Of a DNA stretch of 61,286 nucleotides, positions 1 to 61,286 are shown in pieces. The DNA lies in the NCBI GenBank assembly GCA_902765485.1, contig CACWZZ010000011.1, positions 1 through 61,286 on the forward strand. Direction: 5' to 3'. Under the pieces are notes generated by a model that ran no database searches, was not told where the DNA came from, and saw nothing but the letters and a program-made list of their open reading frames with translations. Both the position numbers and the translations under genes were made by a program. The number at the start of each line of letters is the position of its first letter. Position 1 is the first letter of the stretch. The stretch is from an uncultured Bacteroidales bacterium (lineage in GTDB: Bacteria > Bacteroidota > Bacteroidia > Bacteroidales > Paludibacteraceae).

Positions 1-1
1 C

Positions 2-91
2 GACAAACTCGGTTATTTCGACGCGGGAGTGAAAGTGGCTTACCACTTCAACTTTCCGAAGAAGATGAAATACAAAGCCTCGAAGCTGTAA
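2..91 (+). CDS. C-terminal end of an outer membrane protein (partial)
   Basis: An open frame enters from the left edge and stops at a TAA at 89-91. The 29 visible residues include an alternating stretch (GYFDAGVKVAYHFNF) that looks like a last transmembrane beta strand, followed by a short basic tail (PKKMKYKASKL). This suggests the end of a beta-barrel or OmpA-like outer membrane protein, but the family cannot be named from so little. A strong terminator follows about 50 bp downstream. Confidence 0.5.
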   Translation, partial: DKLGYFDAGVKVAYHFNFPKKMKYKASKL

Positions 92-140
92 ACGCGCTAA
101 ACGCGAAGCATTAAACGCGACTTATAGTCGCTCTAAACAG

Positions 141-170
141 AAAAAAGCACCTCTCGGGGTGCTTTTTTTT
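141..170 (+). terminator. Rho-independent terminator after the partial OM protein gene
   Basis: GCACC and GGTGC arms, extended by an A run before and a T run after, form a hairpin with a long U tract. The end of the T run also supplies the -33 TTG of the next promoter (169-171). Confidence 0.85.
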
Positions 171-199
171 GCATATGTCGTGAAAAAGCAGTACCTTTG
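169..199 (+). promoter_or_regulatory. Bacteroidota promoter for the MATE-pepD genes
   Basis: -33 TTG at 169-171, a spacer of exactly 20 bp containing an A run, and -7 TACCTTTG at 192-199. It lies 50 bp upstream of the proposed TTG start of the MATE gene. Confidence 0.85.
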
Positions 200-205
200 C
201 AGTCC

Positions 206-247
206 GATTACCAATTGTTAATTACCAATTATCAATCACCAATCAAA
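206..247 (+). repeat. Period-7 tandem repeat (ATTACCA/ATCACCA type)
   Basis: About six degenerate heptamers of the type ATTACCA, ATTATCA, ATCACCA fill the leader between the promoter and the MATE start codon. Confidence 0.75.
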
Positions 248-248
248 C

Positions 249-1694
249 TTGTATAGTTTTTCTTCATATTTGCCGTACTATAAACGCAACCTGAAGGTTG
301 CGATGCCGGTCATGTTCACCCAATTGGGGGCAGCAATGGTCGGTTTGGCAGATAGTATCATGGTGGGTCACTATAGCACGGCGGATTTGGCGGCGGTCAG
401 TTTCTCCAACGCTATCTTCTTTACCGTCATGGTCTTTGCTATGGGCGCATTGATGGGTGTCACACCGCTGGTGGGACATGTGCATGGACGGCTGGAAAAA
501 CTGAGTGAGAGTTATCAGCATACCAATTTCAGTTTTCAGGACTCAGAGATTGCTCATAAGCACGAGCAGATAGCGTCTTATCTTATCAACGGCTTGGTCT
601 TCACGGCGATCATGTGCTTCTTTGCGCTGGTTCTGTTGGCTCCCTGCATCCCTTATCTGGATGCGTTCGGACAAGAACCCGAAGTCATCGCGTGTGCGCG
701 CCCGTACTATATATTAATAGTGCTTTCCATTGTTCCGTTTCTGCTCTTCTGCTTCTTTAAGCAATACTTGGAGGGCTTGGGAAATACGACGGTGGCAATG
801 GGAATTACCTTGGGGTGCAACCTATTGAATATATTGCTGAACTGGGTGTTTATCTTCGGTCATTGGGGTTTCTCTCCCATGGGAGCCGAAGGAGCAGGAT
901 GGGCTACTCTGATCTCGCGGTTGCTGATGCCGGTTTGTTTCCTGGTAGCCATGGTGCTTAAGAAAGAATGGCGTCATTATTTAGCCATCAGCCGACAGAA
1001 GTCAGTTAGCAGCCGTCGCGAAGTAGAACATCTCTTGACGATCGGTGCTCCGATTGGATTGCAGTCGTTCGCAGAAGCGTTCCTTTTTACGGCTTCGTTT
1101 ATTATCATCGGTTGGATCAGTAAGGAAGCGCTGGCAGCGCACCATATAGCGAACCAGATGTGCGATCTGACATTCATGTTGGCGCAAGGTATCGGAGCAG
1201 CGACCACGATCCGAGTCTCGCACCAATTAGGGAAGGGCGACCTGCAAGCCGTGCGTATGGCGAGTCGCGCTTCGATCCATCTATGCCTGCTGATGAACAC
1301 CATCGGGGCGTCGATCATGTTCTTCTTCCGGTATCAGATCCCGTATATTTTCTCCGACGACCCGCAGGTAGCAGAGATTGCTTCGACGCTGCTGATCTTT
1401 GGCGCGCTGTTCCAATACGCCGACGGTCTGCAATGTATCGGAGCAGCGATGCTGCGAGGTATTCAGGACGTGCGCGTGCCGATGCGGATTGCGCTCTTTG
1501 CGTACATCGGCGTAGCTCTGCCTTTAGGGCTATATCTGACTTTCCCTGCCGGACTCGGAGCCAAAGGTATGTGGATGGCGTTTGTTATTGCACTGGTCAT
1601 TCCTGCTATCCTGTTCCATATCCGATTCAACAGGCAATATAAGAAATTAAAAATCAAGAATTACGAATTAAAAATAGAGAATAATGAAGAATAA
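249..1694 (+). CDS. MATE family multidrug efflux transporter
   Basis: A 481-residue, very hydrophobic protein with about twelve membrane segments and the MATE pattern: an N-terminal helix with TQLG, then GLADSIMVG, and FKQYLEGLGNT near the middle. Known role of the family: inner-membrane export of cationic drugs and metabolites driven by Na+ or H+. The frame opens with TTG at 249; the first ATG (303) would cut into helix 1, so the upstream TTG is preferred. The last residues (KKLKIKNYELKIENNEE) are encoded by an AATTAAAAAT-type repeat. It overlaps pepD by 11 bp, so the two are probably translated from one message. The substrate is not predictable. Confidence 0.93.
   Translation: MYSFSSYLPYYKRNLKVAMPVMFTQLGAAMVGLADSIMVGHYSTADLAAVSFSNAIFFTVMVFAMGALMGVTPLVGHVHGRLEKLSESYQHTNFSFQDSEIAHKHEQIASYLINGLVFTAIMCFFALVLLAPCIPYLDAFGQEPEVIACARPYYILIVLSIVPFLLFCFFKQYLEGLGNTTVAMGITLGCNLLNILLNWVFIFGHWGFSPMGAEGAGWATLISRLLMPVCFLVAMVLKKEWRHYLAISRQKSVSSRREVEHLLTIGAPIGLQSFAEAFLFTASFIIIGWISKEALAAHHIANQMCDLTFMLAQGIGAATTIRVSHQLGKGDLQAVRMASRASIHLCLLMNTIGASIMFFFRYQIPYIFSDDPQVAEIASTLLIFGALFQYADGLQCIGAAMLRGIQDVRVPMRIALFAYIGVALPLGLYLTFPAGLGAKGMWMAFVIALVIPAILFHIRFNRQYKKLKIKNYELKIENNEE
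1646..1684 (+). repeat. AATTAAAAAT-type repeat forming the MATE C-terminus
   Basis: Degenerate AATTAAAAATCAAGAATT repeat lying inside the 3' end of the MATE frame and running up to the pepD start codon. Confidence 0.6.
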
Positions 1695-3126
1695 AGTCTT
1701 TGACATCTTTGCGGAGATCTGCAAAGTGCCGCGTCCCTCTAAGCACGAGGAGCAAATCAGCCGCTGGCTGCAAGAATGGGCAGCTGCGCATGGAATAGAG
1801 TGTTTCGCCGACGAAGCGATGAACGTGATCATGCGTGTACCCGCCACGCCCGGATACGAGGATCATGAAGGAGTGATTCTGCAAGCCCACATGGACATGG
1901 TGTGCGAGAAGAACGGCGATGTGGAACATGATTTTATGACCGATCCGATTGAGACGTATGTCGATGGCGAGTGGCTCAAAGCCAAAGGTACGACGCTTGG
2001 CGGAGACGACGGAATCGGTATCTCTATGGCGTTAGCTGCTATCACGGATCCTGAACTGCAACACCCGGCTATCGAGTGCCTCTTTACTGTCGATGAAGAG
2101 ACAGGACTCACCGGCGCAATGAAGTTGCAGGACGGTGTGTTGCGTCATAAGAAACTGATCAACCTTGACTCCGAGGACGATGGTCAGATCTTCATCGGTT
2201 GCGCCGGCGGTATTGACACGCTTGCGAAGATGCACTATGAGGCAATAGATAAATCACAAATCTCAAATCTCAAATCACAAATAGCCATCCGTCTCTCCGT
2301 GACGGGATTGCAGGGTGGTCATTCGGGTGACGACATCAACAAAGGCCGCGCGAACGCGAATCAGTTGATTGTCTGGTTCTTAGCGCGAATACTGCCACAA
2401 ACGGACGTACAGGTCGCTTCGATCAACGGAGGAAACCTGCGCAATGCGATTGCCCGCGAAGCGGAGGCAGTGATTACTGTTCCGATGGCGTACAAAGAGC
2501 AGATTCGTATTGAGTGGAATCGATTTGTTGCGCAGATGGAGGGCGTCTTCGGCGAGGTAGAGAAAGAGATGCGTATGGAGTTGGAGACGACCGACATGCC
2601 GGAGCGTTTTATTCCTGCCGAGAAGGCATATCGGCTTATTATGGCGCTATGCGAGTGCCCGCATGGTATGATCGCTATGAGCCAGGACATCCCCGGTCTG
2701 GTGGAGACTTCCACCAACCTCGCGTCAATCAAGATGAAGGAAGGTTATGTAGAAATCAATACTTCGCAGCGTTCGTCCAAAGAGGAGTCCAAGCACCACC
2801 TCAAATGGGTCGTAGAGCAGGCTCTGGCTATGGCATGCGACGAAGTGACCCACGGAGACGGCTATCCCGGCTGGGCGCCGAATACCAATTCGCCGCTCTT
2901 GGAGGTGGTCAAGAAAGCCTATGTAGATCTTTTCAAATCCGAGCCTAAAGTGCTGGCAATCCATGCCGGACTGGAGTGCGGACTGTTCCTGGAGAAATAT
3001 CCGTATCTGGACATGGTGTCCATCGGTCCGCAAATGTATGGTGTTCACTCGCCGCAGGAGCGTCTCTCGATACCTTCGACCGAGCGGTGCTACGAATGGC
3101 TGTGTCAGATTTTGAAAACACTCTAA
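1684..3126 (+). CDS. pepD: Aminoacyl-histidine dipeptidase (Xaa-His dipeptidase, M20 family)
   Basis: A 480-residue cytosolic metallopeptidase of the PepD type, hydrolysing dipeptides such as carnosine. Visible metal-site motifs are the HMDMVCEKN box (first His ligand), GGDDGIG (bridging Asp), DEETGLTGA (catalytic and ligand Glu) and NLDSEDDG; a lid domain with GGHSGDDI follows. Length is normal for the family. An in-frame CAAATCT heptamer repeat (2251-2283) inserts about ten residues (SQISNLKSQI) just before the lid domain. The ATG overlaps the end of the MATE gene, so expression is likely from the promoter at 169-199. Confidence 0.95.
   Translation: MKNKVFDIFAEICKVPRPSKHEEQISRWLQEWAAAHGIECFADEAMNVIMRVPATPGYEDHEGVILQAHMDMVCEKNGDVEHDFMTDPIETYVDGEWLKAKGTTLGGDDGIGISMALAAITDPELQHPAIECLFTVDEETGLTGAMKLQDGVLRHKKLINLDSEDDGQIFIGCAGGIDTLAKMHYEAIDKSQISNLKSQIAIRLSVTGLQGGHSGDDINKGRANANQLIVWFLARILPQTDVQVASINGGNLRNAIAREAEAVITVPMAYKEQIRIEWNRFVAQMEGVFGEVEKEMRMELETTDMPERFIPAEKAYRLIMALCECPHGMIAMSQDIPGLVETSTNLASIKMKEGYVEINTSQRSSKEESKHHLKWVVEQALAMACDEVTHGDGYPGWAPNTNSPLLEVVKKAYVDLFKSEPKVLAIHAGLECGLFLEKYPYLDMVSIGPQMYGVHSPQERLSIPSTERCYEWLCQILKTL
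2251..2283 (+). repeat. In-frame CAAATCT heptamer repeat inside pepD
   Basis: Four to five degenerate copies of TCAAATC/TCACAAA. They read as SQISNLKSQI in the PepD frame and do not disturb the frame. Confidence 0.8.
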
Positions 3127-3150
3127 CGCATAAATCACAATAAATGGGTA

Positions 3151-3181
3151 TTGCGTATGTCGCAAAAAAGCAGTAATTTTG
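3151..3181 (+). promoter_or_regulatory. Promoter of feoB, probably giving a leaderless mRNA
   Basis: -33 TTG at 3151-3153, 20-bp spacer with an A run, -7 TAATTTTG at 3174-3181. The only start codon that keeps the Walker A motif is GTG 3186, four bases after the -7 box, so the transcript should begin at or next to the start codon. Confidence 0.8.
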
Positions 3182-3185
3182 CGGC

Positions 3186-4856
3186 GTGATTCGAATAGCG
3201 GTCATAGGACTGTCTCAGAGCGGCAAGTCTGCGCTTGCGCAGGCATTGCAGAATTTGGCAGATAAGAGTGCTCAAGAGATGCAATTTGTCGAGGTGCATA
3301 ACCCCGATGAATTGCATGGTCATTCTTTCGACGTGGTGCTCCAAGTGGTGGATTCCACCCGGCTGGAGGAGTCGTTGCTGCTGACGCCGCATATCATCGA
3401 CGAGCAAGAGAAGATCGTGCTGGCTATCGGGCGATACGACCTGCTGCTGGCTACCGACCACTCGCTGAATATACCGAAGATGGAGCAGTTGATCGGTGTT
3501 CCCACCTGCCGCGTGTCCGTTCGCAAGAACTACGGACTGGAGGAGTGTCTGGCGTTGATAGGCGACACGGCGGCAAAGCCGCTATCTACGGCGCACCCGA
3601 TCTACCACTTGCGCGATCGGGCAGATGACGAGGCATATCGGGCGTACGTACATGGTGTGCTGACGCAGACTCTTACCCACGCGCCCAATGATGCGCACCA
3701 GACGCGGCTGGAGAAGATAGATAAGGTGCTAACCAACCCTTGGCTTGGTTTCCCGATTATGATGGCGGTGCTTTATTTTGTGTTCTGGTGTACGTTCACG
3801 GTTGGTTCTTATCCTCAAGATTGGATTGAGCAGGGCATCAATTGGCTTTGCGAGACGGCGCACGCTCATATGGCGGACGGCTGGTTCAGCGGGCTGCTGA
3901 TAGACGGTGTGCTGCAAGGCGTGGGAGCGGTACTCGCTTTCCTGCCGAATATCATCATTTTGTTCTTCTTTATCTCACTGATGGAAGACAGCGGCTATAT
4001 GGCGCGCGAGGCGTTTATCATGGATACGATCATGCACCGTGTCGGTCTGCACGGCCGTTCGTTTGTGCCAATGCTGATGGGCTTCGGTTGCAACGTACCG
4101 GCTATCATGGCGGCGAGAGACATACAGAATCCCAAGGACCGCGTGCTGACGATGCTGATGGTGCCGTTCATGTCTTGTTCGGCGCGGCTGCCGGTATATA
4201 TGCTCTTCGTGGACACGTTCTTTGCGAATCATAAAGCGCTCGTCATGATTTCGCTCTATGCAATCGGAATATGTCTGTCGGTGCTCTTTGCGTTTGTGAT
4301 GAAGCATACCCGTTGGTTCCGGCAAGAGAAAGACGATACGGTGAATGAATTGCCGGCATTCCATCTGCCCAAGGCACGCGCAACGATAGCGCATATATGG
4401 GAGCGCGTGGCGGATTACCTCCAGAAGATATGTACGGTTATTCTTTGGGCATCCATCATCATCTGGGCATTGGAGTATTTCCCCTCGCAGGATCTCAACG
4501 ACTTGGAGAACTCTTATCTGGCGGCGATCGGAAAGGCTGTTTCTCCGGTGCTTGCACCGCTGGGCTTCGACTGGAAGATGTCGGTATGTCTGCTGACCGG
4601 TCTGCCTGCCAAAGAAGCCATCGTTTCGACCCTCGCAATCCTCTATGGCGGCGATATAGCTACCGCCGGATTCACGCCGCTTACGGCATTCTCTTTCTTG
4701 CTCTTTGTGCTACTCTATTTCCCCTGCGTAGCGACGATAGCTACTCTCAGGAGAGAGGCAGGCAAGGTTTGGGCATGGTTCACCGTATTCCATAGTTTGG
4801 GCTTGGCATGGTTGGTGTCATTCCTCGTCTATCAGATCGGATCACTACTAGTATAA
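3186..4856 (+). CDS. feoB: FeoB-type ferrous iron transporter with a reduced G domain
   Basis: A 556-residue protein. The C-terminal 400 residues are a FeoB pore: Gate/nucleoside-recognition helices with SLMEDSGYMAR, MGFGCNVPAIMAARDI and the FMSCSARLPVY cysteine segment. Its known role is Fe2+ import through the inner membrane. The N-terminal part keeps a P loop (GLSQSGKS, residues 8-15) and a VVDST strand, but I see no DxxG G3 motif and no NxxD G4 motif (GRYD stands in its place). The G domain is about 130 residues, and the protein is much shorter than the usual 700 or more. GTP binding may be weak or lost. No feoA is adjacent; an HMA protein follows. The GTG start is supported by the promoter immediately upstream. 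Confidence 0.87.
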   Translation: MIRIAVIGLSQSGKSALAQALQNLADKSAQEMQFVEVHNPDELHGHSFDVVLQVVDSTRLEESLLLTPHIIDEQEKIVLAIGRYDLLLATDHSLNIPKMEQLIGVPTCRVSVRKNYGLEECLALIGDTAAKPLSTAHPIYHLRDRADDEAYRAYVHGVLTQTLTHAPNDAHQTRLEKIDKVLTNPWLGFPIMMAVLYFVFWCTFTVGSYPQDWIEQGINWLCETAHAHMADGWFSGLLIDGVLQGVGAVLAFLPNIIILFFFISLMEDSGYMAREAFIMDTIMHRVGLHGRSFVPMLMGFGCNVPAIMAARDIQNPKDRVLTMLMVPFMSCSARLPVYMLFVDTFFANHKALVMISLYAIGICLSVLFAFVMKHTRWFRQEKDDTVNELPAFHLPKARATIAHIWERVADYLQKICTVILWASIIIWALEYFPSQDLNDLENSYLAAIGKAVSPVLAPLGFDWKMSVCLLTGLPAKEAIVSTLAILYGGDIATAGFTPLTAFSFLLFVLLYFPCVATIATLRREAGKVWAWFTVFHSLGLAWLVSFLVYQIGSLLV

Positions 4857-4900
4857 CTAAATAAACTAGATAAACTAGATTAACTAGATAAACTAGAATA
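4857..4900 (+). repeat. Period-9 AAACTAGAT tandem repeat
   Basis: About four to five copies of AAACTAGAT fill the gap between feoB and the HMA gene. A related block lies at 57795-57842 in the ribosomal operon. Confidence 0.85.
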
Positions 4901-4909
4901 AATACAATT

Positions 4910-5272
4910 ATGAAAAGATATCTATTTATAGTATTGCTGCTGTCCGTTTTCGGTTTTCAGTATTCAGCGTGTTTCGCCAAGGCGAATAAGCAGGTAGTTG
5001 TGCTTTCTTGCGATATTCATTGCCAGGGTTGCTGCGACAAGATCATGAAGAATATCGCTTTTGAGAAAGGCGTGAAAGACATCGTTTGTGATCTGGAGAC
5101 CAAGACAGTTACCGTCACTTTTGATGCCAACAAGACAGATGTGCCGACGCTGCTGAAGGCATTCGAGAAGATTCATAAGCCGGCGGAAGTGGTGAGCCAG
5201 CCGAAATCAGCCGTCAGCCCTCAGAAATCAGACAAGACCGATGCAGAGACGGGCGCGTCCACTCCTTATTAA
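4910..5272 (+). CDS. Secreted or periplasmic heavy-metal-associated (HMA) domain protein
   Basis: 120 residues: a signal peptide (residues 1-22, hydrophobic core IVLLLSVFGF, ending near CFAKA), then one HMA ferredoxin-like domain with a CDIHCQGCCDK metal loop in place of the usual MxCxxC, and a polar tail. The tail (SQPKSAVSPQKSDKTD) is encoded by a CAGCCGT/CAGAAAT heptamer repeat. HMA proteins bind Cu+ or similar soft metals. The position after feoB suggests a metal-homeostasis unit, but which metal is an inference. A bidirectional terminator follows. Confidence 0.8.
   Translation: MKRYLFIVLLLSVFGFQYSACFAKANKQVVVLSCDIHCQGCCDKIMKNIAFEKGVKDIVCDLETKTVTVTFDANKTDVPTLLKAFEKIHKPAEVVSQPKSAVSPQKSDKTDAETGASTPY
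5195..5237 (+). repeat. In-frame (A/G)TCAGCC heptamer repeat in the HMA gene
   Basis: Degenerate heptamers of the GTCAGCC family encode the low-complexity C-terminal tail of the HMA protein. Confidence 0.7.
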
Positions 5273-5298
5273 ATACCCGCGCACGCATAGCACAACAA

Positions 5299-5328
5299 AA
5301 AATAGACGTCCGAACGGACGTCTATTTT
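5299..5328. terminator. Bidirectional terminator between the HMA gene and gap
   Basis: A perfect 14-bp inverted repeat (AAAATAGACGTCCG and its complement) with an AA loop, flanked by A and T runs. It can end both the plus-strand HMA transcript and the minus-strand gap transcript. Confidence 0.9.
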
Positions 5329-5358
5329 GTTACCCGCCATGCATGGCGGATTGCCTGA

Positions 5359-6426
5359 TTAGTGGAGCTCAGCGAGGTACTTGATTGTACGTACCATCTG
5401 GCTGGTGTAGCTGTTCTCGTTGTCGTACCAGCTAACAACCTGTACCTGATAGGTGTCCTCGTCGATCTTAGCAACCATAGTCTGGGTAGCATCGAAGAGC
5501 GAACCGAACTTCATGCCGATAACATCGCTGGAAACGATCTCATCTTCGTTGTAACCGAAGGACTCGTTAGCAGCAGCTTTCATAGCAGCATTGATACCCT
5601 CTTTGGTGATGTCTTTACCCTTAACAACTGCTACCAGGATCGTGGTAGAACCGGTCGGAGTCGGAACGCGTTGTGCAGAACCGATCAGTTTGCCGTTCAG
5701 CTCCGGAATAACGAGACCGATAGCCTTAGCAGCACCGGTGCTGTTCGGAACGATGTTCTGCGCACCTGCACGGCTACGACGGAGATCACCCTTACGTTGC
5801 GGGCCATCGAGGATCATCTGGTCGCCGGTGTAAGCGTGGATAGTGGACATGATACCGCTCTGGATCGGAGCATAAGCATTCAGCGCTGCAGCCATCGGAG
5901 CCAAGCAGTTGGTGGTACAAGAAGCTGCGGAGATAACTTTATCAGCAGGAGTCAGAGTCTTGTGGTTTACATTGTAAACGATGGTCGGAAGGTCGTTACC
6001 AGCAGGAGCAGAGATAACTACTTTCTTTGCGCCAGCCTGGATATGTGCCTCAGCTTTAGCTTTGGAGGTATAGAAACCGGTGCACTCGAGCACTACATCA
6101 ACACCCAGCTCACCCCAAGGCAGCTCAGCTGCATTCGGCTTAGCATAGATAGTGATTTCTTTGCCGTCCACCGTGATCGAACCCGGAGTAACAACAGTTT
6201 TGCCATCCTCAGCGAGAACAGCATCTTTGTAAGCAACAGTGTGCTTGCCCTCACCATACTTGCCTGCGAAACCACCCTGAGCGGTGTCGTACTTGAGGAG
6301 GTGAGCCAACATTTTCGGGCTGGTCAAGTCATTGATAGCAACAACCTCATAACCCTCTGCTTCGAACATCTGACGGAAAGCCAGACGACCAATACGGCCG
6401 AAACCGTTAATAGCTACTTTTGTCAT
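5359..6426 (-). CDS. gap: Glyceraldehyde-3-phosphate dehydrogenase, type I
   Basis: 355 residues. The N-terminal NAD-binding Rossmann motif is INGFGRIGR and the active-site segment is [12 protein letters not shown] with the catalytic Cys. [12 protein letters not shown] near the C-terminus is typical of the family. It catalyses the NAD-dependent oxidation of glyceraldehyde 3-phosphate to 1,3-bisphosphoglycerate in glycolysis. It is slightly longer than the usual 330-340 residues. It stands alone with its own promoter (6490-6518) and the shared terminator downstream. Confidence 0.98.
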
Positions 6427-6489
6427 AATTGTAGAATAATTTAAGTTATTTGTGTATTAAATGTTTGTTTCTCTAAACCTTTGCGGGTG

Positions 6490-6518
6490 CAAAGGTACAC
6501 TTTTTTTGCGACATACAA
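6490..6518 (-). promoter_or_regulatory. Promoter of gap
   Basis: On the minus strand, -7 TACCTTTG lies at 6497-6490 and TTG at 6518-6516 with an A-rich spacer of 18 bp. It lies about 64 bp upstream of the gap start codon. Confidence 0.75.
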
Positions 6519-6579
6519 AAATAAATCGTATAAAAATCTTTATTTTGTTATTTCTGCTTGTCAAAAGACCGCCTTTGCG

Positions 6580-6999
6580 CTATTTGCGACCAAAGTCGGC
6601 AGGTATTTCGCCCCACGCTTTGGTGTCCCATTTATAGATCGGCGTGGTCCATGTATTATCGTGGAGCCACATTTCCGCTTTGCGAACCATGAAGAAAAGG
6701 TCCTGGTTGGAGGCGTTCCATTCGATTTTTGTCTTGCACCGTTTCTGGCGCACCCACGCGAGTGCGGTGACGGAGTCGGTGTAGATGACCCAGTTCAGGT
6801 TGTACTTCTTGATATACGCCAACCCCAACACCAGCGCGAGAAATTCGCCGATGTTGTTGGTTCCTTGGACGAATGGACCGCGATGGAAGACCTCTGTACC
6901 GGTGTCGGCTATGACGCCCCGGAACTCCATAACGCCGGGGTTACCGGAACAAGCGGCATCCACCGCTAAAGCAGGTAATATAGGTTTTGTATTACTCAT
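6580..6999 (-). CDS. RNase H-like protein (RNase HI fold)
   Basis: 139 residues with the RNase H catalytic pattern: D14 in AVDAACSGNPG, E52 in NNIGEF, D75 in YTDSVTA and D135 in IPADFG near the C-terminus. The family cleaves RNA in RNA:DNA hybrids. It is a compact Bacteroidales form without an N-terminal hybrid-binding domain. Its start lies inside the 3' end of the upstream large surface-protein gene (8-bp overlap), so it may be expressed by read-through. Confidence 0.85.
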   Translation of the reverse strand: MSNTKPILPALAVDAACSGNPGVMEFRGVIADTGTEVFHRGPFVQGTNNIGEFLALVLGLAYIKKYNLNWVIYTDSVTALAWVRQKRCKTKIEWNASNQDLFFMVRKAEMWLHDNTWTTPIYKWDTKAWGEIPADFGRK

Positions 7000-9900
7000 G
7001 AATAATAATTTTGCGGGTTTGGATACGCTCTCCTTCTATCGTCTGGACGATTTGCACGTGCGGTCCGACTCGGTATGTGCGAATGACCTGCGCCGGAGTG
7101 GAAGCCGGCGTGGCGTCCGCGCTGCGCGGCACGTCGTCAAAAGCCATCGGGCAAGTGTAGAGCGTTTTGCCGTCGGTGGTGGTGAGACGGCAGTGGAAGA
7201 GGGTGGGCTGACCGCTCATGCCTTCCGGGCGATAGAGGTATTGCTGATTCTCGTTCGCTATCGCCGAACCGTCCGCATACCATTGATAGCCGGTGTACGA
7301 ATGGTCGTGGTTGTCGATAAAGAGGACATCCGTCCATTTGCTGTACATCTGATTAGAGATTGCGATGGTGAAGGAGATATCGGACGTACTTTCGCATAGC
7401 CCGGCTTCGCTCGCTGTGATGGTAGCCGTGTAGTCGCCCGGCGTCATGGCAGCGAGGGAGAAGACGATGTCTGTGCCATCTATCGTGCCGGCAGTATGAA
7501 CGCCATCCACGGCGATGTCGTAACTATCCGGGTTGCCGTTCGTGACGGAGAATGGTACGCGGATCTCATTTGCTTCGTCGCAGGTCATTGCGATGGTGCC
7601 CACCGAAATACGCGGAGTAGCGAGAACCGTCAGGATCAGCGTGTCATAGACATTGGCGGGATTCGTAATAGTATCAATGCCGACAGGGCGGCTGTAGGTC
7701 ATACCCTTCCATGTATAGGTCTCTCCCTCGCAGATAGTGGCTTCGTCTTTTATACAACTACGCAAGAGAGGCACAGCAGGCAGGGAGTATGATTTGACAC
7801 AACTGTTTGCTCCGTCGAACGAAACATGGAGCGTGTGGGTCTGACCATCCGCCGGAATTCCTTCGACGTTGAGTCCGGTCAGGCGTTGTGTCGTTTTGTC
7901 CGCTTCTGTGTAAGTAGCGGTTTGGGGCGTCATGCCATCCACCCAATAGGTGAATGTACCTTGCTGGTATGTGTAGTCCAGATCGAAAGTCAGCGAGGTT
8001 GCGAGATTGTCGCAAGACGGCGCCGAGAAGGATATATTTGCTGTATCTATAGCGGGCGTGAGCGGAGCAGGGGATGGGATACTGTAGTCCGTGATCGTAC
8101 ATCCGTGTGAGCCGTTGAAGATGACATTCAGTTTATGCGTGTCCAATCCGTCTGCCGGTACTCCCGGTATGGTGATTGTGGTCTCCAGTTCATCATCGTT
8201 TTCTGCGGTAAAGGTGCCTGAAGCAGGGGCGCCTCCATCTATGTTCGCCGTAAAAGAGCCGTTTTGGTTGGTATATCCGATGACAGCGGTGAGTGTTGTG
8301 GTGGGAACATCGCACGAAACGGTGCTCCAAGAGAGGGATTTGACAGTAATAGAAGGAATAGCTCTGGCATTGTATATATACGTAGTCGGCGCATCGGTTT
8401 TGACATGCTCATCGTCGAAATAAACGGTCATGGTATGATCCGCATTATCCACCGGTCTATTGGAGAGAACGCCGGTATAGGAAGTGGCGTTATCGCCGAT
8501 CTCACTGTGCGGAATCCGGGCAAGAAGCTCCGTGCCTTCGTAGATGAAGAGGTCTCCGCGCGGGTGAACAAAAGAGATCGTGTAGTCCACATCGGCAATA
8601 TCTGTGCCGCAGCCCACTGGCTGGCGTTGCGCAAAGGTAGCGTTATTGATTTCGCAGAGCAGGTAATGCACCGGGAAACGCTCATATCCGGCGATATTGG
8701 AGGTGCTGGCAGTAACTGCCTCGAAGCGAATGTCATCGAGCGCGAAATCGTTGCCGATATTCATGCCGGAGGTGTTTTTGTTGATCACACGGAGCGCAAC
8801 GTTTGTGCTGGAGGTAGTCGGGGTGGCGATTGAAGATAGACCATGCCATCTGTTGTCCTTGTAGTTGCCCAGATTGATCTCTCCGCCCAAGCCGCTCCAT
8901 GTTGTACCTCCGTCGTAGCTGATTTGGAATTGCAGCCGCGCGCCATTATTCATCTGGTAGAACGCATTGATATTTGCTACCCAGAAGGAGAACAAATAGC
9001 TCACTCCGGCTTGTACTTTCAGTTTCGGGTTCTTGGATCCGCTCTTGGCAATCCAAGCCGCCTGGTCCTCTACATTGCTTGTCACTTTGGAGTCAAAGAG
9101 TCCGAAATAGCTGCCTTCATGCGCGACGACTGTATTGTAGGTATGATAGAAATCGGAGGAGTTCTGGACGATAGCATATCCGCCGGATGCACCGGGGTGG
9201 GTGTCGTAATAGTTCGTCAAGTCTTTTCCCCAGTAGTCATATTTACTCTCTAGATTGTCTTCCGTCTCAAAGGTGCCATTGGAGATCAAGTTTCCTTCCG
9301 GCGAGGGAGGATCGTTTGTCGCCATTAAGTAGTAGTCTATATCCTTTGCTTCAGTGGGGGCTGTGAAAGTGAGGTTGCGGTTCTCTGGATAAGTTCCGGA
9401 AATCACCACTTCGTCGGCAGAGTTGGTCCACTGGAAATACGTGGAGTTTTGGTTTGTCGGCGTAAGGGTCACATCCTCCTGCGTAAAGCGTGTCAGTCGC
9501 AGGTCGGAGTCTGTTCCTGTCGTGGTATGGGTGGTAGGGGATACGGTAGGCGGAGTGACACTCACCGTGCATGACGCATCACATCCGTCTCCGCTGAGGA
9601 AGGTAGCATAGAGCGTGTATGTCTTTGCAGCCGAGGCGTCGAATCCTTTGAGCCGGAAGGTTTGAGGTGTCTCGATGTCGTTATTGTCAATGATGAGGGT
9701 ATCCACTCCGGGGCTCCATATCTGCAGTTGTCCTGCGTTCTTCTTGTCGTCGAAAGCGACCACACCGTTGATGGCGGTCGTTTGGTCGGTGACATTCGCA
9801 TCGGAGGCAACGGCTACGAAAGAGGTGATCTTACATGCTCCCGGTGCTCCGTCCGAGCAGTTTTGGTTGATACGGATACGGATGAGCCGGCACATGGAAG

Positions 9901-10621
9901 GACGGCTGGCTTGCAAGAAATAATAAATATCGGAGTTTTCACTACCGAGGTTCACTTCAAACGCTTTGTCGCCTTCGGTGTCGCGCAGTTCTTCTCCCTG
10001 CAGGCGCGTCCAAGTGTTATTCTCATATTTGAACCACGCGTGTGCGTATGTGTCGTCGTAGTTGTAGTTTTTTGCTTGCAGCATGTATGTTGAGCCTGCT
10101 GCAGATTTGCATATCTGTTCGTCTTCGTAGGTCCAGGAGGCAGGATTTCCGGTCGGAGCAGGAGCGATGAAAGCCCAGTTGGCACCATTTCTCGTGCCGC
10201 CATCGTCGTAGTAGAAATTCTGGATGTAGTTTTGTTCCCGCATCTTGGTCTGTCCTCCTTCGGTATAATAGAACGAGATGTCTCCGGTCTGGTCGGTCTT
10301 GGTGGACCATGAGGCGGTAGCGGAGTTATGTCTTGTCAGGATCACATGGTTCCAGTCGCCCGCCGGGGCTTCTACATACCATATAGTACCGCTGTATTGC
10401 TTGGCTTTGCTACTCCATCCATTCGAGGTGGAGCTGAAGAAGTATGCATAGTTATAGTTATTTGTCGTGGCGTACCAGCCATATTGCAAGTTTCCTCCTG
10501 CATCTTTGACGCTCTGCGCCTCCATATTGAAATACAAGCGCTCTCCGGCTTCGAACACGCGGGCTTGTATGCCGGTAGTAATTACGGCAAGAACGAATAA
10601 TATTGATATTCTGTGTTTCAT
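6992..10621 (-). CDS. Large secreted multidomain surface protein
   Basis: 1209 residues with a signal peptide (about residues 1-20, ending TTGIQA). The N-terminal 250 residues are aromatic-rich (WYATTNNYNYAYFF, WYVEAPAGDWNHV). A jelly-roll, carbohydrate-binding-like domain starts near NLISNGTFETEDN and ends ALDDIRFEAV. At least three Ig-like repeats of about 90 residues follow, each with a SCD.P or SCDNL motif. The C-terminus (VQIVQTIEGERIQTRKIIIHE) resembles, but does not clearly match, a type IX sorting tail. It has no enzymatic motif and is probably an adhesin or glycan-binding surface protein. It lies 12 bp after the OmpA-type gene and is likely in the same operon. Confidence 0.75.
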   Translation of the reverse strand: MKHRISILFVLAVITTGIQARVFEAGERLYFNMEAQSVKDAGGNLQYGWYATTNNYNYAYFFSSTSNGWSSKAKQYSGTIWYVEAPAGDWNHVILTRHNSATASWSTKTDQTGDISFYYTEGGQTKMREQNYIQNFYYDDGGTRNGANWAFIAPAPTGNPASWTYEDEQICKSAAGSTYMLQAKNYNYDDTYAHAWFKYENNTWTRLQGEELRDTEGDKAFEVNLGSENSDIYYFLQASRPSMCRLIRIRINQNCSDGAPGACKITSFVAVASDANVTDQTTAINGVVAFDDKKNAGQLQIWSPGVDTLIIDNNDIETPQTFRLKGFDASAAKTYTLYATFLSGDGCDASCTVSVTPPTVSPTTHTTTGTDSDLRLTRFTQEDVTLTPTNQNSTYFQWTNSADEVVISGTYPENRNLTFTAPTEAKDIDYYLMATNDPPSPEGNLISNGTFETEDNLESKYDYWGKDLTNYYDTHPGASGGYAIVQNSSDFYHTYNTVVAHEGSYFGLFDSKVTSNVEDQAAWIAKSGSKNPKLKVQAGVSYLFSFWVANINAFYQMNNGARLQFQISYDGGTTWSGLGGEINLGNYKDNRWHGLSSIATPTTSSTNVALRVINKNTSGMNIGNDFALDDIRFEAVTASTSNIAGYERFPVHYLLCEINNATFAQRQPVGCGTDIADVDYTISFVHPRGDLFIYEGTELLARIPHSEIGDNATSYTGVLSNRPVDNADHTMTVYFDDEHVKTDAPTTYIYNARAIPSITVKSLSWSTVSCDVPTTTLTAVIGYTNQNGSFTANIDGGAPASGTFTAENDDELETTITIPGVPADGLDTHKLNVIFNGSHGCTITDYSIPSPAPLTPAIDTANISFSAPSCDNLATSLTFDLDYTYQQGTFTYWVDGMTPQTATYTEADKTTQRLTGLNVEGIPADGQTHTLHVSFDGANSCVKSYSLPAVPLLRSCIKDEATICEGETYTWKGMTYSRPVGIDTITNPANVYDTLILTVLATPRISVGTIAMTCDEANEIRVPFSVTNGNPDSYDIAVDGVHTAGTIDGTDIVFSLAAMTPGDYTATITASEAGLCESTSDISFTIAISNQMYSKWTDVLFIDNHDHSYTGYQWYADGSAIANENQQYLYRPEGMSGQPTLFHCRLTTTDGKTLYTCPMAFDDVPRSADATPASTPAQVIRTYRVGPHVQIVQTIEGERIQTRKIIIHE

Positions 10622-10633
10622 AACGTCTCCTCC

Positions 10634-12211
10634 TTATTGAATTTCACTTTGTTTCTGTACTACTTTCACCTCTACGCGTCGGTCGAGCGGAAGCTCATGG
10701 TTGACGTTCTCCTCGTTCGGAATCAACGAACCATGGCCTATTACGATCACGCGGTCTTTATCCAAACCTTGACTAATCAGGTAATTAGCCACCTCTTTGG
10801 CGCGGTTGTATGCTAATATCTCGTTGAACGCCGGGTCTCCTTCCGTGGAGGCGTGACCGTCTATAGAAACTTTGGCGTCCGGCACTTTATTCAGCACCCC
10901 AACGATGGATGAGAGATAATCCTTGGCTTTGTTGGTCAACTGATGACTTCCCAGCGCAAAATAGATCTTGTTGAATTTCTCCACTTCTTCTGCTGCTTTG
11001 GCGATGTGCGCGCGGGTGAGCGTGTCTATGCGCTCCGTAGTATTTGTATCGCGGCGTGCAAGCAGACTAACGGTCGTGTCTCTGCGGGTGAAATAGTCGA
11101 AATAGTCCACCGTCTCATGTTTATCCGGCTTGATGTGCCGCCAATGAACACCCACTTTGACGCCCACTTCGTAGGGGTGCGACGCCTTCGTGGTATTGAG
11201 CGCATAAGCTCCGGTGTAGTCCTCCATGAACGTGAAGGTATTGTCCTTCCATCCCAGCGGGTGTTTCTCGGAGGTGTTGACATCATTGGCGCCGCATTGG
11301 AAATAGCCGCCTACAAAGAGGTCTATTTGTCGTGTGAGGGCGATGATGGCACCGAGGTCTGCAAACACGGTCGCCTGCGGATTAACAGCGATCTTACCCT
11401 TGGAGGATTCCTCTTGGGTGTAGTCTTTGGGACCGAACTCGTGGATATTATCGAGGGTCAAGTCCCAAGCCGGGTAGTAGCCGGAATGGGTCACTTGACC
11501 TTTTGTAACGCGGTATTTATTCATCACTGCGAAAGAGGGCGCAATACCCACAGCGGCGAAGACACCGGCTTTCTTACCCTCTTTGCGATATTGGAACTGG
11601 AGCGAGACCGGGATACCTATATTGAGGGTCGTTTGGCGTTCGTCCCATTCGGTTACTTGGGCATTGTGGTTGTAATGTTGCTCGGTATCGGTATCAATCT
11701 GATCCTCCCATGTATAGGTTCCTCCCAGATGAGCTACGGAAGTGTTATTAGTGAACCATGCACCGATTCCCACACCTATATTTTGGTGGAAGAAATAGGC
11801 GTACTGGAGTTGGACAAGCGGGCTGACAAACCCATTCACTTTGTTTTGAGTGTCTGTAAATCCGTAGCCCAAGGAGCCGTAACTGAGACCGACGTACGCC
11901 TCTATATAGTGACCTCTGCGGTCGGCGGAGTCTGTGCGGGTAATTTCTTCGCGTTGTTTGGCTACGCTGTCGGGCGTGGAAACGATAGAGGTTAGTGTGT
12001 CTGTGAAATAATGGATGGTGGTCACTTCTACGCGGACGAGGCTATCCGGTGTTTTTTGAAGCTCCGGTGTGTCTTCAGTCGCGAACGTCTGTTCGTTCAC
12101 TTCCGTCCGTTCCGGAGCGGTTGCTGTGCGCATGATCCGTACGGTGTCCGTTTGAGCGAACAATCCTCCGGAGAAGAATAGCGCCAAGACAAGGAATAAT
12201 TTGTGCTTCAT
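10634..12211 (-). CDS. OmpA family outer membrane protein
   Basis: 525 residues: signal peptide (residues 1-19, ends FAQ), a polar region to about residue 95, a beta-barrel of roughly 270 residues (YIEAYVGLSYGSLGYGF to VGVKVGVHW), and a C-terminal OmpA peptidoglycan-binding domain. The latter has IYFALGSHQLT, VSIDGHASTEGD, YNRAKEVANYL and LDRRVEVKV. The family anchors the outer membrane to peptidoglycan. The gene directly downstream encodes the large surface protein, so the two may work as an anchor and exposed-protein pair (inference). Confidence 0.9.
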   Translation of the reverse strand: MKHKLFLVLALFFSGGLFAQTDTVRIMRTATAPERTEVNEQTFATEDTPELQKTPDSLVRVEVTTIHYFTDTLTSIVSTPDSVAKQREEITRTDSADRRGHYIEAYVGLSYGSLGYGFTDTQNKVNGFVSPLVQLQYAYFFHQNIGVGIGAWFTNNTSVAHLGGTYTWEDQIDTDTEQHYNHNAQVTEWDERQTTLNIGIPVSLQFQYRKEGKKAGVFAAVGIAPSFAVMNKYRVTKGQVTHSGYYPAWDLTLDNIHEFGPKDYTQEESSKGKIAVNPQATVFADLGAIIALTRQIDLFVGGYFQCGANDVNTSEKHPLGWKDNTFTFMEDYTGAYALNTTKASHPYEVGVKVGVHWRHIKPDKHETVDYFDYFTRRDTTVSLLARRDTNTTERIDTLTRAHIAKAAEEVEKFNKIYFALGSHQLTNKAKDYLSSIVGVLNKVPDAKVSIDGHASTEGDPAFNEILAYNRAKEVANYLISQGLDKDRVIVIGHGSLIPNEENVNHELPLDRRVEVKVVQKQSEIQ

Positions 12212-12228
12212 GGTGTGTGTTAAGTTTA

Positions 12229-12303
12229 TGGTGATCCGAGCGGGAATCGAACCCGCATTTGAGCTTTAGGAGAGCCCCGTTCTATCCATTGAACTATCAG
12301 ACC
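12229..12303 (-). tRNA. tRNA-Arg (anticodon CCT), CCA encoded
   Basis: On the minus strand the cloverleaf folds with acceptor GGTCTGA/TCGGATC (two G-T pairs), D stem GTTC/GAAC, anticodon stem GGGCT/AGCTC with loop CTCCTAA, and a T arm with GTTCGATTC. The CCT anticodon reads AGG. The 3' CCA is encoded at 12231-12229. Confidence 0.95.
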
Positions 12304-12334
12304 AGGAGATGTACGAAGGATAAATGTACGATCG

Positions 12335-13045
12335 TTAGCATCTTGAGGGGAATTCGCCGTACTCCTCAAAGGTATAATTGAGGAAGTCATTCATCGGTTT
12401 AGCCGCCTTCGCGATTGCTGTTATTTTGTCGATGAAATCGGGCGAACATACTTCTTCGTCACTCAGCATGACGGAGAACGTATAGGTCTTGTGTTTGAGC
12501 CATTCGGGGTGCTTGAAGTCCGGATCAAAGCCGGCAGGTACTTTCTTCAATTGTCCCCAGTATGGATCAAAATCTTGTGCGAAATATTTCTTCCATTGTT
12601 TGGACGCCATAATCGCTTCCACTTCTTCGTAGTTGGCTTCTATCTCCGTGCGGAGTGCTTGGAGTAGTTCTTTCGAAGGATCCCAGATGCCACCGGCGAA
12701 CATACACTGGCCGGGTTGGATATGTACGTAATATCCTCCGCGCATGGATTTCTTGCCCCATGTCTTGGGTTGCCCCGGAACACCGGCAGCCGGGAAGCAC
12801 CCGAACCACTCTTTATAGGGTCGTTTGTCCGCCGAGAAACGGATGTCGCGGTTAATACGCCAGATGCAGTCTTTGGGTTGGAGGGGTGCCAAAGCCGGGT
12901 CTATTTTAGCGAGCCGGGCAAGGTACTCCGTGCAGAAGGCGATGTGGCGTTCGCGGCATGCCTGATACCAAGCGCGGTTCTCATCAAACCACTCCTTATT
13001 ATTATTGAGCGCCAGTTCGGCTAAGAAATTCAGGGTATCACGCAT
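12335..13045 (-). CDS. DUF2461 family protein
   Basis: 236 residues matching the DUF2461/TIGR02453 family in its landmarks: NNNKEWFDENRAWY near the N-terminus, WRINRDIRFSADKRPYKEWFG, a glycine-rich YYVHIQPGQC..GGIWDP segment, and a C-terminal PKGWDPDF-like element (PAGFDPDFKHPEWL). The family is cytosolic and its function is unknown. It lies downstream of rfbD, separated by TTTGAAGA repeats, and may be co-transcribed with rfbCD. Confidence 0.85.
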   Translation of the reverse strand: MRDTLNFLAELALNNNKEWFDENRAWYQACRERHIAFCTEYLARLAKIDPALAPLQPKDCIWRINRDIRFSADKRPYKEWFGCFPAAGVPGQPKTWGKKSMRGGYYVHIQPGQCMFAGGIWDPSKELLQALRTEIEANYEEVEAIMASKQWKKYFAQDFDPYWGQLKKVPAGFDPDFKHPEWLKHKTYTFSVMLSDEEVCSPDFIDKITAIAKAAKPMNDFLNYTFEEYGEFPSRC

Positions 13046-13047
13046 GA

Positions 13048-13092
13048 TGATTTACGATTTGAAGATTTGATAATTTGAAGATTTACAATTTC
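13048..13092 (-). repeat. TTTGAAGAT-type repeat between rfbD and the DUF2461 gene
   Basis: Degenerate ATTTGAAGATTTGATA units of period 7-8, also covering the last codons of rfbD. Confidence 0.65.
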
Positions 13093-13940
13093 TGCATGCA
13101 CCGATGCAGTCCGTCCATCCAGTAAGGGATCGCGACACCGAATGTTTTTTTGAACTTCGATTTGTCAAGTACGCTGTAGTGCGGCCGCGGTGTTTTATAT
13201 TGATATTCTTCCGATAAAATCGGGCGAACCTGACATTCTGTGATGTTTGCGAGTGCGAGAATAGCGATGGTGAAATCATACCATGAGCAGACTCCTTCGT
13301 TGGTAAAATGGTAGATACCGGGATGCCATACGGGTGCTTCTACGACGGTGAAGACAGCCCAAGCGAGGTCGGCAGCATAAGTCGGCGTGCCGATTTGGTC
13401 AAAGACCACTCCCAGTTCTTTTCGCTCTTTGCCAAGACGCATCATGGTCTTAACAAAGTTATTGCCGAAAGACGAATAGAGCCATGCCGTGCGGAGAATG
13501 ACGGCTTCCGGGCACGAAGCCAAGAGACGTTTTTCTCCTTCGTATTTGGTGATACCATAAATGGTACGCGGCGCGACGGGGTCCGATTCGCGACACGGGA
13601 TATGTTCGTCTCCGGAGAAGACGTAGTCGGTAGAGATATGGATGACGCGTATGCCCTGGCTACCCAATACAGAAAGAGCCTCCGCATTGATTTTCATCGC
13701 AGTCACTTCGTCTTCTTCCGCTTTGTCCACATTCGTATAAGCGGCACAGTTGATGATCAGATCGATCGCGTGGTCTTGAACGAAAGCAGAGACAGCGGCT
13801 TTGTCGGTGATGTCGAGCACTTGTACGCCTTCAGAGTCCACGACATCCGTGAAGAAATAGTTGTGTTTCGGGTGCGCAGCACTCATTACGCGCATCTCAT
13901 TGCCCAATTGGCCGTTGCTGCCGGTTATTAAGATATTCAT
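13083..13940 (-). CDS. rfbD: dTDP-4-dehydrorhamnose reductase
   Basis: 285 residues of the extended SDR fold: N-terminal GSNGQLGNEM nucleotide-binding loop, the STDYVFSGD segment with the catalytic Thr region, and YGITKYEGE holding the catalytic Tyr and Lys. It performs the last step of dTDP-L-rhamnose synthesis with NADPH. It lies directly downstream of rfbC, whereas the dehydratase gene rfbB is 26 kb away and rfbA is not in the window. A period-7/8 repeat separates it from rfbC. Confidence 0.95.
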   Translation of the reverse strand: MNILITGSNGQLGNEMRVMSAAHPKHNYFFTDVVDSEGVQVLDITDKAAVSAFVQDHAIDLIINCAAYTNVDKAEEDEVTAMKINAEALSVLGSQGIRVIHISTDYVFSGDEHIPCRESDPVAPRTIYGITKYEGEKRLLASCPEAVILRTAWLYSSFGNNFVKTMMRLGKERKELGVVFDQIGTPTYAADLAWAVFTVVEAPVWHPGIYHFTNEGVCSWYDFTIAILALANITECQVRPILSEEYQYKTPRPHYSVLDKSKFKKTFGVAIPYWMDGLHRCMQKL

Positions 13941-13979
13941 CTTATTTGAAGATTTGATGATTTGAATATTTGATGATTA
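13941..13979 (-). repeat. TTTGAAGAT/TTTGATGAT repeat between rfbC and rfbD
   Basis: Four degenerate units of the type ATTTGAAGATTTGATG fill the whole intergenic gap. Confidence 0.7.
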
Positions 13980-14525
13980 AAACGGACTTGCAAACTCACT
14001 CATCAGCGGGTGTTTGGTGTCTTTTTCGCTAAGGATACGTGCTTCTGCGGGCACTTGCCAATCGATAGCGAGGTCGGGATCGCTCAAGAGCAGTCCTCCG
14101 TCCGCTTCGGGATGGTAGAGATTATCGCATTTATAGGAGAAGACGGCTTTCTCGCTGAGGACGGAGAAGCCGTGCGCAAATCCTCTCGGGATGAAGAACT
14201 GTCGATGGTTCTCTTCGCTCAGTTCGACGCTAAACCATTTGCCGAAAGTGGGGCTGTCTTTGCGCAGATCCACAGCCACGTCCAGCACTTTTCCTATAGT
14301 GCAAGAAACCAATTTGGCTTGGGTATATGGCGGTCGTTGGAAATGCAGTCCGCGCACTACGCCATAGGAGGAACAAGACTGATTGTCTTGCACAAACGTA
14401 GCTTCAATCCCCGCTTCGCGGTAGCGTTGCTCGTTATAGGTCTCCACGAAATATCCGCGTGCGTCTTTGAAAACCTGCGGCTCGATGACGAGGAGTCCCT
14501 CAATAGGTGTCTTGATAATATTCAT
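13977..14525 (-). CDS. rfbC: dTDP-4-dehydrorhamnose 3,5-epimerase
   Basis: 182 residues, a typical length for the cupin-fold epimerase. Landmarks are the DARGYFVETYNEQRY N-terminus, VRGLHFQRPPYTQAKLV with the catalytic His, KVLDVAVDLRKDSPTFGKW and FIPRGFAHGFSVLSE. It converts dTDP-4-keto-6-deoxyglucose to the L-lyxo isomer for rhamnose synthesis. First gene of an rfbC-rfbD unit driven by the promoter at 14557-14587. Confidence 0.96.
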   Translation of the reverse strand: MNIIKTPIEGLLVIEPQVFKDARGYFVETYNEQRYREAGIEATFVQDNQSCSSYGVVRGLHFQRPPYTQAKLVSCTIGKVLDVAVDLRKDSPTFGKWFSVELSEENHRQFFIPRGFAHGFSVLSEKAVFSYKCDNLYHPEADGGLLLSDPDLAIDWQVPAEARILSEKDTKHPLMSEFASPF

Positions 14526-14556
14526 GAAGTTATTTACAATTTTACGATTTGGAGTG

Positions 14557-14587
14557 CAAAGGTACTACTTTTTTGCGATATATGCAA
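14557..14587 (-). promoter_or_regulatory. Promoter of rfbC-rfbD
   Basis: Minus strand: -7 TACCTTTG at 14564-14557, 20-bp spacer with an A run, TTG at 14587-14585. It lies immediately after the recX stop codon and partly overlaps the 3' end of recX. Confidence 0.85.
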
Positions 14588-14589
14588 AT

Positions 14590-15039
14590 TTATTTGCAAT
14601 TTTTAATTTCTTCGTACGTAAATCCGCGTTGTAAGAGGAAACGGAGTAGTTTCTCTTCCGGGTCGGTTCGGCGAGAGGCAATTAGTTTGCACAAATTGCG
14701 AAAATACGCGATTTCATCGATACTTTTCAGGGCTTCGTATATGTCAGAGGAGGGTAGTTGGAGCGCTTGTAGCCCGGCTTGGATTTTGAGTCTTCCCCAA
14801 GACTGATATTCGACCTTGTCATGGACGTAAGCATGGCAGAAACGGGCATCGTTCAGGAAGTCATTCTCGTAGAGTTTTTCCTCGATGAAATCGAAGAGAT
14901 TTAGTCCTTCTTCGGTTTCTTGAGGGGCTCCCCATTCGAAGAGTTTCCGACGAACGTCGGCTGCGCAATGTTCGGCGCGTGCGCAATAGGCTTCCGCTTT
15001 ATTGAGCCATTCTGCCTTCGATAATTCGGTCTTTGCCAT
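14590..15039 (-). CDS. recX: Regulatory protein RecX
   Basis: 149 residues, mostly helical. It has the RecX signature of three short three-helix repeats: KAEAYCARAEHCAADVRRKLFEWG at the N-terminus, ENDFLNDARFCHAYVHDKVEYQSWGRLKIQAGLQ in the middle, and KLLRFLLQRGFTYEEI at the end. The family binds RecA filaments and modulates recombination. It overlaps prmC by 41 bp in another frame, so the two are translationally linked. Confidence 0.9.
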   Translation of the reverse strand: MAKTELSKAEWLNKAEAYCARAEHCAADVRRKLFEWGAPQETEEGLNLFDFIEEKLYENDFLNDARFCHAYVHDKVEYQSWGRLKIQAGLQALQLPSSDIYEALKSIDEIAYFRNLCKLIASRRTDPEEKLLRFLLQRGFTYEEIKNCK

Positions 15040-15859
15040 AGATGTCTTTTGTTATTTGGATGTCGGTATAGCCTAATCTGTCCAGCATGGCGGATAGTTG
15101 GGAGGCATAGGATTCGTTGATTTCGAAGAAGAGATAAGCCCCCTCGGCTCCCCTAAAAGAGGAGAAGAGAGACGCGATGCGGCGGTAGAAGAGGAGCGGG
15201 TCGGAGTCGGGGACGAAGAGCGCCGAGGCGGGTTCGTAGTTGAGTACGTTCGGGCGCATGTCTTTCTTCTCGCTTTCGCAGATATAGGGAGGGTTGGAGA
15301 CGATTAAGGTGAAAGGTGAAAGGTGAAAGGTGAAAGTTTCTTCGATTTCATCGGAGAAAATGTCTGCTACCAAGAAGTTTACTTCTACGTTGTTGCGGCG
15401 GGCGTTTTCTTTTGCTACTGCGATGGCTTCGGGCGAGATGTCTATGCCGGTTACTTGCCATTCGGGATGTGCTTTTTTGAGCGCGATAGCAATGCAGCCG
15501 GATCCGGTTCCGACATCCAACAGATGTAATTGAGAATTGAGAATTGAGAATTGAGAATTGATGCGCTCTACTAATTCGGCGGTTTCGGGTCGGGGAATGA
15601 GGGTGGCGGGTGTGAGTTTGAGGTCCAAGCCGTTCCAGATTGTATGACCAAAAATATACTGAATCGGTTCAAAATGCAGCAAACGGTCAATAATAGTTTG
15701 CGTATTTCGCAAAAAAGTAGTATCTTTGCAGCCGAAAAGGAGTTCGGTTCGCGTTTGACCGCTCAACTCTTCCGCAATCCACCAAGCTAAAGCTTCCGCT
15801 TCGTCGGGAGGATACGCAGCTTGGAGTTGTGATGCAATATGTAGAATGGCATTCTTCAA
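14999..15859 (-). CDS. prmC: Peptide chain release factor N5-glutamine methyltransferase (PrmC/HemK)
   Basis: About 286 residues from the proposed start. Motifs: LLDVGTGSGCIAIALK (SAM binding), IVSNPPYI (NPPY catalytic motif) and YLFFEI. It methylates the GGQ glutamine of RF1 and RF2. The longest frame starts at 15898, but a promoter lies at 15868-15898 and TTG 15859 (codon 14, followed by KNAILHIASQL) is the first in-frame start after its -7 box, so a leaderless TTG start is proposed. Two repeats are inserted in frame: AATTGAG units giving NSQFSILNSQ just before the SAM motif, and GGTGAAA units giving FTFHLSPFTLI just before NPPY. Confidence 0.9.
   Translation of the reverse strand: MKNAILHIASQLQAAYPPDEAEALAWWIAEELSGQTRTELLFGCKDTTFLRNTQTIIDRLLHFEPIQYIFGHTIWNGLDLKLTPATLIPRPETAELVERINSQFSILNSQLHLLDVGTGSGCIAIALKKAHPEWQVTGIDISPEAIAVAKENARRNNVEVNFLVADIFSDEIEETFTFHLSPFTLIVSNPPYICESEKKDMRPNVLNYEPASALFVPDSDPLLFYRRIASLFSSFRGAEGAYLFFEINESYASQLSAMLDRLGYTDIQITKDIYGKDRIIEGRMAQ
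15305..15342 (-). repeat. In-frame GGTGAAA heptamer repeat in prmC
   Basis: About five tandem copies of GGTGAAA on the plus strand, read from the minus strand as FTFHLSPFTL just before the NPPY motif of PrmC. Confidence 0.85.
15524..15561 (-). repeat. In-frame AATTGAG heptamer repeat in prmC
   Basis: Five tandem copies of AATTGAG on the plus strand, read as NSQFSILNSQLHLL directly before the SAM-binding motif. Confidence 0.85.
15698..15728 (+). promoter_or_regulatory. Plus-strand promoter inside prmC, toward ribD
   Basis: TTG at 15698-15700, 20-bp spacer with an A run, TATCTTTG at 15721-15728. It fits the window consensus perfectly and points at ribD, whose ATG is 158 bp downstream; the leader would be antisense to the 5' end of prmC. 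Confidence 0.75.
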
Positions 15860-15867
15860 ATCGGGTG

Positions 15868-15898
15868 CAAAATTACAAAAAATAAATGGAATACGCAA
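15868..15898 (-). promoter_or_regulatory. Promoter of prmC-recX
   Basis: Minus strand: TAATTTTG at 15875-15868 and TTG at 15898-15896, 20-bp spacer. The ribD ATG (15886) lies inside the spacer, so the two divergent genes share these bases. Confidence 0.8.
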
Positions 15899-16989
15899 AT
15901 TATATTTCTCGTTGTATTGAAATTGCCCGTAGAGGCGAGTATTTTGTTGCGCCTAATCCGATGGTTGGAGCGGTGTTGGTCGCCCCCCTCTGTCCCCCCA
16001 TGCAGGGGGGAAGACCCTTAACGGGAGGAAATGAGGGGATAATTATTGCGGAGGGATGGCATGAGCGGTTCGGCGGTCCGCATGCGGAAGTGAACTGTTT
16101 CCGGAATTTGGAAATCAGCCATCAGCCGTCAGCCATCAGCCTCAAGGATTGTACGCTGTTTGTGAGTCTGGAGCCGTGCAGCCATTACGGGAAGACACCT
16201 CCTTGCGCCAAGTTGATAATAGAGAAAGGCGTGGGGCGAGTGGTTGTAGGTATGTTGGATCCTAATCCGCTGGTGGCAGGCAAAGGCGTGCAGATGTTGC
16301 GTGAGGCAGGGATTGAAGTGGTAGTTGGTGTGATGGAAAAAGAGTGCCGCGAGTTGAACAAGCGTTTTTTGTGTTTGTATGAGAAGAAACGTCCATACGT
16401 GATCTTGAAATGGGCGCAGACGGCGGATGGGTTTATAGACAGGAAACGAGCCATCAGCCATCAGCCATCAGCCATCAGTTCTCATCTGAATGGGGCGTTG
16501 GCTATTTCAACGGCGGAGACGAAGAGGTTGGTGCATAAGATGCGGGCAGAGAATATGGCTATTATGGTTGGGACGAATACCGTTTTGCTGGATGATCCGC
16601 GGTTGCTGAACACTCATTGGGAGGGAAGAAATCCTATTCGTGTGACGGTTGACAGACACGGAAAACTACCGATGAAATCGAGGATTTTCGCACCTACGGA
16701 GAGTGACTACCCGGGGATTGATCCGGTGATCGTTTATCGCGAGCGGACGGAGTGGGATTATGTGTTGGCGGATCTGGCAGAGAGAGGTATTCATTCCGTT
16801 TTGGTAGAAGGCGGTACGACACTTTTGAACTCTATTTTGGCGTCCGGTATATGGGACGAGATCCATGTGGAAGTAGCGCCGGAGGTCACAATCGGCGAGG
16901 GAGTAAAGGCTCCGGAGATAGTCCTTCCGACGCAATATGAGACCGTTGATGGTCATCGTCTCTATACTATTTTTCCGTCTGTGTCATAG
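15886..16989 (+). CDS. ribD: Bifunctional riboflavin biosynthesis deaminase/reductase
   Basis: 367 residues. The N-terminal CDA-fold deaminase has GGPHAEVNC (Zn His and catalytic Glu) and SLEPCSHYGKTPPCAKL (Zn cysteines). The C-terminal DHFR-like reductase has ILKWAQTADGFI and VLVEGGTTLLNS. It carries out two consecutive steps of riboflavin synthesis from the GTP-derived pyrimidine. Three foreign-looking segments are inserted in frame: a C/G-rich hairpin-like element (about 16 residues) between VLVAP and IIIAEGWH, ISHQPSAIS before the cysteine motif, and AISHQPSAISSH in the reductase domain. The core motifs are otherwise intact, so function is expected. Confidence 0.95.
   Translation: MEYANYISRCIEIARRGEYFVAPNPMVGAVLVAPLCPPMQGGRPLTGGNEGIIIAEGWHERFGGPHAEVNCFRNLEISHQPSAISLKDCTLFVSLEPCSHYGKTPPCAKLIIEKGVGRVVVGMLDPNPLVAGKGVQMLREAGIEVVVGVMEKECRELNKRFLCLYEKKRPYVILKWAQTADGFIDRKRAISHQPSAISSHLNGALAISTAETKRLVHKMRAENMAIMVGTNTVLLDDPRLLNTHWEGRNPIRVTVDRHGKLPMKSRIFAPTESDYPGIDPVIVYRERTEWDYVLADLAERGIHSVLVEGGTTLLNSILASGIWDEIHVEVAPEVTIGEGVKAPEIVLPTQYETVDGHRLYTIFPSVS
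15983..16038 (+). repeat. C-rich/G-rich palindromic repeat inserted in ribD
   Basis: CCCCCCTC..CCCCCC then GGGGGG and GGGAGG..GAGGGG: a G/C tract element able to form hairpins. It encodes PLCPPMQGGRPLTGGNEG in frame. Related tracts occur in prmC (15138-15170), birA (41296-41330) and at 53390-53625. Confidence 0.7.
16111..16142 (+). repeat. In-frame ATCAGCC heptamer repeat in ribD (first)
   Basis: Four copies of ATCAGCC/GTCAGCC, read as ISHQPSAIS. Confidence 0.9.
16448..16482 (+). repeat. In-frame ATCAGCC heptamer repeat in ribD (second)
   Basis: Four to five copies of ATCAGCC, read as AISHQPSAIS in the reductase domain. Confidence 0.9.
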
Positions 16990-16996
16990 TAATGAG

Positions 16997-17062
16997 TGCT
17001 GAATATCCCCCTAATCACCCCCTAATCACCCCCTAATCACCCCCTTATCACCCCCTTTTGAG
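16997..17062 (+). repeat. Period-11 CCCCTAATCAC tandem repeat
   Basis: Five to six nearly exact copies of the 11-mer CCCCTAATCAC between ribD and the promoter of the next operon. Confidence 0.9.
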
Positions 17063-17103
17063 AGGAAATTCGAGTGAAATTTTGTAAAATGGGTGTAGTA
17101 TAT

Positions 17104-17134
17104 TTGCATAATTCAAAAAAAAGCAGTAATTTTG
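17104..17134 (+). promoter_or_regulatory. Promoter of the SurA-like/OstA-like envelope operon
   Basis: TTG at 17104-17106, 20-bp spacer with an A run, TAATTTTG at 17127-17134. Confidence 0.85.
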
Positions 17135-17147
17135 CACGCTCAATTGT

Positions 17148-17195
17148 AAAATTGAGAATTGCGATTGAGAATTGCGATTGAGAATTGCGATTGTT
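17148..17195 (+). repeat. Period-14 ATTGAGAATTGCG tandem repeat in the operon leader
   Basis: Three copies of a 14-mer built from two AATTGAG-type heptamers. It lies between the transcription start region and the lipoprotein start codon. Confidence 0.85.
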
Positions 17196-17248
17196 TTAAA
17201 AACAAAAACATTAAAAACAAAGATTAGTATTAATGAATATTGCGAAGG

Positions 17249-18127
17249 ATGATGAAACGACGGAGTGTTGAGATATTGATTGTTGTCGTAATGGCAGGAT
17301 TTTTGTTAAGTAGTTGTGCGGCGTACGAGAAGAAAGCTCAGAGCGGAGCAGCGGTGGAAGTGAATGGTGTGTATTTGTACCGTTCGACGCTGGATTCGTT
17401 GACGCTGGGAATGAATGCAGAGGATAGTTTGCGGACCGTGCAACAGTATATCAGTCAATGGGCAAAAGATGAGTTGATGTACGAAAAAGCCGTCCGCCAT
17501 CAGCGGTCCGCTTTCAGCGGTCAGCTGTCAGCCAACAGAGAAAAAGATATTGAGACATTAGTAGAGGAATATCGTCGCGCGCTATATGTGCAGGCATACG
17601 AAGAGTATCTGGTGGAGCGGCGAATGCCAAAGACTGTGCCGGATTCGATAGTGGTGCAAGTATATGAACAGATGCCGGAACGGTTTGTGCTGGAAGAGAG
17701 TGTGGTGAAAGGAATGCTGGTAGTTGTGCCCAATGAGGCAAAAGATATTTCGAAATTGCGCGTCTGGATGGCCAAAGGGAAGATGGATGAGATTGAGAAA
17801 TACGCGTACAAGAGTGCAAACGGATATGAGTTGTTTGCCGACCAATGGAAGACGACCAGTGAGTTGATGAACCAGATTCCGCTGAGTAGGAGTGCGATGG
17901 AGGCAGAGTTGAAAAACAAGAACCAGATTGAGGTGAGCGACAGTTTGAAGACTTATATACTGCAAGTGACGGACAAACAGTTGGCAGGCGAGAAGATGCC
18001 GATGGAGTATGCTCGTCCGTCGATAGAGAAGATAGTGCTGAGTGCGCGGCAGGTGGAATACCTCAATAAAGAGCGCGAACAGATGTATAATGAGGCTATT
18101 CAGAAGCAGCAGGTGAAGTTTTATTAA
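17249..18127 (+). CDS. Lipoprotein of the SurA/peptidyl-prolyl isomerase type
   Basis: About 292 residues from ATG 17249 (the frame opens at TTG 17240). The lipoprotein signal is hydrophobic IVVVMAGFLL then SSCAA, with the Cys as lipidation site. The rest is helical and acidic, with a SurA-N-like pattern (VEVNGVYLYRSTLDSLT, WAKDELMYEKAV, YARPSIEKIVLSARQVEYLNKER). I see no clear parvulin catalytic domain, so it is better called a chaperone-like lipoprotein. A heptamer repeat gives HQRSAFSGQLSANRE in frame. It is followed by surA, and the two probably assist outer membrane protein folding. Confidence 0.75.
   Translation: MMKRRSVEILIVVVMAGFLLSSCAAYEKKAQSGAAVEVNGVYLYRSTLDSLTLGMNAEDSLRTVQQYISQWAKDELMYEKAVRHQRSAFSGQLSANREKDIETLVEEYRRALYVQAYEEYLVERRMPKTVPDSIVVQVYEQMPERFVLEESVVKGMLVVVPNEAKDISKLRVWMAKGKMDEIEKYAYKSANGYELFADQWKTTSELMNQIPLSRSAMEAELKNKNQIEVSDSLKTYILQVTDKQLAGEKMPMEYARPSIEKIVLSARQVEYLNKEREQMYNEAIQKQQVKFY
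17497..17535 (+). repeat. In-frame CAGCGGT/GTCAGCC heptamer repeat
   Basis: Degenerate heptamers (CATCAGCGGTC, TTCAGCGGTC, GTCAGCC) inside the lipoprotein gene, read as HQRSAFSGQLSA. Confidence 0.7.
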
Positions 18128-18178
18128 GGTGAAAGGTGAAAGGTGAAAGGTGAAAGGTGAAAAATGAAAGGTGAAAGG
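18126..18178 (+). repeat. GGTGAAA heptamer repeat before surA
   Basis: Seven tandem GGTGAAA copies, one degenerate, filling the gap between the lipoprotein and surA. The last copy merges with an AGGAGG Shine-Dalgarno-like stretch. Confidence 0.9.
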
Positions 18179-18185
18179 AGGAAGG

Positions 18186-19526
18186 ATGAAAAGATATAGT
18201 TTAATTGTAATGTTGTTTGTCAGTCTGGCGTTGAGAGCGCAGGGCGTGATAGACGAAGTGATTTGGGTAGTGGGTGACGAGGCTATTTTGCGTAGCGAAG
18301 TAGAAGAAGAACGGTTGCGCGCCCAATACGAGGGTCAGCAGATCAAAGGCGATCCGTATTGCGTCATTCCGGAACAGATGGCTGTGCAGAAGTTATTTTT
18401 GCACCAAGCCATCATCGATTCGGTGGAAGCGAATGAGTCGAGCGTGAGTCACCAAGTGGATATGCGCCTGAATTACTACATCAACCAGATCGGATCGAAA
18501 GAGAAGATGGAGGAGTATTTTCGCAAGCCGAGCAGCGAGATCCGGGAGGAGATGATGACGACCGTTCGTAACCAGATGATTATTCAGCAGATGCAGCAGA
18601 AGTTAACCGCCGATATCAAGCCGACTCCGGCAGAGATCCGTCGTTACTATAACTCGCTTCCGGAGGATTCGATTCCGATGATGCCGGCACAAGTGGAAGT
18701 ACAGATTTTGAGTTTTGAACCTCCTGTTCCGACTGAAGAGACGGAGCGCATCAAACAGCGGTTGCGCGAGTTCACGGAGCGTGTTCAGAACGGGACCGCG
18801 GATTTTAGTATGTTGGCGCGTCTCTATTCGGAGGACACGGAAAGTGCCAAACGCGGCGGTGAGTTGGGTTTTGTAGGTCGCGGTCAGTTGGTGTCGGAGT
18901 TTGCGGATGTGGCGTTTAACCTGAATGATCCGAAGCGCGTGAGCCGAATCGTCCAGACCGAATACGGATACCATATTATTCAGTTGATAGAGAAGAAAGG
19001 AGAGCGCATCAACTGCCGGCATATTCTGTTGCGACCAAGGATTAGTGCGACCGATAAGATCAACGCAATCAATAAGTTAGACACGATACGAGGTTTGATA
19101 GAGAGCGATAGTTTGCAGTTCGAACAGGCTGTGCTTCGTTTCTCGCAGGACAAGAACACGGTGATGAATGCAGGTCTGATGATCAATCCGAATACGGGTA
19201 GCAGTAAGTTTGAGTATCAAGATTTGGCGCCGGAGATCGCGAAGCAGATTTATAGTTTGAACGAAGGCGATGTGTCTCAGCCGTTTGTGATGATGGATCA
19301 GACGAAGAACCGCGAGGTGTGTGCGATAGTGCGTGTGAAGAAGAAAACGGATGTGCACCGCGCGAATTTGACTGATGATTTTCAGGCGATCAAGGGCATG
19401 CTGGAGCAGAAGTTGAGTGCGGATTTTATCCACGAATGGATATTGAAGAAGCAGAAGGCGACCTACGTTCAGATCAGCCCGGAATGGCAAGGTTGCGATT
19501 TTGAATACCCGGGATGGATACATTAA
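18186..19526 (+). CDS. surA: SurA-type periplasmic peptidyl-prolyl isomerase
   Basis: About 446 residues from ATG 18186. The longer frame begins at a GTG inside the repeat, while ATG 18186 has an AGGAGG site just upstream and opens a proper signal peptide (MKRYSLIVMLFVSLALRAQG). The N-terminal SurA helix domain is followed by two parvulin domains. The first contains SEDTESAKRGGELGFVGRGQLVSEF and YGYHIIQLIEK; the second starts at INCRHILLRPRIS. Role: periplasmic chaperone for outer membrane proteins. It sits among envelope-biogenesis genes. Confidence 0.9.
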   Translation: MKRYSLIVMLFVSLALRAQGVIDEVIWVVGDEAILRSEVEEERLRAQYEGQQIKGDPYCVIPEQMAVQKLFLHQAIIDSVEANESSVSHQVDMRLNYYINQIGSKEKMEEYFRKPSSEIREEMMTTVRNQMIIQQMQQKLTADIKPTPAEIRRYYNSLPEDSIPMMPAQVEVQILSFEPPVPTEETERIKQRLREFTERVQNGTADFSMLARLYSEDTESAKRGGELGFVGRGQLVSEFADVAFNLNDPKRVSRIVQTEYGYHIIQLIEKKGERINCRHILLRPRISATDKINAINKLDTIRGLIESDSLQFEQAVLRFSQDKNTVMNAGLMINPNTGSSKFEYQDLAPEIAKQIYSLNEGDVSQPFVMMDQTKNREVCAIVRVKKKTDVHRANLTDDFQAIKGMLEQKLSADFIHEWILKKQKATYVQISPEWQGCDFEYPGWIH

Positions 19527-19590
19527 GGTGAAAGGGAAAAGTGAAAGGTGAAAGGTGAAAAGTGAAAGGGAAAAGTGAAAGGTGAAAGGA
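19525..19590 (+). repeat. GGTGAAA heptamer repeat before the OstA-like gene
   Basis: About eight copies of GGTGAAA/AAGTGAAA. The proposed GTG start (19575) of the next gene lies within this array. Confidence 0.88.
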
Positions 19591-21152
19591 GACATAGTAT
19601 TAGGTTGCTGGGGCTTGTAGTCCTTTCAATTTTCAATTTTCAATTTTCAATTTCCCAGACGATGGTTTATCTTGAGCGTGCGGAGAATTTGCAGTTTGAC
19701 CAGGAGCGGATCGCAGATGCGCAGATCTTGAAGGGGAATGTGGTTTTTCGGCACGAAAACGCGCTGATGTATTGCGATAGCGCTTATTTTTACGAGGAGA
19801 GCAATTCGTTTGACGCGTTCGGTCATGTGCGAATGGAACAAGGCGATACGCTGGAGGGTTTTGGCGATAAGTTGTATTACAACGGCAATACCAAATTAGC
19901 TCGGTTGAGACGGCATGTGAAGTTGATTCACGGTCGCAAGGACGAGAACCCGACGGTGTTGACGACCGATAGTTTGAATTACGACCGGCATGCCGGAGTG
20001 GCTTATTATTTCACGGGTGGCGAGGTGAAAGATTCGCTGAACACGCTGACTTCCGTGCGCGGCAGTTACCGTCCGGACAGCAAACAGGCTGTGTTCAGCA
20101 GAGAGGTGAAGCTGGTGAACGAGCGATTTGTGCTGACGAGCGACACGCTGCTGTATAACACGGCGACGAAGGTAGCGGACATCGTGTCTCCGACGGAGAT
20201 CATTTACGAGGAAGAGACGGATATTCATACTTCGCTGGGTTGGTACAATACGGAGACAGAGCGGTCGATGTTGCTGAACAGGTCTGTGATTCACCATCAG
20301 GACGGAAGGGTAATGACGGGCGATACGATTTATTACGACAAGAAAATCGGTTTCGGGGAAGTGCTGGGCGCGATGGAGATGCGCGATTCGACTCGCGAGG
20401 CGACGCTGTATGGAGAATACGGTCAGATGTGGGAAGAGAACAGCCGCGGTTATGCGACGGACAGCGCGCTGATGGTCGATTGGTCGGACACGGCGCATAT
20501 CACTTATATCCACGCGGACACGCTGTTTACGGAGGAGCTGCATTATACCGATTCGGCGATGGCGGACAGCACGTATCGCCGCGTGCGCGGGTATTATGGC
20601 GTGCGCGTTTATAGGAACGATGCGCAGATGGTGTGCGACTCGATGGTGTACTTAGGATCGGACTCGACGATGCACCTTTATCTCAAACCGATTAGTTGGA
20701 GCGACAACCAGCAGATCTCCGCGGACAGCATGACGATTTATATCGTGAACGGCGCTGTGGAACACATGCACGGAGTGGGAAATGCGCTGTGTGTGATGCA
20801 CGACACGCTGGAGTATTTCAACCAGATGGGCGGCAAGGAAGTGACGGCGTATGTGAAAGACGGCGAGGTGGATATCATCGATATGAGCGGCAACGCGCTG
20901 ACGATCTATTATGCCAAAGAGAGCGACGGCAGTTTCGTGGGAATGAACACCACGGAGAGCAGTTTTATCCGGATGTATATGGAGGATCAGAAGATCCATC
21001 ATATCCGTTTCACGAAGGAGACGACGGGTGTGCTTTACCCGATGGACCAGATTCCAAGCGGCGGCGACAAGTTGGCGACGTTCTTCTGGGCTGAGGAAGT
21101 GCGGCCGAAAGACGAAAAAGACGTGTTTCGGAAGGTGAAAGGTGAAAATTGA
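19575..21152 (+). CDS. OstA-like/LptA-like protein (LPS transport-related)
   Basis: 525 residues. A signal peptide is followed by a long run of short beta strands of the OstA/LptA jelly-roll type (ADAQILKGNVVFRHENALMYCDSAYFY, FDAFGHVRMEQGDTLEGFGDKLYY and similar repeated units). In Bacteroidota such proteins are thought to help move lipopolysaccharide to the outer membrane. The start is uncertain: a GTG within the GGTGAAA repeat is the only usual start in frame upstream of the signal peptide. The second half of the signal peptide (SIFNFQFSIS) is encoded by a CAATTTT heptamer repeat. Confidence 0.8.
   Translation: MKGERRHSIRLLGLVVLSIFNFQFSISQTMVYLERAENLQFDQERIADAQILKGNVVFRHENALMYCDSAYFYEESNSFDAFGHVRMEQGDTLEGFGDKLYYNGNTKLARLRRHVKLIHGRKDENPTVLTTDSLNYDRHAGVAYYFTGGEVKDSLNTLTSVRGSYRPDSKQAVFSREVKLVNERFVLTSDTLLYNTATKVADIVSPTEIIYEEETDIHTSLGWYNTETERSMLLNRSVIHHQDGRVMTGDTIYYDKKIGFGEVLGAMEMRDSTREATLYGEYGQMWEENSRGYATDSALMVDWSDTAHITYIHADTLFTEELHYTDSAMADSTYRRVRGYYGVRVYRNDAQMVCDSMVYLGSDSTMHLYLKPISWSDNQQISADSMTIYIVNGAVEHMHGVGNALCVMHDTLEYFNQMGGKEVTAYVKDGEVDIIDMSGNALTIYYAKESDGSFVGMNTTESSFIRMYMEDQKIHHIRFTKETTGVLYPMDQIPSGGDKLATFFWAEEVRPKDEKDVFRKVKGEN
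19627..19653 (+). repeat. CAATTTT heptamer repeat within a signal peptide
   Basis: Three to four copies of CAATTTT, read as IFNFQFSIS in the hydrophobic part of the OstA-like signal peptide. Confidence 0.85.
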
Positions 21153-21180
21153 AAGGTGAAAGGTGAAAATTGAAAGGATA
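21134..21180 (+). repeat. GGTGAAA/AATTGAAA heptamer repeat
   Basis: Mixed GGTGAAA and AATTGAAA units covering the end of the OstA-like gene and the gap to the beta-barrel gene. Confidence 0.85.
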
Positions 21181-21188
21181 AAGGATAT

Positions 21189-21962
21189 ATGAAGAAAGTA
21201 TTTTTGACGTTGATGGTAGCCATGATGGCTATCGGGATGAGTGCGGCGGACATGCCGAAACAGGGTTTTGGTATCCAAGTAGGCTGGGCACAGCCGATAT
21301 TGCGACTGAATAGCCCGAACACCTCTTTCCCCAGTGATTCGCTGGCAAATACCATCAAGCTGAATGGTTTCAAAGTGGGTTTTGTGTATGACGCGAGTTA
21401 TGTCAAGGGCTTCGGTTCGTCGATCGGTCTGAACTATACCTTCGGTATGTCGAACGGCGGCGGATGGCGTTCCACCAACCCCGCCTACGGAGAGTACCCC
21501 AAGAGACGCCAGCTGATTACCTATCAGGAGCTGGAGTTGTACGTGGACTGGCAGTACAAGTTCGAGATAGCCAAAGAGACGTACCTCATGCTCTACACCG
21601 GTCCCACCCTCCAATGTGGTCTGACCTATACGATGCGTCAGGACATGAAAACCGAAGATTTCTCCGGCGAGATAACCACCACCTACGGCGAGCGGTTCAA
21701 CGCCTATAAGGCGGATGCCTCCAACACCGAGCCAGACATCCGCGGTTTCATCGAAGCCGACAACGCGCTCCGGCGATTCAATGTGACTTGGGGTGTCGGA
21801 GCCGGATTCCAATACAGGCGGTATTTCTTGCGCGGAGGGTATGATTTCGGTTTGCTGAATCCGTATAGGAATGCGGATTTCGTAAGCGGTCGTCACACCC
21901 GCGGACGGTTGGATCAATGGAATATCAAAGTCGGTATTTATCTATGGTACGTAGATAATTGA
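21189..21962 (+). CDS. Outer membrane beta-barrel protein
   Basis: 257 residues with a signal peptide (MKKVFLTLMVAMMAIGMSAA) and then alternating strands separated by polar loops (GFGIQVGWAQPILRL, LNYTFGMSNGGG, ELYVDWQYKFEIA, FNVTWGVGAGFQYRRYFLRGGYDFGLLN). It ends in an aromatic strand (KVGIYLWYVDN), typical of BAM-inserted barrels. It probably belongs to the porin-like small barrels common in Bacteroidota; ligand unknown. Its place after surA and the OstA-like gene suggests an envelope operon. Confidence 0.8.
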   Translation: MKKVFLTLMVAMMAIGMSAADMPKQGFGIQVGWAQPILRLNSPNTSFPSDSLANTIKLNGFKVGFVYDASYVKGFGSSIGLNYTFGMSNGGGWRSTNPAYGEYPKRRQLITYQELELYVDWQYKFEIAKETYLMLYTGPTLQCGLTYTMRQDMKTEDFSGEITTTYGERFNAYKADASNTEPDIRGFIEADNALRRFNVTWGVGAGFQYRRYFLRGGYDFGLLNPYRNADFVSGRHTRGRLDQWNIKVGIYLWYVDN

Positions 21963-21984
21963 TAATTGATAATTGAGAATTGAT
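21957..21984 (+). repeat. AATTGAT/AATTGAG heptamer repeat overlapping the dnaG start
   Basis: Four heptamers (GATAATT, GAGAATT type) between the beta-barrel stop codon and dnaG. The TTG start codon of dnaG is part of the last unit. Confidence 0.85.
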
Positions 21985-23947
21985 TCCTAGAGAAACCATA
22001 GAACGCATCTATGCTGCGGCTAAGATAGAAGAGGTCGTAAGCGATTACGTCACGCTCAAAAAGCGCGGCGCGAACCTCATTGGGCTGTGTCCGTTCCACA
22101 ACGAGAAGACGGGGTCTTTTACGGTTAGTCCGTCAAAAGGTATTTACAAATGTTTCGGCTGTGGAGCCAGCGGACACGCGCTGAAGTTTGTGATGGAGAT
22201 CGAGCAATGCACGTTCGTCGAGGCGGTGAAGCAGTTGGGCAAGAAATACCATATCGAGGTGGAGGAACGCGAGATGACGGCGGAGGAGCAGCAACGGCAG
22301 GACAATCGCGAATCGATGTTCGTGGTCAATGATTTTGCCAATAAATGGTTTCAGACCCAGCTCTGGGAGACGCCGGAAGGTCAAGCGATCGGTTTGGGTT
22401 ATTTCCGCGAGAGAGGATTGCGGGATGATATCATCCGCAAATTTCAGTTGGGATATTCGCCGGAGAAAGGTAATCCGCTGGCTAAAGCGCTGAAAGAGAA
22501 AGGGTTCAAGGAGGAGTTCATCGTCAATGATGTGGACACCAAGATCGGTGTGGGCGTCGTGGGCAAGAGCGAGGACGGACGGCTGTATGACCGTTTCCGC
22601 GACCGTGTGATGTTCCCTATTTTTACCGTGAGCGGCAAGCCGGTTGCTTTTGCCGGACGAATACTGAAGAAGAAAGAGAACGTGGGCAAATACGTCAATT
22701 CGCCGGATTCGATCATTTACTCCAAGACCAACGAGTTATACGGTCTTTTCCAAGCCAAGCAAGCTATTTCCCGTGCAGATATGTGCTATCTGGTGGAGGG
22801 TCAGATGGACGTCATCTCCATGCACCAGAGCGGGATCGAGAATGTGGTGGCGAGTGGCGGAACGGCGTTGACGAAGCCGCAGATACGGTTGATTCAACGG
22901 TTCACGAGTAATATTACGGTGCTCTATGACGGCGACGCCGCCGGTATTCACGCCGCGCTGCGAGGTATAGATATGTTCCTGGAGGAAGGGTTCAACGTCA
23001 ATGTGGTGCTGCTGCCGGACGGCGAAGACCCGGATAGCTATGCGCAAAACCACGATTCGACGGAGTTTATCCGTTATATATCGGAGCACCAGACGGATTT
23101 TATCCGTTTCAAATCGGCGTTGCTGAGCAAGGATGCAGGCGATAATCCGCAGAAGCGTGCTGCGCTGATCAAGGACATCACCGAGTCGATTGCTATCATC
23201 CCGGATATGATCACGCGTCAGGTGTATATCAAAGATTGTTCGGAGCGGTTGCATATAGGTGAGCAAGTGCTGACCAACGAAGTGATCAAACTGCGTCGCA
23301 AACGGATGGAGGAACGCCGCAAACAGGAAGAGCGGACGGAGAGCGAACAGGTGGACGTAGCACAACAAGAGCCGCAAGCGGAAGTAGCGGTTAAGCCGGC
23401 TCATCCGCAGCGTCCGCAAGTGACTCCCAAGACGCAGTTGGAAAAGAATTATTATAATTTGCTGCAGTTGCTGGTTCGTTACGGCGAACGCCCGATTGAG
23501 GTGGACGGCAATGTCTATACGATCGGCGAAGTGATTATTTATACGCTGGAGGGCGATGAGATCAAGCCGCCGTACGAGGTGTTCCAGACGATCATGGACG
23601 AGTTCAAGCGCCATTACAAAGATCCGGGATTCAAGGCGGAGACGTTCTATAAATTCCATTCGGATCCGCTGATCAGCGCCATGGCAGTAGATATGATTGC
23701 AGAGAAATACCAAGATGTTTCGCCGGATTTCGAGGCGCGGTTGGGTGAGTTGGTGACGCAGTTGCTGTTTGAAATCAAACTGACCGTCATCAATATGCAG
23801 ATAGCCGATCTGGAGCAGGGTCTGAAGGACGCGCAGGCGAACAATGATATAGACCGGCAGATGCAGTTATTGGCATACCAGCCGCAGTTGCTGGAGCAGC
23901 GAAACCAGATTTGTAAGATCCTTGGGAATAGAGTGATTAGTGTTTAG
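21980..23947 (+). CDS. dnaG: DNA primase DnaG
   Basis: 655 residues. The N-terminal CHC2 zinc finger is CPFHNEKTGSFTVSP then YKCFGCGASG. The Toprim domain has LVEGQMDVISMHQSGIENVVASGGTALT and LYDGDAAGIHAA. A helical C-terminal helicase-binding region has a charged linker (RMEERRKQEERTESEQ). It synthesises RNA primers at the replication fork. The frame needs a TTG start (21980, protein IPRETIERIYAAAKIEEVV), which lies in a heptamer repeat; no ATG occurs upstream of the zinc finger. Confidence 0.96.
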   Translation: MIPRETIERIYAAAKIEEVVSDYVTLKKRGANLIGLCPFHNEKTGSFTVSPSKGIYKCFGCGASGHALKFVMEIEQCTFVEAVKQLGKKYHIEVEEREMTAEEQQRQDNRESMFVVNDFANKWFQTQLWETPEGQAIGLGYFRERGLRDDIIRKFQLGYSPEKGNPLAKALKEKGFKEEFIVNDVDTKIGVGVVGKSEDGRLYDRFRDRVMFPIFTVSGKPVAFAGRILKKKENVGKYVNSPDSIIYSKTNELYGLFQAKQAISRADMCYLVEGQMDVISMHQSGIENVVASGGTALTKPQIRLIQRFTSNITVLYDGDAAGIHAALRGIDMFLEEGFNVNVVLLPDGEDPDSYAQNHDSTEFIRYISEHQTDFIRFKSALLSKDAGDNPQKRAALIKDITESIAIIPDMITRQVYIKDCSERLHIGEQVLTNEVIKLRRKRMEERRKQEERTESEQVDVAQQEPQAEVAVKPAHPQRPQVTPKTQLEKNYYNLLQLLVRYGERPIEVDGNVYTIGEVIIYTLEGDEIKPPYEVFQTIMDEFKRHYKDPGFKAETFYKFHSDPLISAMAVDMIAEKYQDVSPDFEARLGELVTQLLFEIKLTVINMQIADLEQGLKDAQANNDIDRQMQLLAYQPQLLEQRNQICKILGNRVISV

Positions 23948-23952
23948 TGAAG

Positions 23953-24717
23953 ATGTTATTCGGTGAGATTGCATACGGACCCATTCATAGCCGCCGTTTA
24001 GGCGTCAGTCTCGGCATGGAGATCATGCCGCTGGAGCATAAGTTATGCACGTTCGACTGCGTCTATTGCGAGTGCGGATGGAACGAGAAAGTGGACCATC
24101 CCCAACTCCCGACGCGCGACGAAGTGCGGGCTGCATTGGAGACGAAGTTACGGGAGATTCTGCCGGAGACTACTCCGGATGTAATCACTTTTTCCGGCAA
24201 CGGCGAACCGACACTTCATCCGGATTTCTTGGGGATCATAGAGGACACTTGCGCTTTGCGGGATCGGTATTGCCCTGCGGCGAAAGTGAGTGTGTTGTCC
24301 AATTCGACCCAGTTGGGGCGGCAGGATGTGCAGCAAGCCTTGCGGCTGTGCGACAATCGGATTCTCAAACTGGACGCCGGAACGGACGAGATGATGCGGC
24401 GGATCGACCAGCCTGTGAATAGCGATTTGACCGTTGAACGGATCGTGGAATGGTTAGCTGTCTTTCAAGGCGATTTCACGCTGCAGACCTGTTTCCTGCG
24501 CGGGTCGCACAACGGGCTGGTGATAGATAATACGACGCCGGAGGAGCTGGACGCATGGTATTTCGCCGTGGAAAAGTTGCGTCCGAAGCAGATTATGATC
24601 TATGTCATCGACCGCAAGACGCCGGAGGAACATCTGGAGAAGATCTCCCGCGAGGAGATGGAGCGTATTGCCGCGCCACTGATTGAGAAAGGGTTTGAAG
24701 TCATTATTTCCGCATGA
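23953..24717 (+). CDS. Radical SAM protein (COG0731-like)
   Basis: 254 residues from ATG 23953; a GTG at 23947 overlaps the dnaG stop. The 4Fe-4S/SAM motif is CTFDCVYCECG (CxxxCxxC), followed by ITFSGNGEPTLHP and SVLSNSTQLG, typical of SPASM-less radical SAM oxidoreductases related to wyosine-type enzymes. The actual reaction is unknown. It shares an ATGA stop/start overlap with the following glycosyltransferase gene, so the two are translated together. Confidence 0.85.
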   Translation: MLFGEIAYGPIHSRRLGVSLGMEIMPLEHKLCTFDCVYCECGWNEKVDHPQLPTRDEVRAALETKLREILPETTPDVITFSGNGEPTLHPDFLGIIEDTCALRDRYCPAAKVSVLSNSTQLGRQDVQQALRLCDNRILKLDAGTDEMMRRIDQPVNSDLTVERIVEWLAVFQGDFTLQTCFLRGSHNGLVIDNTTPEELDAWYFAVEKLRPKQIMIYVIDRKTPEEHLEKISREEMERIAAPLIEKGFEVIISA

Positions 24718-25718
24718 AGATTCTTGTCGCACCGTTGAACTGGGGATTGGGACACGCAAGCCGTTGCGTGCCGCTTGTGCAGCGTTTTCTGGAAGAAGGG
24801 CACGAAGTGATCTTGGGCGGCGACGGAGCGAGTCTGACTTTACTGCGGCGGCATTTCCCGAAATGCAGATATGTTTTTCTGGCTCCCTTGAACCTGCGTT
24901 ATGGCAAGGGCAAAAGGCAAGTGTGGGCGATGGTCAAAGCGTTGCCGAAACTGGTTGCATGGGCGTATAAGGACCATGTCATGCTGCAGGCTGTCTTGCG
25001 CGAGGAAAAGATCGACATGGTGGTCTCCGACAATCGTTTTGGGCTATATACAAAAGCTGAAGAGACGCTTTGCGTCTATATCACGCATCAACTTCATATC
25101 TTTCTGCCCAAGGGTTGGCGGTGTCTGGAGCCGCTTGTTGCGCGCCTGCACGCACGTATATACACGCGGTATAATAAGGTGTGGGTACCTGATTACGAGG
25201 AGTTTGACCGCAGCTTGGGCGGCGAACTGTCTCATCCGGCTATCAGCCATCAGCCTTCAGCCTTCAGCAAAATTGAGTACATCGGTCCGTTGAGCCGATT
25301 CACGCAAAGTACAAACGACAACCCACAAACGACTTATGGTATCGTTGCTGTTCTCAGCGGCTTGGAGCCGCAAAGGACGATGTTGGAGCGGGAGTTGGTA
25401 GCGCGATACAGGGACTCCCAAGAAAAAGTGCTGATCGTGCAGGGACTCTTGAACCGACCCAACACACGCATCAAAAGAGGAGCTATTACCATCGTGCCCT
25501 ATATGTCTGACGAAGAGCTGGCTGCGGCTTTGATGGGCGCCAAACATATTATCGTCCGCTCCGGCTATTCGACGATTATGGACTTGGATGCGCTGGGGCT
25601 TTTGCACGTTCCAATGACCCTTCACCAATCACCAAAAATAACGTTTATTCCCACTTCAGGACAGCCCGAACAGGAGTATTTGGCGCACTTTATGGCAGAA
25701 AAATGCCAAAAATCGTAA
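24714..25718 (+). CDS. MurG-like family glycosyltransferase
   Basis: 334 residues with a GT-B fold: the N-terminal glycine-rich NWGLGHASRCVPLVQ loop, then VVSDNRFGLYTKAE, and a C-terminal donor-site half with PYMSDEELAAALMGAKHIIVRSGYSTIMDLDALG, like MurG and related transferases. Donor and acceptor are unknown. It is probably cytosolic or membrane-associated and involved in glycolipid or polysaccharide assembly. An in-frame heptamer repeat adds HPAISHQPSAFSK between the two lobes, a natural linker position. Confidence 0.8.
   Translation: MKILVAPLNWGLGHASRCVPLVQRFLEEGHEVILGGDGASLTLLRRHFPKCRYVFLAPLNLRYGKGKRQVWAMVKALPKLVAWAYKDHVMLQAVLREEKIDMVVSDNRFGLYTKAEETLCVYITHQLHIFLPKGWRCLEPLVARLHARIYTRYNKVWVPDYEEFDRSLGGELSHPAISHQPSAFSKIEYIGPLSRFTQSTNDNPQTTYGIVAVLSGLEPQRTMLERELVARYRDSQEKVLIVQGLLNRPNTRIKRGAITIVPYMSDEELAAALMGAKHIIVRSGYSTIMDLDALGLLHVPMTLHQSPKITFIPTSGQPEQEYLAHFMAEKCQKS
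25237..25270 (+). repeat. In-frame ATCAGCC/TTCAGCC heptamer repeat in the glycosyltransferase gene
   Basis: Four copies (TATCAGC, CATCAGC, CTTCAGC, CTTCAGC), read as AISHQPSAFS at the interlobe linker. Confidence 0.88.
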
Positions 25719-25734
25719 AAAAATACCAAAATAT

Positions 25735-25765
25735 TTGGTCAATTCAAAAAAATGTAGTACCTTTG
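25735..25765 (+). promoter_or_regulatory. Promoter of tRNA-Glu and rpsT
   Basis: TTG at 25735-25737, 20-bp spacer with an A run, TACCTTTG at 25758-25765; the tRNA starts 17 bp after the -7 box. Confidence 0.88.
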
Positions 25766-25782
25766 CAGCCGCTTTTGAGCGC

Positions 25783-25854
25783 GGTGCCATCGTATAACGG
25801 TTAGTACTCAAGATTTTCATTCTTGCAATAGGGGTTCGATTCCCCTTGGCACTA
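25783..25854 (+). tRNA. tRNA-Glu (anticodon TTC)
   Basis: Cloverleaf with acceptor GGTGCCA/TGGCACT, anticodon stem CAAGA/TCTTG with loop TTTTCAT and anticodon TTC, and T arm AGGGGTTCGATTCCCCT. CCA is not encoded (CTA follows the discriminator base). Confidence 0.95.
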
Positions 25855-25971
25855 CTAGACCTTCCCTAAAGTCACGTCCGGAGGCAAATCCTCTCAATGC
25901 CGATGGATATTACTAAAACAAGCCCCTATATGGAATCAACCATGCATGGGCGATAAAAACAACAAACAAAG

Positions 25972-26226
25972 ATGGCAAATCATAAAAGCTCTTTGAAGCG
26001 TATCCGCCAGACGGCAGCCCGCAAAGCACACAATCATTATTATGCAAAAACCGCACGTAATGCTGTGCGCGACTTGCGCAAGACTACTGACAAAGCTGCA
26101 GCAGCTGCTGCCCTGCCTAAAGTTAGCTCTATGCTCGACAAACTGGCTAAACGTCACATCATCCATGTGAACAAAGCTGCTAATCTCAAATCGAAACTGG
26201 CTCGCTTTGTGAACAAAATGGCGTAA
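25972..26226 (+). CDS. rpsT: 30S ribosomal protein S20
   Basis: 84 residues, lysine- and alanine-rich, with the S20 N-terminus ([21 protein letters not shown]) and the C-terminal helix [19 protein letters not shown]. It binds 16S rRNA early in 30S assembly. No separate promoter is visible between the tRNA and this gene, so it is probably co-transcribed with tRNA-Glu. A strong terminator follows 28 bp after the stop. Confidence 0.97.
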
Positions 26227-26254
26227 GACGACAGGAAACGCATTAGGTCAAACG

Positions 26255-26284
26255 GAAGAATCACGAAAGTGGTTCTTCTTTTTT
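26255..26284 (+). terminator. Rho-independent terminator of rpsT
   Basis: GAAGAATCAC, GAAA loop, GTGGTTCTTC, then a T6 run: a 10-bp stem with a single G-T pair and a stable GNRA tetraloop. Confidence 0.95.
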
Positions 26285-26307
26285 GTACCATAAAAATACA
26301 CAATTAT

Positions 26308-26338
26308 TTGCATATTTCATAAAAAAGTAGTACCTTTG
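26308..26338 (+). promoter_or_regulatory. Promoter of the AraC/TPR regulator pair
   Basis: TTG at 26308-26310, 20-bp spacer with an A run, TACCTTTG at 26331-26338; the AraC ATG is 26 bp downstream. Confidence 0.88.
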
Positions 26339-26364
26339 CAGCGAATTTTAGTACTTTTATTAAG

Positions 26365-27210
26365 ATGAAAGAGAATAATATCCCTATTGTGGACTGCCCT
26401 TATGGCGACTATATGATCGGAGACGCGAGTGGTAAACTGATGAACGAGTATGGTCGTTTCCCTTGCAAAATCAAGTGTGGCGTCTATGCTTTGTTGGTGC
26501 GCGGAACGGCGCACGCTACCATCAACGTGACGGACTACTATTTTAAGGCGAACGATATGTTGCTGCTCGAGCCGGGAAGTTTCTTCCTCATCCGCGAGAC
26601 CTCCGAGGATGCTTTGGTCTATTGGATTGTTTTCGGCAGTAAGTTCCTTGAGAAATACACGGTGAACAACAAGATGTCCCTCTCGGCGCTTCAGCTCCAT
26701 TCACCCAAGTTGAGTATTAGTGAAAACCATGCGCAAGTGATCTGCAAGATGTATGATGCAGTGGTAGCTGCGCTTAATGCAGAGCCTTCCATGCTGGATA
26801 CAGAGAAGATGGTGCATGTGTTCAACCTGCTGCGCACCAGCTATGCCAAGTACGCGCATGAGCAGGAGGAGTATCTGGTGAAACCGCTGGACAGAAAGAC
26901 AGAGATTTATCAGGATTACTGCCAGTTGGTATTGAAGCACTACCAGGAGTGGCATCATGTGAGCCAGTATGCCGAAGCAATGCGTCTGACCTTGCCGCAT
27001 CTCTGTTCCACGATCAAGTCTGTCGGTGACCGGACGGCAGGAGATATTATCATCGAGGCGATTATCACGGACGCCAAGAGCCAGCTCAAGATCACGAACC
27101 TGCAGGTGAAAGAGATCGCTCTTAGCCTGGGCTTTGACAATGTGGCATTCTTCAACCGCTTCTTCAAATCCCGCGTCGGCGTCACTCCGAAGGCTTATCG
27201 GAATGCATAA
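26365..27210 (+). CDS. AraC family transcriptional regulator
   Basis: 281 residues. The N-terminal cupin-like sensing domain (about residues 20-140, with NVTDYYFKANDMLLLEPGSFFLI) is followed by two helix-turn-helix motifs in the C-terminal 100 residues, ending LQVKEIALSLGFDNVAFFNRFFKSRVGVTPKAYR, the AraC signature. Cytosolic DNA-binding activator; ligand unknown. The next gene begins two bases after its stop, so the two form an operon. They may control the secreted-protein and defence genes downstream (inference). Confidence 0.9.
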   Translation: MKENNIPIVDCPYGDYMIGDASGKLMNEYGRFPCKIKCGVYALLVRGTAHATINVTDYYFKANDMLLLEPGSFFLIRETSEDALVYWIVFGSKFLEKYTVNNKMSLSALQLHSPKLSISENHAQVICKMYDAVVAALNAEPSMLDTEKMVHVFNLLRTSYAKYAHEQEEYLVKPLDRKTEIYQDYCQLVLKHYQEWHHVSQYAEAMRLTLPHLCSTIKSVGDRTAGDIIIEAIITDAKSQLKITNLQVKEIALSLGFDNVAFFNRFFKSRVGVTPKAYRNA

Positions 27211-27212
27211 AT

Positions 27213-28604
27213 ATGTCCTTTTGCCGCATCATAGTATTCTGTATTGTCATCTGTCTGCTTAGTTGCTCTTGCTCCATCCCTCAACACCGCGAGGCGCAGG
27301 AGGTCGTGGCGCAGGCGGACAGCCTGTGGCATGAGGGTAAGATGTACGGCGTGGACGAAGGCGATAGTGCCACCCTCGCGCAAGCGTATAAGAGATTGAA
27401 GGAGCATTCAGCATTCAGCCGTCAGAAGTCAGAATATGCGCACTCCTGCTATCATTACGGCAAACTTCTTCGCGCCAAGGATGACCCTGTCGCCGCAATG
27501 CAGGTGTTCATCGATGCCACCCATTCCGGCACAAAGGACTACCATATCTTAGGAAGAATATATAGCAATATGGGCTCCATCTGCCATTTGGCAGGCGAGT
27601 TTCAACTCTCGTATGACATGTTTGAGCGTTCAGCAGAAATGTTCCTAAGAAACAGTGATACCTTACTATATTATTATCTGCTAAATGATATGGCGTTTGA
27701 GTTGGCGGAACAAGGGAAGAAAGATGAAGCATTTGCACTATTGGAGGATATAGAGAAGCAGTGTGTGCAAAGGGAAGTTCTGGTGAAAACTTTTGAAACA
27801 AGGGCTGTATTATATAGGACGATTGGTCAGAACGATTCAGCTATCTATTATGTAAATAAAATGTTGTATCATGGTATGACATATCCTTCAGGAACAATTA
27901 TAAAAGCACAGGCATATGATAATATAGGGCAAAAGGACTCTGCTCTTATTTTGGCAAACTCAGTACAGACAGACCCGAGAGCATCTTACCAAAATAAATT
28001 TAATGCCTTGTATATCATCCAGCGTAATGATTCTTCACTTGATGCAAAAAATATGGCAGAATTAGCCTCCAAACGTGAAGATATACGGTATTACGAATAT
28101 GAGCCGGAACAGAAAAAACTCTCGCAAGCTGTGCAATTATTAACACAAGACATAAATAAAGGTATAGAATGGCTAAGATTGGTACTAATTGGAATGTTAA
28201 TTGCATGTGGCATTGGGATTGTCATTGTGGTACGTTCTAAATATCGCACGAATTCTCAGATAAAAGAACTTATCAATGAGCGTACAGATAACAGGATAGA
28301 ATCTATTAAAAATCATATAGAGGGAAATGATTTTCATCAAGTCCTCCATTGGAATAATTACTCTGCAATGAAAGCCGAAGTTGATTTATACATGGGAGGT
28401 CTCGTTAAAAAATTAGAAGCGTATCACTTAAACGAAGTGCAGATTCGTTTCTGCATACTAACACTGCTGAATTTTTCTCTGCGAAAAATAGCAAAAGAAA
28501 TACATTATAGTTACCCTTCGGCAATAAAAACATTAAAAAAACGTACCTCGGATAAATTAGGCACTACTCCGCCAGAATTGAAAGATTTCCTTCTTCGCTT
28601 GTAA
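27213..28604 (+). CDS. Membrane-bound TPR/HTH regulator with a lipoprotein signal
   Basis: 463 residues. The N-terminus has a lipobox-like segment (VICLLSCSCS). A helical TPR-like region spans about residues 30-310, one transmembrane helix lies near 319-340 (LRLVLIGMLIACGIGIVIVV), and the C-terminal 60 residues form a LuxR/GerE-like HTH (LNEVQIRFCILTLLNFSLRKIAKEIHYSYPSAIKTLKKRTSDKLG). I infer a periplasmic TPR sensor and a cytoplasmic DNA-binding domain on one chain. Base composition changes inside the gene at about 27600: the first part resembles the chromosome and carries a heptamer repeat (SAFSRQKSE); the rest is AT-rich. Confidence 0.75.
   Translation: MSFCRIIVFCIVICLLSCSCSIPQHREAQEVVAQADSLWHEGKMYGVDEGDSATLAQAYKRLKEHSAFSRQKSEYAHSCYHYGKLLRAKDDPVAAMQVFIDATHSGTKDYHILGRIYSNMGSICHLAGEFQLSYDMFERSAEMFLRNSDTLLYYYLLNDMAFELAEQGKKDEAFALLEDIEKQCVQREVLVKTFETRAVLYRTIGQNDSAIYYVNKMLYHGMTYPSGTIIKAQAYDNIGQKDSALILANSVQTDPRASYQNKFNALYIIQRNDSSLDAKNMAELASKREDIRYYEYEPEQKKLSQAVQLLTQDINKGIEWLRLVLIGMLIACGIGIVIVVRSKYRTNSQIKELINERTDNRIESIKNHIEGNDFHQVLHWNNYSAMKAEVDLYMGGLVKKLEAYHLNEVQIRFCILTLLNFSLRKIAKEIHYSYPSAIKTLKKRTSDKLGTTPPELKDFLLRL
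27402..27432 (+). repeat. In-frame TTCAGCA/TTCAGCC heptamer repeat in the TPR regulator gene
   Basis: Four degenerate heptamers, read as HSAFSRQKSE. This is the last repeat of this kind before the AT-rich island. Confidence 0.8.
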
Positions 28605-28608
28605 CTTA

Positions 28609-28640
28609 ATTCCCTTTGTGGGAATAATATTTTTTAAAAT
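28609..28640 (+). terminator. Weak terminator after the TPR regulator gene
   Basis: ATTCCC, TTTGT loop, GGGAAT, then an AT-rich stretch with a T6 run. Confidence 0.5.
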
Positions 28641-28701
28641 GTAGACCTAAAAAAAGAATCCTCATTGATTATCAATGGTTTACAGGTGTCAAATGTAGAC
28701 C
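28637..28701 (+). promoter_or_regulatory. Pair of AAATGTAGACC direct repeats, possible operator
   Basis: The same 11-mer occurs at 28637-28647 and 28691-28701, start to start 54 bp (about five helical turns). The second copy ends eight bases before the -33 TTG of the next promoter. Confidence 0.5.
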
Positions 28702-28709
28702 ATTATTTC

Positions 28710-28740
28710 TTGTTCGGGTCAAAAAAAAGCAGTAATTTTG
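28710..28740 (+). promoter_or_regulatory. Promoter of the secreted-protein genes, possibly of the defence operon too
   Basis: TTG at 28710-28712, 20-bp spacer with an A run, TAATTTTG at 28733-28740. It is the last consensus promoter found before the defence genes. Confidence 0.85.
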
Positions 28741-28765
28741 CACCGTCAAATCAAACAGGTTTGGC

Positions 28766-28786
28766 GGCGCATTGATTTTATGCGCC
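28766..28786 (+). other. 5' UTR hairpin
   Basis: Perfect 7-bp stem GGCGCAT/ATGCGCC with a 7-base loop in the leader of the gene at 28814. There is no U run, so it is probably an mRNA structure and not a terminator. Confidence 0.55.
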
Positions 28787-28813
28787 TAATGTTAAACTAA
28801 TACACTTTATACG

Positions 28814-29212
28814 ATGAGAAAATTTTTACTAACCACGGCGCTGATGTTGCTAATCTTTATGCCGTGTGTACTACGCGCAGAAGAAACGGAAATCCAATTA
28901 GTGGAAGTTGTACCGATGAACTTTATTGTTCCCGGAGATGACCCGTTGGATGGTAATGATCACATGGGAGATACCCCTACTCGCCCAGGAAATTTCCGTG
29001 CAACGATCAATGGAAACTCGCTGACTATCCTCAAACAAGAAGAAACTATCCCTTTTGCGCAGGCGGTGGTTGTTAATGCTTCTACGGGAAGCGTAGTCGT
29101 TAACGAGCAGTTTACCAACTCTCTTTCCCGCCCGATTGCTAACGCAGGCGTGTATGTCCTCCGTATCGCAACCGCCAACGGCGAACTAGTAGGACAATTT
29201 AGAATAGAATAA
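28814..29212 (+). CDS. Small secreted protein with a DUF3244-like beta domain
   Basis: 132 residues: signal peptide (residues 1-22, LLTTALMLLIFMPCVLRA), a short linker rich in Asp and Pro, then about 70 residues of beta strands (FRATINGNSLTILKQ, AQAVVVNASTGSVVVNEQF, AGVYVLRIATANGELVGQFRIE). This resembles the small DUF3244-type or sorting-tail-like domains of Bacteroidales exported proteins. Function unknown. It is the first gene after the promoter at 28710-28740 and is followed 26 bp later by the large T9SS protein. Confidence 0.65.
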   Translation: MRKFLLTTALMLLIFMPCVLRAEETEIQLVEVVPMNFIVPGDDPLDGNDHMGDTPTRPGNFRATINGNSLTILKQEETIPFAQAVVVNASTGSVVVNEQFTNSLSRPIANAGVYVLRIATANGELVGQFRIE

Positions 29213-29238
29213 TGTTTAACATATAAAACAAAAATAGT

Positions 29239-31485
29239 ATGAAAAAGTATATTCTTTTAGTTTGCACATTTTGGGTAAGTGCGTTGATTCCCGTTATGGG
29301 GCAATCTTTTATCTTTAATGGCGACACCTTAAAAGGTTCTATTTGTATGATAGATGACAGTTTGCAGAATGATACCATGCTTATAGATGCGGATACTTGG
29401 GCAACGGCTAAGGATACCACACATGGATGGTACACGAGAGGGGATGTCAAAATCAAAACCACGCTGGATTCAATAGTGTATTTTACCTCTCTCGGCCCGG
29501 GAAAGGGCGGTGTATATTTCACTTATGGCACACGAGGATGTGGAGATTTCGTAAAAGGGAGCGAGATTTATAAGGATTTCAGCCCTGATAAATATGAGTT
29601 GGCTATTAAAGGTCCTGACTGTTTAAAAGAAGGAGATACTGCCGTTTATTCAGTAGATCCCATTTTTACCAAGAACTTAGGTGATTTTATAGGAATTGAC
29701 AATTATTATTGGAATATCAATCAGAAGCCTTATCCGTCCTTTGTGGACACCATTATATATGTTTCAGGTGACGGTAGTTCTATTACGTTCGTTGCAGGAG
29801 CTGTCTCTGGAAAAGATTCTATAGTAGTCAATTTCGGCCGCTGCAATCAAGATGAGGCGAAAAGAGTTGTCAAGCACTTGGATAAGAAGGCACCGGAAAT
29901 AATTATAGAAGACACATGTATAGCGGTAGGTAGTAGAATAGTCACTTTTAGAATTCCCAACCCACAAGAAGGGTTGTTTTATAAATGGCTGATTCCCTCA
30001 CCACAGTTTAGTGCTCAATCTTCTACTAGTGGAGATAACATAAGTGTCAAATTAAATGATAATAGCAATGGAGAAATCACGGTTCTTTCTTCTTACGACA
30101 AAAATAATTGGGATGGATGTTCTGTATCAACAACCTCTTTTATGGTTAACCGTATGATGGGAAGCGGAAATAGAGTCAAACCTGACAAAACTTGTTATTC
30201 TGTTGGTGATACTGCGCATATTAAGATTACAGGAATATTACCGGACAACACAAGATTTAAATGGCAATATCCAACTACTGGTTGGAATCTTGTTTTAGAA
30301 GACGGAGAAACTGAGGAAGATGTTATATTTAGGGATTCTATCAAGTTGGTTGCTACAGAAGAGATAACAGAGAGTGTGATTAATGCAACTATGTTGGGCT
30401 GTAGTGATGTAAGAACCCCGGATGTTAATGTATATGTCCGTCCGGCAGGAGTTGGGGATATTATTGGGAAAAGATGTGTCTCTCGTGGTGATTATTTTTG
30501 GTATCATGTGAATCCATTTGCCCATAAACCTTATGCACATCATTTTGAATGGACATTGCCGGAGGGAATGGAAGAACTTCGCTCAACATCAATGAAAGAT
30601 AGTATCTATGTTCATGTAAAAACCTCAGGAGAATTAGGTAATATGACCGTAATTCCACAAGGTATTAATGGATCATGTAACGGACCTGCATCTTCAGAGC
30701 AGATATTCTTGGAAGCCAAAAGTCCGTCCAGCATTAGTCAGTTTCATTGCGTTGCTTCAGGCAAAGAAGATACTGTTACTCTGTGGTTGGATGGTGTGCA
30801 AGAAAACCAAAACTATCATTGGATATTGCCCAACGGGGTTGTTCTTGATCCTAATTCTGGAGATGAAAATTTAACATTTATTAAAGTTCACACTTCTGGT
30901 ATAGCAGGTACATATCCTATACACGTATATGCAGAGAATAGTGTGTGTGGTAATTCTGATACAATAGACTATGATTTAGAAATAGCTGAAATTGCATACA
31001 GTATTAATTTCGTTCGTATGGGAAGCTATACATATTATTCGGTAAACGAATTGGATACATCTAAAATCGCATCATATAAATGGTACGAAAATGGAGTATT
31101 AAAGCAAGGTTTTACAACATATGATATTTTTTCAACCGCTACAGTCGTGACTTCTGAAGTATTATTGAAAAATGGTTGTACGCAAAGCATTACTATTAGA
31201 TCGGGTAATAATATAAAAAGAAGGGAACTTTCGAATAATCCCTCCCCAAAGCAAGAGAATGTATTTGCGACTCCGAACCCTGCCAATAATATTTTACACA
31301 TAGATTCAAATGCTGATAATTCATCTATTAGAATGATCGGTATCAATGGTGTGGTATTAGACAACTATATGTTACATTCTTCCTCACAAGATATAGACAT
31401 ATCAGATATACCATCAGGACAATATGTTATAATCTTATCTGACGGGAAAAATCAGATGATACAAAAATTGCTAATCCAACATTAA
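29239..31485 (+). CDS. Secreted multidomain protein with a type IX sorting domain
   Basis: 748 residues with a signal peptide (about residues 1-21, ending VMGQ). Four to five PKD/Ig-like domains of about 100 residues follow, each with a Cys-centred start (PDKTCYSVGDTAHIKITG, GKRCVSRGDYFWYHVNP, SQFHCVASGKEDTVTLWL). The C-terminal sorting domain (about residues 675-748) has FATPNPANNILHI, IRMIGINGVVL, ISDIPSGQYVIIL and QKLLIQH. The last is a clear T9SS type A signal, so the protein should be secreted or attached to the cell surface. It is AT-rich compared with the chromosome around it. Probably an adhesin; ligand unknown. Confidence 0.85.
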   Translation: MKKYILLVCTFWVSALIPVMGQSFIFNGDTLKGSICMIDDSLQNDTMLIDADTWATAKDTTHGWYTRGDVKIKTTLDSIVYFTSLGPGKGGVYFTYGTRGCGDFVKGSEIYKDFSPDKYELAIKGPDCLKEGDTAVYSVDPIFTKNLGDFIGIDNYYWNINQKPYPSFVDTIIYVSGDGSSITFVAGAVSGKDSIVVNFGRCNQDEAKRVVKHLDKKAPEIIIEDTCIAVGSRIVTFRIPNPQEGLFYKWLIPSPQFSAQSSTSGDNISVKLNDNSNGEITVLSSYDKNNWDGCSVSTTSFMVNRMMGSGNRVKPDKTCYSVGDTAHIKITGILPDNTRFKWQYPTTGWNLVLEDGETEEDVIFRDSIKLVATEEITESVINATMLGCSDVRTPDVNVYVRPAGVGDIIGKRCVSRGDYFWYHVNPFAHKPYAHHFEWTLPEGMEELRSTSMKDSIYVHVKTSGELGNMTVIPQGINGSCNGPASSEQIFLEAKSPSSISQFHCVASGKEDTVTLWLDGVQENQNYHWILPNGVVLDPNSGDENLTFIKVHTSGIAGTYPIHVYAENSVCGNSDTIDYDLEIAEIAYSINFVRMGSYTYYSVNELDTSKIASYKWYENGVLKQGFTTYDIFSTATVVTSEVLLKNGCTQSITIRSGNNIKRRELSNNPSPKQENVFATPNPANNILHIDSNADNSSIRMIGINGVVLDNYMLHSSSQDIDISDIPSGQYVIILSDGKNQMIQKLLIQH

Positions 31486-31486
31486 T

Positions 31487-32839
31487 ATGGGACGTTATAT
31501 ATATTGCATATTAGGCTCTTTATTGAGCCTAATATGCTTTGCTGAAAATTACAAGATACCTAACATAGAAGGTGATATACTAGTATATTCAATAAATAAT
31601 AATAAGGCCTATATAGAACCAAGCGATGAATATTCTTTTTTTATAAAATCGGACAGTCTTATCATTCCAGATAGTATTCAAGTTGCGTTACAGAACTACC
31701 CTGTTGTGGGAGCCCGTGCAGCAACATTTTCGACAATGCCATCCCATACAACAACACTTTCTCTACCTGCCACATGGACAGAATGGTCGAATTCGATAAT
31801 TTCTCCTTACATAAATAATCATTTTGAGAATTATTATGTAGATCCCGTCAATCCTTTGTTTAGAGCGAAAGATGGTATTCTATATACTAAAACTTGTAAC
31901 ACTTTAGTTTCTTATCCAACGGGAAGGAAAGATTCTATTGTCTTTCTGAGAGAAGGTATAGACACATTATATAAATCATGCCTTTTTGCTGCTAATATCG
32001 TATATTTAGAATTGCCTTTATCTTTAAAGCATATTGAAATGAATGCTATGCTGGACATGAATAGTTTACGCCAGATAATACTCAAAGATAGCATTAGAAG
32101 TTTGGATAATATGTGTATAGGAGGTGAAAATCTGAGTAACGTCATTATAGGGAAGGAACTTGTAGAAATTGATGCAAACAGCATACAATACTATAATCAG
32201 CCTATCAATCTCTATCTGTATGCACTTAATCCACCCCAAATAATAAATGGTTCTCCCAACGCAAATAATTATATAGTGCATGTGCCATCAAAAAGTATAT
32301 CTGCATATCAGCAAGCAGAAGGTTGGAAAGAATTCGGGACTATTCTTCCTATTGAGCCGCCGATAGTGACGGGTGTGGACACGGCATCTGTGAGCTGGGT
32401 GCAGAATTTCTCGGCAACAGGGTATGTATGGACGCTCTATACCGATGAAGCCAAGACACAGCGGTTCATGTCGCTTACGTTTGATGCCAACGGTCATCTG
32501 ACGCATATAGACATCAACAGCGGTCACATGCCCGAACGTATGCCTGCGCTGTACCAAGAGGACGGCGAGGAAGAGAAACAGTTTGCAGAGTACTACTCGT
32601 TCACGATCTCCGGTCTCTCGCCCGATACCAAGTACTATTATACCCGCCAGAGTCTGAAAGGGACAGAGGTCATCGACGAAGAGACAGGTTCATTTGAGAC
32701 GCAGAGCGACGGAGAAGAGGGATTAGAACAAAACAGCGGAAATTCTTCTAAACCGCAAAAAATTATTAAAGACGGGAACATGTATATTCATAACCAGAGA
32801 GAAATATATAATATCGATGGTAGTAAAGTTAACTATTAA
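31487..32839 (+). CDS. BspA-like surface protein with an FN3-like domain
   Basis: 450 residues: signal peptide (GSLLSLICFA), an N-terminal part with irregular BspA-type leucine-rich repeats (SIVFLREGIDTLYKSCLF, IVYLELPLSLKHIEMNAML, LRQIILKDSIRSLDNM, VIIGKELVEIDANSI), and an FN3-like domain of about 120 residues (VTGVDTASVSW, FTISGLSPDTKYYYTRQ). The end is short and conserved-looking (KIIKDGNMYIHNQREIYNIDGSKV), as found on many Bacteroidales secreted proteins. The FN3 part (about 32350-32720) is GC-rich, unlike the DNA on either side, so the gene is mosaic. It starts one base after the previous stop; rdrA begins 26 bp after its end. Confidence 0.75.
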   Translation: MGRYIYCILGSLLSLICFAENYKIPNIEGDILVYSINNNKAYIEPSDEYSFFIKSDSLIIPDSIQVALQNYPVVGARAATFSTMPSHTTTLSLPATWTEWSNSIISPYINNHFENYYVDPVNPLFRAKDGILYTKTCNTLVSYPTGRKDSIVFLREGIDTLYKSCLFAANIVYLELPLSLKHIEMNAMLDMNSLRQIILKDSIRSLDNMCIGGENLSNVIIGKELVEIDANSIQYYNQPINLYLYALNPPQIINGSPNANNYIVHVPSKSISAYQQAEGWKEFGTILPIEPPIVTGVDTASVSWVQNFSATGYVWTLYTDEAKTQRFMSLTFDANGHLTHIDINSGHMPERMPALYQEDGEEEKQFAEYYSFTISGLSPDTKYYYTRQSLKGTEVIDEETGSFETQSDGEEGLEQNSGNSSKPQKIIKDGNMYIHNQREIYNIDGSKVNY

Positions 32840-32865
32840 CATATATCAATTACAATAATATCATT

Positions 32866-35601
32866 ATGGCTGAATCTCAAACTCCACAACAATCTCCCCA
32901 AGAGCATACTCCCAAGGAGATAGTTATTAAACTCAACGAAAGTACCTATGCACATTATTTTCATGTAGGAACCCGAATACATGAGCTAGAATATAATCGT
33001 GTATTAAAGATGATAGAAAGCCAATTGCAAAAAGCAATAGATGTTAAAAATTCAGATGAAGAGAAATCATATGGATTAATTCGTCATCATAATACAATTT
33101 CTATATTTGGCGGAAGGGGCTCAGGAAAGACGTCTTTTTTGCATACTATTTTTACTGATTGTGCTACCAAGTACGGATCCGATATAGAAATACTCAAAAT
33201 AATAGATCCAACATTAATAGAAACAAGAGGACATGTATTTCTTTGGGTCCTGTCTCTCATTGATGAAAAAGTCCAAAAAGTCATTCAAGAAGATAACATT
33301 GATATCCCTAGTAAATCATATCAGCAACGAAGGCATTGGAAAACGGCCCTACATAATTTGGCAAAAGGAATTCATGCTTTGGAAAATGTAGGAGTAGGCA
33401 TGGATAACTCTAATTGGCACGATGATGATTTTGTGGCAGAGCGAGGTCTACAAGAGGTAAAAGGAGCACTTTTTTTAGAAAAGAATTTTCGAGAACTAGT
33501 GTCAATAGGGTTAGAGATCCTAAACAAGAAAGCTTTTTTATTAGCATTTGATGATATTGATGTTGATATGGCAAAAGGATGGTCTGTCTTGGAGACGATA
33601 CGCAAATACTTGACATCAGATAAAATCATAGTACTTCTGAGCGGTAATCTGAGATTATATAGTCTAAATGTACGGAAACGTCAATGGCATCAATTACAAG
33701 AATTACAAGAGTGGGAAGGCGAAAAAGACTTCAAGATAGTCGTTAGTGAGATAGAGGGTCAATACCTAATGAAACTATTAAAGGCAGAAAACCGTGTTTA
33801 CCTTCACTCTATACAAGATAATATCAGGAGCGGAAAATACATTTATAAAGTAATGGGTAATGGGAGTACAGCAGACATGCAGTTTGAGGATCTGACATCG
33901 GTCTATAAGAAGGCATTAGCGGAATTAGGAATTATTAGTCGTACTCAATCCCATATATATAGTAATTATCTATTAAGTTTGTCTGTCCGTTCTCAAATGC
34001 ATTTTTTACGAGGAATAGATATTTCATCATGTGACTATAAAGTAAAAAATGAGGTCGACCCTTTTATGGCACGTATGTATGCTGCGAATATAGATATTGA
34101 CTACGCCATTAATAATCCTCAGATGATGAATATGGTTGCACTCAAGTACCTACTAACTCAAAACTTTGATTTGTATTTGTTAATCCCAACTGTGGAAGAT
34201 GAAGATGCGAACGGATGTGTTACCGGGTTGTCATTTTTATTTGCAAAAAAAGTCAAAAAGAATCCATTCCTTATATTTGATTATTTTATACGCATAGGCT
34301 ATACTAGAAATATGTTGAGTGCTTATGAAGAAACATATCCTAAACAAAAATTTTGCACATATTCAGGAATGTTTCAAGATATGTCGCTGAAGAATATCGT
34401 AGGTTTAAGTATCGCTTTTTCCACGACGTATAAGTTGAGCACAAAAATTCACATCCCATTATATGGATTATCACTAAAACAAAAAAATATAGCAAACAAC
34501 AGAATTGATGCAATGCTTCGTACCACAAATTTAACGAATGCACAAAAAATGATAGCACTAATTCCACTATGTTCTATAAAGCATGCATCATCTAACAATA
34601 GTAGCATGTTTTACTCAACCATTGTCTTGTTAGCCGCCATCGGACAAGTATTACGATGTGTATGTGATAACCAACTGAATGGAAACCAACCTGAAGTAAA
34701 CGATATTTTACGTGAATTGAAAGACATGCAGCAACATCGCTACTATGTCCAGCCACAAGAATCTGAAGAAGGAAGTAATGCAGAAGATAATATCGAAGAT
34801 TTTGATCTTGAAATGCAACAAAATAGTGATACTTCAACAACGGAACTAACATCATTATTTATCAAATGGGGAACAGGAAAACTTCAAACAGGAATTTCAT
34901 TGCCCTCATCAATTCCTCCCTACTTATTAGGAAAAATTATTACTCGTTATATGAACGCAGTACCTAAAATCAATGTAGAAAATTTAGGAGCACGTATGCA
35001 TTTCTCTCTTGTTTCTCTTCTAAATTCATGCCTGATTGAAGAAGTAAAGGAATATTATGAAAAGGAAGATGTTGTGGATGCTGAACACAAATCAATATCT
35101 ATAGAAGACTTGAATTTTTCTAACACAATAGAACATGACCAAATCTTCATAGATAACCTAACTTTTGTTAAAGAAAAAGAACTCGGGAAAGTATTAAAAT
35201 TAACGAAATGGTTGATTGTTTGTCCGTTGGTGGTTCCATTTATAAAAAAGGACTCTCTTTCCGATTATCATAAACTTTTAGAAATAGACCAAAAATCAGC
35301 AGATTATAAATTGCTTGTTGATGAAAAATTCTCATTGTACGAGCCATTGAGAAATGTGTTTGTAAAACAGCAAAAAGAGAAAAAGAAGAGAGAAGATGTA
35401 CAAAAAATCAGATTTACAGTAGATAATATTGCTCAAATTGAAGATTACTTTAGCAGAATAGGCAAAAAAGATGAGGTAACTGAGAAAATGAAATGGGGAA
35501 ATGTAGGTGAAATAAAAAAATATGTAGAGAAATTCATGGTCTTTAGTAGTCTTACGGCCGGAAATATTAGGGTTGTTAGACAGGCTTGGTTAGAAGAATA
35601 A
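32866..35601 (+). CDS. rdrA: RADAR ATPase RdrA (P-loop NTPase)
   Basis: 911 residues. Walker A is GGRGSGKT at residues 82-89, and a Walker B-like strand AFLLAFDDIDVD has its acidic residues at about 229-232. IIDPTLIETRGHVFLWVL, between them, is typical of this ATPase group. The helical C-terminal 600 residues are not recognisable as another enzyme. Length, motifs and above all the adjacent adenosine-deaminase gene fit RdrA of the RADAR antiphage system, known to form a ring that works with RdrB. Base use is strongly AT-rich. No promoter is visible in the 26-bp gap upstream. The family call rests on context and motifs, not on a profile search. Confidence 0.85.
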   Translation: MAESQTPQQSPQEHTPKEIVIKLNESTYAHYFHVGTRIHELEYNRVLKMIESQLQKAIDVKNSDEEKSYGLIRHHNTISIFGGRGSGKTSFLHTIFTDCATKYGSDIEILKIIDPTLIETRGHVFLWVLSLIDEKVQKVIQEDNIDIPSKSYQQRRHWKTALHNLAKGIHALENVGVGMDNSNWHDDDFVAERGLQEVKGALFLEKNFRELVSIGLEILNKKAFLLAFDDIDVDMAKGWSVLETIRKYLTSDKIIVLLSGNLRLYSLNVRKRQWHQLQELQEWEGEKDFKIVVSEIEGQYLMKLLKAENRVYLHSIQDNIRSGKYIYKVMGNGSTADMQFEDLTSVYKKALAELGIISRTQSHIYSNYLLSLSVRSQMHFLRGIDISSCDYKVKNEVDPFMARMYAANIDIDYAINNPQMMNMVALKYLLTQNFDLYLLIPTVEDEDANGCVTGLSFLFAKKVKKNPFLIFDYFIRIGYTRNMLSAYEETYPKQKFCTYSGMFQDMSLKNIVGLSIAFSTTYKLSTKIHIPLYGLSLKQKNIANNRIDAMLRTTNLTNAQKMIALIPLCSIKHASSNNSSMFYSTIVLLAAIGQVLRCVCDNQLNGNQPEVNDILRELKDMQQHRYYVQPQESEEGSNAEDNIEDFDLEMQQNSDTSTTELTSLFIKWGTGKLQTGISLPSSIPPYLLGKIITRYMNAVPKINVENLGARMHFSLVSLLNSCLIEEVKEYYEKEDVVDAEHKSISIEDLNFSNTIEHDQIFIDNLTFVKEKELGKVLKLTKWLIVCPLVVPFIKKDSLSDYHKLLEIDQKSADYKLLVDEKFSLYEPLRNVFVKQQKEKKKREDVQKIRFTVDNIAQIEDYFSRIGKKDEVTEKMKWGNVGEIKKYVEKFMVFSSLTAGNIRVVRQAWLEE

Positions 35602-35627
35602 TATAGGCAAGTAAATAGTTTAAGCGT

Positions 35628-37949
35628 GTGACTTCATATATTTCATATTTATTATCTGATACGTGGGCATTAAACCAGCTTCATCAGCAGTTAAAACCTG
35701 TCACTTTGCCAGATATACGTCGTCATCTGATGCTATTGGCACGCCAAAATAATAATCGCGTGCCAGACCATATATACAGGTTAGGGGAAGAAAAGACTTT
35801 TGAGGGAATAGATTCACTTGCTCAATTGTTTACAGAGGGCTTAAAACGTATAGCAAATGAGTTTTTAGAGATGAAAAAAGAAGTGGTATATGTAAAAGCT
35901 TGTAAGCAAAACGAGTGGCAGTTATTGATGACAAAGATACCTCCTCTTTTGTTAGTAGCAGTTAAAATAAATCAAGATCATATTTTAGGGAATGATTGTA
36001 TTAACTACTTGGAGACATATATAGTTCCAAATGTAAAATATACGGCAATCCCATCACCTGATATTCCGCAACTACAAAATCTTAGGGAACGTAAAAAAGG
36101 GTTATGTGATATGCATATTCACCTAAATGGCTCACTAGAGGCGGATGTTACTTGGCAAGATATGTTAGCACACACAGATGAAATAGATAGAAGTCTCAAG
36201 AAAGCCAGAGAAAAAAACAAGGTCAAAGAACAAGCGGATGATATATTGGGCTTTATGCCAGATTATAACAACTTTCCACGATTACTTAATAGCGCAAGGA
36301 AAATTCGCAATTATTTGTATTCTATTGTTGTAGAAGGTGATAATTCTTGTTCTTTGTTACGGATTCTACGTAATGTAATTCAAGACGAAATAACTTCAAA
36401 AATAGATTTTCGTGGACATCCTATGCGATTTCAGATAGGGGCTCGCGGCACAGATATACAGATGGAATGTTTATTGTATTGCAAAATACTTGATTTTCTA
36501 AATTCGCATCCAGACTGTGATTTAGTAGCCAATCTATTCCTATACTATTTGCTGATACTTGGAACTACTAATCGACTATTAGTACAACAGATACAATGCA
36601 CTGGTTTTGAAGAGTTCCAAAAATACACGCTAAATGAGCTTCGATCTTTTAGTGAAACACTATATAAACGTCGTTTCTTACAACTGGCAGGAAATGCATT
36701 AAATAATGTAAGCAGAATAGAAGGAAAATTCTCTCCCAAAGATTCTATAAAGGGGAATGAACAGATAGTGTCAAATATTATGCAAGGTATAGAGCAGTTA
36801 AGAAAACATCAGAAGCTACATCATAAGCCTCTATCTGAAGTACAATTAATTGCACATTTTATAAAAGAGCCGGAAAGTAAAAGAGATCCTCTTTTTAGGT
36901 ATAAAATTTTACGTCATAAAATTATGCACAAAGCAGAAGTTTTAGCGACGTGGAAGCGTTTGAAAAGTCCTAACTCAAATATTCTGACTGCAATAGACGC
37001 GGCCGCGAGTGAACTGGACACTCCGCCTGAAGTGTTTGCTCCGGCATATCGCTATCTTAGAAGTGAAGGAATTTCGCATTTTTCATACCATGCAGGCGAA
37101 GACTTCTTTCATATTCTTAGCGGTATGAGAGCCGTGTTCGAAGCAATAGATTTCTTGGATTTAAGACATGGCGATCGCATCGGGCATGCTACCGCCTGTG
37201 GGTTATCCGTACATTTATGGCATGAAAATATTGGTCCAAGATTATTGATACGCAAAGGGGAGTGGATGGATGACCTAATATTTGCTGCTTATCTGATTAA
37301 TACATACCGTGACCCTAGTCTTTTGCCTTTACTGCCAGTTTTGGGTGTCATGATTTCTAATTATTCACAGGATATATATGGGGAAAATTATGCTTTGTCA
37401 GAACATATTCGTGCTTGGTTGATTCGCAAAGAGGACCCTGAGTGTATGTATTATGAAAACAAGGATTTATTGACAGAATATATACTTTATTTGAAGTATC
37501 ATGATCAAGAGACAGCAAAGTGTTACAATGAAATAATTGAGATAGATTCGTGTGAGCCATTTGATGAAGAAGGGTTAGAGGTGTTTCAGAAATTAGTGCT
37601 AAGGTACATGCACGATAAGGAGATTGTGATAGAGATGTTACCGACCAGCAATGTGTTAATTAGTCATCACCATGATTTTTCTACGTATCATTTTTCCAAT
37701 TGGTTAAAATGGCAAAAAGAAGGCTGCCCCATGCCGGCAATCATCTTAGGCACAGATGATCCGGGGATTTTTGCAACGAACATTTATAATGAATATTGCA
37801 ATATTTTCTGTCATTTAGTATATCATGACGGAATGAGTTCGTTCGAAGCCCTTAAAATTTTAGAAGAGCTAGATTATAATTCCAGAATATACGCATTCAG
37901 AGATGAAAAGACAGATAATTATGAAGAAGAAATTTCATCGAATAAATAA
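35628..37949 (+). CDS. rdrB: RADAR adenosine deaminase RdrB
   Basis: 773 residues, twice the size of metabolic adenosine deaminases but with their catalytic set: metal ligands H163 and H165 in DMHIHLNGSLE, HAGE at 488-491 with the catalytic Glu, H520 in GDRIGHATA, and D710-D711 in LGTDDPGIF; SNVL precedes the last. In RADAR, RdrB deaminates adenosine in RNA or ATP/dATP nucleotides to inosine forms during phage infection. The GTG start at 35628 is chosen because no other start fits the N-terminal region. Its 3' end overlaps the next gene by 29 or 47 bp, so translation of kwaA is probably coupled to it. Confidence 0.88.
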   Translation: MTSYISYLLSDTWALNQLHQQLKPVTLPDIRRHLMLLARQNNNRVPDHIYRLGEEKTFEGIDSLAQLFTEGLKRIANEFLEMKKEVVYVKACKQNEWQLLMTKIPPLLLVAVKINQDHILGNDCINYLETYIVPNVKYTAIPSPDIPQLQNLRERKKGLCDMHIHLNGSLEADVTWQDMLAHTDEIDRSLKKAREKNKVKEQADDILGFMPDYNNFPRLLNSARKIRNYLYSIVVEGDNSCSLLRILRNVIQDEITSKIDFRGHPMRFQIGARGTDIQMECLLYCKILDFLNSHPDCDLVANLFLYYLLILGTTNRLLVQQIQCTGFEEFQKYTLNELRSFSETLYKRRFLQLAGNALNNVSRIEGKFSPKDSIKGNEQIVSNIMQGIEQLRKHQKLHHKPLSEVQLIAHFIKEPESKRDPLFRYKILRHKIMHKAEVLATWKRLKSPNSNILTAIDAAASELDTPPEVFAPAYRYLRSEGISHFSYHAGEDFFHILSGMRAVFEAIDFLDLRHGDRIGHATACGLSVHLWHENIGPRLLIRKGEWMDDLIFAAYLINTYRDPSLLPLLPVLGVMISNYSQDIYGENYALSEHIRAWLIRKEDPECMYYENKDLLTEYILYLKYHDQETAKCYNEIIEIDSCEPFDEEGLEVFQKLVLRYMHDKEIVIEMLPTSNVLISHHHDFSTYHFSNWLKWQKEGCPMPAIILGTDDPGIFATNIYNEYCNIFCHLVYHDGMSSFEALKILEELDYNSRIYAFRDEKTDNYEEEISSNK

Positions 37950-38535
37950 CTTAACCCCATGGGCGCAATCTGCTCTATTTGGTGTTTCGTATTCACCACT
38001 GTTTCTTATCTTGGTTGCAAAAATAATATATTCCAAGTCTGATTATTTAGTATGGGGTGGCTTTTCTCCGGCAGCAGTGATGACTTTTTTTCAGCAGTTC
38101 TGGTCCGTCGTTCTAATAATCGGAATACTTTTGTTTTCCACTATAGGTACAATATCTTTACTTAGAAATTTAAAGAAAACAGCATCGAATAATTCTCAAA
38201 AAATCACCATCAAAAATATGACGGATAAAAGTGTGGAAACAATTAACTATATTGCTACATACATTATTCCGTTTGTTTATGATGTACAAAATGACTTCGA
38301 TATTGCCATCATGCTGGTAATATTCATTGTTATTTATTGTATATATACCAACTCTTCACTTGTGGCAATAAACCCTATTTTGGCAATGCGGTACGGGCTA
38401 TATGAGATGGAGTTTGAAGAGAAAGGTAAAAGTCATTCCATTATAGTAATCGCTTGCAACAGAGATTTGATAGAGGGAGACGAGATAGATATATATGCTA
38501 TCGGTCGTAAGTTATATTTCAGTAAAACTCAATAA
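37903..38535 (+). CDS. kwaA: Kiwa membrane protein KwaA
   Basis: 210 residues from ATG 37903; ATG 37921 (MKKKFHR) is an equally good start. Four predicted membrane helices: SPLFLILVAKIIY, WSVVLIIGILLFSTIGTISLL, INYIATYIIPFVY and IAIMLVIFIVIYCIYTN. A cytosolic C-terminal domain of about 60 residues begins INPILAMRYGLYEMEF and ends IDIYAIGRKLYF. The four-helix topology and NP(I/L)LA..Y..YE element, and a DUF4868-like partner next door, fit KwaA of the Kiwa antiphage system, which senses infection at the membrane. RADAR loci often carry an accessory membrane protein (SLATT or Csx27 type); this one looks different. Confidence 0.75.
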   Translation: MKRQIIMKKKFHRINNLTPWAQSALFGVSYSPLFLILVAKIIYSKSDYLVWGGFSPAAVMTFFQQFWSVVLIIGILLFSTIGTISLLRNLKKTASNNSQKITIKNMTDKSVETINYIATYIIPFVYDVQNDFDIAIMLVIFIVIYCIYTNSSLVAINPILAMRYGLYEMEFEEKGKSHSIIVIACNRDLIEGDEIDIYAIGRKLYFSKTQ

Positions 38536-38547
38536 AACTCAATTATT

Positions 38548-39591
38548 ATGGAACATTCTCTCCAAACAATTTATGACAATGTATCGATTGCGGATACATT
38601 AAGTATGTATTTTATTATGCGTAAAGAAAAAGAAAATATAACAGGTAGACGAAGGGTGCTTGAAAAATATGATTTTTCTGTGCTACGAGTGGATATAAAT
38701 GAAGAAATCAGCCTGTTTTTAAAAGACTTAGCCCGAAAACAGATAGAACACGCCATTAAAAAAGAGCTAGAACTTACTCCTTATGAGGTAATTTCTGACG
38801 ATCAAGAGCAGGTGTTTACCTATACAGAACTAAACAAAATAGGATCTTTCGCAAAGATAATAAATGAGCAACTGCCGCATAAACTCACTATTCCAACAAT
38901 GCAGAATTTTGATGAAATTCTCAGGGTAGGAGATTTATTATGGGCATATTGTATAGAGTTGTCTTATGTAGAAAACAATGCCCGCAAATATATCTATACT
39001 TTCAGGAAATTGAATGCCGGTAACATTGTAGCGGATGAAAAAGAAAATCGTGCAGGAAAAATAAGAAATATCATGACTTTGTTTAATACGCGAAGCAATA
39101 AACTTGAGAAATTTAAAGGAGGAGCTATTAAACTGGATGCAACTATAGATTGCATTTTTGAATCCGGAATTTTCTATATTTTGCAAAAAAGCCAATTTGA
39201 GACACTGGTCGGAATGGCGGTGGATTTTCAAGAACAAGCAATTTCGGTGGTCGAGGAATTACAAAAACTGGATATGATAGATGGTCTGGAGCATATATCT
39301 GATGCTATCATTAAAAATACAGCAATTCATAAAAAATTAGTACGGTTAAAGAAACTGCAAAACTATGAAAAGTTGGATCCCGGCATGATAGCTAAAATGA
39401 AGCGAGCAGCAAAAACGGAGAAATATAAACTTAAGACAAATGAGGAAGGTAAGATTGTAATAGAAGATACCAAGGATGTAGATATGGTGATCAAGCTATT
39501 ATGCGATTATTATAAACAAGGAGTGGTAACAGGTAAGAACTATGGAACCTATGCCGGTAAATTTTTTGATAGTCCAGAGAACCTGTTGTAA
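38548..39591 (+). CDS. kwaB: Kiwa effector KwaB (DUF4868-like)
   Basis: 347 residues, soluble. The central region GGAIKLDATIDCIFESGIFYI then LQKSQFETLVGM matches the DUF4868 pattern as I know it. The C-terminal part has a helical stretch and a final LLCDYYKQGVVTGKNYGTY segment, also typical of the family. KwaB is the DNA-binding partner of KwaA in Kiwa defence. It starts 12 bp after the kwaA stop and ends the operon. AT-rich like its neighbours. The call depends on the KwaA context and remembered family pattern; a profile search would settle it. Confidence 0.77.
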   Translation: MEHSLQTIYDNVSIADTLSMYFIMRKEKENITGRRRVLEKYDFSVLRVDINEEISLFLKDLARKQIEHAIKKELELTPYEVISDDQEQVFTYTELNKIGSFAKIINEQLPHKLTIPTMQNFDEILRVGDLLWAYCIELSYVENNARKYIYTFRKLNAGNIVADEKENRAGKIRNIMTLFNTRSNKLEKFKGGAIKLDATIDCIFESGIFYILQKSQFETLVGMAVDFQEQAISVVEELQKLDMIDGLEHISDAIIKNTAIHKKLVRLKKLQNYEKLDPGMIAKMKRAAKTEKYKLKTNEEGKIVIEDTKDVDMVIKLLCDYYKQGVVTGKNYGTYAGKFFDSPENLL

Positions 39592-40005
39592 GACCGATAC
39601 TCTCCAAGATTCTCCTATTTTTTGGGTATTGTCGTCCTAAGGTGATCGCGTGTTGGTCGGGAGATGATCCCGTGATGGTCGCGTTGGCAACCCGATAGAC
39701 AGTCAGTGACTAAACCTGTGACTAAACCTGAAAAAGGTTGACTCGAAAACTGAGTTAGGATCTTAAAAATCGTAAACTTTTGACTCGATACCTGAAAAGG
39801 TTGACCGGAGTGCAGAAAAAGTTTATTCATCTGAAAGACGCTGCAAAGTTACTGATTTTTATTGACATATACAAATATTTTCACACAAAAATGTTCCCTG
39901 ATCGCAAAATTTATTTCTACAAAATGTTTCCTGAGCGCAAAATCTTTTTTCGCAAAATGTACTTTGAGCGCAAAATTTATTTGCAAATAAAAAACCGCTG
40001 TTTGA
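39592..40005. other. 414-bp non-coding region at the right edge of the defence island
   Basis: No gene is supported. Contents in order: a GC-richer patch with repeated GATGGTCGCG/GTGATCGCG motifs (39640-39690); a 12-bp tandem duplication GTGACTAAACCT (39706-39729); two small hairpins AACCT-AGGTT and ACCT-AGGT within similar GAAAA(A)GGTTGAC sequence (39726-39805); and three 33-bp tandem repeats (39888-39986). kwaB and rfbB converge here. Confidence 0.6.
39888..39986 (+). repeat. Three 33-bp tandem repeats
   Basis: Copies begin at 39888, 39921 and 39954 with the pattern AAAATGTT(T/C)CCTGA..GCAAAAT. The period is exact and divisible by three, so an 11-residue unit (KMFPERKIFFR) can be read, but no gene context supports translation. 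Confidence 0.85.
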
Positions 40006-40017
40006 TCAGCGGTTTTT
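39990..40017. terminator. Bidirectional terminator between kwaB and rfbB
   Basis: AAAAACCGCTG, TTTGAT loop, CAGCGGTTTTT: an 11-bp perfect stem. It overlaps the rfbB stop codon on the minus strand. Confidence 0.92.
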
Positions 40018-41139
40018 ATACATTTCTTCGTAGTAGCGTTCGTAGTCGCCGGAGGTGATGTTGTCCAGCCAGGCTTGGTTGTCCAGATACCAACGAACGG
40101 TTTTCTCAATGCCTTCTTCGAACTGGAGGGAAGGTTCCCAACCTAATTCTTTTTGCAGTTTGGTGGAGTCGATGGCATAACGCATATCGTGTCCTGCGCG
40201 GTCGGTGACGAAAGTGATGAGGTCGAGGTCTGCGCCTTCGGGACGACCGAGAAGACGGTCCACGGTCTTGATCACCGTTTTGATGATGTCTATATTCTTC
40301 CACTCGTTGAAACCGCCGATGTTGTAGGTCTCGGCGATGGTGCCTTTATGGAAGATGAGGTCTATTGCGCGTGCATGATCCTCCACGTAGAGCCAGTCGC
40401 GCACGTTCTCGCCCTTGCCATAGACCGGCAGCGGTTTGCGATGGCGGATATTGTTGATAAAGAGCGGGATCAGTTTCTCCGGGAACTGATACGGTCCGTA
40501 GTTGTTGGAGCAGTTGGTGACGATCGTCGGCATGCCGTACGTGTCATGGAAGGCGCGCACGAAATGGTCACTCGATGCCTTTGACGCCGAATACGGCGAG
40601 TGCGGATTGTATTTGGTGGTCTCGTAGAAGAAATCCTCGCCGTACGCCAGATGGTGCTCCGCAGAGGAAGCCTTGGTGGTGAAGGGCTGCTCGATACCTT
40701 CCGGATGGGTCAGTTGGAGCGCTCCATAGACCTCATCGGTGGAGATATGATAGAAACGCTTGCCTTCGTATTTCTCCGGCAAGGACTCCCAGTATAGTTT
40801 GGCAGCCTGCAGCATGGAGAGCGTGCCCATGACGTTGGTGCGTGCGAAAGTGAACGGGTCTTTGATGGAGCGGTCCACATGGCTCTCTGCCGCCAGATGG
40901 ATGACGCCGGTGACGTGCTCCTCCTGCATGAGCGCATAGATGGTGTCGAAGTCGCAAATGTCTGCGCGCACGAAGCGGTAGTTGGGTTTGGCCTCGATGT
41001 CCTTGAGGTTCGCCAGATTGCCGGCGTAAGTCAGTTTGTCCACGTTGATAATCCGGTAGTCGGGGTATTTGTTCACAAACAGCCGTACTACATGGCTTCC
41101 GATAAATCCGGCTCCGCCGGTGATGATGATGGATTGCAT
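40006..41139 (-). CDS. rfbB: dTDP-glucose 4,6-dehydratase
   Basis: 377 residues of the extended SDR family: TGGAGFIGSHVVRLF nucleotide-binding loop, HLAAESHVDRSI, ISTDEVYGAL with the catalytic Thr-Asp-Glu, and the YSASKASSDH Tyr-Lys pair. It makes dTDP-4-keto-6-deoxyglucose, the substrate of RfbC. It is 26 kb from rfbC-rfbD and the two loci are separated by the envelope operon and the defence island. It follows birA on the minus strand with a short repeat between. Confidence 0.97.
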   Translation of the reverse strand: MQSIIITGGAGFIGSHVVRLFVNKYPDYRIINVDKLTYAGNLANLKDIEAKPNYRFVRADICDFDTIYALMQEEHVTGVIHLAAESHVDRSIKDPFTFARTNVMGTLSMLQAAKLYWESLPEKYEGKRFYHISTDEVYGALQLTHPEGIEQPFTTKASSAEHHLAYGEDFFYETTKYNPHSPYSASKASSDHFVRAFHDTYGMPTIVTNCSNNYGPYQFPEKLIPLFINNIRHRKPLPVYGKGENVRDWLYVEDHARAIDLIFHKGTIAETYNIGGFNEWKNIDIIKTVIKTVDRLLGRPEGADLDLITFVTDRAGHDMRYAIDSTKLQKELGWEPSLQFEEGIEKTVRWYLDNQAWLDNITSGDYERYYEEMYKNR

Positions 41140-41141
41140 AT

Positions 41142-41176
41142 AATTATAAATTAAAAATTACGAATTAAAAATTATA
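41142..41176 (-). repeat. AATTAAAAATTACG-type repeat between birA and rfbB
   Basis: Two to three copies of ATTAAAAATTACGA/ATAAATT fill the gap. Confidence 0.7.
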
Positions 41177-41966
41177 GCACATATCTCACTTCTTTGAAGT
41201 GGTATAGACGAAGGTTGCCTTCTTGGTCTCGAAGTTCTATTTCTCCGTCTGCCCGTATGTTTTCTATTTTCGCGAGGAAGATAGGTCGTTCTAACCTTTC
41301 CCCGTCCCTCTCCTCAAGAGAGGGGGAGTAGTTCATCGTAGGTGCGATACTCACTTCGCGCTCTACGAAGGGCCAAAAGCCGTCTTTGCGGTAGAGGTGG
41401 GTGCGATAATATGCCCATATTTCTTCTCTCTTCATGGCGAGGACGGTGTGCATCTCGTTCATCAGCGTTTTCATCAACTCATGGATGTCGTATTCCTCTC
41501 CGCTGATTTGTCGCATGGAGACGGGGTTGGGTGCATTGGACAGCCATTCCGTCTGGTTCACATTCAGTCCTATTCCGGCGATGGAGTAGCGGACTTTGCT
41601 GCCGACGAGCGCGTTCTCCACCAAGATACCTGCTATCTTCTTGTCCTGCCAATAGATGTCGTTGGGCCACTTGATAGTTAATTGAGAATGGAGAATGGAG
41701 AATTGAGAATTAACCATCCGGTGTACTGCCACGGAGACCGCTACATTGAGGTCAAAAGGCTGACGGCTGACTTCAGACGGCTGATGGCTCAATAATATGG
41801 AGCAGAGCAGGTTCTTTCCTTCTTCGCTCTCCCATCCGTTTCCGCTCTGTCCTCTGCCGGCAGTCTGGAAGCCGGTATAGAGGTATTCCTCGCCAGCCTG
41901 CCATTTGCCTTTGGCGATCAGTTCGCGCAAGAGCGTGTTGGTACTATTGGTGCGCTCTATATACAT
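41172..41966 (-). CDS. birA: Biotin--[acetyl-CoA-carboxylase] ligase
   Basis: 264 residues without an N-terminal DNA-binding domain. Motifs: ERTNSTNTLLRELI, TGFQTAGRGQSGNGWESEEGKNLL (biotin/AMP loop, GRGQ..NxW variant) and IKWPNDIYWQDKKIAGILVE (KWPND). It attaches biotin to carrier proteins. Three in-frame repeats are inserted: SHQPSEVSRQP from TCAGCC-type units, VNSQFSILHSQL from AATTGAG-type units, and a G/C-tract element giving YSPSLEERDGERLERP in the C-terminal part. It overlaps the upstream PBP4 gene by 23 bp. Confidence 0.93.
   Translation of the reverse strand: MYIERTNSTNTLLRELIAKGKWQAGEEYLYTGFQTAGRGQSGNGWESEEGKNLLCSILLSHQPSEVSRQPFDLNVAVSVAVHRMVNSQFSILHSQLTIKWPNDIYWQDKKIAGILVENALVGSKVRYSIAGIGLNVNQTEWLSNAPNPVSMRQISGEEYDIHELMKTLMNEMHTVLAMKREEIWAYYRTHLYRKDGFWPFVEREVSIAPTMNYSPSLEERDGERLERPIFLAKIENIRADGEIELRDQEGNLRLYHFKEVRYVL
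41283..41330 (-). repeat. C/G-tract palindromic repeat inserted in birA
   Basis: CCCCGTCCCTCTCC then GAGAGGGGGAG arms; read in frame as SPSLEERDGERLER. Confidence 0.7.
41680..41716 (-). repeat. In-frame AATTGAG/AATGGAG heptamer repeat in birA
   Basis: Five heptamers on the plus strand, read from the minus strand as VNSQFSILHSQL directly before the KWPND motif. Confidence 0.88.
41757..41797 (-). repeat. In-frame GGCTGAC/GGCTGAT heptamer repeat in birA
   Basis: Reverse complement of the GTCAGCC family; read as LSHQPSEVSRQPF. Confidence 0.85.
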
Positions 41967-43326
41967 CTAACAGGTATTGTTGGATCACGGTCTGTATATT
42001 CTTTGCCTTGCCGGGCGCAGAGTTAATGAGGATCGCGAAGACCCAGGTGTCGCCGTTGGGCATGTCAATGTATCCGGCGAAGTTCTTTGTTCCTGCTATC
42101 GTACCGCTCTTGGCATGAATGCGTCCCTCTAATTCCGTTCCCGGGCAGAGTGTTTTGAGTGTACCGCTTTTGCCGCTAACGGGCAGCGAAGCGAACCACG
42201 CGTCCTTGTTCTCGCTGCCGGACATGATCGTCAGCAGTTGCACAAACGTCTTGGCACTCACAGCGTCCTGCGGCGCGAGCCCGCAACCGTCTTTGATGAT
42301 GGCGCGCTGTATGGAGACACCTCTCTTGCGCCAATAGTCGCGCAGCAGATCCTGGCTGTTGTGGATCGTGCCGGGCAGCGTGTAACGCGTGCCGAGATAG
42401 CGGAACAGCGCTTCTGCGTAGAGGTTGTTGCTGTTGATATTGGTCTCTTTGATGATCTCCGAGAGCGGTTCCGAGTAATGGATGTACAGTTCGGTCCTCG
42501 GTGGCGTGAGCGGGTTGTAGTCCGCCAGATAGTTCGCGTCGCGCAGGATTGTTATGCCTGCTTCTTTGAGTTTGGCAGTCAGGTGTCGCGCCAGCAGCAG
42601 ACCAGGATTCGGCAGGTCTCCTTTGACGCCGAACGTGCCGAGGTTGGACGGTACCGCTCCTGTCAGGTATCGTTCGCGGCTGTAAGGCAGACCGCTCACA
42701 AAAGCTCCGTCGTAGGTGATCTTGTCGCAGCGGATATGATTGATGAAATAGACATCCTCCACCGCGGGTTCGGTCTTGATCACTTTGGCTACGCTGCCGG
42801 GTTCGCCGCTCTGCAGCACGATATTCATCGTGTTGCCGTAGTAATTGAGCGCAAAGATTCCCGGTGCGTAGTAGTTACCTGCGTCCTCGCATAGCCAGTT
42901 GGGGTTCTGCGCTTCGCCGTCCAGCATGGTCATGTCTGCAATCACGGCTCCTTCGATGCGTTGAATACCAGCTGCTTGGATTGCCTTCACCCATTTATCC
43001 AGGAAGCCCGTTCTGCCTTTCCAGCCCAGCGAAGGATCACACCCTCCGCGGATATAGAGGTCGCCGCGAAGCACGCCGTTCTCGATCGTGCCGGAGTATT
43101 CGAGGATCGTCGGAAAACGGAATCCGGGTCCGAGTGTCTCCAATGCTGCTCCGGTCGTTAATAGTTTCATGACGGAAGCAGGCGGCACGACATAGTCTTC
43201 CCTGTAACTGTCAATCACTTCTCCGGTCGTCAGGTTCTGTACTAATACAGACATATTTGCCTGTCCTGTGATCGGGTGGCTCGTCAGGAAGTTGACGGAG
43301 AGTAATATGCTAAGAAAGATATTCAT
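41944..43326 (-). CDS. dacB: D-alanyl-D-alanine carboxypeptidase/endopeptidase (PBP4, S13 family)
   Basis: 460 residues with a signal peptide (MNIFLSILLSVNFLTSHPITGQA). Serine-active motifs are PPASVMKLLTTGAALE (SxxK), NINSNNLYAEAL (SxN) and SGKSGTLK (KSGT). An inserted domain lies between SxxK and SxN, as in PBP4. It trims and cleaves peptidoglycan crosslinks in the periplasm. Its start overlaps the 3' end of the NfnAB-like gene by 17 bp and its end overlaps birA, so it belongs to a long minus-strand operon. Confidence 0.95.
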   Translation of the reverse strand: MNIFLSILLSVNFLTSHPITGQANMSVLVQNLTTGEVIDSYREDYVVPPASVMKLLTTGAALETLGPGFRFPTILEYSGTIENGVLRGDLYIRGGCDPSLGWKGRTGFLDKWVKAIQAAGIQRIEGAVIADMTMLDGEAQNPNWLCEDAGNYYAPGIFALNYYGNTMNIVLQSGEPGSVAKVIKTEPAVEDVYFINHIRCDKITYDGAFVSGLPYSRERYLTGAVPSNLGTFGVKGDLPNPGLLLARHLTAKLKEAGITILRDANYLADYNPLTPPRTELYIHYSEPLSEIIKETNINSNNLYAEALFRYLGTRYTLPGTIHNSQDLLRDYWRKRGVSIQRAIIKDGCGLAPQDAVSAKTFVQLLTIMSGSENKDAWFASLPVSGKSGTLKTLCPGTELEGRIHAKSGTIAGTKNFAGYIDMPNGDTWVFAILINSAPGKAKNIQTVIQQYLLDVYRAHQ

Positions 43327-45625
43327 GCATTGCTTTGGCGGCTTTGCGTCCGTCGGACATAGCGAGGATGACGGTTGCGCCTCCGCGGACTATATCACCT
43401 CCGGCGAAGAGTGTCGGGATAGCGGACTGCATTTGTTCGTTCACAATAATCGTGCCTTTCTTGCCGATCTCCAGTCCTTCCACGGAGGACGGGATGAGCG
43501 GGTTGGGGCTTACACCTACCGCTACGATCACTAAATCGACCGGAATGGTGAGCGTCTTGCCTTCTACGGGGACCGGGCTGCGGCGTCCTGATTCATCGGG
43601 TTCGCCGAGTTCCATCACTTGCAGCACAGCTTCGCAGACACGTCCGTTCTCGTCCGCGTGGTACTCAATCGGGTTATGAAGGGTCATGAACTCGATTCCT
43701 TCCTGCTTGGCATGCTTGACTTCCTCGACACGCGCAGGCATCTCTTCTTCGCTGCGGCGGTAGATGATCATGGCGTGTTCAGCTCCTAATCGTTTCGCCG
43801 TACGAACGGCATCCATGGCGGTGTTACCTCCACCGATGACGGCTACGTTCTTGCCGTACAGCAGCGGTGTGTCGGTCTCCGGGTTCGAAGCGTCCATGAG
43901 GTTCACGCGGGTCAGGTATTCGTTGCAGGAGAGTACGCCGTTCAGGTTCTCTCCGGGTATGTTCATGAATCGCGGCAGACCTGCTCCCGAGCCAACGAAG
44001 ATACCTTTGAAGCCTTGCTCCTCCAGTTCTTTGACAGAGATGGTCTTGCCGATGATGGTGTCGGTGTGGAACTGCACGCCGAGTGCGCGCAGACCGTCGA
44101 TCTCCCGGTCCACGATGGCGTTCGGCAGACGGAACTCCGGAATACCGTATTTGAGCACGCCGCCGATCTCGTGCAGGGCTTCGAACACATGCACCTCGTA
44201 GCCGTATTTGGCTGCATCGCCGGCGAAAGTCAGTCCGGCAGGACCACTACCAACGACCGCCACTTTGGCGCTCGTTGTATTTGAGATTTGACATTTGACA
44301 TTTGAGATTTGGGGCTGCGCATTGGCGTAGTCTGCGACGAAGCGCTCCAGATAGCCGATGGCAACGGCAGGGTGACCCATCTTGAGATGGATACAATGCG
44401 CTTCGCATTGTTTCTCCTGCGGGCAGACACGTCCGCAGACGGCAGGCAGCGACGAGCTCTCTTTGATGATTGCGGCTGCGCCGAGGATGTCGCCTTCTTC
44501 CAGTTTCTTGATGAATCCGGGGATGTGTATGTTGACCGGGCAACCCTGTACGCAGGTGGGGTTCTTGCAGTTGAGGCAGCGGTGGGATTCCGTGATCGCT
44601 TGCTCGAAGGTCAGACCTTGGTTCACCTCCTCGCGCAGGCTCTTCACGCGCACCTCCGGACGCAGCTCCGGCATCTGTACACGCGGGATTGCGACGCGGT
44701 CTTTGGCGGTTCCGGTGAAGGGGCAAACTGCTGTTTCTTCGGCTTTGCGTGGGCTTTGTGTCGGCTTCGACTGTCGGTCAGCCGTCGGGTGACCGTCGGC
44801 GGCGACAGCATTGAGGTAGGTATTTAGTGCCTCGGTTTCTTCGGCTTTGTAGGACTTCATTCGGCTGAGCATTTCGGTCCAATCCACTGCGTGTGCGTCA
44901 AACTCAGGTCCGTCCACGCAGACGAATTTGGTCTTGCCGCCGACTGTTACGCGGCACGCGCCGCACATGCCTGTTCCGTCCACCATGATGGTGTTGAGCG
45001 AAGCTTCGGTGGGGATGTTATATTTGGCGGTGGTGAGGGCAACGAACTTCATCATGATCGCCGGACCGATGGTGATACATTTGTTCACCGGTTCGCGGTT
45101 GATCACTTCTTCTACTCCGACCGTTACGACACCCTGTTTGCCCATGGAGCCGTCGTCGGTCATGACGATCAGTTCGTCGGACCATTGTGCGAGTTCATCC
45201 TTGAGGATGATGAGGTCTTTGTTGCGCGCAGCGAGGACTGTGATGACCTTATTGCCAGCTTTCTTGAGTGCTTCGGCAATAGGCAGCATCGGAGCAGCTC
45301 CCACGCCTCCGCACGCACACACGACCGTTCCGTATTTCTCTATGCGCGTAGCGCGTCCGAGCGGACCTACGATGTCGTGCAGGCACTCGCCCGGCTCCAT
45401 CGCCAGCAGTTTATGGGTGGAGGCACCTACTTGTTGTACGACCAGCGTGATTGTGCCTTTCTCTATGTCTGCTCCGGCGATGGTCAGGGGCACACGTTCG
45501 GATTTGTCGTCCACACGAATGATCACAAAATGTCCGGCTCTACGGCTACGTGCAATGAGCGGAGCTTCGACGATGAGCTCCGCTACATTGGCTGAGAAAA
45601 ATCTCTTGGAGAGAATTTTATTCAT
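43310..45625 (-). CDS. NfnA/NfnB-like fused flavin oxidoreductase (glutamate synthase beta-subunit type)
   Basis: 771 residues. The N-terminal 260 residues are a ferredoxin-NADP+ reductase-like module of the DHODH-B/NfnA kind (RVPLTIAGADIEKGTI, GPLGRATRI, CACGGVGAAPMLPI, and a CGACRVTVGG..FVCVDGPEFD cluster site). The C-terminal 480 residues are a GltD/NfnB-like module with 4Fe-4S cysteines (CLNCKNPTCVQGCPVNI, CGRVCPQEKQCEAHC), an FAD site (VAVVGSGPAGLTFAG) and an NADP site (VAVIGGGNTAMD). The fusion is known in Bacteroidota and is used for NAD/NADP/ferredoxin electron exchange or glutamate synthesis. A CAAATGT-type repeat gives PQISNVKCQISNTT just before the FAD site. Confidence 0.88.
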   Translation of the reverse strand: MNKILSKRFFSANVAELIVEAPLIARSRRAGHFVIIRVDDKSERVPLTIAGADIEKGTITLVVQQVGASTHKLLAMEPGECLHDIVGPLGRATRIEKYGTVVCACGGVGAAPMLPIAEALKKAGNKVITVLAARNKDLIILKDELAQWSDELIVMTDDGSMGKQGVVTVGVEEVINREPVNKCITIGPAIMMKFVALTTAKYNIPTEASLNTIMVDGTGMCGACRVTVGGKTKFVCVDGPEFDAHAVDWTEMLSRMKSYKAEETEALNTYLNAVAADGHPTADRQSKPTQSPRKAEETAVCPFTGTAKDRVAIPRVQMPELRPEVRVKSLREEVNQGLTFEQAITESHRCLNCKNPTCVQGCPVNIHIPGFIKKLEEGDILGAAAIIKESSSLPAVCGRVCPQEKQCEAHCIHLKMGHPAVAIGYLERFVADYANAQPQISNVKCQISNTTSAKVAVVGSGPAGLTFAGDAAKYGYEVHVFEALHEIGGVLKYGIPEFRLPNAIVDREIDGLRALGVQFHTDTIIGKTISVKELEEQGFKGIFVGSGAGLPRFMNIPGENLNGVLSCNEYLTRVNLMDASNPETDTPLLYGKNVAVIGGGNTAMDAVRTAKRLGAEHAMIIYRRSEEEMPARVEEVKHAKQEGIEFMTLHNPIEYHADENGRVCEAVLQVMELGEPDESGRRSPVPVEGKTLTIPVDLVIVAVGVSPNPLIPSSVEGLEIGKKGTIIVNEQMQSAIPTLFAGGDIVRGGATVILAMSDGRKAAKAMHEYLS
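44275..44316 (-). repeat. In-frame TTTGAGA/TTTGACA heptamer repeat in the NfnAB-like gene
   Basis: Five degenerate heptamers, read as PQISNVKCQISNTT between the cysteine cluster domain and the FAD domain. Confidence 0.85.
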
Positions 45626-45628
45626 TAT

Positions 45629-46507
45629 TTAGAAATATTTGGTTTCTTTACCTACGATAGAGGACAGTAAGTTGTTTGCGAGACGCGAAGCGCCAAAACG
45701 GAAGGATTCGTTGTTGAGCCACTCTTCGCCGAGGATCTCTTTGACGAGGGTGAAATGCTGTACGGCTTCGTCGGTGGTGGAAACGCCACCTGCGGGTTTG
45801 TAGCCCATCTTGACGCCCGTTTTCTCGCGCCAAGCCTTAATCGCGTGGCACATAACGAAGGTAGCCTCCGGCGTAGCGTTGACAGCGATCTTTCCGGTCG
45901 AGGTTTTGATGAAATCGCAGCCTGCAGCCATGGAGAGAATGGACGCTTTCCAGATGTTTTCTGCGGTTTTGAGCAGACCTGTCTCCAGAATCACCTTGAG
46001 GTGCTTGTCTCCGCAGACCGCTTTCAGTTCGCTGATCTCGTCGAAGCACTCCTGGTAGTTACCCTCGAGGAATTTGCCAACGGAGAGCACGATGTCGATC
46101 TCGGTTGCGCCGGCTTTGAGCGCCATCGCGGTCTCTGCCACTTTGACTTCAAGGAAAGTCTGCGAAGCAGGGAAACCGCCGCTGACGCAGGCAATGTTGA
46201 ATTTCGGGTCCTTCAGCGCTTTGCGCACATGCTCCGCCATCGCGGGATAAACGCAGATCGCGGCTACGTTCGGAATACCCGGAAAATCTTGCTCGAAGTT
46301 ATTGACCGCGTTCGCCATCTTCTCCACTTTGGCGATCGTATCGTCGGCAGAGAGGGTGGTGTAGTCAATCTGGTGGAGGCACTCTTTCCATACCTCGACG
46401 TTGTTGTTCTCAGCGAAGTGTTTTTCTTCGATTTCAGCTACCTGAGCCTTCACTTGCTCATCGGTAAACGGGCAGGGATACTGCGCAAATAATTCTTCAA
46501 AGTTCAT
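45629..46507 (-). CDS. deoC: Deoxyribose-phosphate aldolase
   Basis: 292 residues of the class I aldolase family: ICVYPAMAEHVRKAL, VSGGFPASQTFLEVKVAE, EIDIVLSVGKFLEG, LKVILETGLL with the Schiff-base lysine in FIKTSTGKI, and KPAGGVSTTDEA. It splits 2-deoxyribose 5-phosphate to acetaldehyde and glyceraldehyde 3-phosphate. The N-terminal extension of about 50 residues is usual for the larger Bacteroidales form. It lies three bases upstream of the NfnAB-like gene start. Confidence 0.95.
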   Translation of the reverse strand: MNFEELFAQYPCPFTDEQVKAQVAEIEEKHFAENNNVEVWKECLHQIDYTTLSADDTIAKVEKMANAVNNFEQDFPGIPNVAAICVYPAMAEHVRKALKDPKFNIACVSGGFPASQTFLEVKVAETAMALKAGATEIDIVLSVGKFLEGNYQECFDEISELKAVCGDKHLKVILETGLLKTAENIWKASILSMAAGCDFIKTSTGKIAVNATPEATFVMCHAIKAWREKTGVKMGYKPAGGVSTTDEAVQHFTLVKEILGEEWLNNESFRFGASRLANNLLSSIVGKETKYF

Positions 46508-46546
46508 AATGATATTTACAATTTAAGTATTTACAATTTACAATTT
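46507..46546 (-). repeat. TTTACAAT-type repeat between psd and deoC
   Basis: Three to four units of ATTTACAATTT, period 7 to 8, covering the gap and the end of psd. Confidence 0.65.
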
Positions 46547-47218
46547 TTCATCGTTGAGGCGACCGATGATGGTTTCGTTTCCGCGGACGTGTTCGCCTAC
46601 GGCGACGAACATCTCGGTGTCGAGCGGCAGGTACATGTCCACGCGGCTACCTAATTTAATGAAACCGAGGTGGGTGTTCCGGTGCGCCTGGTGTCCGGGT
46701 TTGGCGTAGGTGACGATGCGTCGCGCCATCGCTCCGGCTATCTGGCGAACGGCAATCTGCACTTTGTTCGGCGTTTCGATCACCACGAGCGAACGCTCGT
46801 TCTCCTTGCTCGATTTGGGTAACCATGCTCCTTTGTGGTGTCCTTTCTGGTGCTCGGAAACGAGGATGTTTCCTTCGATGGGGTACCAGTTCGCATGGAC
46901 GTTGAAGGGCGACATGAAGATCGATACCTGCAGTCTCTTCTCGTGGAAATACTCGTCCTCCTCCGTTGGTTCGACTACGACCACGCGTCCGTCCGCAGGT
47001 GCGATGATGAAGTTCGGATCGTCGATCTCCAGCACGCGAACGGGGTTGCGGAAGAAATAAGTGACAAACACCAGCAGCGTAGCGGTTAGGATCAGCGTGA
47101 CGGCAAAGACCCAATGCGGCTGCACAAACAGATAAATCGGTACGTTGATGATAAAAAGCAGCAGGACAGTGCCGCAAATCAGATTGCGTCCCTCTCGGTG
47201 TATTTTAAATTTTTTCAT
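46538..47218 (-). CDS. psd: Phosphatidylserine decarboxylase
   Basis: About 226 residues from ATG 47218 (MKKFKIHREGR); the longer frame starting at 47299 overlaps the upstream gene and lacks support. Two membrane segments lie near the N-terminus (LICGTVLLLFIINVPIYLF, WVFAVTLILTATLLVFVTYFF), then IIAPADGRVV, IFMSPFNVHANWYPIEG and the self-cleavage site LGFIKLGSRVDMYLP, where the GS serine becomes the pyruvoyl group. It makes phosphatidylethanolamine. It is the short PSD-A type. No pssA follows; deoC does. Confidence 0.93.
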   Translation of the reverse strand: MKKFKIHREGRNLICGTVLLLFIINVPIYLFVQPHWVFAVTLILTATLLVFVTYFFRNPVRVLEIDDPNFIIAPADGRVVVVEPTEEDEYFHEKRLQVSIFMSPFNVHANWYPIEGNILVSEHQKGHHKGAWLPKSSKENERSLVVIETPNKVQIAVRQIAGAMARRIVTYAKPGHQAHRNTHLGFIKLGSRVDMYLPLDTEMFVAVGEHVRGNETIIGRLNDEKL

Positions 47219-47222
47219 TGTA

Positions 47223-47654
47223 TTATGTCCATTGTGCATAGGGGAATTGCGCCAGCATTTCGGCTGCTTGGTCCAAACCTTCTTGCAGTTTCTTCTCAAT
47301 CATAAACTTAAACATCATGGGGATGTCGGCTTTGACGGTCAGTTTGATTCGTGTGTCGGTCGGGTTTACCTCTTTCAGCTGGATCCAGAAATTCGCATCC
47401 ATCGGTATTCCTTCCGCGCCGAATTTGATGGTGTCGTTCTCAATCCGATCGACGATGGCGATGGATATTTTCTGCGCCAAGCCATCTACTTTCATCCGCA
47501 CGCGGTCGGGGGTGATGTCCATCTCCTGGATCTTGTCCTGCGGGATCAAATCGCGCACGCGTTCCAGATTCTCCAAATTGCTTAGTACCCGGTAAATGTC
47601 CGCTGCCGGACAGGGAGCAGAAGTGATCTTACTTTCGTATTTCGATTCGCTCAT
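47223..47654 (-). CDS. SRPBCC (polyketide cyclase/START-like) family protein
   Basis: 143 residues with the SRPBCC pattern: an N-terminal strand followed by a helix (YESKITSAPCPAADIYRVLSNLENLERV), mid strands (VRMKVDGLAQKISIAIVDRIENDTIKFGAEG, FWIQLKEVNPTDTRIKLTV) and a long C-terminal helix (FMIEKKLQEGLDQAAEMLAQF). Ligand unknown. It overlaps the upstream lipoprotein gene by four bases and precedes psd by four bases. Confidence 0.8.
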   Translation of the reverse strand: MSESKYESKITSAPCPAADIYRVLSNLENLERVRDLIPQDKIQEMDITPDRVRMKVDGLAQKISIAIVDRIENDTIKFGAEGIPMDANFWIQLKEVNPTDTRIKLTVKADIPMMFKFMIEKKLQEGLDQAAEMLAQFPYAQWT

Positions 47655-48136
47655 GGTGTTAATCGTTTTTGGTATTTTTGTATTTCAAATGAGGTTTTCC
47701 CTATTCTGAGTTCCAGTTCATGGATGTCGCGAATGACGATCTGCAGGTGCTCGGCTACGGCAAAAGCTCCTTCGTCCTTTCTCCTCTCATTCTCATCCTC
47801 GATCCTTTTTCCGTCCCGATAGACCAAGATCTCTTTGCCGTCGTCGCGCACAAGGATCCTTCTTCCTTTGATCTTCAGTTTTCCGTCCTTCACGACGTAG
47901 AAACCGTGGTCCTGGTATTTCTCGTTGCGCTCGTAGCGGAAATCGTTCATCAGGCTGTCGGCAAGTGGCAGGAGGCTGTCCAGCTGGCTCTGGTAGAACG
48001 CCATGCTGCGCACCTGTTCCTCCAGCCGGATACTGTCCTGCGCATGTTTCTCCGCGCGGTATTGCTCAACGCGCGAAGGTCTGTTGCACGCCGTAAGAGC
48101 GAGACCGATTAGTATGATCCAAAGCCACTTTTTCAT
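47651..48136 (-). CDS. Small lipoprotein, unknown function
   Basis: About 161 residues from ATG 48136 (MKKWLWIILIGLALTAC, lipobox Cys 17). The longer frame from 48181 crosses the promoter and is rejected. The mature part is charged and mainly helical, with a coiled-coil-like start (QYRAEKHAQDSIRLEEQVRS) and a short strand region (GFYVVKDGKLKIKGRRILV). I do not recognise a family. First gene after the promoter at 48145-48175, so its message should be nearly leaderless; it probably heads a long operon to dacB-birA-rfbB. Confidence 0.75.
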   Translation of the reverse strand: MKKWLWIILIGLALTACNRPSRVEQYRAEKHAQDSIRLEEQVRSMAFYQSQLDSLLPLADSLMNDFRYERNEKYQDHGFYVVKDGKLKIKGRRILVRDDGKEILVYRDGKRIEDENERRKDEGAFAVAEHLQIVIRDIHELELRIGKTSFEIQKYQKRLTP

Positions 48137-48144
48137 TTCGGCTG

Positions 48145-48175
48145 CAAAGGTACAAAAAAAAAACAACATATGCAA
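48145..48175 (-). promoter_or_regulatory. Promoter of the lipoprotein-psd-deoC operon, near-leaderless
   Basis: Minus strand: TACCTTTG at 48152-48145, 20-bp spacer, TTG at 48175-48173. The lipoprotein ATG begins eight bases downstream of the -7 box. Confidence 0.85.
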
Positions 48176-48216
48176 GTGCATAGGAAGAAATTTCTTTTTT
48201 TTCTGATTTCTGACGG

Positions 48217-49047
48217 CTATCTAATCCGCCAAGCGACTCCCAATCCCAGATACACGTCGTTTTTCGGACCGCGGAGGATAGGCTCGGTGTGATAGCAGTT
48301 GAATCCGGAATACAGGTCTAATTGCACTCGCGGATGAACGAGATAGGTCACTCCGAAATCCAGATAGACCATGTGCACCGTGCTGTAACCCAATACCGCC
48401 GGGTCGAGGTCGCAGTCGAAAGAATTGTAGTTTTCGACGAAGAGACCTAATTTGTCCGTCGGCATGAAATTGAGACTCAGCGAAGCGAAGAAATCCGGCA
48501 TCGGAGCCCATTCGACCCAATACGCGCCGAAATCGTAACTGATGGAGAACCAATTGGTTATTTCGTTCTCAAAGAGCAAGTCTATGTCTCCCGCAATAGG
48601 CATTCTTTTTGCCATTTCGGAGGTGAGCGGCAGACCTATTTCCGCCATCAGGCTGATTTTCGGGATCCACTTCAGCCTCCGTTCGTCGGACCCTTCCCAG
48701 AGCAGGATTTTGGAGCCTATATACAGCGGAGTTGGGGCGTAGAACTGTCTATCGGGTAGTGAGATCGTGTCTGAGTGGTCGAATAAACCCAGCGCTCCGG
48801 CGTACTCCATCCGAAGTTCGGCGCGTTTGTCCAAGCCGAAGCGGAAGGTGGTAGCGGGCAGGGTGATGGCGTGCAAGCCCAAGTAGTGTTGCGCTTCAAA
48901 GCCTGTTTCCCATTGGATTACACCGCGTTCTAGAACGGTCGGACCTGTTCCTGCGCCCGGGCGATCGGGTTCTACTTCGGCAGGAGTGGCGACATACGAA
49001 ACTTCCTCTGCCACTATTGCTAATGGCAGAAGAAGCGATAAGATCAC
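48217..49047 (-). CDS. Outer membrane barrel of the phenol-MetA/transporter type
   Basis: 276 residues from a GTG start (49047), signal-like N-terminus (ILSLLLPLAIVAEE). EVEPDRPGAGTGPTVLERGVIQWETGFE is the signature of the small transporter group related to MetA of phenol degradation. The remaining residues alternate strands and loops (FRFGLDKRAELRMEYAGAL, LFENEITNWFSISYDFGAYW) and end with YLGLGVAWRIR. Probably an outer membrane pore of unknown substrate. It lies 17 bp downstream of a Spy-like gene. Confidence 0.75.
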   Translation of the reverse strand: MILSLLLPLAIVAEEVSYVATPAEVEPDRPGAGTGPTVLERGVIQWETGFEAQHYLGLHAITLPATTFRFGLDKRAELRMEYAGALGLFDHSDTISLPDRQFYAPTPLYIGSKILLWEGSDERRLKWIPKISLMAEIGLPLTSEMAKRMPIAGDIDLLFENEITNWFSISYDFGAYWVEWAPMPDFFASLSLNFMPTDKLGLFVENYNSFDCDLDPAVLGYSTVHMVYLDFGVTYLVHPRVQLDLYSGFNCYHTEPILRGPKNDVYLGLGVAWRIR

Positions 49048-49064
49048 TATGTGAAATCGAGGGT

Positions 49065-49493
49065 TTATTGCTGCTGCTCTTTTTTCTCTTTGTGCTCTTT
49101 GTGCTTGGGCCCTTCGCCCTTGAGTTCGCCTTTATGCTTAGGTCCTTCACCCTTCTTCATGAGTTCGCCTTTGTGTTTGGGTCCGTGGTAACGGAGGACG
49201 GCTTTCACTTGACGCTCGTTGAGTTCCTTGGCGAACTTGCCTTCAAACTCCTTGTACAGTTTGGCTTTTGCTGCGGCAAACTCGCGGTAGGTAACAGCGA
49301 ACTTAGCGGCTTGTTCTTCACTCAGGTAGAGTTCTTCGCTCAATACCTTGATATCCTGCTCAATGCGTTGTTCAGGCGTGAGTTTGCACTCTTTCTTTTC
49401 TTTCTTGCACTCTGCCTTTTCGGCTTTGGCTTCCTGAGCACTCAGGTTGATGGCTACGATGGCGCTGATCGCCAGAATCATAATCTTTTTCAT
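49065..49493 (-). CDS. Small periplasmic helical protein (Spy/CpxP-like, DUF4890-type)
   Basis: 142 residues: signal peptide (MKKIMILAISAIVAINLSAQ), then a charged helical region with LTPEQRIEQDIKVLSEELYLSEEQAAKFAVTYREF, resembling the helical LTxxQ repeats of Spy/CpxP stress chaperones and the DUF4890 group. The C-terminal 40 residues repeat (GPKHKGEL, GEGPKHK), a His/Lys-rich tail that might bind metal. Function unknown. No consensus promoter is seen upstream. It shares an operon with the barrel gene 17 bp downstream. Confidence 0.7.
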   Translation of the reverse strand: MKKIMILAISAIVAINLSAQEAKAEKAECKKEKKECKLTPEQRIEQDIKVLSEELYLSEEQAAKFAVTYREFAAAKAKLYKEFEGKFAKELNERQVKAVLRYHGPKHKGELMKKGEGPKHKGELKGEGPKHKEHKEKKEQQQ

Positions 49494-49581
49494 AACGCTT
49501 AATTTTTAAATTTTCAATGTTATTTTGTGAGCTCACAGCGATCGTTGCAAATACCGTGCCAAACTTTTTTAGGGATTTGGG

Positions 49582-50640
49582 TTATTCAAACGTAAATTCT
49601 GTTTTCTCGACGCCGTCGCCGTAGATGGTCTTGAAGTCGTCGTGCATGGAGATCACTATATAGCCTGCCTCGCGCCACTGTTCACCGAGTTGGAGGGCTT
49701 TCGCACGGTTGGCGTGGTCGCGTGCATCGTCGTCGGCAATGAGCATGAAAGCAAGCGTTTTGTGGTTCGTGTTGCCCAAGCAATAGTTATGCATGGCGCA
49801 GTCTCCTCCGCTGTTACCGAACGAGAGGACAGGCACTTTGCCTATCTCCTGGGCGATCTGGAGCACTTTGTTGGTCTTGAGGTTCTTGATGATCAGTTCG
49901 TCCGTGCGGACGATGTCTTCCTCTTTGCCCATGGTGTAGTTGACGCCGGCTTCGGTACCCTGCGAGGTTGATTGCAGGCGCACGTCCATGCCTATGACGC
50001 GGTTGGGCGCGATGCCGAGGCTCTCCGTCAGGGCGCGGCAGATGAAGCGGTCAGAGCCGGAGACGACATAATAGGTGAAGCCGTTCGCTTCCAGATACTT
50101 GAACACTTCTAGCATGGGCTTGTAGAAACTCTGGGCATAGGTCATGCCTGTAAAGCCGTTTGCGGGCGTGGCGGCGTAGGTCTTGACATAGCGGTCGAAC
50201 TCGGCGAGCGTCATACCCGAGTAGGCTTTGGCGGCGGCATAGGCATGCTTCATGTCGAAGTGGTCCGGCAGTTTGGCGCCGAGGCGCACGAAGTCGCGTA
50301 TCTCCTGCGCCGTCTGACACACATCCTCCGGCGCTTTGGCACTATAAGCCGTGTCGTCTAACACGCGGTATTCCAGCAGGTTATACTCGAAATAAGTGGG
50401 GTACAGCTCGCCAACAAACGTGCCGTCCATGTCGAAGGTGGCGATGCGGTCCGCCGGTTCGATGTAATTGGGTGAACCCGGGTTCGTCACATCCGTCACG
50501 TACTCTTGCAAAGCGGTGAGCGCTTCGCAGTCGTTCCAGAGGGTGAAATAGTTCTTCGGCTGCGCCGGTTCGTTGGAGTTACAACCCACGAAAACACAAA
50601 GGATCAGGGTGTACAATACAATGACTAAGTTCTTTTTCAT
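49582..50640 (-). CDS. HAD-superfamily phosphatase lipoprotein
   Basis: About 352 residues from ATG 50640 (MKKNLVIVLYTLILCVFVGC, lipobox Cys 20). The longer frame starting at 50670 overlaps the -7 box and is rejected. Catalytic HAD motifs: IATFDMDGTFVG (motif I, two Asp), TYYVVSGSDRFIC (motif II Ser) and VLSFGNSGGDCAMHNY (motif IV-like), with a helical cap between. Probably a periplasmic phosphatase anchored to a membrane; substrate unknown. It has its own promoter at 50668-50698, fused to the terminator of the preceding S41 gene. Confidence 0.85.
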   Translation of the reverse strand: MKKNLVIVLYTLILCVFVGCNSNEPAQPKNYFTLWNDCEALTALQEYVTDVTNPGSPNYIEPADRIATFDMDGTFVGELYPTYFEYNLLEYRVLDDTAYSAKAPEDVCQTAQEIRDFVRLGAKLPDHFDMKHAYAAAKAYSGMTLAEFDRYVKTYAATPANGFTGMTYAQSFYKPMLEVFKYLEANGFTYYVVSGSDRFICRALTESLGIAPNRVIGMDVRLQSTSQGTEAGVNYTMGKEEDIVRTDELIIKNLKTNKVLQIAQEIGKVPVLSFGNSGGDCAMHNYCLGNTNHKTLAFMLIADDDARDHANRAKALQLGEQWREAGYIVISMHDDFKTIYGDGVEKTEFTFE

Positions 50641-50667
50641 TTTTCTATAGAAAATTAAAATTGCGTG

Positions 50668-50698
50668 CAAAAGTACAACTTTTTTCCGAAATATGCAA
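50668..50698 (-). promoter_or_regulatory. Promoter of the HAD lipoprotein gene
   Basis: Minus strand: TACTTTTG at 50675-50668, 20-bp spacer with an A run, TTG at 50698-50696. The -33 TTG is the last part of the terminator T run. Confidence 0.85.
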
Positions 50699-50728
50699 AA
50701 AAAATCGCCCCGAAGGACGATTTTTTAT
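50697..50728 (-). terminator. Terminator of the S41 peptidase gene
   Basis: Minus strand: AAAAATCG-TCC, TTC loop, GG-GCGATTTTT with a T run, overlapping the peptidase stop codon and merging with the next promoter. Confidence 0.8.
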
Positions 50729-52353
50729 TGTGAGATATAGTCGAGCGCGGCTTCTAATTGATTGTCTCTGTTGCCGGTTTCCCATAAGGCGGCATCGAGC
50801 GGCACTTCTTTTGTAGGGGTGATGCCGATACTCTCCAAGGGACGCAAGTTGCCGTTCTCATCGGGATAGAGACATACATATTTGGGAACATATCCGCAAA
50901 CGGGCGTTACTCCCGCTTCTCCGAACGCGCCCGAATAGGTAGCGCTGTAATCGGAAGGATCTGCATTGAGTGCACTGAGCGCGCCGTACGTACGCGTTCC
51001 TATCAGCGCCCCGTTGGGTAGCCGCGTCACGCCCCAAGAGGTGTTCTCCGCCATACTGATTGAAGCGGAGTTGCAGAGCACGACGATGGGTTCGCTCTCT
51101 ATCACCGCGTGCTCTCCCTCATACGTAGGACAGGTGAACGGTATAAGCGGCGCGAAATCCAGCCTGCCGGTACCGTTCTTCACACGCAAGGTGTGCGACT
51201 CAAAGCCGCCCGAGGGCAGCAATGCGCCGAGCAGGTACTTATAGTCATTAACATATCCGCCGTTATTGCACCGCATATCGAGTATCACGCCGCCCAATGT
51301 GCCTGCCGAATGCAGGCTCTGGATGGTGTCGAACCAATGGTGCCAGACACGGTTGACCGCCTGCTGGTAGGCGTAAAGTTGGGTAGTGGTGTCATGCGTC
51401 TGCTTCGAGGGTTCGAGATAAGGTGTGAGTCCGCATCTGCCCAGTCGCAAATAGGCTATATTGCCTTTGAATAACGCAAACTGAATCGTCCCCAGCAGAT
51501 CGTCGAACAGACTCCGGTCAATTGGGACGAGCGGCACGCCTATCTGCTCGCCAAGGAGCGCGTAGGTGGAGCACAAGGCATTGTAGGCTTGACCAAGCCG
51601 GTTCTTGAAGGTCAACCGGTAGGAAGGAGACATGAACCGGGCAGAAGCTATGCTGCCGCACAGCTCCCGCGCCAACGAATCGAGGTTGTGCGCCGCGGCA
51701 TAGAAGGCATGGTTGCTCTCGTCCGGTCCGCCCAGACTGTCAATACGCGCCATGTACGCCTGTGCCCCAAGGCTGGCGCGGGCGCAAGTAGATTCGATCA
51801 GTTCAAAGCAGATGTCGGTAGAGCCGGTATGGTCGTACGCCAAGACCGGGTATTGAGCCACCTTGCCTGCCACGTAGGCATCAAGCGAAAGGGGCGTGTT
51901 GTTGTCCAGCTGGTTTTCACTTCCGCGCTCCGCCCTGATACGCGCCGCGCTGGGAGCGATCTTGATGTACCTGCCCGTCTGCAGGTTCTTGATCGACAGA
52001 TTTATATGCCCGTCATGCAGCGGATTGAGGATCTGCTCATACAGAGCCTGGAATTCCATATCGGAAACGCGCTTGTGCTGCGTGGTATCGTCCAGCGCCT
52101 CGAACTGCGGCAGATAGGTAGCATATACCTTGTCCCAGTCCAGTCCTTGCTCTGTCTCGAAATCCCAGATGCAGTAGTTCTCGTTCATCGCCTGCCAGAG
52201 TGCCTTGAACTCACCCGCATAACTCTTGCCGGCAAGGGCGTAGGATTGGTTGTCGTTCTGGCCATAGGACAGCAGCTCATCGCCCATCGGACGACAAGAG
52301 AAAGTACAAAGGGACAAAGTACCAAGTACGATATAGTGTGCAAATCTTTTCAT
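50725..52353 (-). CDS. S41 family peptidase lipoprotein
   Basis: About 542 residues from ATG 52353 (MKRFAHYIVLGTLSLCTFSC, lipobox Cys 20); a longer frame starts at 52392. An N-terminal helical region (FKALWQAMNENYCIWDFE) is followed by an S41 domain with LHDGHINL, GGVILDMRCNNGGYVNDY and the catalytic segment IVVLCNSASISMAE, where a Ser follows an S/A-rich loop; GTRTYGALSA is a late landmark. No obvious PDZ domain. The family processes exported proteins. It probably acts in the periplasm or at the outer membrane. It overlaps the end of the preceding barrel gene by none or a few bases, depending on the start. Confidence 0.85.
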   Translation of the reverse strand: MKRFAHYIVLGTLSLCTFSCRPMGDELLSYGQNDNQSYALAGKSYAGEFKALWQAMNENYCIWDFETEQGLDWDKVYATYLPQFEALDDTTQHKRVSDMEFQALYEQILNPLHDGHINLSIKNLQTGRYIKIAPSAARIRAERGSENQLDNNTPLSLDAYVAGKVAQYPVLAYDHTGSTDICFELIESTCARASLGAQAYMARIDSLGGPDESNHAFYAAAHNLDSLARELCGSIASARFMSPSYRLTFKNRLGQAYNALCSTYALLGEQIGVPLVPIDRSLFDDLLGTIQFALFKGNIAYLRLGRCGLTPYLEPSKQTHDTTTQLYAYQQAVNRVWHHWFDTIQSLHSAGTLGGVILDMRCNNGGYVNDYKYLLGALLPSGGFESHTLRVKNGTGRLDFAPLIPFTCPTYEGEHAVIESEPIVVLCNSASISMAENTSWGVTRLPNGALIGTRTYGALSALNADPSDYSATYSGAFGEAGVTPVCGYVPKYVCLYPDENGNLRPLESIGITPTKEVPLDAALWETGNRDNQLEAALDYISQ

Positions 52354-52375
52354 AAGTCGTAATGTTGATTCGTGG

Positions 52376-53056
52376 TTAGAAAATATAGGCAAAGCCTATG
52401 TTCATGCCGATAGTGGTGTTATAGCGGTTGTCCTTCACTCCCATGTAGGGTTTCACGGCGCTGATAAAACTGTAATAGCACCGTCCTTCGGCATGGATCG
52501 CCCAGTGGTCGTGGAACCGGTAGCCTATACCGACACCTCCTGCCAAACCGAAATCGCCGCGCTGGTCCTTCTCCGGTTGGAAAGAATAGGTCTGGTCGAT
52601 AGACCGTTTGCTGCCCACCAGAGGATCGTACATCGTGCCCTGGTATCGGCTGGACAGCCAACAGCCGGCATACACGCCTATATTGGCAAAGCCATAGACC
52701 TTGCTTCCGCCGAAGCGGAACTGCGCCATCACCGGCAGTTGCAGATAGGTGTTGCGCGTGACATAATTGGTAGCGGCATATATTCCCGTGCGGCGGAAAC
52801 GATAATTGCGCTCCGTGGCTTCTACCTCTGCGCGCAACCCCAGCCACGGCAGAAAATCGTACTGGCCGAACACGGCGGCACTCCAGCCCCATGCGCCGTC
52901 ATAGCGGTAATCCGACTGGTAGTTCGTGTTGATGCTGTACCAGTTATGGTCTGCGCCGCCGGAAAGACCGACACGCCACTGCGCCTGCAGCGGCTGGCAG
53001 AAGAAAGACGCCAGGCTCACAAACAGAGCTAATAATAAGGGGTTTGTACTTCGCAT
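52376..53056 (-). CDS. Outer membrane beta-barrel protein (PorT-like)
   Basis: 226 residues: signal peptide (LLLALFVSLASFFCQPLQA), then eight to ten amphipathic strands (WRVGLSGGADHNWYSIN, WGWSAAVFGQYDFLPWLGLRAEVEATERNYRF, FGLAGGVGIGYRFHDHWAIHAEGRCYYSF) and a terminal aromatic strand ending GFAYIF. This is the small PorT/outer membrane barrel pattern common in Bacteroidota. Ligand unknown. It is the first gene of the unit with the S41 peptidase and has its own promoter at 53082-53112. Confidence 0.82.
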   Translation of the reverse strand: MRSTNPLLLALFVSLASFFCQPLQAQWRVGLSGGADHNWYSINTNYQSDYRYDGAWGWSAAVFGQYDFLPWLGLRAEVEATERNYRFRRTGIYAATNYVTRNTYLQLPVMAQFRFGGSKVYGFANIGVYAGCWLSSRYQGTMYDPLVGSKRSIDQTYSFQPEKDQRGDFGLAGGVGIGYRFHDHWAIHAEGRCYYSFISAVKPYMGVKDNRYNTTIGMNIGFAYIF

Positions 53057-53081
53057 ATTGCCTATTTTTTGAATTTGCGTG

Positions 53082-53112
53082 CAAAGGTACGTTTTTTTTG
53101 GGAAATATGCAA
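53082..53112 (-). promoter_or_regulatory. Promoter of the barrel-S41 unit
   Basis: Minus strand: TACCTTTG at 53089-53082, 20-bp spacer, TTG at 53112-53110, again merged with a preceding terminator-like T run. Confidence 0.85.
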
Positions 53113-53142
53113 AAAAAAACGCCCCAAAGGACGATTTTTATT
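53110..53142 (-). terminator. Terminator-like hairpin without an upstream gene
   Basis: AAAATCGTCC, TTT loop, GGGGCGTTTTTTTTT, nearly identical to the terminator at 50697-50728. No minus-strand gene ends here, so it may be a copied terminator-promoter module. Confidence 0.6.
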
Positions 53143-53166
53143 GGTGATAGGTGATAGGTCATTGGT
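53142..53166 (+). repeat. GGTGATA heptamer repeat
   Basis: Three to four copies, GGTGATA, GGTGATA, GGTCATT, GGTGAAC. Confidence 0.75.
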
Positions 53167-53221
53167 GAACGGCTCGCGCCATGATGCGCGAGAAATGCAA
53201 GTGAGATTATAGTGTGAAGCG

Positions 53222-53311
53222 CTTACTAACCAATGAATCACCTACGAATCACTAAAGAATCACCAAAGAATCACCAAAGAATCACCAAAGAATCACCAAA
53301 GAATCACCAAT
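53222..53311 (+). repeat. Period-11 AATCACCAAAG tandem repeat
   Basis: About seven copies, the last five nearly exact. A sister to the CCCCTAATCAC array at 16997-17062. Confidence 0.9.
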
Positions 53312-53384
53312 AGATAACAGCATACTAACCCCACCCCGAGTTGTTCTACGGACGGCCACCGGCAGTCCGATCGAGCAGAGCTCT

Positions 53385-53625
53385 TCACCCGCTCGGGGGG
53401 AGGGAGAAAGCCCCCCGACCCCCTGAAGGGGGAGGAAGGGAGGAGAGAGGGCGGGGGATAGCATCGCCCTGAAATGGACGAAAGAGGACGGCGGAGCCGT
53501 GCCCGATTCAATCGGGCGCAATAGAAGAAAGGGACGGCGAAATATTTCGAGGGCAGAAGGGCGAAAAATTTCGGCACGCCCCGCAAGCGGGTTCCCTCCG
53601 AAATAGAGGGGGAGGTGGAGCAAAT
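53385..53625. repeat. Long G/C-tract palindromic element
   Basis: Alternating CCCGCTCGGGGGGAGG, CCCCCCGACCCCCTGAAGGGGGAGG, CGCAAGCGGG, CCCTCCGAAATAGAGGGGGAGG. Shorter versions lie inside ribD, birA and prmC. It looks like a dispersed non-coding element with several hairpins. Confidence 0.65.
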
Positions 53626-53765
53626 GCATTTTTTTGCTTTTTGGGCAGAGCCCTGTTTAGTATGCACAATACCCCATTTCGTACAAGTCCGATGGGCTAT
53701 AAGTGCCTCCAAAACACGAAAATTCGTAAAAAAAGCAAAAAAAATGCATTTTCTTGCAAAATAAT

Positions 53766-53796
53766 TTGGTCATGTCAAAAAAAAGTAGTACTTTTG
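53766..53796 (+). promoter_or_regulatory. Promoter of the str/S10 ribosomal operon
   Basis: TTG at 53766-53768, 20-bp spacer with an A run, TACTTTTG at 53789-53796; rpsL starts 132 bp downstream, leaving a long leader. Confidence 0.88.
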
Positions 53797-53816
53797 CAGG
53801 CTTTTTCGCGTGAACG

Positions 53817-53883
53817 GTGCCTCGTACGCACGTATATAACATAAAAATCAAGAATGAATACGGGTACGAGCACGGCGCAAGAG
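53817..53883 (+). other. Leader hairpin upstream of rpsL
   Basis: GTGCCTCGTAC (53817-53827) can pair with GTACGAGCAC (53874-53883), with one bulged base and a loop of about 46 bases. There is no U run; possibly a ribosomal-protein-sensing leader. Confidence 0.4.
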
Positions 53884-53928
53884 CAATATGGAAACATTTA
53901 ATAACAAATTTAATTAACAAACAACAAA

Positions 53929-54309
53929 ATGCCTACAATTCAACAATTAGTTAGAAAAGGAAGAGCAGAACTGGTGGACAAATCGAAGAGCCCGGCTCTT
54001 GATAGCTGTCCGCAGCGTCGTGGCGTTTGTGTACGTGTTTACACGACGACCCCGAAGAAACCTAACTCCGCAATGCGTAAGGTTGCCCGTGTACGTCTGA
54101 CCAACGCAAAGGAAGTGAATGCTTACATCCCGGGAGAGGGACACAACTTGCAAGAGCACAGTATCGTAATGGTACGTGGCGGTCGTGTAAAAGACCTGCC
54201 GGGTGTTCGTTACCACATCGTTCGCGGTACGCTTGATACCGCCGGTGTAGCGAACCGTTTGCAACGCCGTAGTAAGTACGGAGCTAAGCGTCCGAAAGCA
54301 AAGAAATAA
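53929..54309 (+). CDS. rpsL: 30S ribosomal protein S12
   Basis: 126 residues with the S12 sequence: [43 protein letters not shown], the conserved K.NSA.RK decoding-centre loop and [16 protein letters not shown]. It shapes the decoding site; changes at the PNSA lysine give streptomycin resistance in other bacteria, and the residue here is the wild-type Lys (KKPNS). First gene of the operon. The gap to rpsG is unusually long (about 220 bp) and filled with repeats. Confidence 0.99.
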
Positions 54310-54485
54310 TAAGCAGTCAGCCGTCAGCCATCAGCCGTCAGAAAGCCGAATGCTGAAAGCTGAATTCTGAAAGCTCTTTTAATTAACTAACTAAATGTTC
54401 CATATTTGGGACGAAACAATGGGTTGAGGGTTGAGTAAGGGGATCGAGATTTGAAAATTTGAAGATTTGAAGATTTGAAGATTGA
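54310..54485 (+). repeat. Heptamer and octamer repeats between rpsL and rpsG
   Basis: GTCAGCC/ATCAGCC copies at 54314-54345, CTGAAAG/CTGAATG units to 54378, and TTTGAAGA octamers (54449-54485). They lie within an essential operon. Confidence 0.88.
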
Positions 54486-54530
54486 GATTCGCTGAAGTGA
54501 TCGACAACCAAAATTAAATCAATTGAAACA

Positions 54531-55007
54531 ATGAGAAAAGCAAAACCAACAAAACGTGTGATCCTGCCGGATCCCGTGTATGGCGAAGTAATGGTGGCAA
54601 AATTTGTGAACCACCTGATGCTGGACGGTAAGAAAAATACCGCATATGGAGTATTCTACGGCGCACTGGGCGTAGTAGAGGAGAAAATGAAGGGAGCAGA
54701 GAAGCCTGCTCTTGAGATCTGGAAACAAGCGCTGGATAATATCACCCCGCTGGTAGAGGTTAAGTCGAAGCGTATCGGTGGTGCTACTTTCCAAGTGCCG
54801 ACAGAGATCCGTGCGGATCGTAAAGAGTCGATTGCGATGAAGAATATGATTGCCTTCGCACGCAAACGCGGCGGTCACTCGATGGCAGAGAAGCTGGCAG
54901 CCGAGATCATGGATGCCTTCAATAACCAAGGTGGCGCATTCAAGCGCAAAGAGGATATGCACCGCATGGCAGAGGCTAACCGCGCATTCGCACACTTCAG
55001 ATTCTAA
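54531..55007 (+). CDS. rpsG: 30S ribosomal protein S7
   Basis: 158 residues: [67 protein letters not shown] and the C-terminal [14 protein letters not shown]. It nucleates the head of the 30S subunit. No Shine-Dalgarno is visible; an A-rich AATTGAAACA precedes the ATG. Confidence 0.99.
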
Positions 55008-55009
55008 GA

Positions 55010-55075
55010 AGCCGTCAGTTATCAGCCGTCAGCCGTCAGAAAGCTGAATGCTGAGAGCTGAAAGCTGAAAGCAAC
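55010..55075 (+). repeat. GTCAGCC and CTGAAAG heptamer repeats between rpsG and fusA
   Basis: Units GTCAGTT, ATCAGCC, GTCAGCC, GTCAGAA, then CTGAATG, CTGAGAG, CTGAAAG, CTGAAAG; period 7 throughout. Confidence 0.9.
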
Positions 55076-55101
55076 AAAAAAAGATTGAAAGATAAACAAA
55101 A

Positions 55102-57216
55102 ATGGCAAAACACGATTTAAAATTAAACCGTAACATCGGTATCATGGCGCACATCGACGCCGGTAAGACTACGACCTCAGAGCGTATTCTGTTCTATACG
55201 GGTCTTACCCACAAGATCGGTGAGGTGCACGATGGTGCCGCTACGATGGACTGGATGGTTCAGGAGCAGGAGCGCGGAATCACTATTACTTCCGCAGCAA
55301 CGACCACGTACTGGAACTATGCAGGCAACAAATACAAGATCAACCTGATCGACACTCCGGGGCACGTAGATTTCACAGTAGAGGTGGAGCGTTCGCTGCG
55401 TATCCTTGATGGTGCAGTTATGGCTCTCTGCTCGGTAGGTGGCGTACAGCCGCAGTCCGAGACGGTATGGCATCAGGCTGACAAATACAACGTACCGCGT
55501 TTGTGCTATGTCAACAAGATGGACCGTTCCGGTGCAAACTTCTTCGACGTAGTGCGCCAGATCAAAGAGGTGCTGGGTGCGACTCCGTGTCCGATCCAGA
55601 TTCCTATTGGTGCAGAGGAGACCTTCAAGGGTGTCGTTGACCTCGTGAAGATGAAAGCGGTTCTCTGGCACGACGAGACGATGGGTGCAGAGTATGTTGA
55701 GGAAGAGATTCCGGCAAACCTCGTAGCTGAGGCTGAAGAGTGGCGCGACAAGATGCTGGAGACAGTATCGGAGTTCGACGACACGCTGATGGAGAAATAC
55801 TTCGATGATCCTTCGACTATTACCGAGGATGAGATCCGCGTAGCGATCCGCAAGGGTACCCTGGCTATGAAGATCTTCCCGGTGATCTGCGGTAGTTCCT
55901 TCAAGAACAAAGGTGTGCAGACCATGCTGGATGCAGTATGCGCTTACCTGCCGAGCCCGCTGGATACCGAGGTGATCAACGGTACCAACCCGAATACCGA
56001 GGAGCCAGAGGTTCGTCACCCGAACGATGAGGAGCCGCTTTGTGCTCTGGCGTTCAAGATCGCAACCGATCCGTATGTAGGCCGTCTGTGCTATTTCAGA
56101 GTCTATTCCGGTCACCTCGACGCAGGTTCGTATATCTACAACCCGCGTTCGGGCAAGAAAGAGCGTATCAGCCGTATTTTCCAGATGCACTCGAACCACC
56201 AGAATCCGGTGGAGACGATCCTCGCGGGCGATATAGGCGCGGGCGTAGGATTTAAGGATATACGCACGGGCGATACACTCTGCGACGAGAACAAACCTAT
56301 CGTACTGGAGGCAATCGAGTTCCCGGCACCGGTGATCGGTATCTCTGTAGAGCCGAAGAGCCAGGCGGACCTCGACAAGCTGGGTGTTGGTTTGGCTAAA
56401 CTTGCAGAGGAGGATCCGACTTTCACCGTTAAGACCGACGAGCAGACCGGTCAGACTGTGATCTCCGGTATGGGTGAGCTTCACCTCGAGATCATCATTG
56501 ACCGTCTGAAACGTGAGTTCAAGGTGGAGTGCAACCAAGGTCGTCCGCAGGTAGCATACCGCGAGGCTATTTCTCAGCCGGTAGAGCTGCGTGAGGTTTA
56601 CAAGAAGCAGTCCGGTGGTCGTGGTAAGTTCGCTGACATCATCGTTCGCGTTGAGCCGGCAGACGAAGGCTTCCCCGGCGGACTCCAGTTCGAGGATGTA
56701 GTCAAGGGTGGTAACGTGCCTAAGGAGTATATCCCGTCGGTACAAAAAGGTTTCGAGATCGCAATGAAGAACGGTGTTCTCGCCGGCTATCCGCTTGACA
56801 GCCTGAAAGTGACCCTGTTGGATGGTAGTTTCCACCCCGTTGACTCCGACCAGTTGTCCTTCGAGATCGCAGCCCAGATGGCATTCAAAGAGGCATGTGC
56901 GAAAGCGAAGCCGGTGCTGATGGAGCCGATCATGAAGGTGGAGGTTGTGACTCCGGAAGAGAGCATGGGTGATGTCATCGGCGACCTCAACAAACGTCGT
57001 GGTCAGGTCGAGGGCATGGACACCAGCCGCACCGGCGCACGTATCGTAAAGGCGAAAGTACCATTGGCAGAGATGTTCGGTTATGTAACCGCCCTGCGTA
57101 CCATTACCTCCGGTCGTGCAACGAGTTCGATGGAGTTCAGCCACTACGAGGCTGTAAGCTCGTCTATCGCAAAAGCCGTGCTGACTGAAGTAGGCGGCCG
57201 CGTAGACTTAGTCTAA
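55102..57216 (+). CDS. fusA: Elongation factor G
   Basis: 704 residues of the standard EF-G architecture: G1 [16 protein letters not shown]3 [18 protein letters not shown]4 NKMDRSG, then domains II-V with [16 protein letters not shown] and [19 protein letters not shown]. It drives GTP-dependent translocation of the ribosome. Length is normal. In this operon it is followed by rpsJ without tuf, the usual Bacteroidota order. The long antisense frame over it is a shadow. Confidence 0.99.
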
Positions 57217-57456
57217 AACGGGATCCCGATATATCGGTATATCGAGAAATCGAAATATCGATATATAGGGAACCCGAAATAAAATAAAATAAGGAACGTA
57301 CACGTACACACATGCGTGTGGATATAAGTACGGCTCCAAACATACGTTCGAAAGAACAACAATTAACCCTGCGGGGCGCGGGTCATCTTAGCAAATGACT
57401 CTTAAGGTTATCTGCGCTCTGCGAAGTATTAACAAAATAAAACACTATTATTTATT
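57217..57456 (+). other. 240-bp spacer between fusA and rpsJ
   Basis: Contains a period-8 palindromic array (57229-57275) built on ATATATCG/GTATATCG/AAATATCG, then possible hairpins (ACGTACACGTAC..GTGTGGATATAAGTACG) and a CCCTGCGGGGCGCGGG patch near 57368. No ORF or promoter of the consensus type is seen, so the operon is probably continuous. Confidence 0.55.
57229..57275 (+). repeat. Period-8 ATATATCG repeat
   Basis: Five octamers (ATATATCG, GTATATCG, AGAAATCG, AAATATCG, ATATATAG), self-complementary in parts. Confidence 0.8.
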
Positions 57457-57762
57457 ATGAGTCAAAAAATTCGTATCAAACTGAAGTCTTTCGACCACAC
57501 CTTGGTTGACAAGTCTGCAGAGAAGATCGTCAAGACCGTAAAAGCAACGGGTGCAGTAGTAAGTGGTCCAATTCCACTGCCGACTCACAAACGTATCTTC
57601 ACGGTAAACCGCTCGACCTTCGTTAACAAGAAAAGCCGCGAGCAATTCGAGTTGGCAAGTTACAAGCGTCTGATTGACATCTACAACAGCAACAACAAAA
57701 CCGTAGAAGCCCTCATGAAATTGGAGTTGGCGAGCGGTGTAGAAGTAGAGATCAAAGTTTGA
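57457..57762 (+). CDS. rpsJ: 30S ribosomal protein S10
   Basis: 101 residues: [61 protein letters not shown] and a C-terminal [19 protein letters not shown]. It is part of the 30S head and of the NusB/NusE antitermination complex. It precedes rplC as in the S10 operon. Confidence 0.99.
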
Positions 57763-57786
57763 TGAACGCCGGAGCGTTTCCTTCGG

Positions 57787-57845
57787 ATAGTAGCTGGAAA
57801 ACTAGTAGAACTAGATAAACTAGAATAACTAGTTAAACTAGACAA
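57787..57845 (+). repeat. AAACTAGAT-type repeat between rpsJ and rplC
   Basis: Five to six degenerate copies of AACTAGTAGAACTAGATAAACTAGA, period 9. Same family as 4857-4900. Confidence 0.85.
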
Positions 57846-57904
57846 CCCGAAGGCGAGAACGCAGGCAAAGATTAATTAACAATTATTAAAAAAACTAAGC
57901 AACA

Positions 57905-58506
57905 ATGCCAGGTTTATTAGGAAAAAAGATCGGAATGACTTCCGTCTTTGGTGCCGACGGCAAAAACATCCCGTGCACCGTTATTGAGGCAGGTCCTTGC
58001 GTAGTGACTCAGCTGACGGTTACAGCGCAGCTCAGATTGGCTTTATGCACAAGAGCGAGAAGCACACGAACAAGGCAGAGGCTGGCCATTTCAAGGCAGC
58101 CGGCGTAGAGCCTATGCGCCACTTAGCAGAGTTTGAGTTCGACGGAGAACTCTCTCTGGGACAAACAATCACAGCAGCAGACCTCTTCGAGGAGGGCATG
58201 TTCGTTGATGTCATCGGAACCAGCAAGGGCCACGGTTTCCAAGGTGTCGTTAAACGTCATGGCTTCGGCGGTGTGGGTCAGAGCACTCACGGTCAGGACG
58301 ACCGTCTGCGCGCTCCGGGTTCGGTAGGTGCATGTGCATACCCGAGCCGTATCTTCCCGGGTACCCGCATGGCGGGTCAGATGGGTGGCGACCGCGTTAC
58401 GGTCCAGAACCTCGTCGTACTGAAAGTAATTCCTGAGTACAACTTGATCATGGTCAAGGGTAGTGTACCGGGTGCTAAAAACTCAATCGTCATTATTAAC
58501 AAGTAA
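57905..58506 (+). pseudogene. rplC: 50S ribosomal protein L3 with an apparent frameshift
   Basis: The normal L3 N-terminus ([19 protein letters not shown] to GPCVVTQ) is read from 57905 to about 58012. The rest ([19 protein letters not shown] to NSIVIINK, stop 58506) is in another frame from about 58013. At the joint, about five or six residues usual between VVTQ and DGY are missing. This implies a deletion of a non-multiple of three near 58010-58020. Since L3 is essential and both halves are intact ([25 protein letters not shown] present), the likeliest cause is a base-calling or assembly error, not gene loss. Confidence 0.85.
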
Positions 58507-58512
58507 TTAGTT

Positions 58513-59142
58513 ATGGAACTTAGTATTTTGAATCAAGCCGGCAAAGAGACCGGAAAGAAGATTGCTCTGAATGACGCTATCTTCGCAATCGAGCCTAACG
58601 ACCATGCTATCTACTTGGACGTTAAGCAATTCTTGGCAGCACAGCGCCAAGGCACAGCAAAAGCAAAACAGCGTAGCGAGAATGCTCACTCGACCCGCAA
58701 ACTCGGTCGCCAGAAAGGTGGCGGAGGAGCACGTCCGGGTGATTTGAAATCTCCGGTTCGCGTAGGTGGTGGTACGATTTTCGGTCCGGTACCTCGTGAC
58801 TATGATTTCAAGCTGAACAAGAAAGTAAAACAGCTTGCTCGTAAATCCGCTCTTTCGCTTCGTGCAAAACAGAATGAACTGCTCGTATTGGACGCTCTCA
58901 ATTTCGAGGCACCGAAGACCAAAGCTATGGTAGAGGTTCTGAACGCTCTGCAGGTAGCAGGCAAGAAAGTGCTGTTCGTGATTGCAGACGCGAACTTGAA
59001 CGCTCGCAAGTCCGCCGCTAATATCCAGCGTGTGAACGTAGTGAACGTCAACGAGCTGAATACCTACACGATTATGAACTCGAATGTAGTAGTTCTGACC
59101 GAGGCTTCGGCAGCTGCTATCGAGGCAACTTTTAACGCATAA
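58513..59142 (+). CDS. rplD: 50S ribosomal protein L4
   Basis: 209 residues: [21 protein letters not shown], the basic loop [42 protein letters not shown] and a C-terminal [23 protein letters not shown]. It binds 23S rRNA near the exit tunnel, and in some bacteria it also represses the S10 operon. Confidence 0.99.
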
Positions 59143-59150
59143 GGAGGTTG
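59142..59150 (+). promoter_or_regulatory. Strong Shine-Dalgarno of rplW
   Basis: AAGGAGGTT directly after the rplD stop, six to seven bases before the rplW ATG. It is one of the few strong Shine-Dalgarno sites in the window, where most genes have A-rich leaders. Confidence 0.7.
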
Positions 59151-59154
59151 AATT

Positions 59155-59445
59155 ATGGCAATTATTATCAAACCAATCGTCACTGAGAAGATGACCGCCG
59201 CCGGCGAGAAACTGAACCGCTATGGTTTCATCGTAGCTCGCAATGCCAACAAAGTTGAGATTAAGAAAGCGGTAGAAGAAATGTACAACGTTCAGGTTAC
59301 GGATGTAAACACGCTGATCCGTGCTCCGAAGGTAAAACAGCGCTGGACCAAGTCCGGTCTGCTCCGCGGTGCACAGCAGGCTTACAAGAAAGCTATCGTA
59401 ACTCTGGCGGAAGGTGAAACAATTGATTTTTATAGCAATATCTAA
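59155..59445 (+). CDS. rplW: 50S ribosomal protein L23
   Basis: 96 residues: [54 protein letters not shown] and a C-terminal [11 protein letters not shown]. It lies at the tunnel exit and docks trigger factor and SRP. Ends two bases before rplB. Confidence 0.98.
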
Positions 59446-59447
59446 AA

Positions 59448-60272
59448 ATGGCTGTACGTAAATTAAAGCCCACAACACCGGGGCAAAGACACAAAGTTAT
59501 AGGTGCGTTCGAGACAATTACCGCGAGCGCTCCTGAGAAATCGCTTGTGTTTGGTAAAACCAAAACGGGTGGTCGCAACAACGTCGGTAAAATGACGATG
59601 CGCTACATCGGTGGAGGTCACAAACAGAAGTATCGTGTAATTGACTTCAAGCGCAATAAAGATGGTGTTCCCGCAGTAGTTAAGACTATTGAGTACGATC
59701 CGAACCGTAGTGCTCGTATCGCCCTCCTGTTCTATGCTGACGGAGAGAAGCGCTATATCCTTGCACCGAATGGACTGCAAGTAGGTCAAACTGTAATGTC
59801 GGGAGAGAATGCTGCTCCTGAAGTTGGAAATGCACTGCCGATGTCGGTGATTCCTCTGGGAACGCTGATTCACAACATCGAGCTTCGTCCGGGTCAGGGT
59901 GCCTGCATGGTACGCTCCGCCGGTACGTTCGCTCAGTTGTCGAGCCGTGAGGACAAGTATGCTATCATCAAGTTGCCTAGCGGTGAGCTCCGCAAAGTGC
60001 TCGCAGCATGCAAGGCTACTGTAGGTGTAGTAGGTAACTCCGATCACGCTTTGGAGAAATCCGGTAAAGCAGGTCGTAGCCGCTGGCTCGGTCGTCGTCC
60101 GCGCAACCGTGGCGTTGTAATGAACCCTGTAGATCACCCGATGGGTGGTGGTGAAGGCCGTCAATCCGGTGGTCATCCACGTAGCCGTAAGGGTCTGCTC
60201 GCTAAGGGATACAAGACACGTCATCCGAAGAACCAGAGCAACCAGTACATTATAGAAAGACGTAAAAAATAA
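59448..60272 (+). CDS. rplB: 50S ribosomal protein L2
   Basis: 274 residues: [63 protein letters not shown] and the C-terminal [23 protein letters not shown] with the conserved His of the peptidyl transferase region. Normal length. Confidence 0.99.
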
Positions 60273-60295
60273 CCTATTAAAGTCAAAGTAATAGT

Positions 60296-60565
60296 ATGAG
60301 TCGTTCATTGAAAAAAGGACCGTTTATCAACGTTAAGTTGGAAAACAAAGTGCTGGCTATGAATGAGTCTGGTAAAAAAGAAGTTATCAAGACTTGGAGC
60401 CGTGCATCAATGATTTCCCCTGACTTTGTAGGTCACACAATTGCAGTTCACAATGGAAACAAGTTTATTCCTGTGTACATCACGGAGAATATGGTAGGAC
60501 ACAAACTCGGTGAGTTCGCTCCGACCCGTACCTTCCGCGGCCACTCGGGCAATAACAAGAAGTAA
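60296..60565 (+). CDS. rpsS: 30S ribosomal protein S19
   Basis: 89 residues: [44 protein letters not shown] and [20 protein letters not shown]. Binds 16S rRNA with S13 in the head of the 30S subunit. Confidence 0.99.
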
Positions 60566-60608
60566 TCCATTGCAATCAAATTAACATTATTTAAAACTCA
60601 AGATTAAA

Positions 60609-61016
60609 ATGGGTGCAAGAAAACATAATAGTGCAGAGGCAATGAAGGCAGCCCGCAAAGAGCAGTACTTCGCCAAAGCCAATAATATCCCTACCAGCCC
60701 GCGTAAAATGCGTCTCGTAGCAGACATGGTACGCGGCATGGAGGTGAACCGTGCACTCGGTGCGCTGCATTTCTCTACTCGTGAGGCAAGCCGCGCGCTC
60801 GAGAAGCTCCTGAAATCTGCTATCGCTAACTGGGAAGTAAAGACCGGTAAGAAAGCAGAGGACGAAACTCTCTATGTAACGAAAATCATGGTTGACGGCG
60901 GTATGATGATCAAGCGTATGCTGCCCGCTCCTCAGGGTCGTGCTTATCGCGTCCGCAAACGTTCCAACCACGTTACAATATTTGTTGATACTAAAAATAC
61001 TAACGCTGAAAAGTAA
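60609..61016 (+). CDS. rplV: 50S ribosomal protein L22
   Basis: 135 residues: [50 protein letters not shown] and a C-terminal hairpin [30 protein letters not shown], which lines the exit tunnel. Confidence 0.99.
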
Positions 61017-61022
61017 TTTATT

Positions 61023-61286
61023 ATGGGACAGAAAATTAATCCTATAGCTAACCGCCTGGGTATTATCCGCGGTTGGGACTCCAACTGGTTTGGAGGCAAG
61101 AATTACGGAGATACGCTGCTTGAGGATAGCAAGATTCGCGAGTACCTCAATGCTCGTCTCGCAGAGGCTAGTATTTCCCGTATCGTGATCGAAAGAACTC
61201 TGAAACTTGTGACTGTTACTATCTGCACCGCTCGCCCCGGTTATATCATCGGAAAAGGTGGAGAAGAGGTTGACAAATTGAAGAAG
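61023..61286 (+). CDS. rpsC: 30S ribosomal protein S3 (partial, runs off the window)
   Basis: 88 N-terminal residues from ATG 61023: [41 protein letters not shown] and the KH-domain motif [17 protein letters not shown]. The rest of the gene lies beyond the right edge. Confidence 0.97.

What the first reader, a model, noticed from the sequence alone, without database searches (positions are those of the whole stretch)
32866..39591. A composite RADAR-Kiwa antiphage operon
Four tightly packed same-strand genes: a 911-residue P-loop ATPase (GGRGSGKT, AFLLAFDDIDVD); a 773-residue adenosine-deaminase-superfamily protein with every catalytic motif (HIHLNGS, HAGE, RIGH, GTDDPGIF); a four-helix membrane protein; and a DUF4868-like protein. 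The first two are the RADAR pair RdrA-RdrB; the last two fit the Kiwa pair KwaA-KwaB. Each pair is a known antiphage system, but I know of no description of the two as one operon. Kiwa reacts to infection at the membrane and RADAR deaminates adenosine in RNA or nucleotides, so membrane sensing could be tied to nucleotide or RNA deamination, or the unit could simply be stacked protection.
Basis: partly seen in the sequence, partly recalled or inferred. Interest (0 to 1): 0.93.

Follow-up and report, generated by a model that had tools for sequence, protein, structure and literature searches.

The report
RADAR operon with appended Kiwa cassette
A bacterium carries two known virus-defence systems, RADAR and Kiwa, joined end to end in one gene cluster; the pair looks like one case of a wider habit in which the two Kiwa genes are stuck onto the end of other, often DNA-cutting, defence operons.

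Summary
Window 32866-39591 carries four same-strand genes: RdrA, RdrB, KwaA and KwaB. Profiles of relatives match the solved RdrA, RdrB, KwaA and KwaB chains. KwaA starts 29 nt inside rdrB, so one transcript is likely, though untested.

A specific RADAR-Kiwa partnership is not supported. The best 80 RdrB loci show no KwaA or KwaB; 65 of them reach at least 2 kb beyond rdrB. The closest KwaB relative found (43% identical) stands alone.

In the window's KwaB clade, KwaAB overlaps or lies within 16 nt of an upstream defence gene in 6 of 13 loci, and 155-224 nt behind one in 4 more; no same-strand ORF of 100 aa or more follows within 50 nt. Of these ten partners, RADAR included, five are plain restriction-modification. 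In two genomes of the window's family the KwaAB DNA is 84.8% identical, bounded close to its own ORFs, yet follows a type II RM in one and an AAA/DUF2357-PDDEXK pair in the other.

So KwaAB behaves as a portable 3' add-on, here on a divergent RADAR. Stacked, independent protection is likeliest; a general coupling role stays open.

The parts
32866..35601 (+). rdrA: RADAR AAA ATPase, 911 aa
   Evidence: PADLOC RdrA 9e-28, NCBIfam RdrA 121 bits against a cut-off of 600; profile A4 (window plus six relatives) matches solved RdrA 8fnt at 277 bits over positions 4-777 of 895; alone 103 bits, residues 60-382; Walker A at residue 82
35628..37949 (+). rdrB: RADAR adenosine-deaminase-fold enzyme, 773 aa, GTG start
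   Evidence: PADLOC RdrB 4.5e-22, NCBIfam RdrB 148 bits against a cut-off of 800; alone 231 bits to solved RdrB 8fnw; profile A5 372 bits over positions 8-761 of 762; deaminase motifs present, residues H163, H165, H488, E491, H520, D710 and D711 invariant in A1
37921..37949 (+). 29-nt overlap: last 8 codons plus stop of rdrB lie inside the start of kwaA (junction of the two modules)
   Evidence: codons of both frames printed
37921..38535 (+). kwaA: Kiwa membrane protein, 204 aa (mechanical ORF start 37903)
   Evidence: PADLOC KwaA PDLC00212 1.2e-56; alone 32 bits to solved KwaA 9mrg, profile A3 48.5 bits
38548..39591 (+). kwaB: Kiwa DUF4868 DNA-binding effector, 347 aa
   Evidence: PADLOC KwaB PDLC00223 5.6e-100, Pfam KwaB PF16162 4.8e-15; profile A2 38 bits to solved KwaB 9o0i, C-terminal half only; the sequence alone does not hit solved KwaB (its one hit, a CD-NTase at E 0.017, I take as chance)

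Best explanation
The locus is a divergent RADAR system (rdrA-rdrB) to whose 3' end a portable two-gene Kiwa cassette (kwaA-kwaB) has been joined, probably giving one transcript. Shown: the four families, the tight order, the rdrB/kwaA overlap, the variety of partners that the same Kiwa clade follows elsewhere, and one cassette with two different partners in the same bacterial family. Inferred: RdrA opens RdrB to ATP/dATP on infection and (d)ITP builds up; KwaA in the inner membrane senses phage entry and brings KwaB onto the incoming DNA; both answer infection on their own, and co-expression simply widens protection.
For: Families. Junction. No KwaA/KwaB in any of the best 80 RdrB loci (tblastn, phmmer plus profile); 78 of 80 show the rdrB stop and 65 show at least 2 kb beyond it. 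In the order sample RdrB was in 6 of 393 genomes and KwaB in 3 of 393, only the window's genome in both; in 118 family genomes 2 others had RdrB and 2 others KwaAB, none both. Kiwa partners within 16 nt or overlapping: RADAR (window), SLFN_AlbA_2 protein (L105), type I MTase+HsdS (L115), Eco29kI-type RM (L116), helicase + type IIG (L117), AAA + DUF2357/PDDEXK_7 pair (L150); 155-224 nt behind NgoFVII-type RM (L149), Hhe (L106), type I RM (L107), DUF2726 (L118). One cassette, two partners (L149, L150). Mechanism of each half: passages of PMC9994260 and PMC12904381.
Against: No transcript, protein or phage data. All four proteins score below their NCBIfam equivalog cut-offs. Two E. coli prophage loci (L161, L163) and L104 of the same KwaB clade stand without a defence partner, so appending is common but not universal, and the sample is small (13 loci). 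In the other Kiwa subtypes 9 of 13 loci are not tight upstream, and in 3 of 13 an ORF of 100 aa or more does follow kwaB within 50 nt, so the 3'-terminal place is not a rule of Kiwa at large. I did not measure how often other defence genes sit this tightly behind restriction operons, so the excess for Kiwa is unquantified. The mobile step in the window's own history is not seen: I found no KwaB above 43% identity.
Confidence: 0.66

Rival explanations
1. KwaAB is a general membrane sensor or DNA-holding platform that makes whichever defence it is appended to work better; with restriction enzymes it holds incoming DNA in reach of the nuclease, and with RADAR it would place or trigger the deaminase near the entry site.
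For: Partners differ while the add-on stays the same and sits 3'; 5 of the 9 other partners are plain RM and two more (Hhe, the AAA/DUF2357-PDDEXK pair) carry nuclease-type domains; one cassette has two different partners. Recalled, not read here: the Kiwa paper's abstract reports that RecBCD restores Kiwa protection when phage Gam blocks KwaB.
Against: Kiwa is described as a two-component system (PMC12904381 passage), and same-clade KwaAB occurs alone in E. coli prophages. Co-transcription alone would give the same pattern.
Confidence: 0.2
2. A specific RADAR-Kiwa machine: KwaA senses entry and switches on RdrA-RdrB.
For: Tight overlap and fixed order in the window. Recalled: some RADAR operons carry membrane accessory proteins (RdrC/RdrD, SLATT or Csx27 type); L022 here has a 206-aa protein 51 nt behind rdrB with a weak SLATT-type hit (E 0.0014).
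Against: 0 of 80 best RdrB loci; nearest KwaB relative alone; KwaB keeps its own DUF4868 domain, which a mere RADAR accessory would not need.
Confidence: 0.06
3. The junction is an assembly error that joins two separate defence loci of a draft genome.
For: The genome is in 41 contigs and 82.8% complete; none of the 117 other family genomes searched shows the junction.
Against: The junction is an ORF overlap with a proper stop and start; G+C is alike on both sides (0.33-0.39 from 33 to 40 kb) and differs from the outer flanks.
Confidence: 0.04
4. The unit is a decaying remnant in a foreign low-G+C island and no longer protects.
For: The island at 28-40 kb is low in G+C; same-genus genome G245 has no RdrB, KwaA or KwaB match and lacks the unit beside rfbB.
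Against: All four frames are open and full-length, with catalytic and Walker motifs intact.
Confidence: 0.04

Closest known systems
RADAR (RdrA-RdrB), structures 8fnt/8fnv/8fnw/8hr7
   Same: Gene pair and order, ATPase and deaminase motifs, near full-length profile match to the solved proteins
   Different: Divergent: 121 and 148 bits against NCBIfam cut-offs of 600 and 800; carries Kiwa genes at its 3' end, not seen in the best 80 relatives
Kiwa (KwaA-KwaB), structures 9mrg/9mrx/9o0i
   Same: Gene pair and order; KwaA matches solved KwaA; KwaB matches DUF4868/KwaB models
   Different: Best models are PADLOC PDLC00212/PDLC00223; only the C-terminal half of KwaB aligns with solved KwaB; joined to another defence operon instead of free-standing
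Kiwa behind other defence operons (this clade: L105, L106, L107, L115, L116, L117, L118, L149, L150; other subtypes: L127, L131, L165)
   Same: KwaAB behind another defence or defence-like gene, same strand
   Different: Many of those partners cut or modify DNA; the window's partner is a nucleotide-deaminase system
RADAR with accessory membrane genes (RdrC/RdrD, recalled)
   Same: A membrane protein gene directly behind rdrB
   Different: KwaA is a Kiwa protein with its own effector KwaB

Membership tests
RADAR | RdrA ATPase followed by RdrB deaminase, same strand | tested here: met
   (26 nt apart)
RADAR | Whole-length similarity to solved RdrA and RdrB | tested here: met
   by profile: A4 to 8fnt 277 bits, positions 4-777 of 895; A5 to 8fnw 372 bits, positions 8-761 of 762. 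RdrA alone matches only residues 60-382
RADAR | NCBIfam equivalog cut-offs NF041743 / NF041744 | tested here: not met
   121 of 600 and 148 of 800 bits; so a divergent member, not an equivalog by that rule
RADAR | Walker A/B and zinc-deaminase residues | tested here: met
RADAR | ATP to ITP conversion, giant RdrA-RdrB assembly | not testable with these tools
   needs protein work
Kiwa | KwaA membrane protein next to KwaB with DUF4868/KwaB domain | tested here: met
Kiwa | NCBIfam equivalog cut-offs NF041622 / NF041623 | tested here: not met
   70.8 of 100 and 42 of 200 bits
Kiwa | Pfam KwaB PF16162 gathering score | tested here: met
   56.5 against 26.3 bits
Kiwa | Four transmembrane helices in KwaA | tested here: inconclusive
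   hydropathy shows three clear regions
Kiwa | Membrane supercomplex that binds phage DNA | not testable with these tools
   needs protein work
Joint RADAR-Kiwa system | Arrangement conserved in other genomes | tested here: not met
   0 of 80 RdrB loci; no other genome with both proteins in the samples+30 (393) and 60 (118)

The most novel reading that the evidence does not exclude
KwaAB of this clade is a plug-in for other defence operons: a membrane sensor and DNA-binding pair that moves as an ORF-bounded cassette onto the 3' ends of restriction, helicase-nuclease and, here, nucleotide-deaminase operons, and makes each of them act where phage DNA enters. Among the loci seen, RADAR would be the one partner known to act on nucleotides instead of DNA.
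Probability: 0.2. Interest if true: 0.8.

Novelty: new variant of a known kind. Interest (0 to 1): 0.5.

Why it matters
Defence genes cluster in islands, but the reasons are not clear (PMC10121019, passages). A cassette seen with different partners in genomes of one family, with homology limits close to its own ORFs, offers a clean natural experiment: the same KwaAB behind RADAR, behind type I, II or IIG restriction, or alone. Whether it adds to or multiplies its partner's protection can be tested directly, and RADAR-Kiwa is the case that tells DNA-holding from general sensing.

Tried and rejected
Rejected: a conserved RADAR-Kiwa system (0 of 80 loci; the five RdrB loci from viral contigs were in the search and also gave no KwaA/KwaB). 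Rejected as evidence: the sigma-70 scan, since hits equal the shuffled expectation, 46 against 48, so no promoter is claimed. The RdrB tail length (16 residues past F757; median 5, but 10 of 69 relatives have 16 or more) does not by itself mark a junction.

Led nowhere: KwaB in viral contigs and phages, no relative found; a clean empty site in same-genus genome G245 (rfbB and its neighbour kept, AraC-type gene about 12 kb away and inverted); more plasmid Kiwa of the window's clade (the same two records). Two E. coli searches were the same query, best and spread rows.

Searches searched KwaB only. One search measured 26 Kiwa loci; of the 29 rows in the tree I dropped L114 (contig cut), L155 and L160 (KwaA start not settled). 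Opened but not in the tree: L154, L162, L164 (same kinds of site as L153, L161, L163). In one search the coordinates were entered by hand; the KwaA starts for L129 and L165 do not fall on a start codon (L165 is off by a few bases), and L106 and L156 use GTG and TTG. Of 159 E. coli genomes with a match (of 5426) I opened four loci, at two prophage sites.
Full report
WHAT IS THERE. Four same-strand genes fill 32866-39591: rdrA (911 aa), rdrB (773 aa, GTG start), kwaA (204 aa from 37921) and kwaB (347 aa). PADLOC names them RdrA (9e-28), RdrB (4.5e-22), KwaA (1.2e-56) and KwaB (5.6e-100); Pfam adds A_deaminase for RdrB and KwaB PF16162 for KwaB. NCBIfam finds the same four families, each below its equivalog cut-off. 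The expected motifs are in place. Gaps are 26 nt, a 29-nt overlap, and 12 nt. In the overlap the last eight RdrB codons and its stop are read out of frame from the start of kwaA.

MEMBERSHIP. RdrA and RdrB are divergent but whole. A profile of the window's RdrA and six relatives matches solved RdrA 8fnt at 277 bits over positions 4-777 of 895; the equivalent seven-row RdrB profile matches 8fnw at 372 bits over nearly its whole length. RdrA alone matches only residues 60-382 (103 bits); RdrB alone gives 231 bits. An earlier RdrB profile gave 1037 bits, but it contained a Pantoea sequence that looks close to the solved one, so I do not lean on it. KwaA matches solved KwaA (32 bits alone; 48.5 by profile). 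KwaB matches solved KwaB only by profile and only in the C-terminal half; alone it does not.

SURROUNDINGS. G+C falls to 0.33-0.41 from 28 to 40 kb against 0.46-0.58 outside, within 24-46 kb, so the unit lies in a foreign-looking stretch that also holds a protein with PKD and Por-secretion domains and a BspA-type LRR protein; the latter ends 26 nt before rdrA. In G245, a same-genus genome, rfbB and its neighbour are kept but the unit is absent there, and the AraC-type gene lies about 12 kb off and inverted. No promoter claim is possible. The next gene beyond kwaB, rfbB, faces it and ends about 0.4 kb away.

IS RADAR-KIWA CONSERVED? Not in what I searched. None shows KwaA or KwaB by tblastn at E 1e-3 or by phmmer and a second-round profile. 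78 of 80 show the rdrB stop, and 65 of 80 at least 2 kb beyond it. Of 393 genomes of the order, 6 have RdrB and 3 have KwaB, the window's genome being the only one in both lists. Of 118 genomes of the family, two others have RdrB and two others KwaAB. On plasmids 7 records matched RdrB and 2 matched KwaB, none both. KwaB hits were 7 of 395 in the phylum sample, 7 of 395 in the class sample by profile, 1 of 98 (the centre genome itself) and 4 of 207 (all seen before).

WHERE DOES THIS KIWA CLADE SIT? A tree of 29 KwaB proteins puts the window in a clade of 14 rows (97/98), with L104 as its nearest row (98/91, 43% identity). L104 has no same-strand upstream ORF of 100 aa or more ending within 400 nt. 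In that clade 13 loci show the upstream side. Six are tight: window (RdrB, -29 nt), L105 (SLFN_AlbA_2 with HATPase_c_4, -11), L117 (type IIG enzyme behind a PLD-helicase, -8), L115 (type I HsdS, -1), L116 (Eco29kI endonuclease, 12) and L150 (DUF2357-PDDEXK_7 behind an AAA_5 ATPase, 16; I recall such pairs as McrBC-like). Four are looser: L149 (NgoFVII-type endonuclease, 155), L106 (Hhe, 186), L107 (type I MTase, 216) and L118 (DUF2726, 224). Two E. coli prophage loci (208 nt behind queH, 387 nt behind icd) and L104 have no defence partner. So five of the nine partners other than RADAR are plain restriction-modification (L107, L115, L116, L117, L149). No same-strand ORF of at least 100 aa begins within 50 nt behind kwaB in any of the 13; L150 has an 85-codon one at 49 nt. 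Six tight upstream against none downstream is p about 0.03 by a sign test (my arithmetic).

OTHER KIWA SUBTYPES. Here 4 of 13 loci are tight upstream: L127 (HsdS, 2 nt), L165 (type IIG-like, a few nt), L131 (Ymh, 14) and L159 (unknown, -16); nine are not, among them 5 of the 6 plasmid loci. In three of the 13 (L127, L159, L165) an ORF of 100 aa or more also follows kwaB within 50 nt, so the 3'-terminal place holds for the window's clade and not for Kiwa at large.

ONE CASSETTE, TWO PARTNERS. L149 and L150 belong to the window's own family. Their kwaAB are 84.8% identical over one 1630-nt BLAST match, the only match at E 1e-3 between the two stretches of 19.0 and 14.0 kb. It begins 12 nt before the kwaA start and stops 16 and 22 nt before the end of the kwaB stop codon. 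Upstream, one has a type II RM and the other the AAA/DUF2357 pair. So kwaAB was moved or added separately, or its upstream partner was replaced. This is the strongest single result for the add-on reading. The window's own event is inferred by analogy.

HOW IT LIKELY WORKS. RADAR turns ATP/dATP into ITP/dITP on infection, and its authors found no strong RNA editing (PMC9994260, passages). Kiwa's KwaA senses infection at the membrane, and KwaB binds injected DNA without cutting it (PMC12904381, passages; the original Kiwa paper is not held). Neither needs the other in those accounts. I therefore favour independent, co-expressed layers (0.66 for the whole statement). A general plug-in role of KwaAB stays open (0.2), because many of its partners are DNA-restriction systems; RADAR would be the odd one.

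KNOWN OR NEW. Both systems are known; neither the combination nor the recurrent add-on placement showed in the listings of my nine literature searches. These cover open-licence papers only, and I read passages of three papers, so this is not proof that it is unpublished. Hence 'new variant of a known kind', interest 0.5.

Noticed in passing
L030:6346-6696, L031:12351-12710, L017:12301-12657, L035:4176-4529: A small protein family (117-120 aa) directly or almost directly behind rdrB in four Bacteroidota RADAR loci, similar to each other (phmmer 1.5e-8 to 1.7e-22); no PADLOC hit for the two tested and no Pfam hit for the one tested. It may be a third RADAR gene of this group; KwaA takes that slot in the window.
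   Followed up: partly
L008:11411-13710 and L157:2308-4591: An adenylosuccinate-synthetase-annotated gene plus a 230-aa partner lies behind RADAR on one Rhizobium plasmid and beside Kiwa on another (50% and 56% identity): perhaps an undescribed purine-linked defence pair.
   Followed up: partly
L147 and L148 (genome G1230): One genome of the window's family holds three RdrB-type genes; two RADAR operons lie within one 17.6-kb stretch, with genes between them that look by eye like an MBL-fold protein, a phosphoesterase and a HATPase.
   Followed up: no
L025:12462-17676: Behind another RADAR an overlapping gene run ends in a large protein with a weak JetC (Wadjet) hit (2e-5): RADAR may be stacked with other systems too.
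   Followed up: partly
L019:12406-13311: A PDC-S18 candidate defence protein (DUF5655, 3.1e-142) starts 26 nt behind rdrB.
   Followed up: partly
L011 / L020: An rdrB lacking its N-terminal part, with no RdrA match on the contig, beside genes that look by eye like conjugative transfer genes.
   Followed up: no
window 39888-39986: Three 33-nt tandem copies between kwaB and rfbB, function unknown.
   Followed up: no
window 28814-32839: Genes for a PKD/Por-secretion-domain protein and a BspA-type LRR protein packed tightly ahead of rdrA in the same low-G+C stretch.
   Followed up: no
L105:9364-9867: kwaA in this locus is short (167 aa), ending before the C-terminal part that the other eight aligned sequences have.
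   Followed up: no
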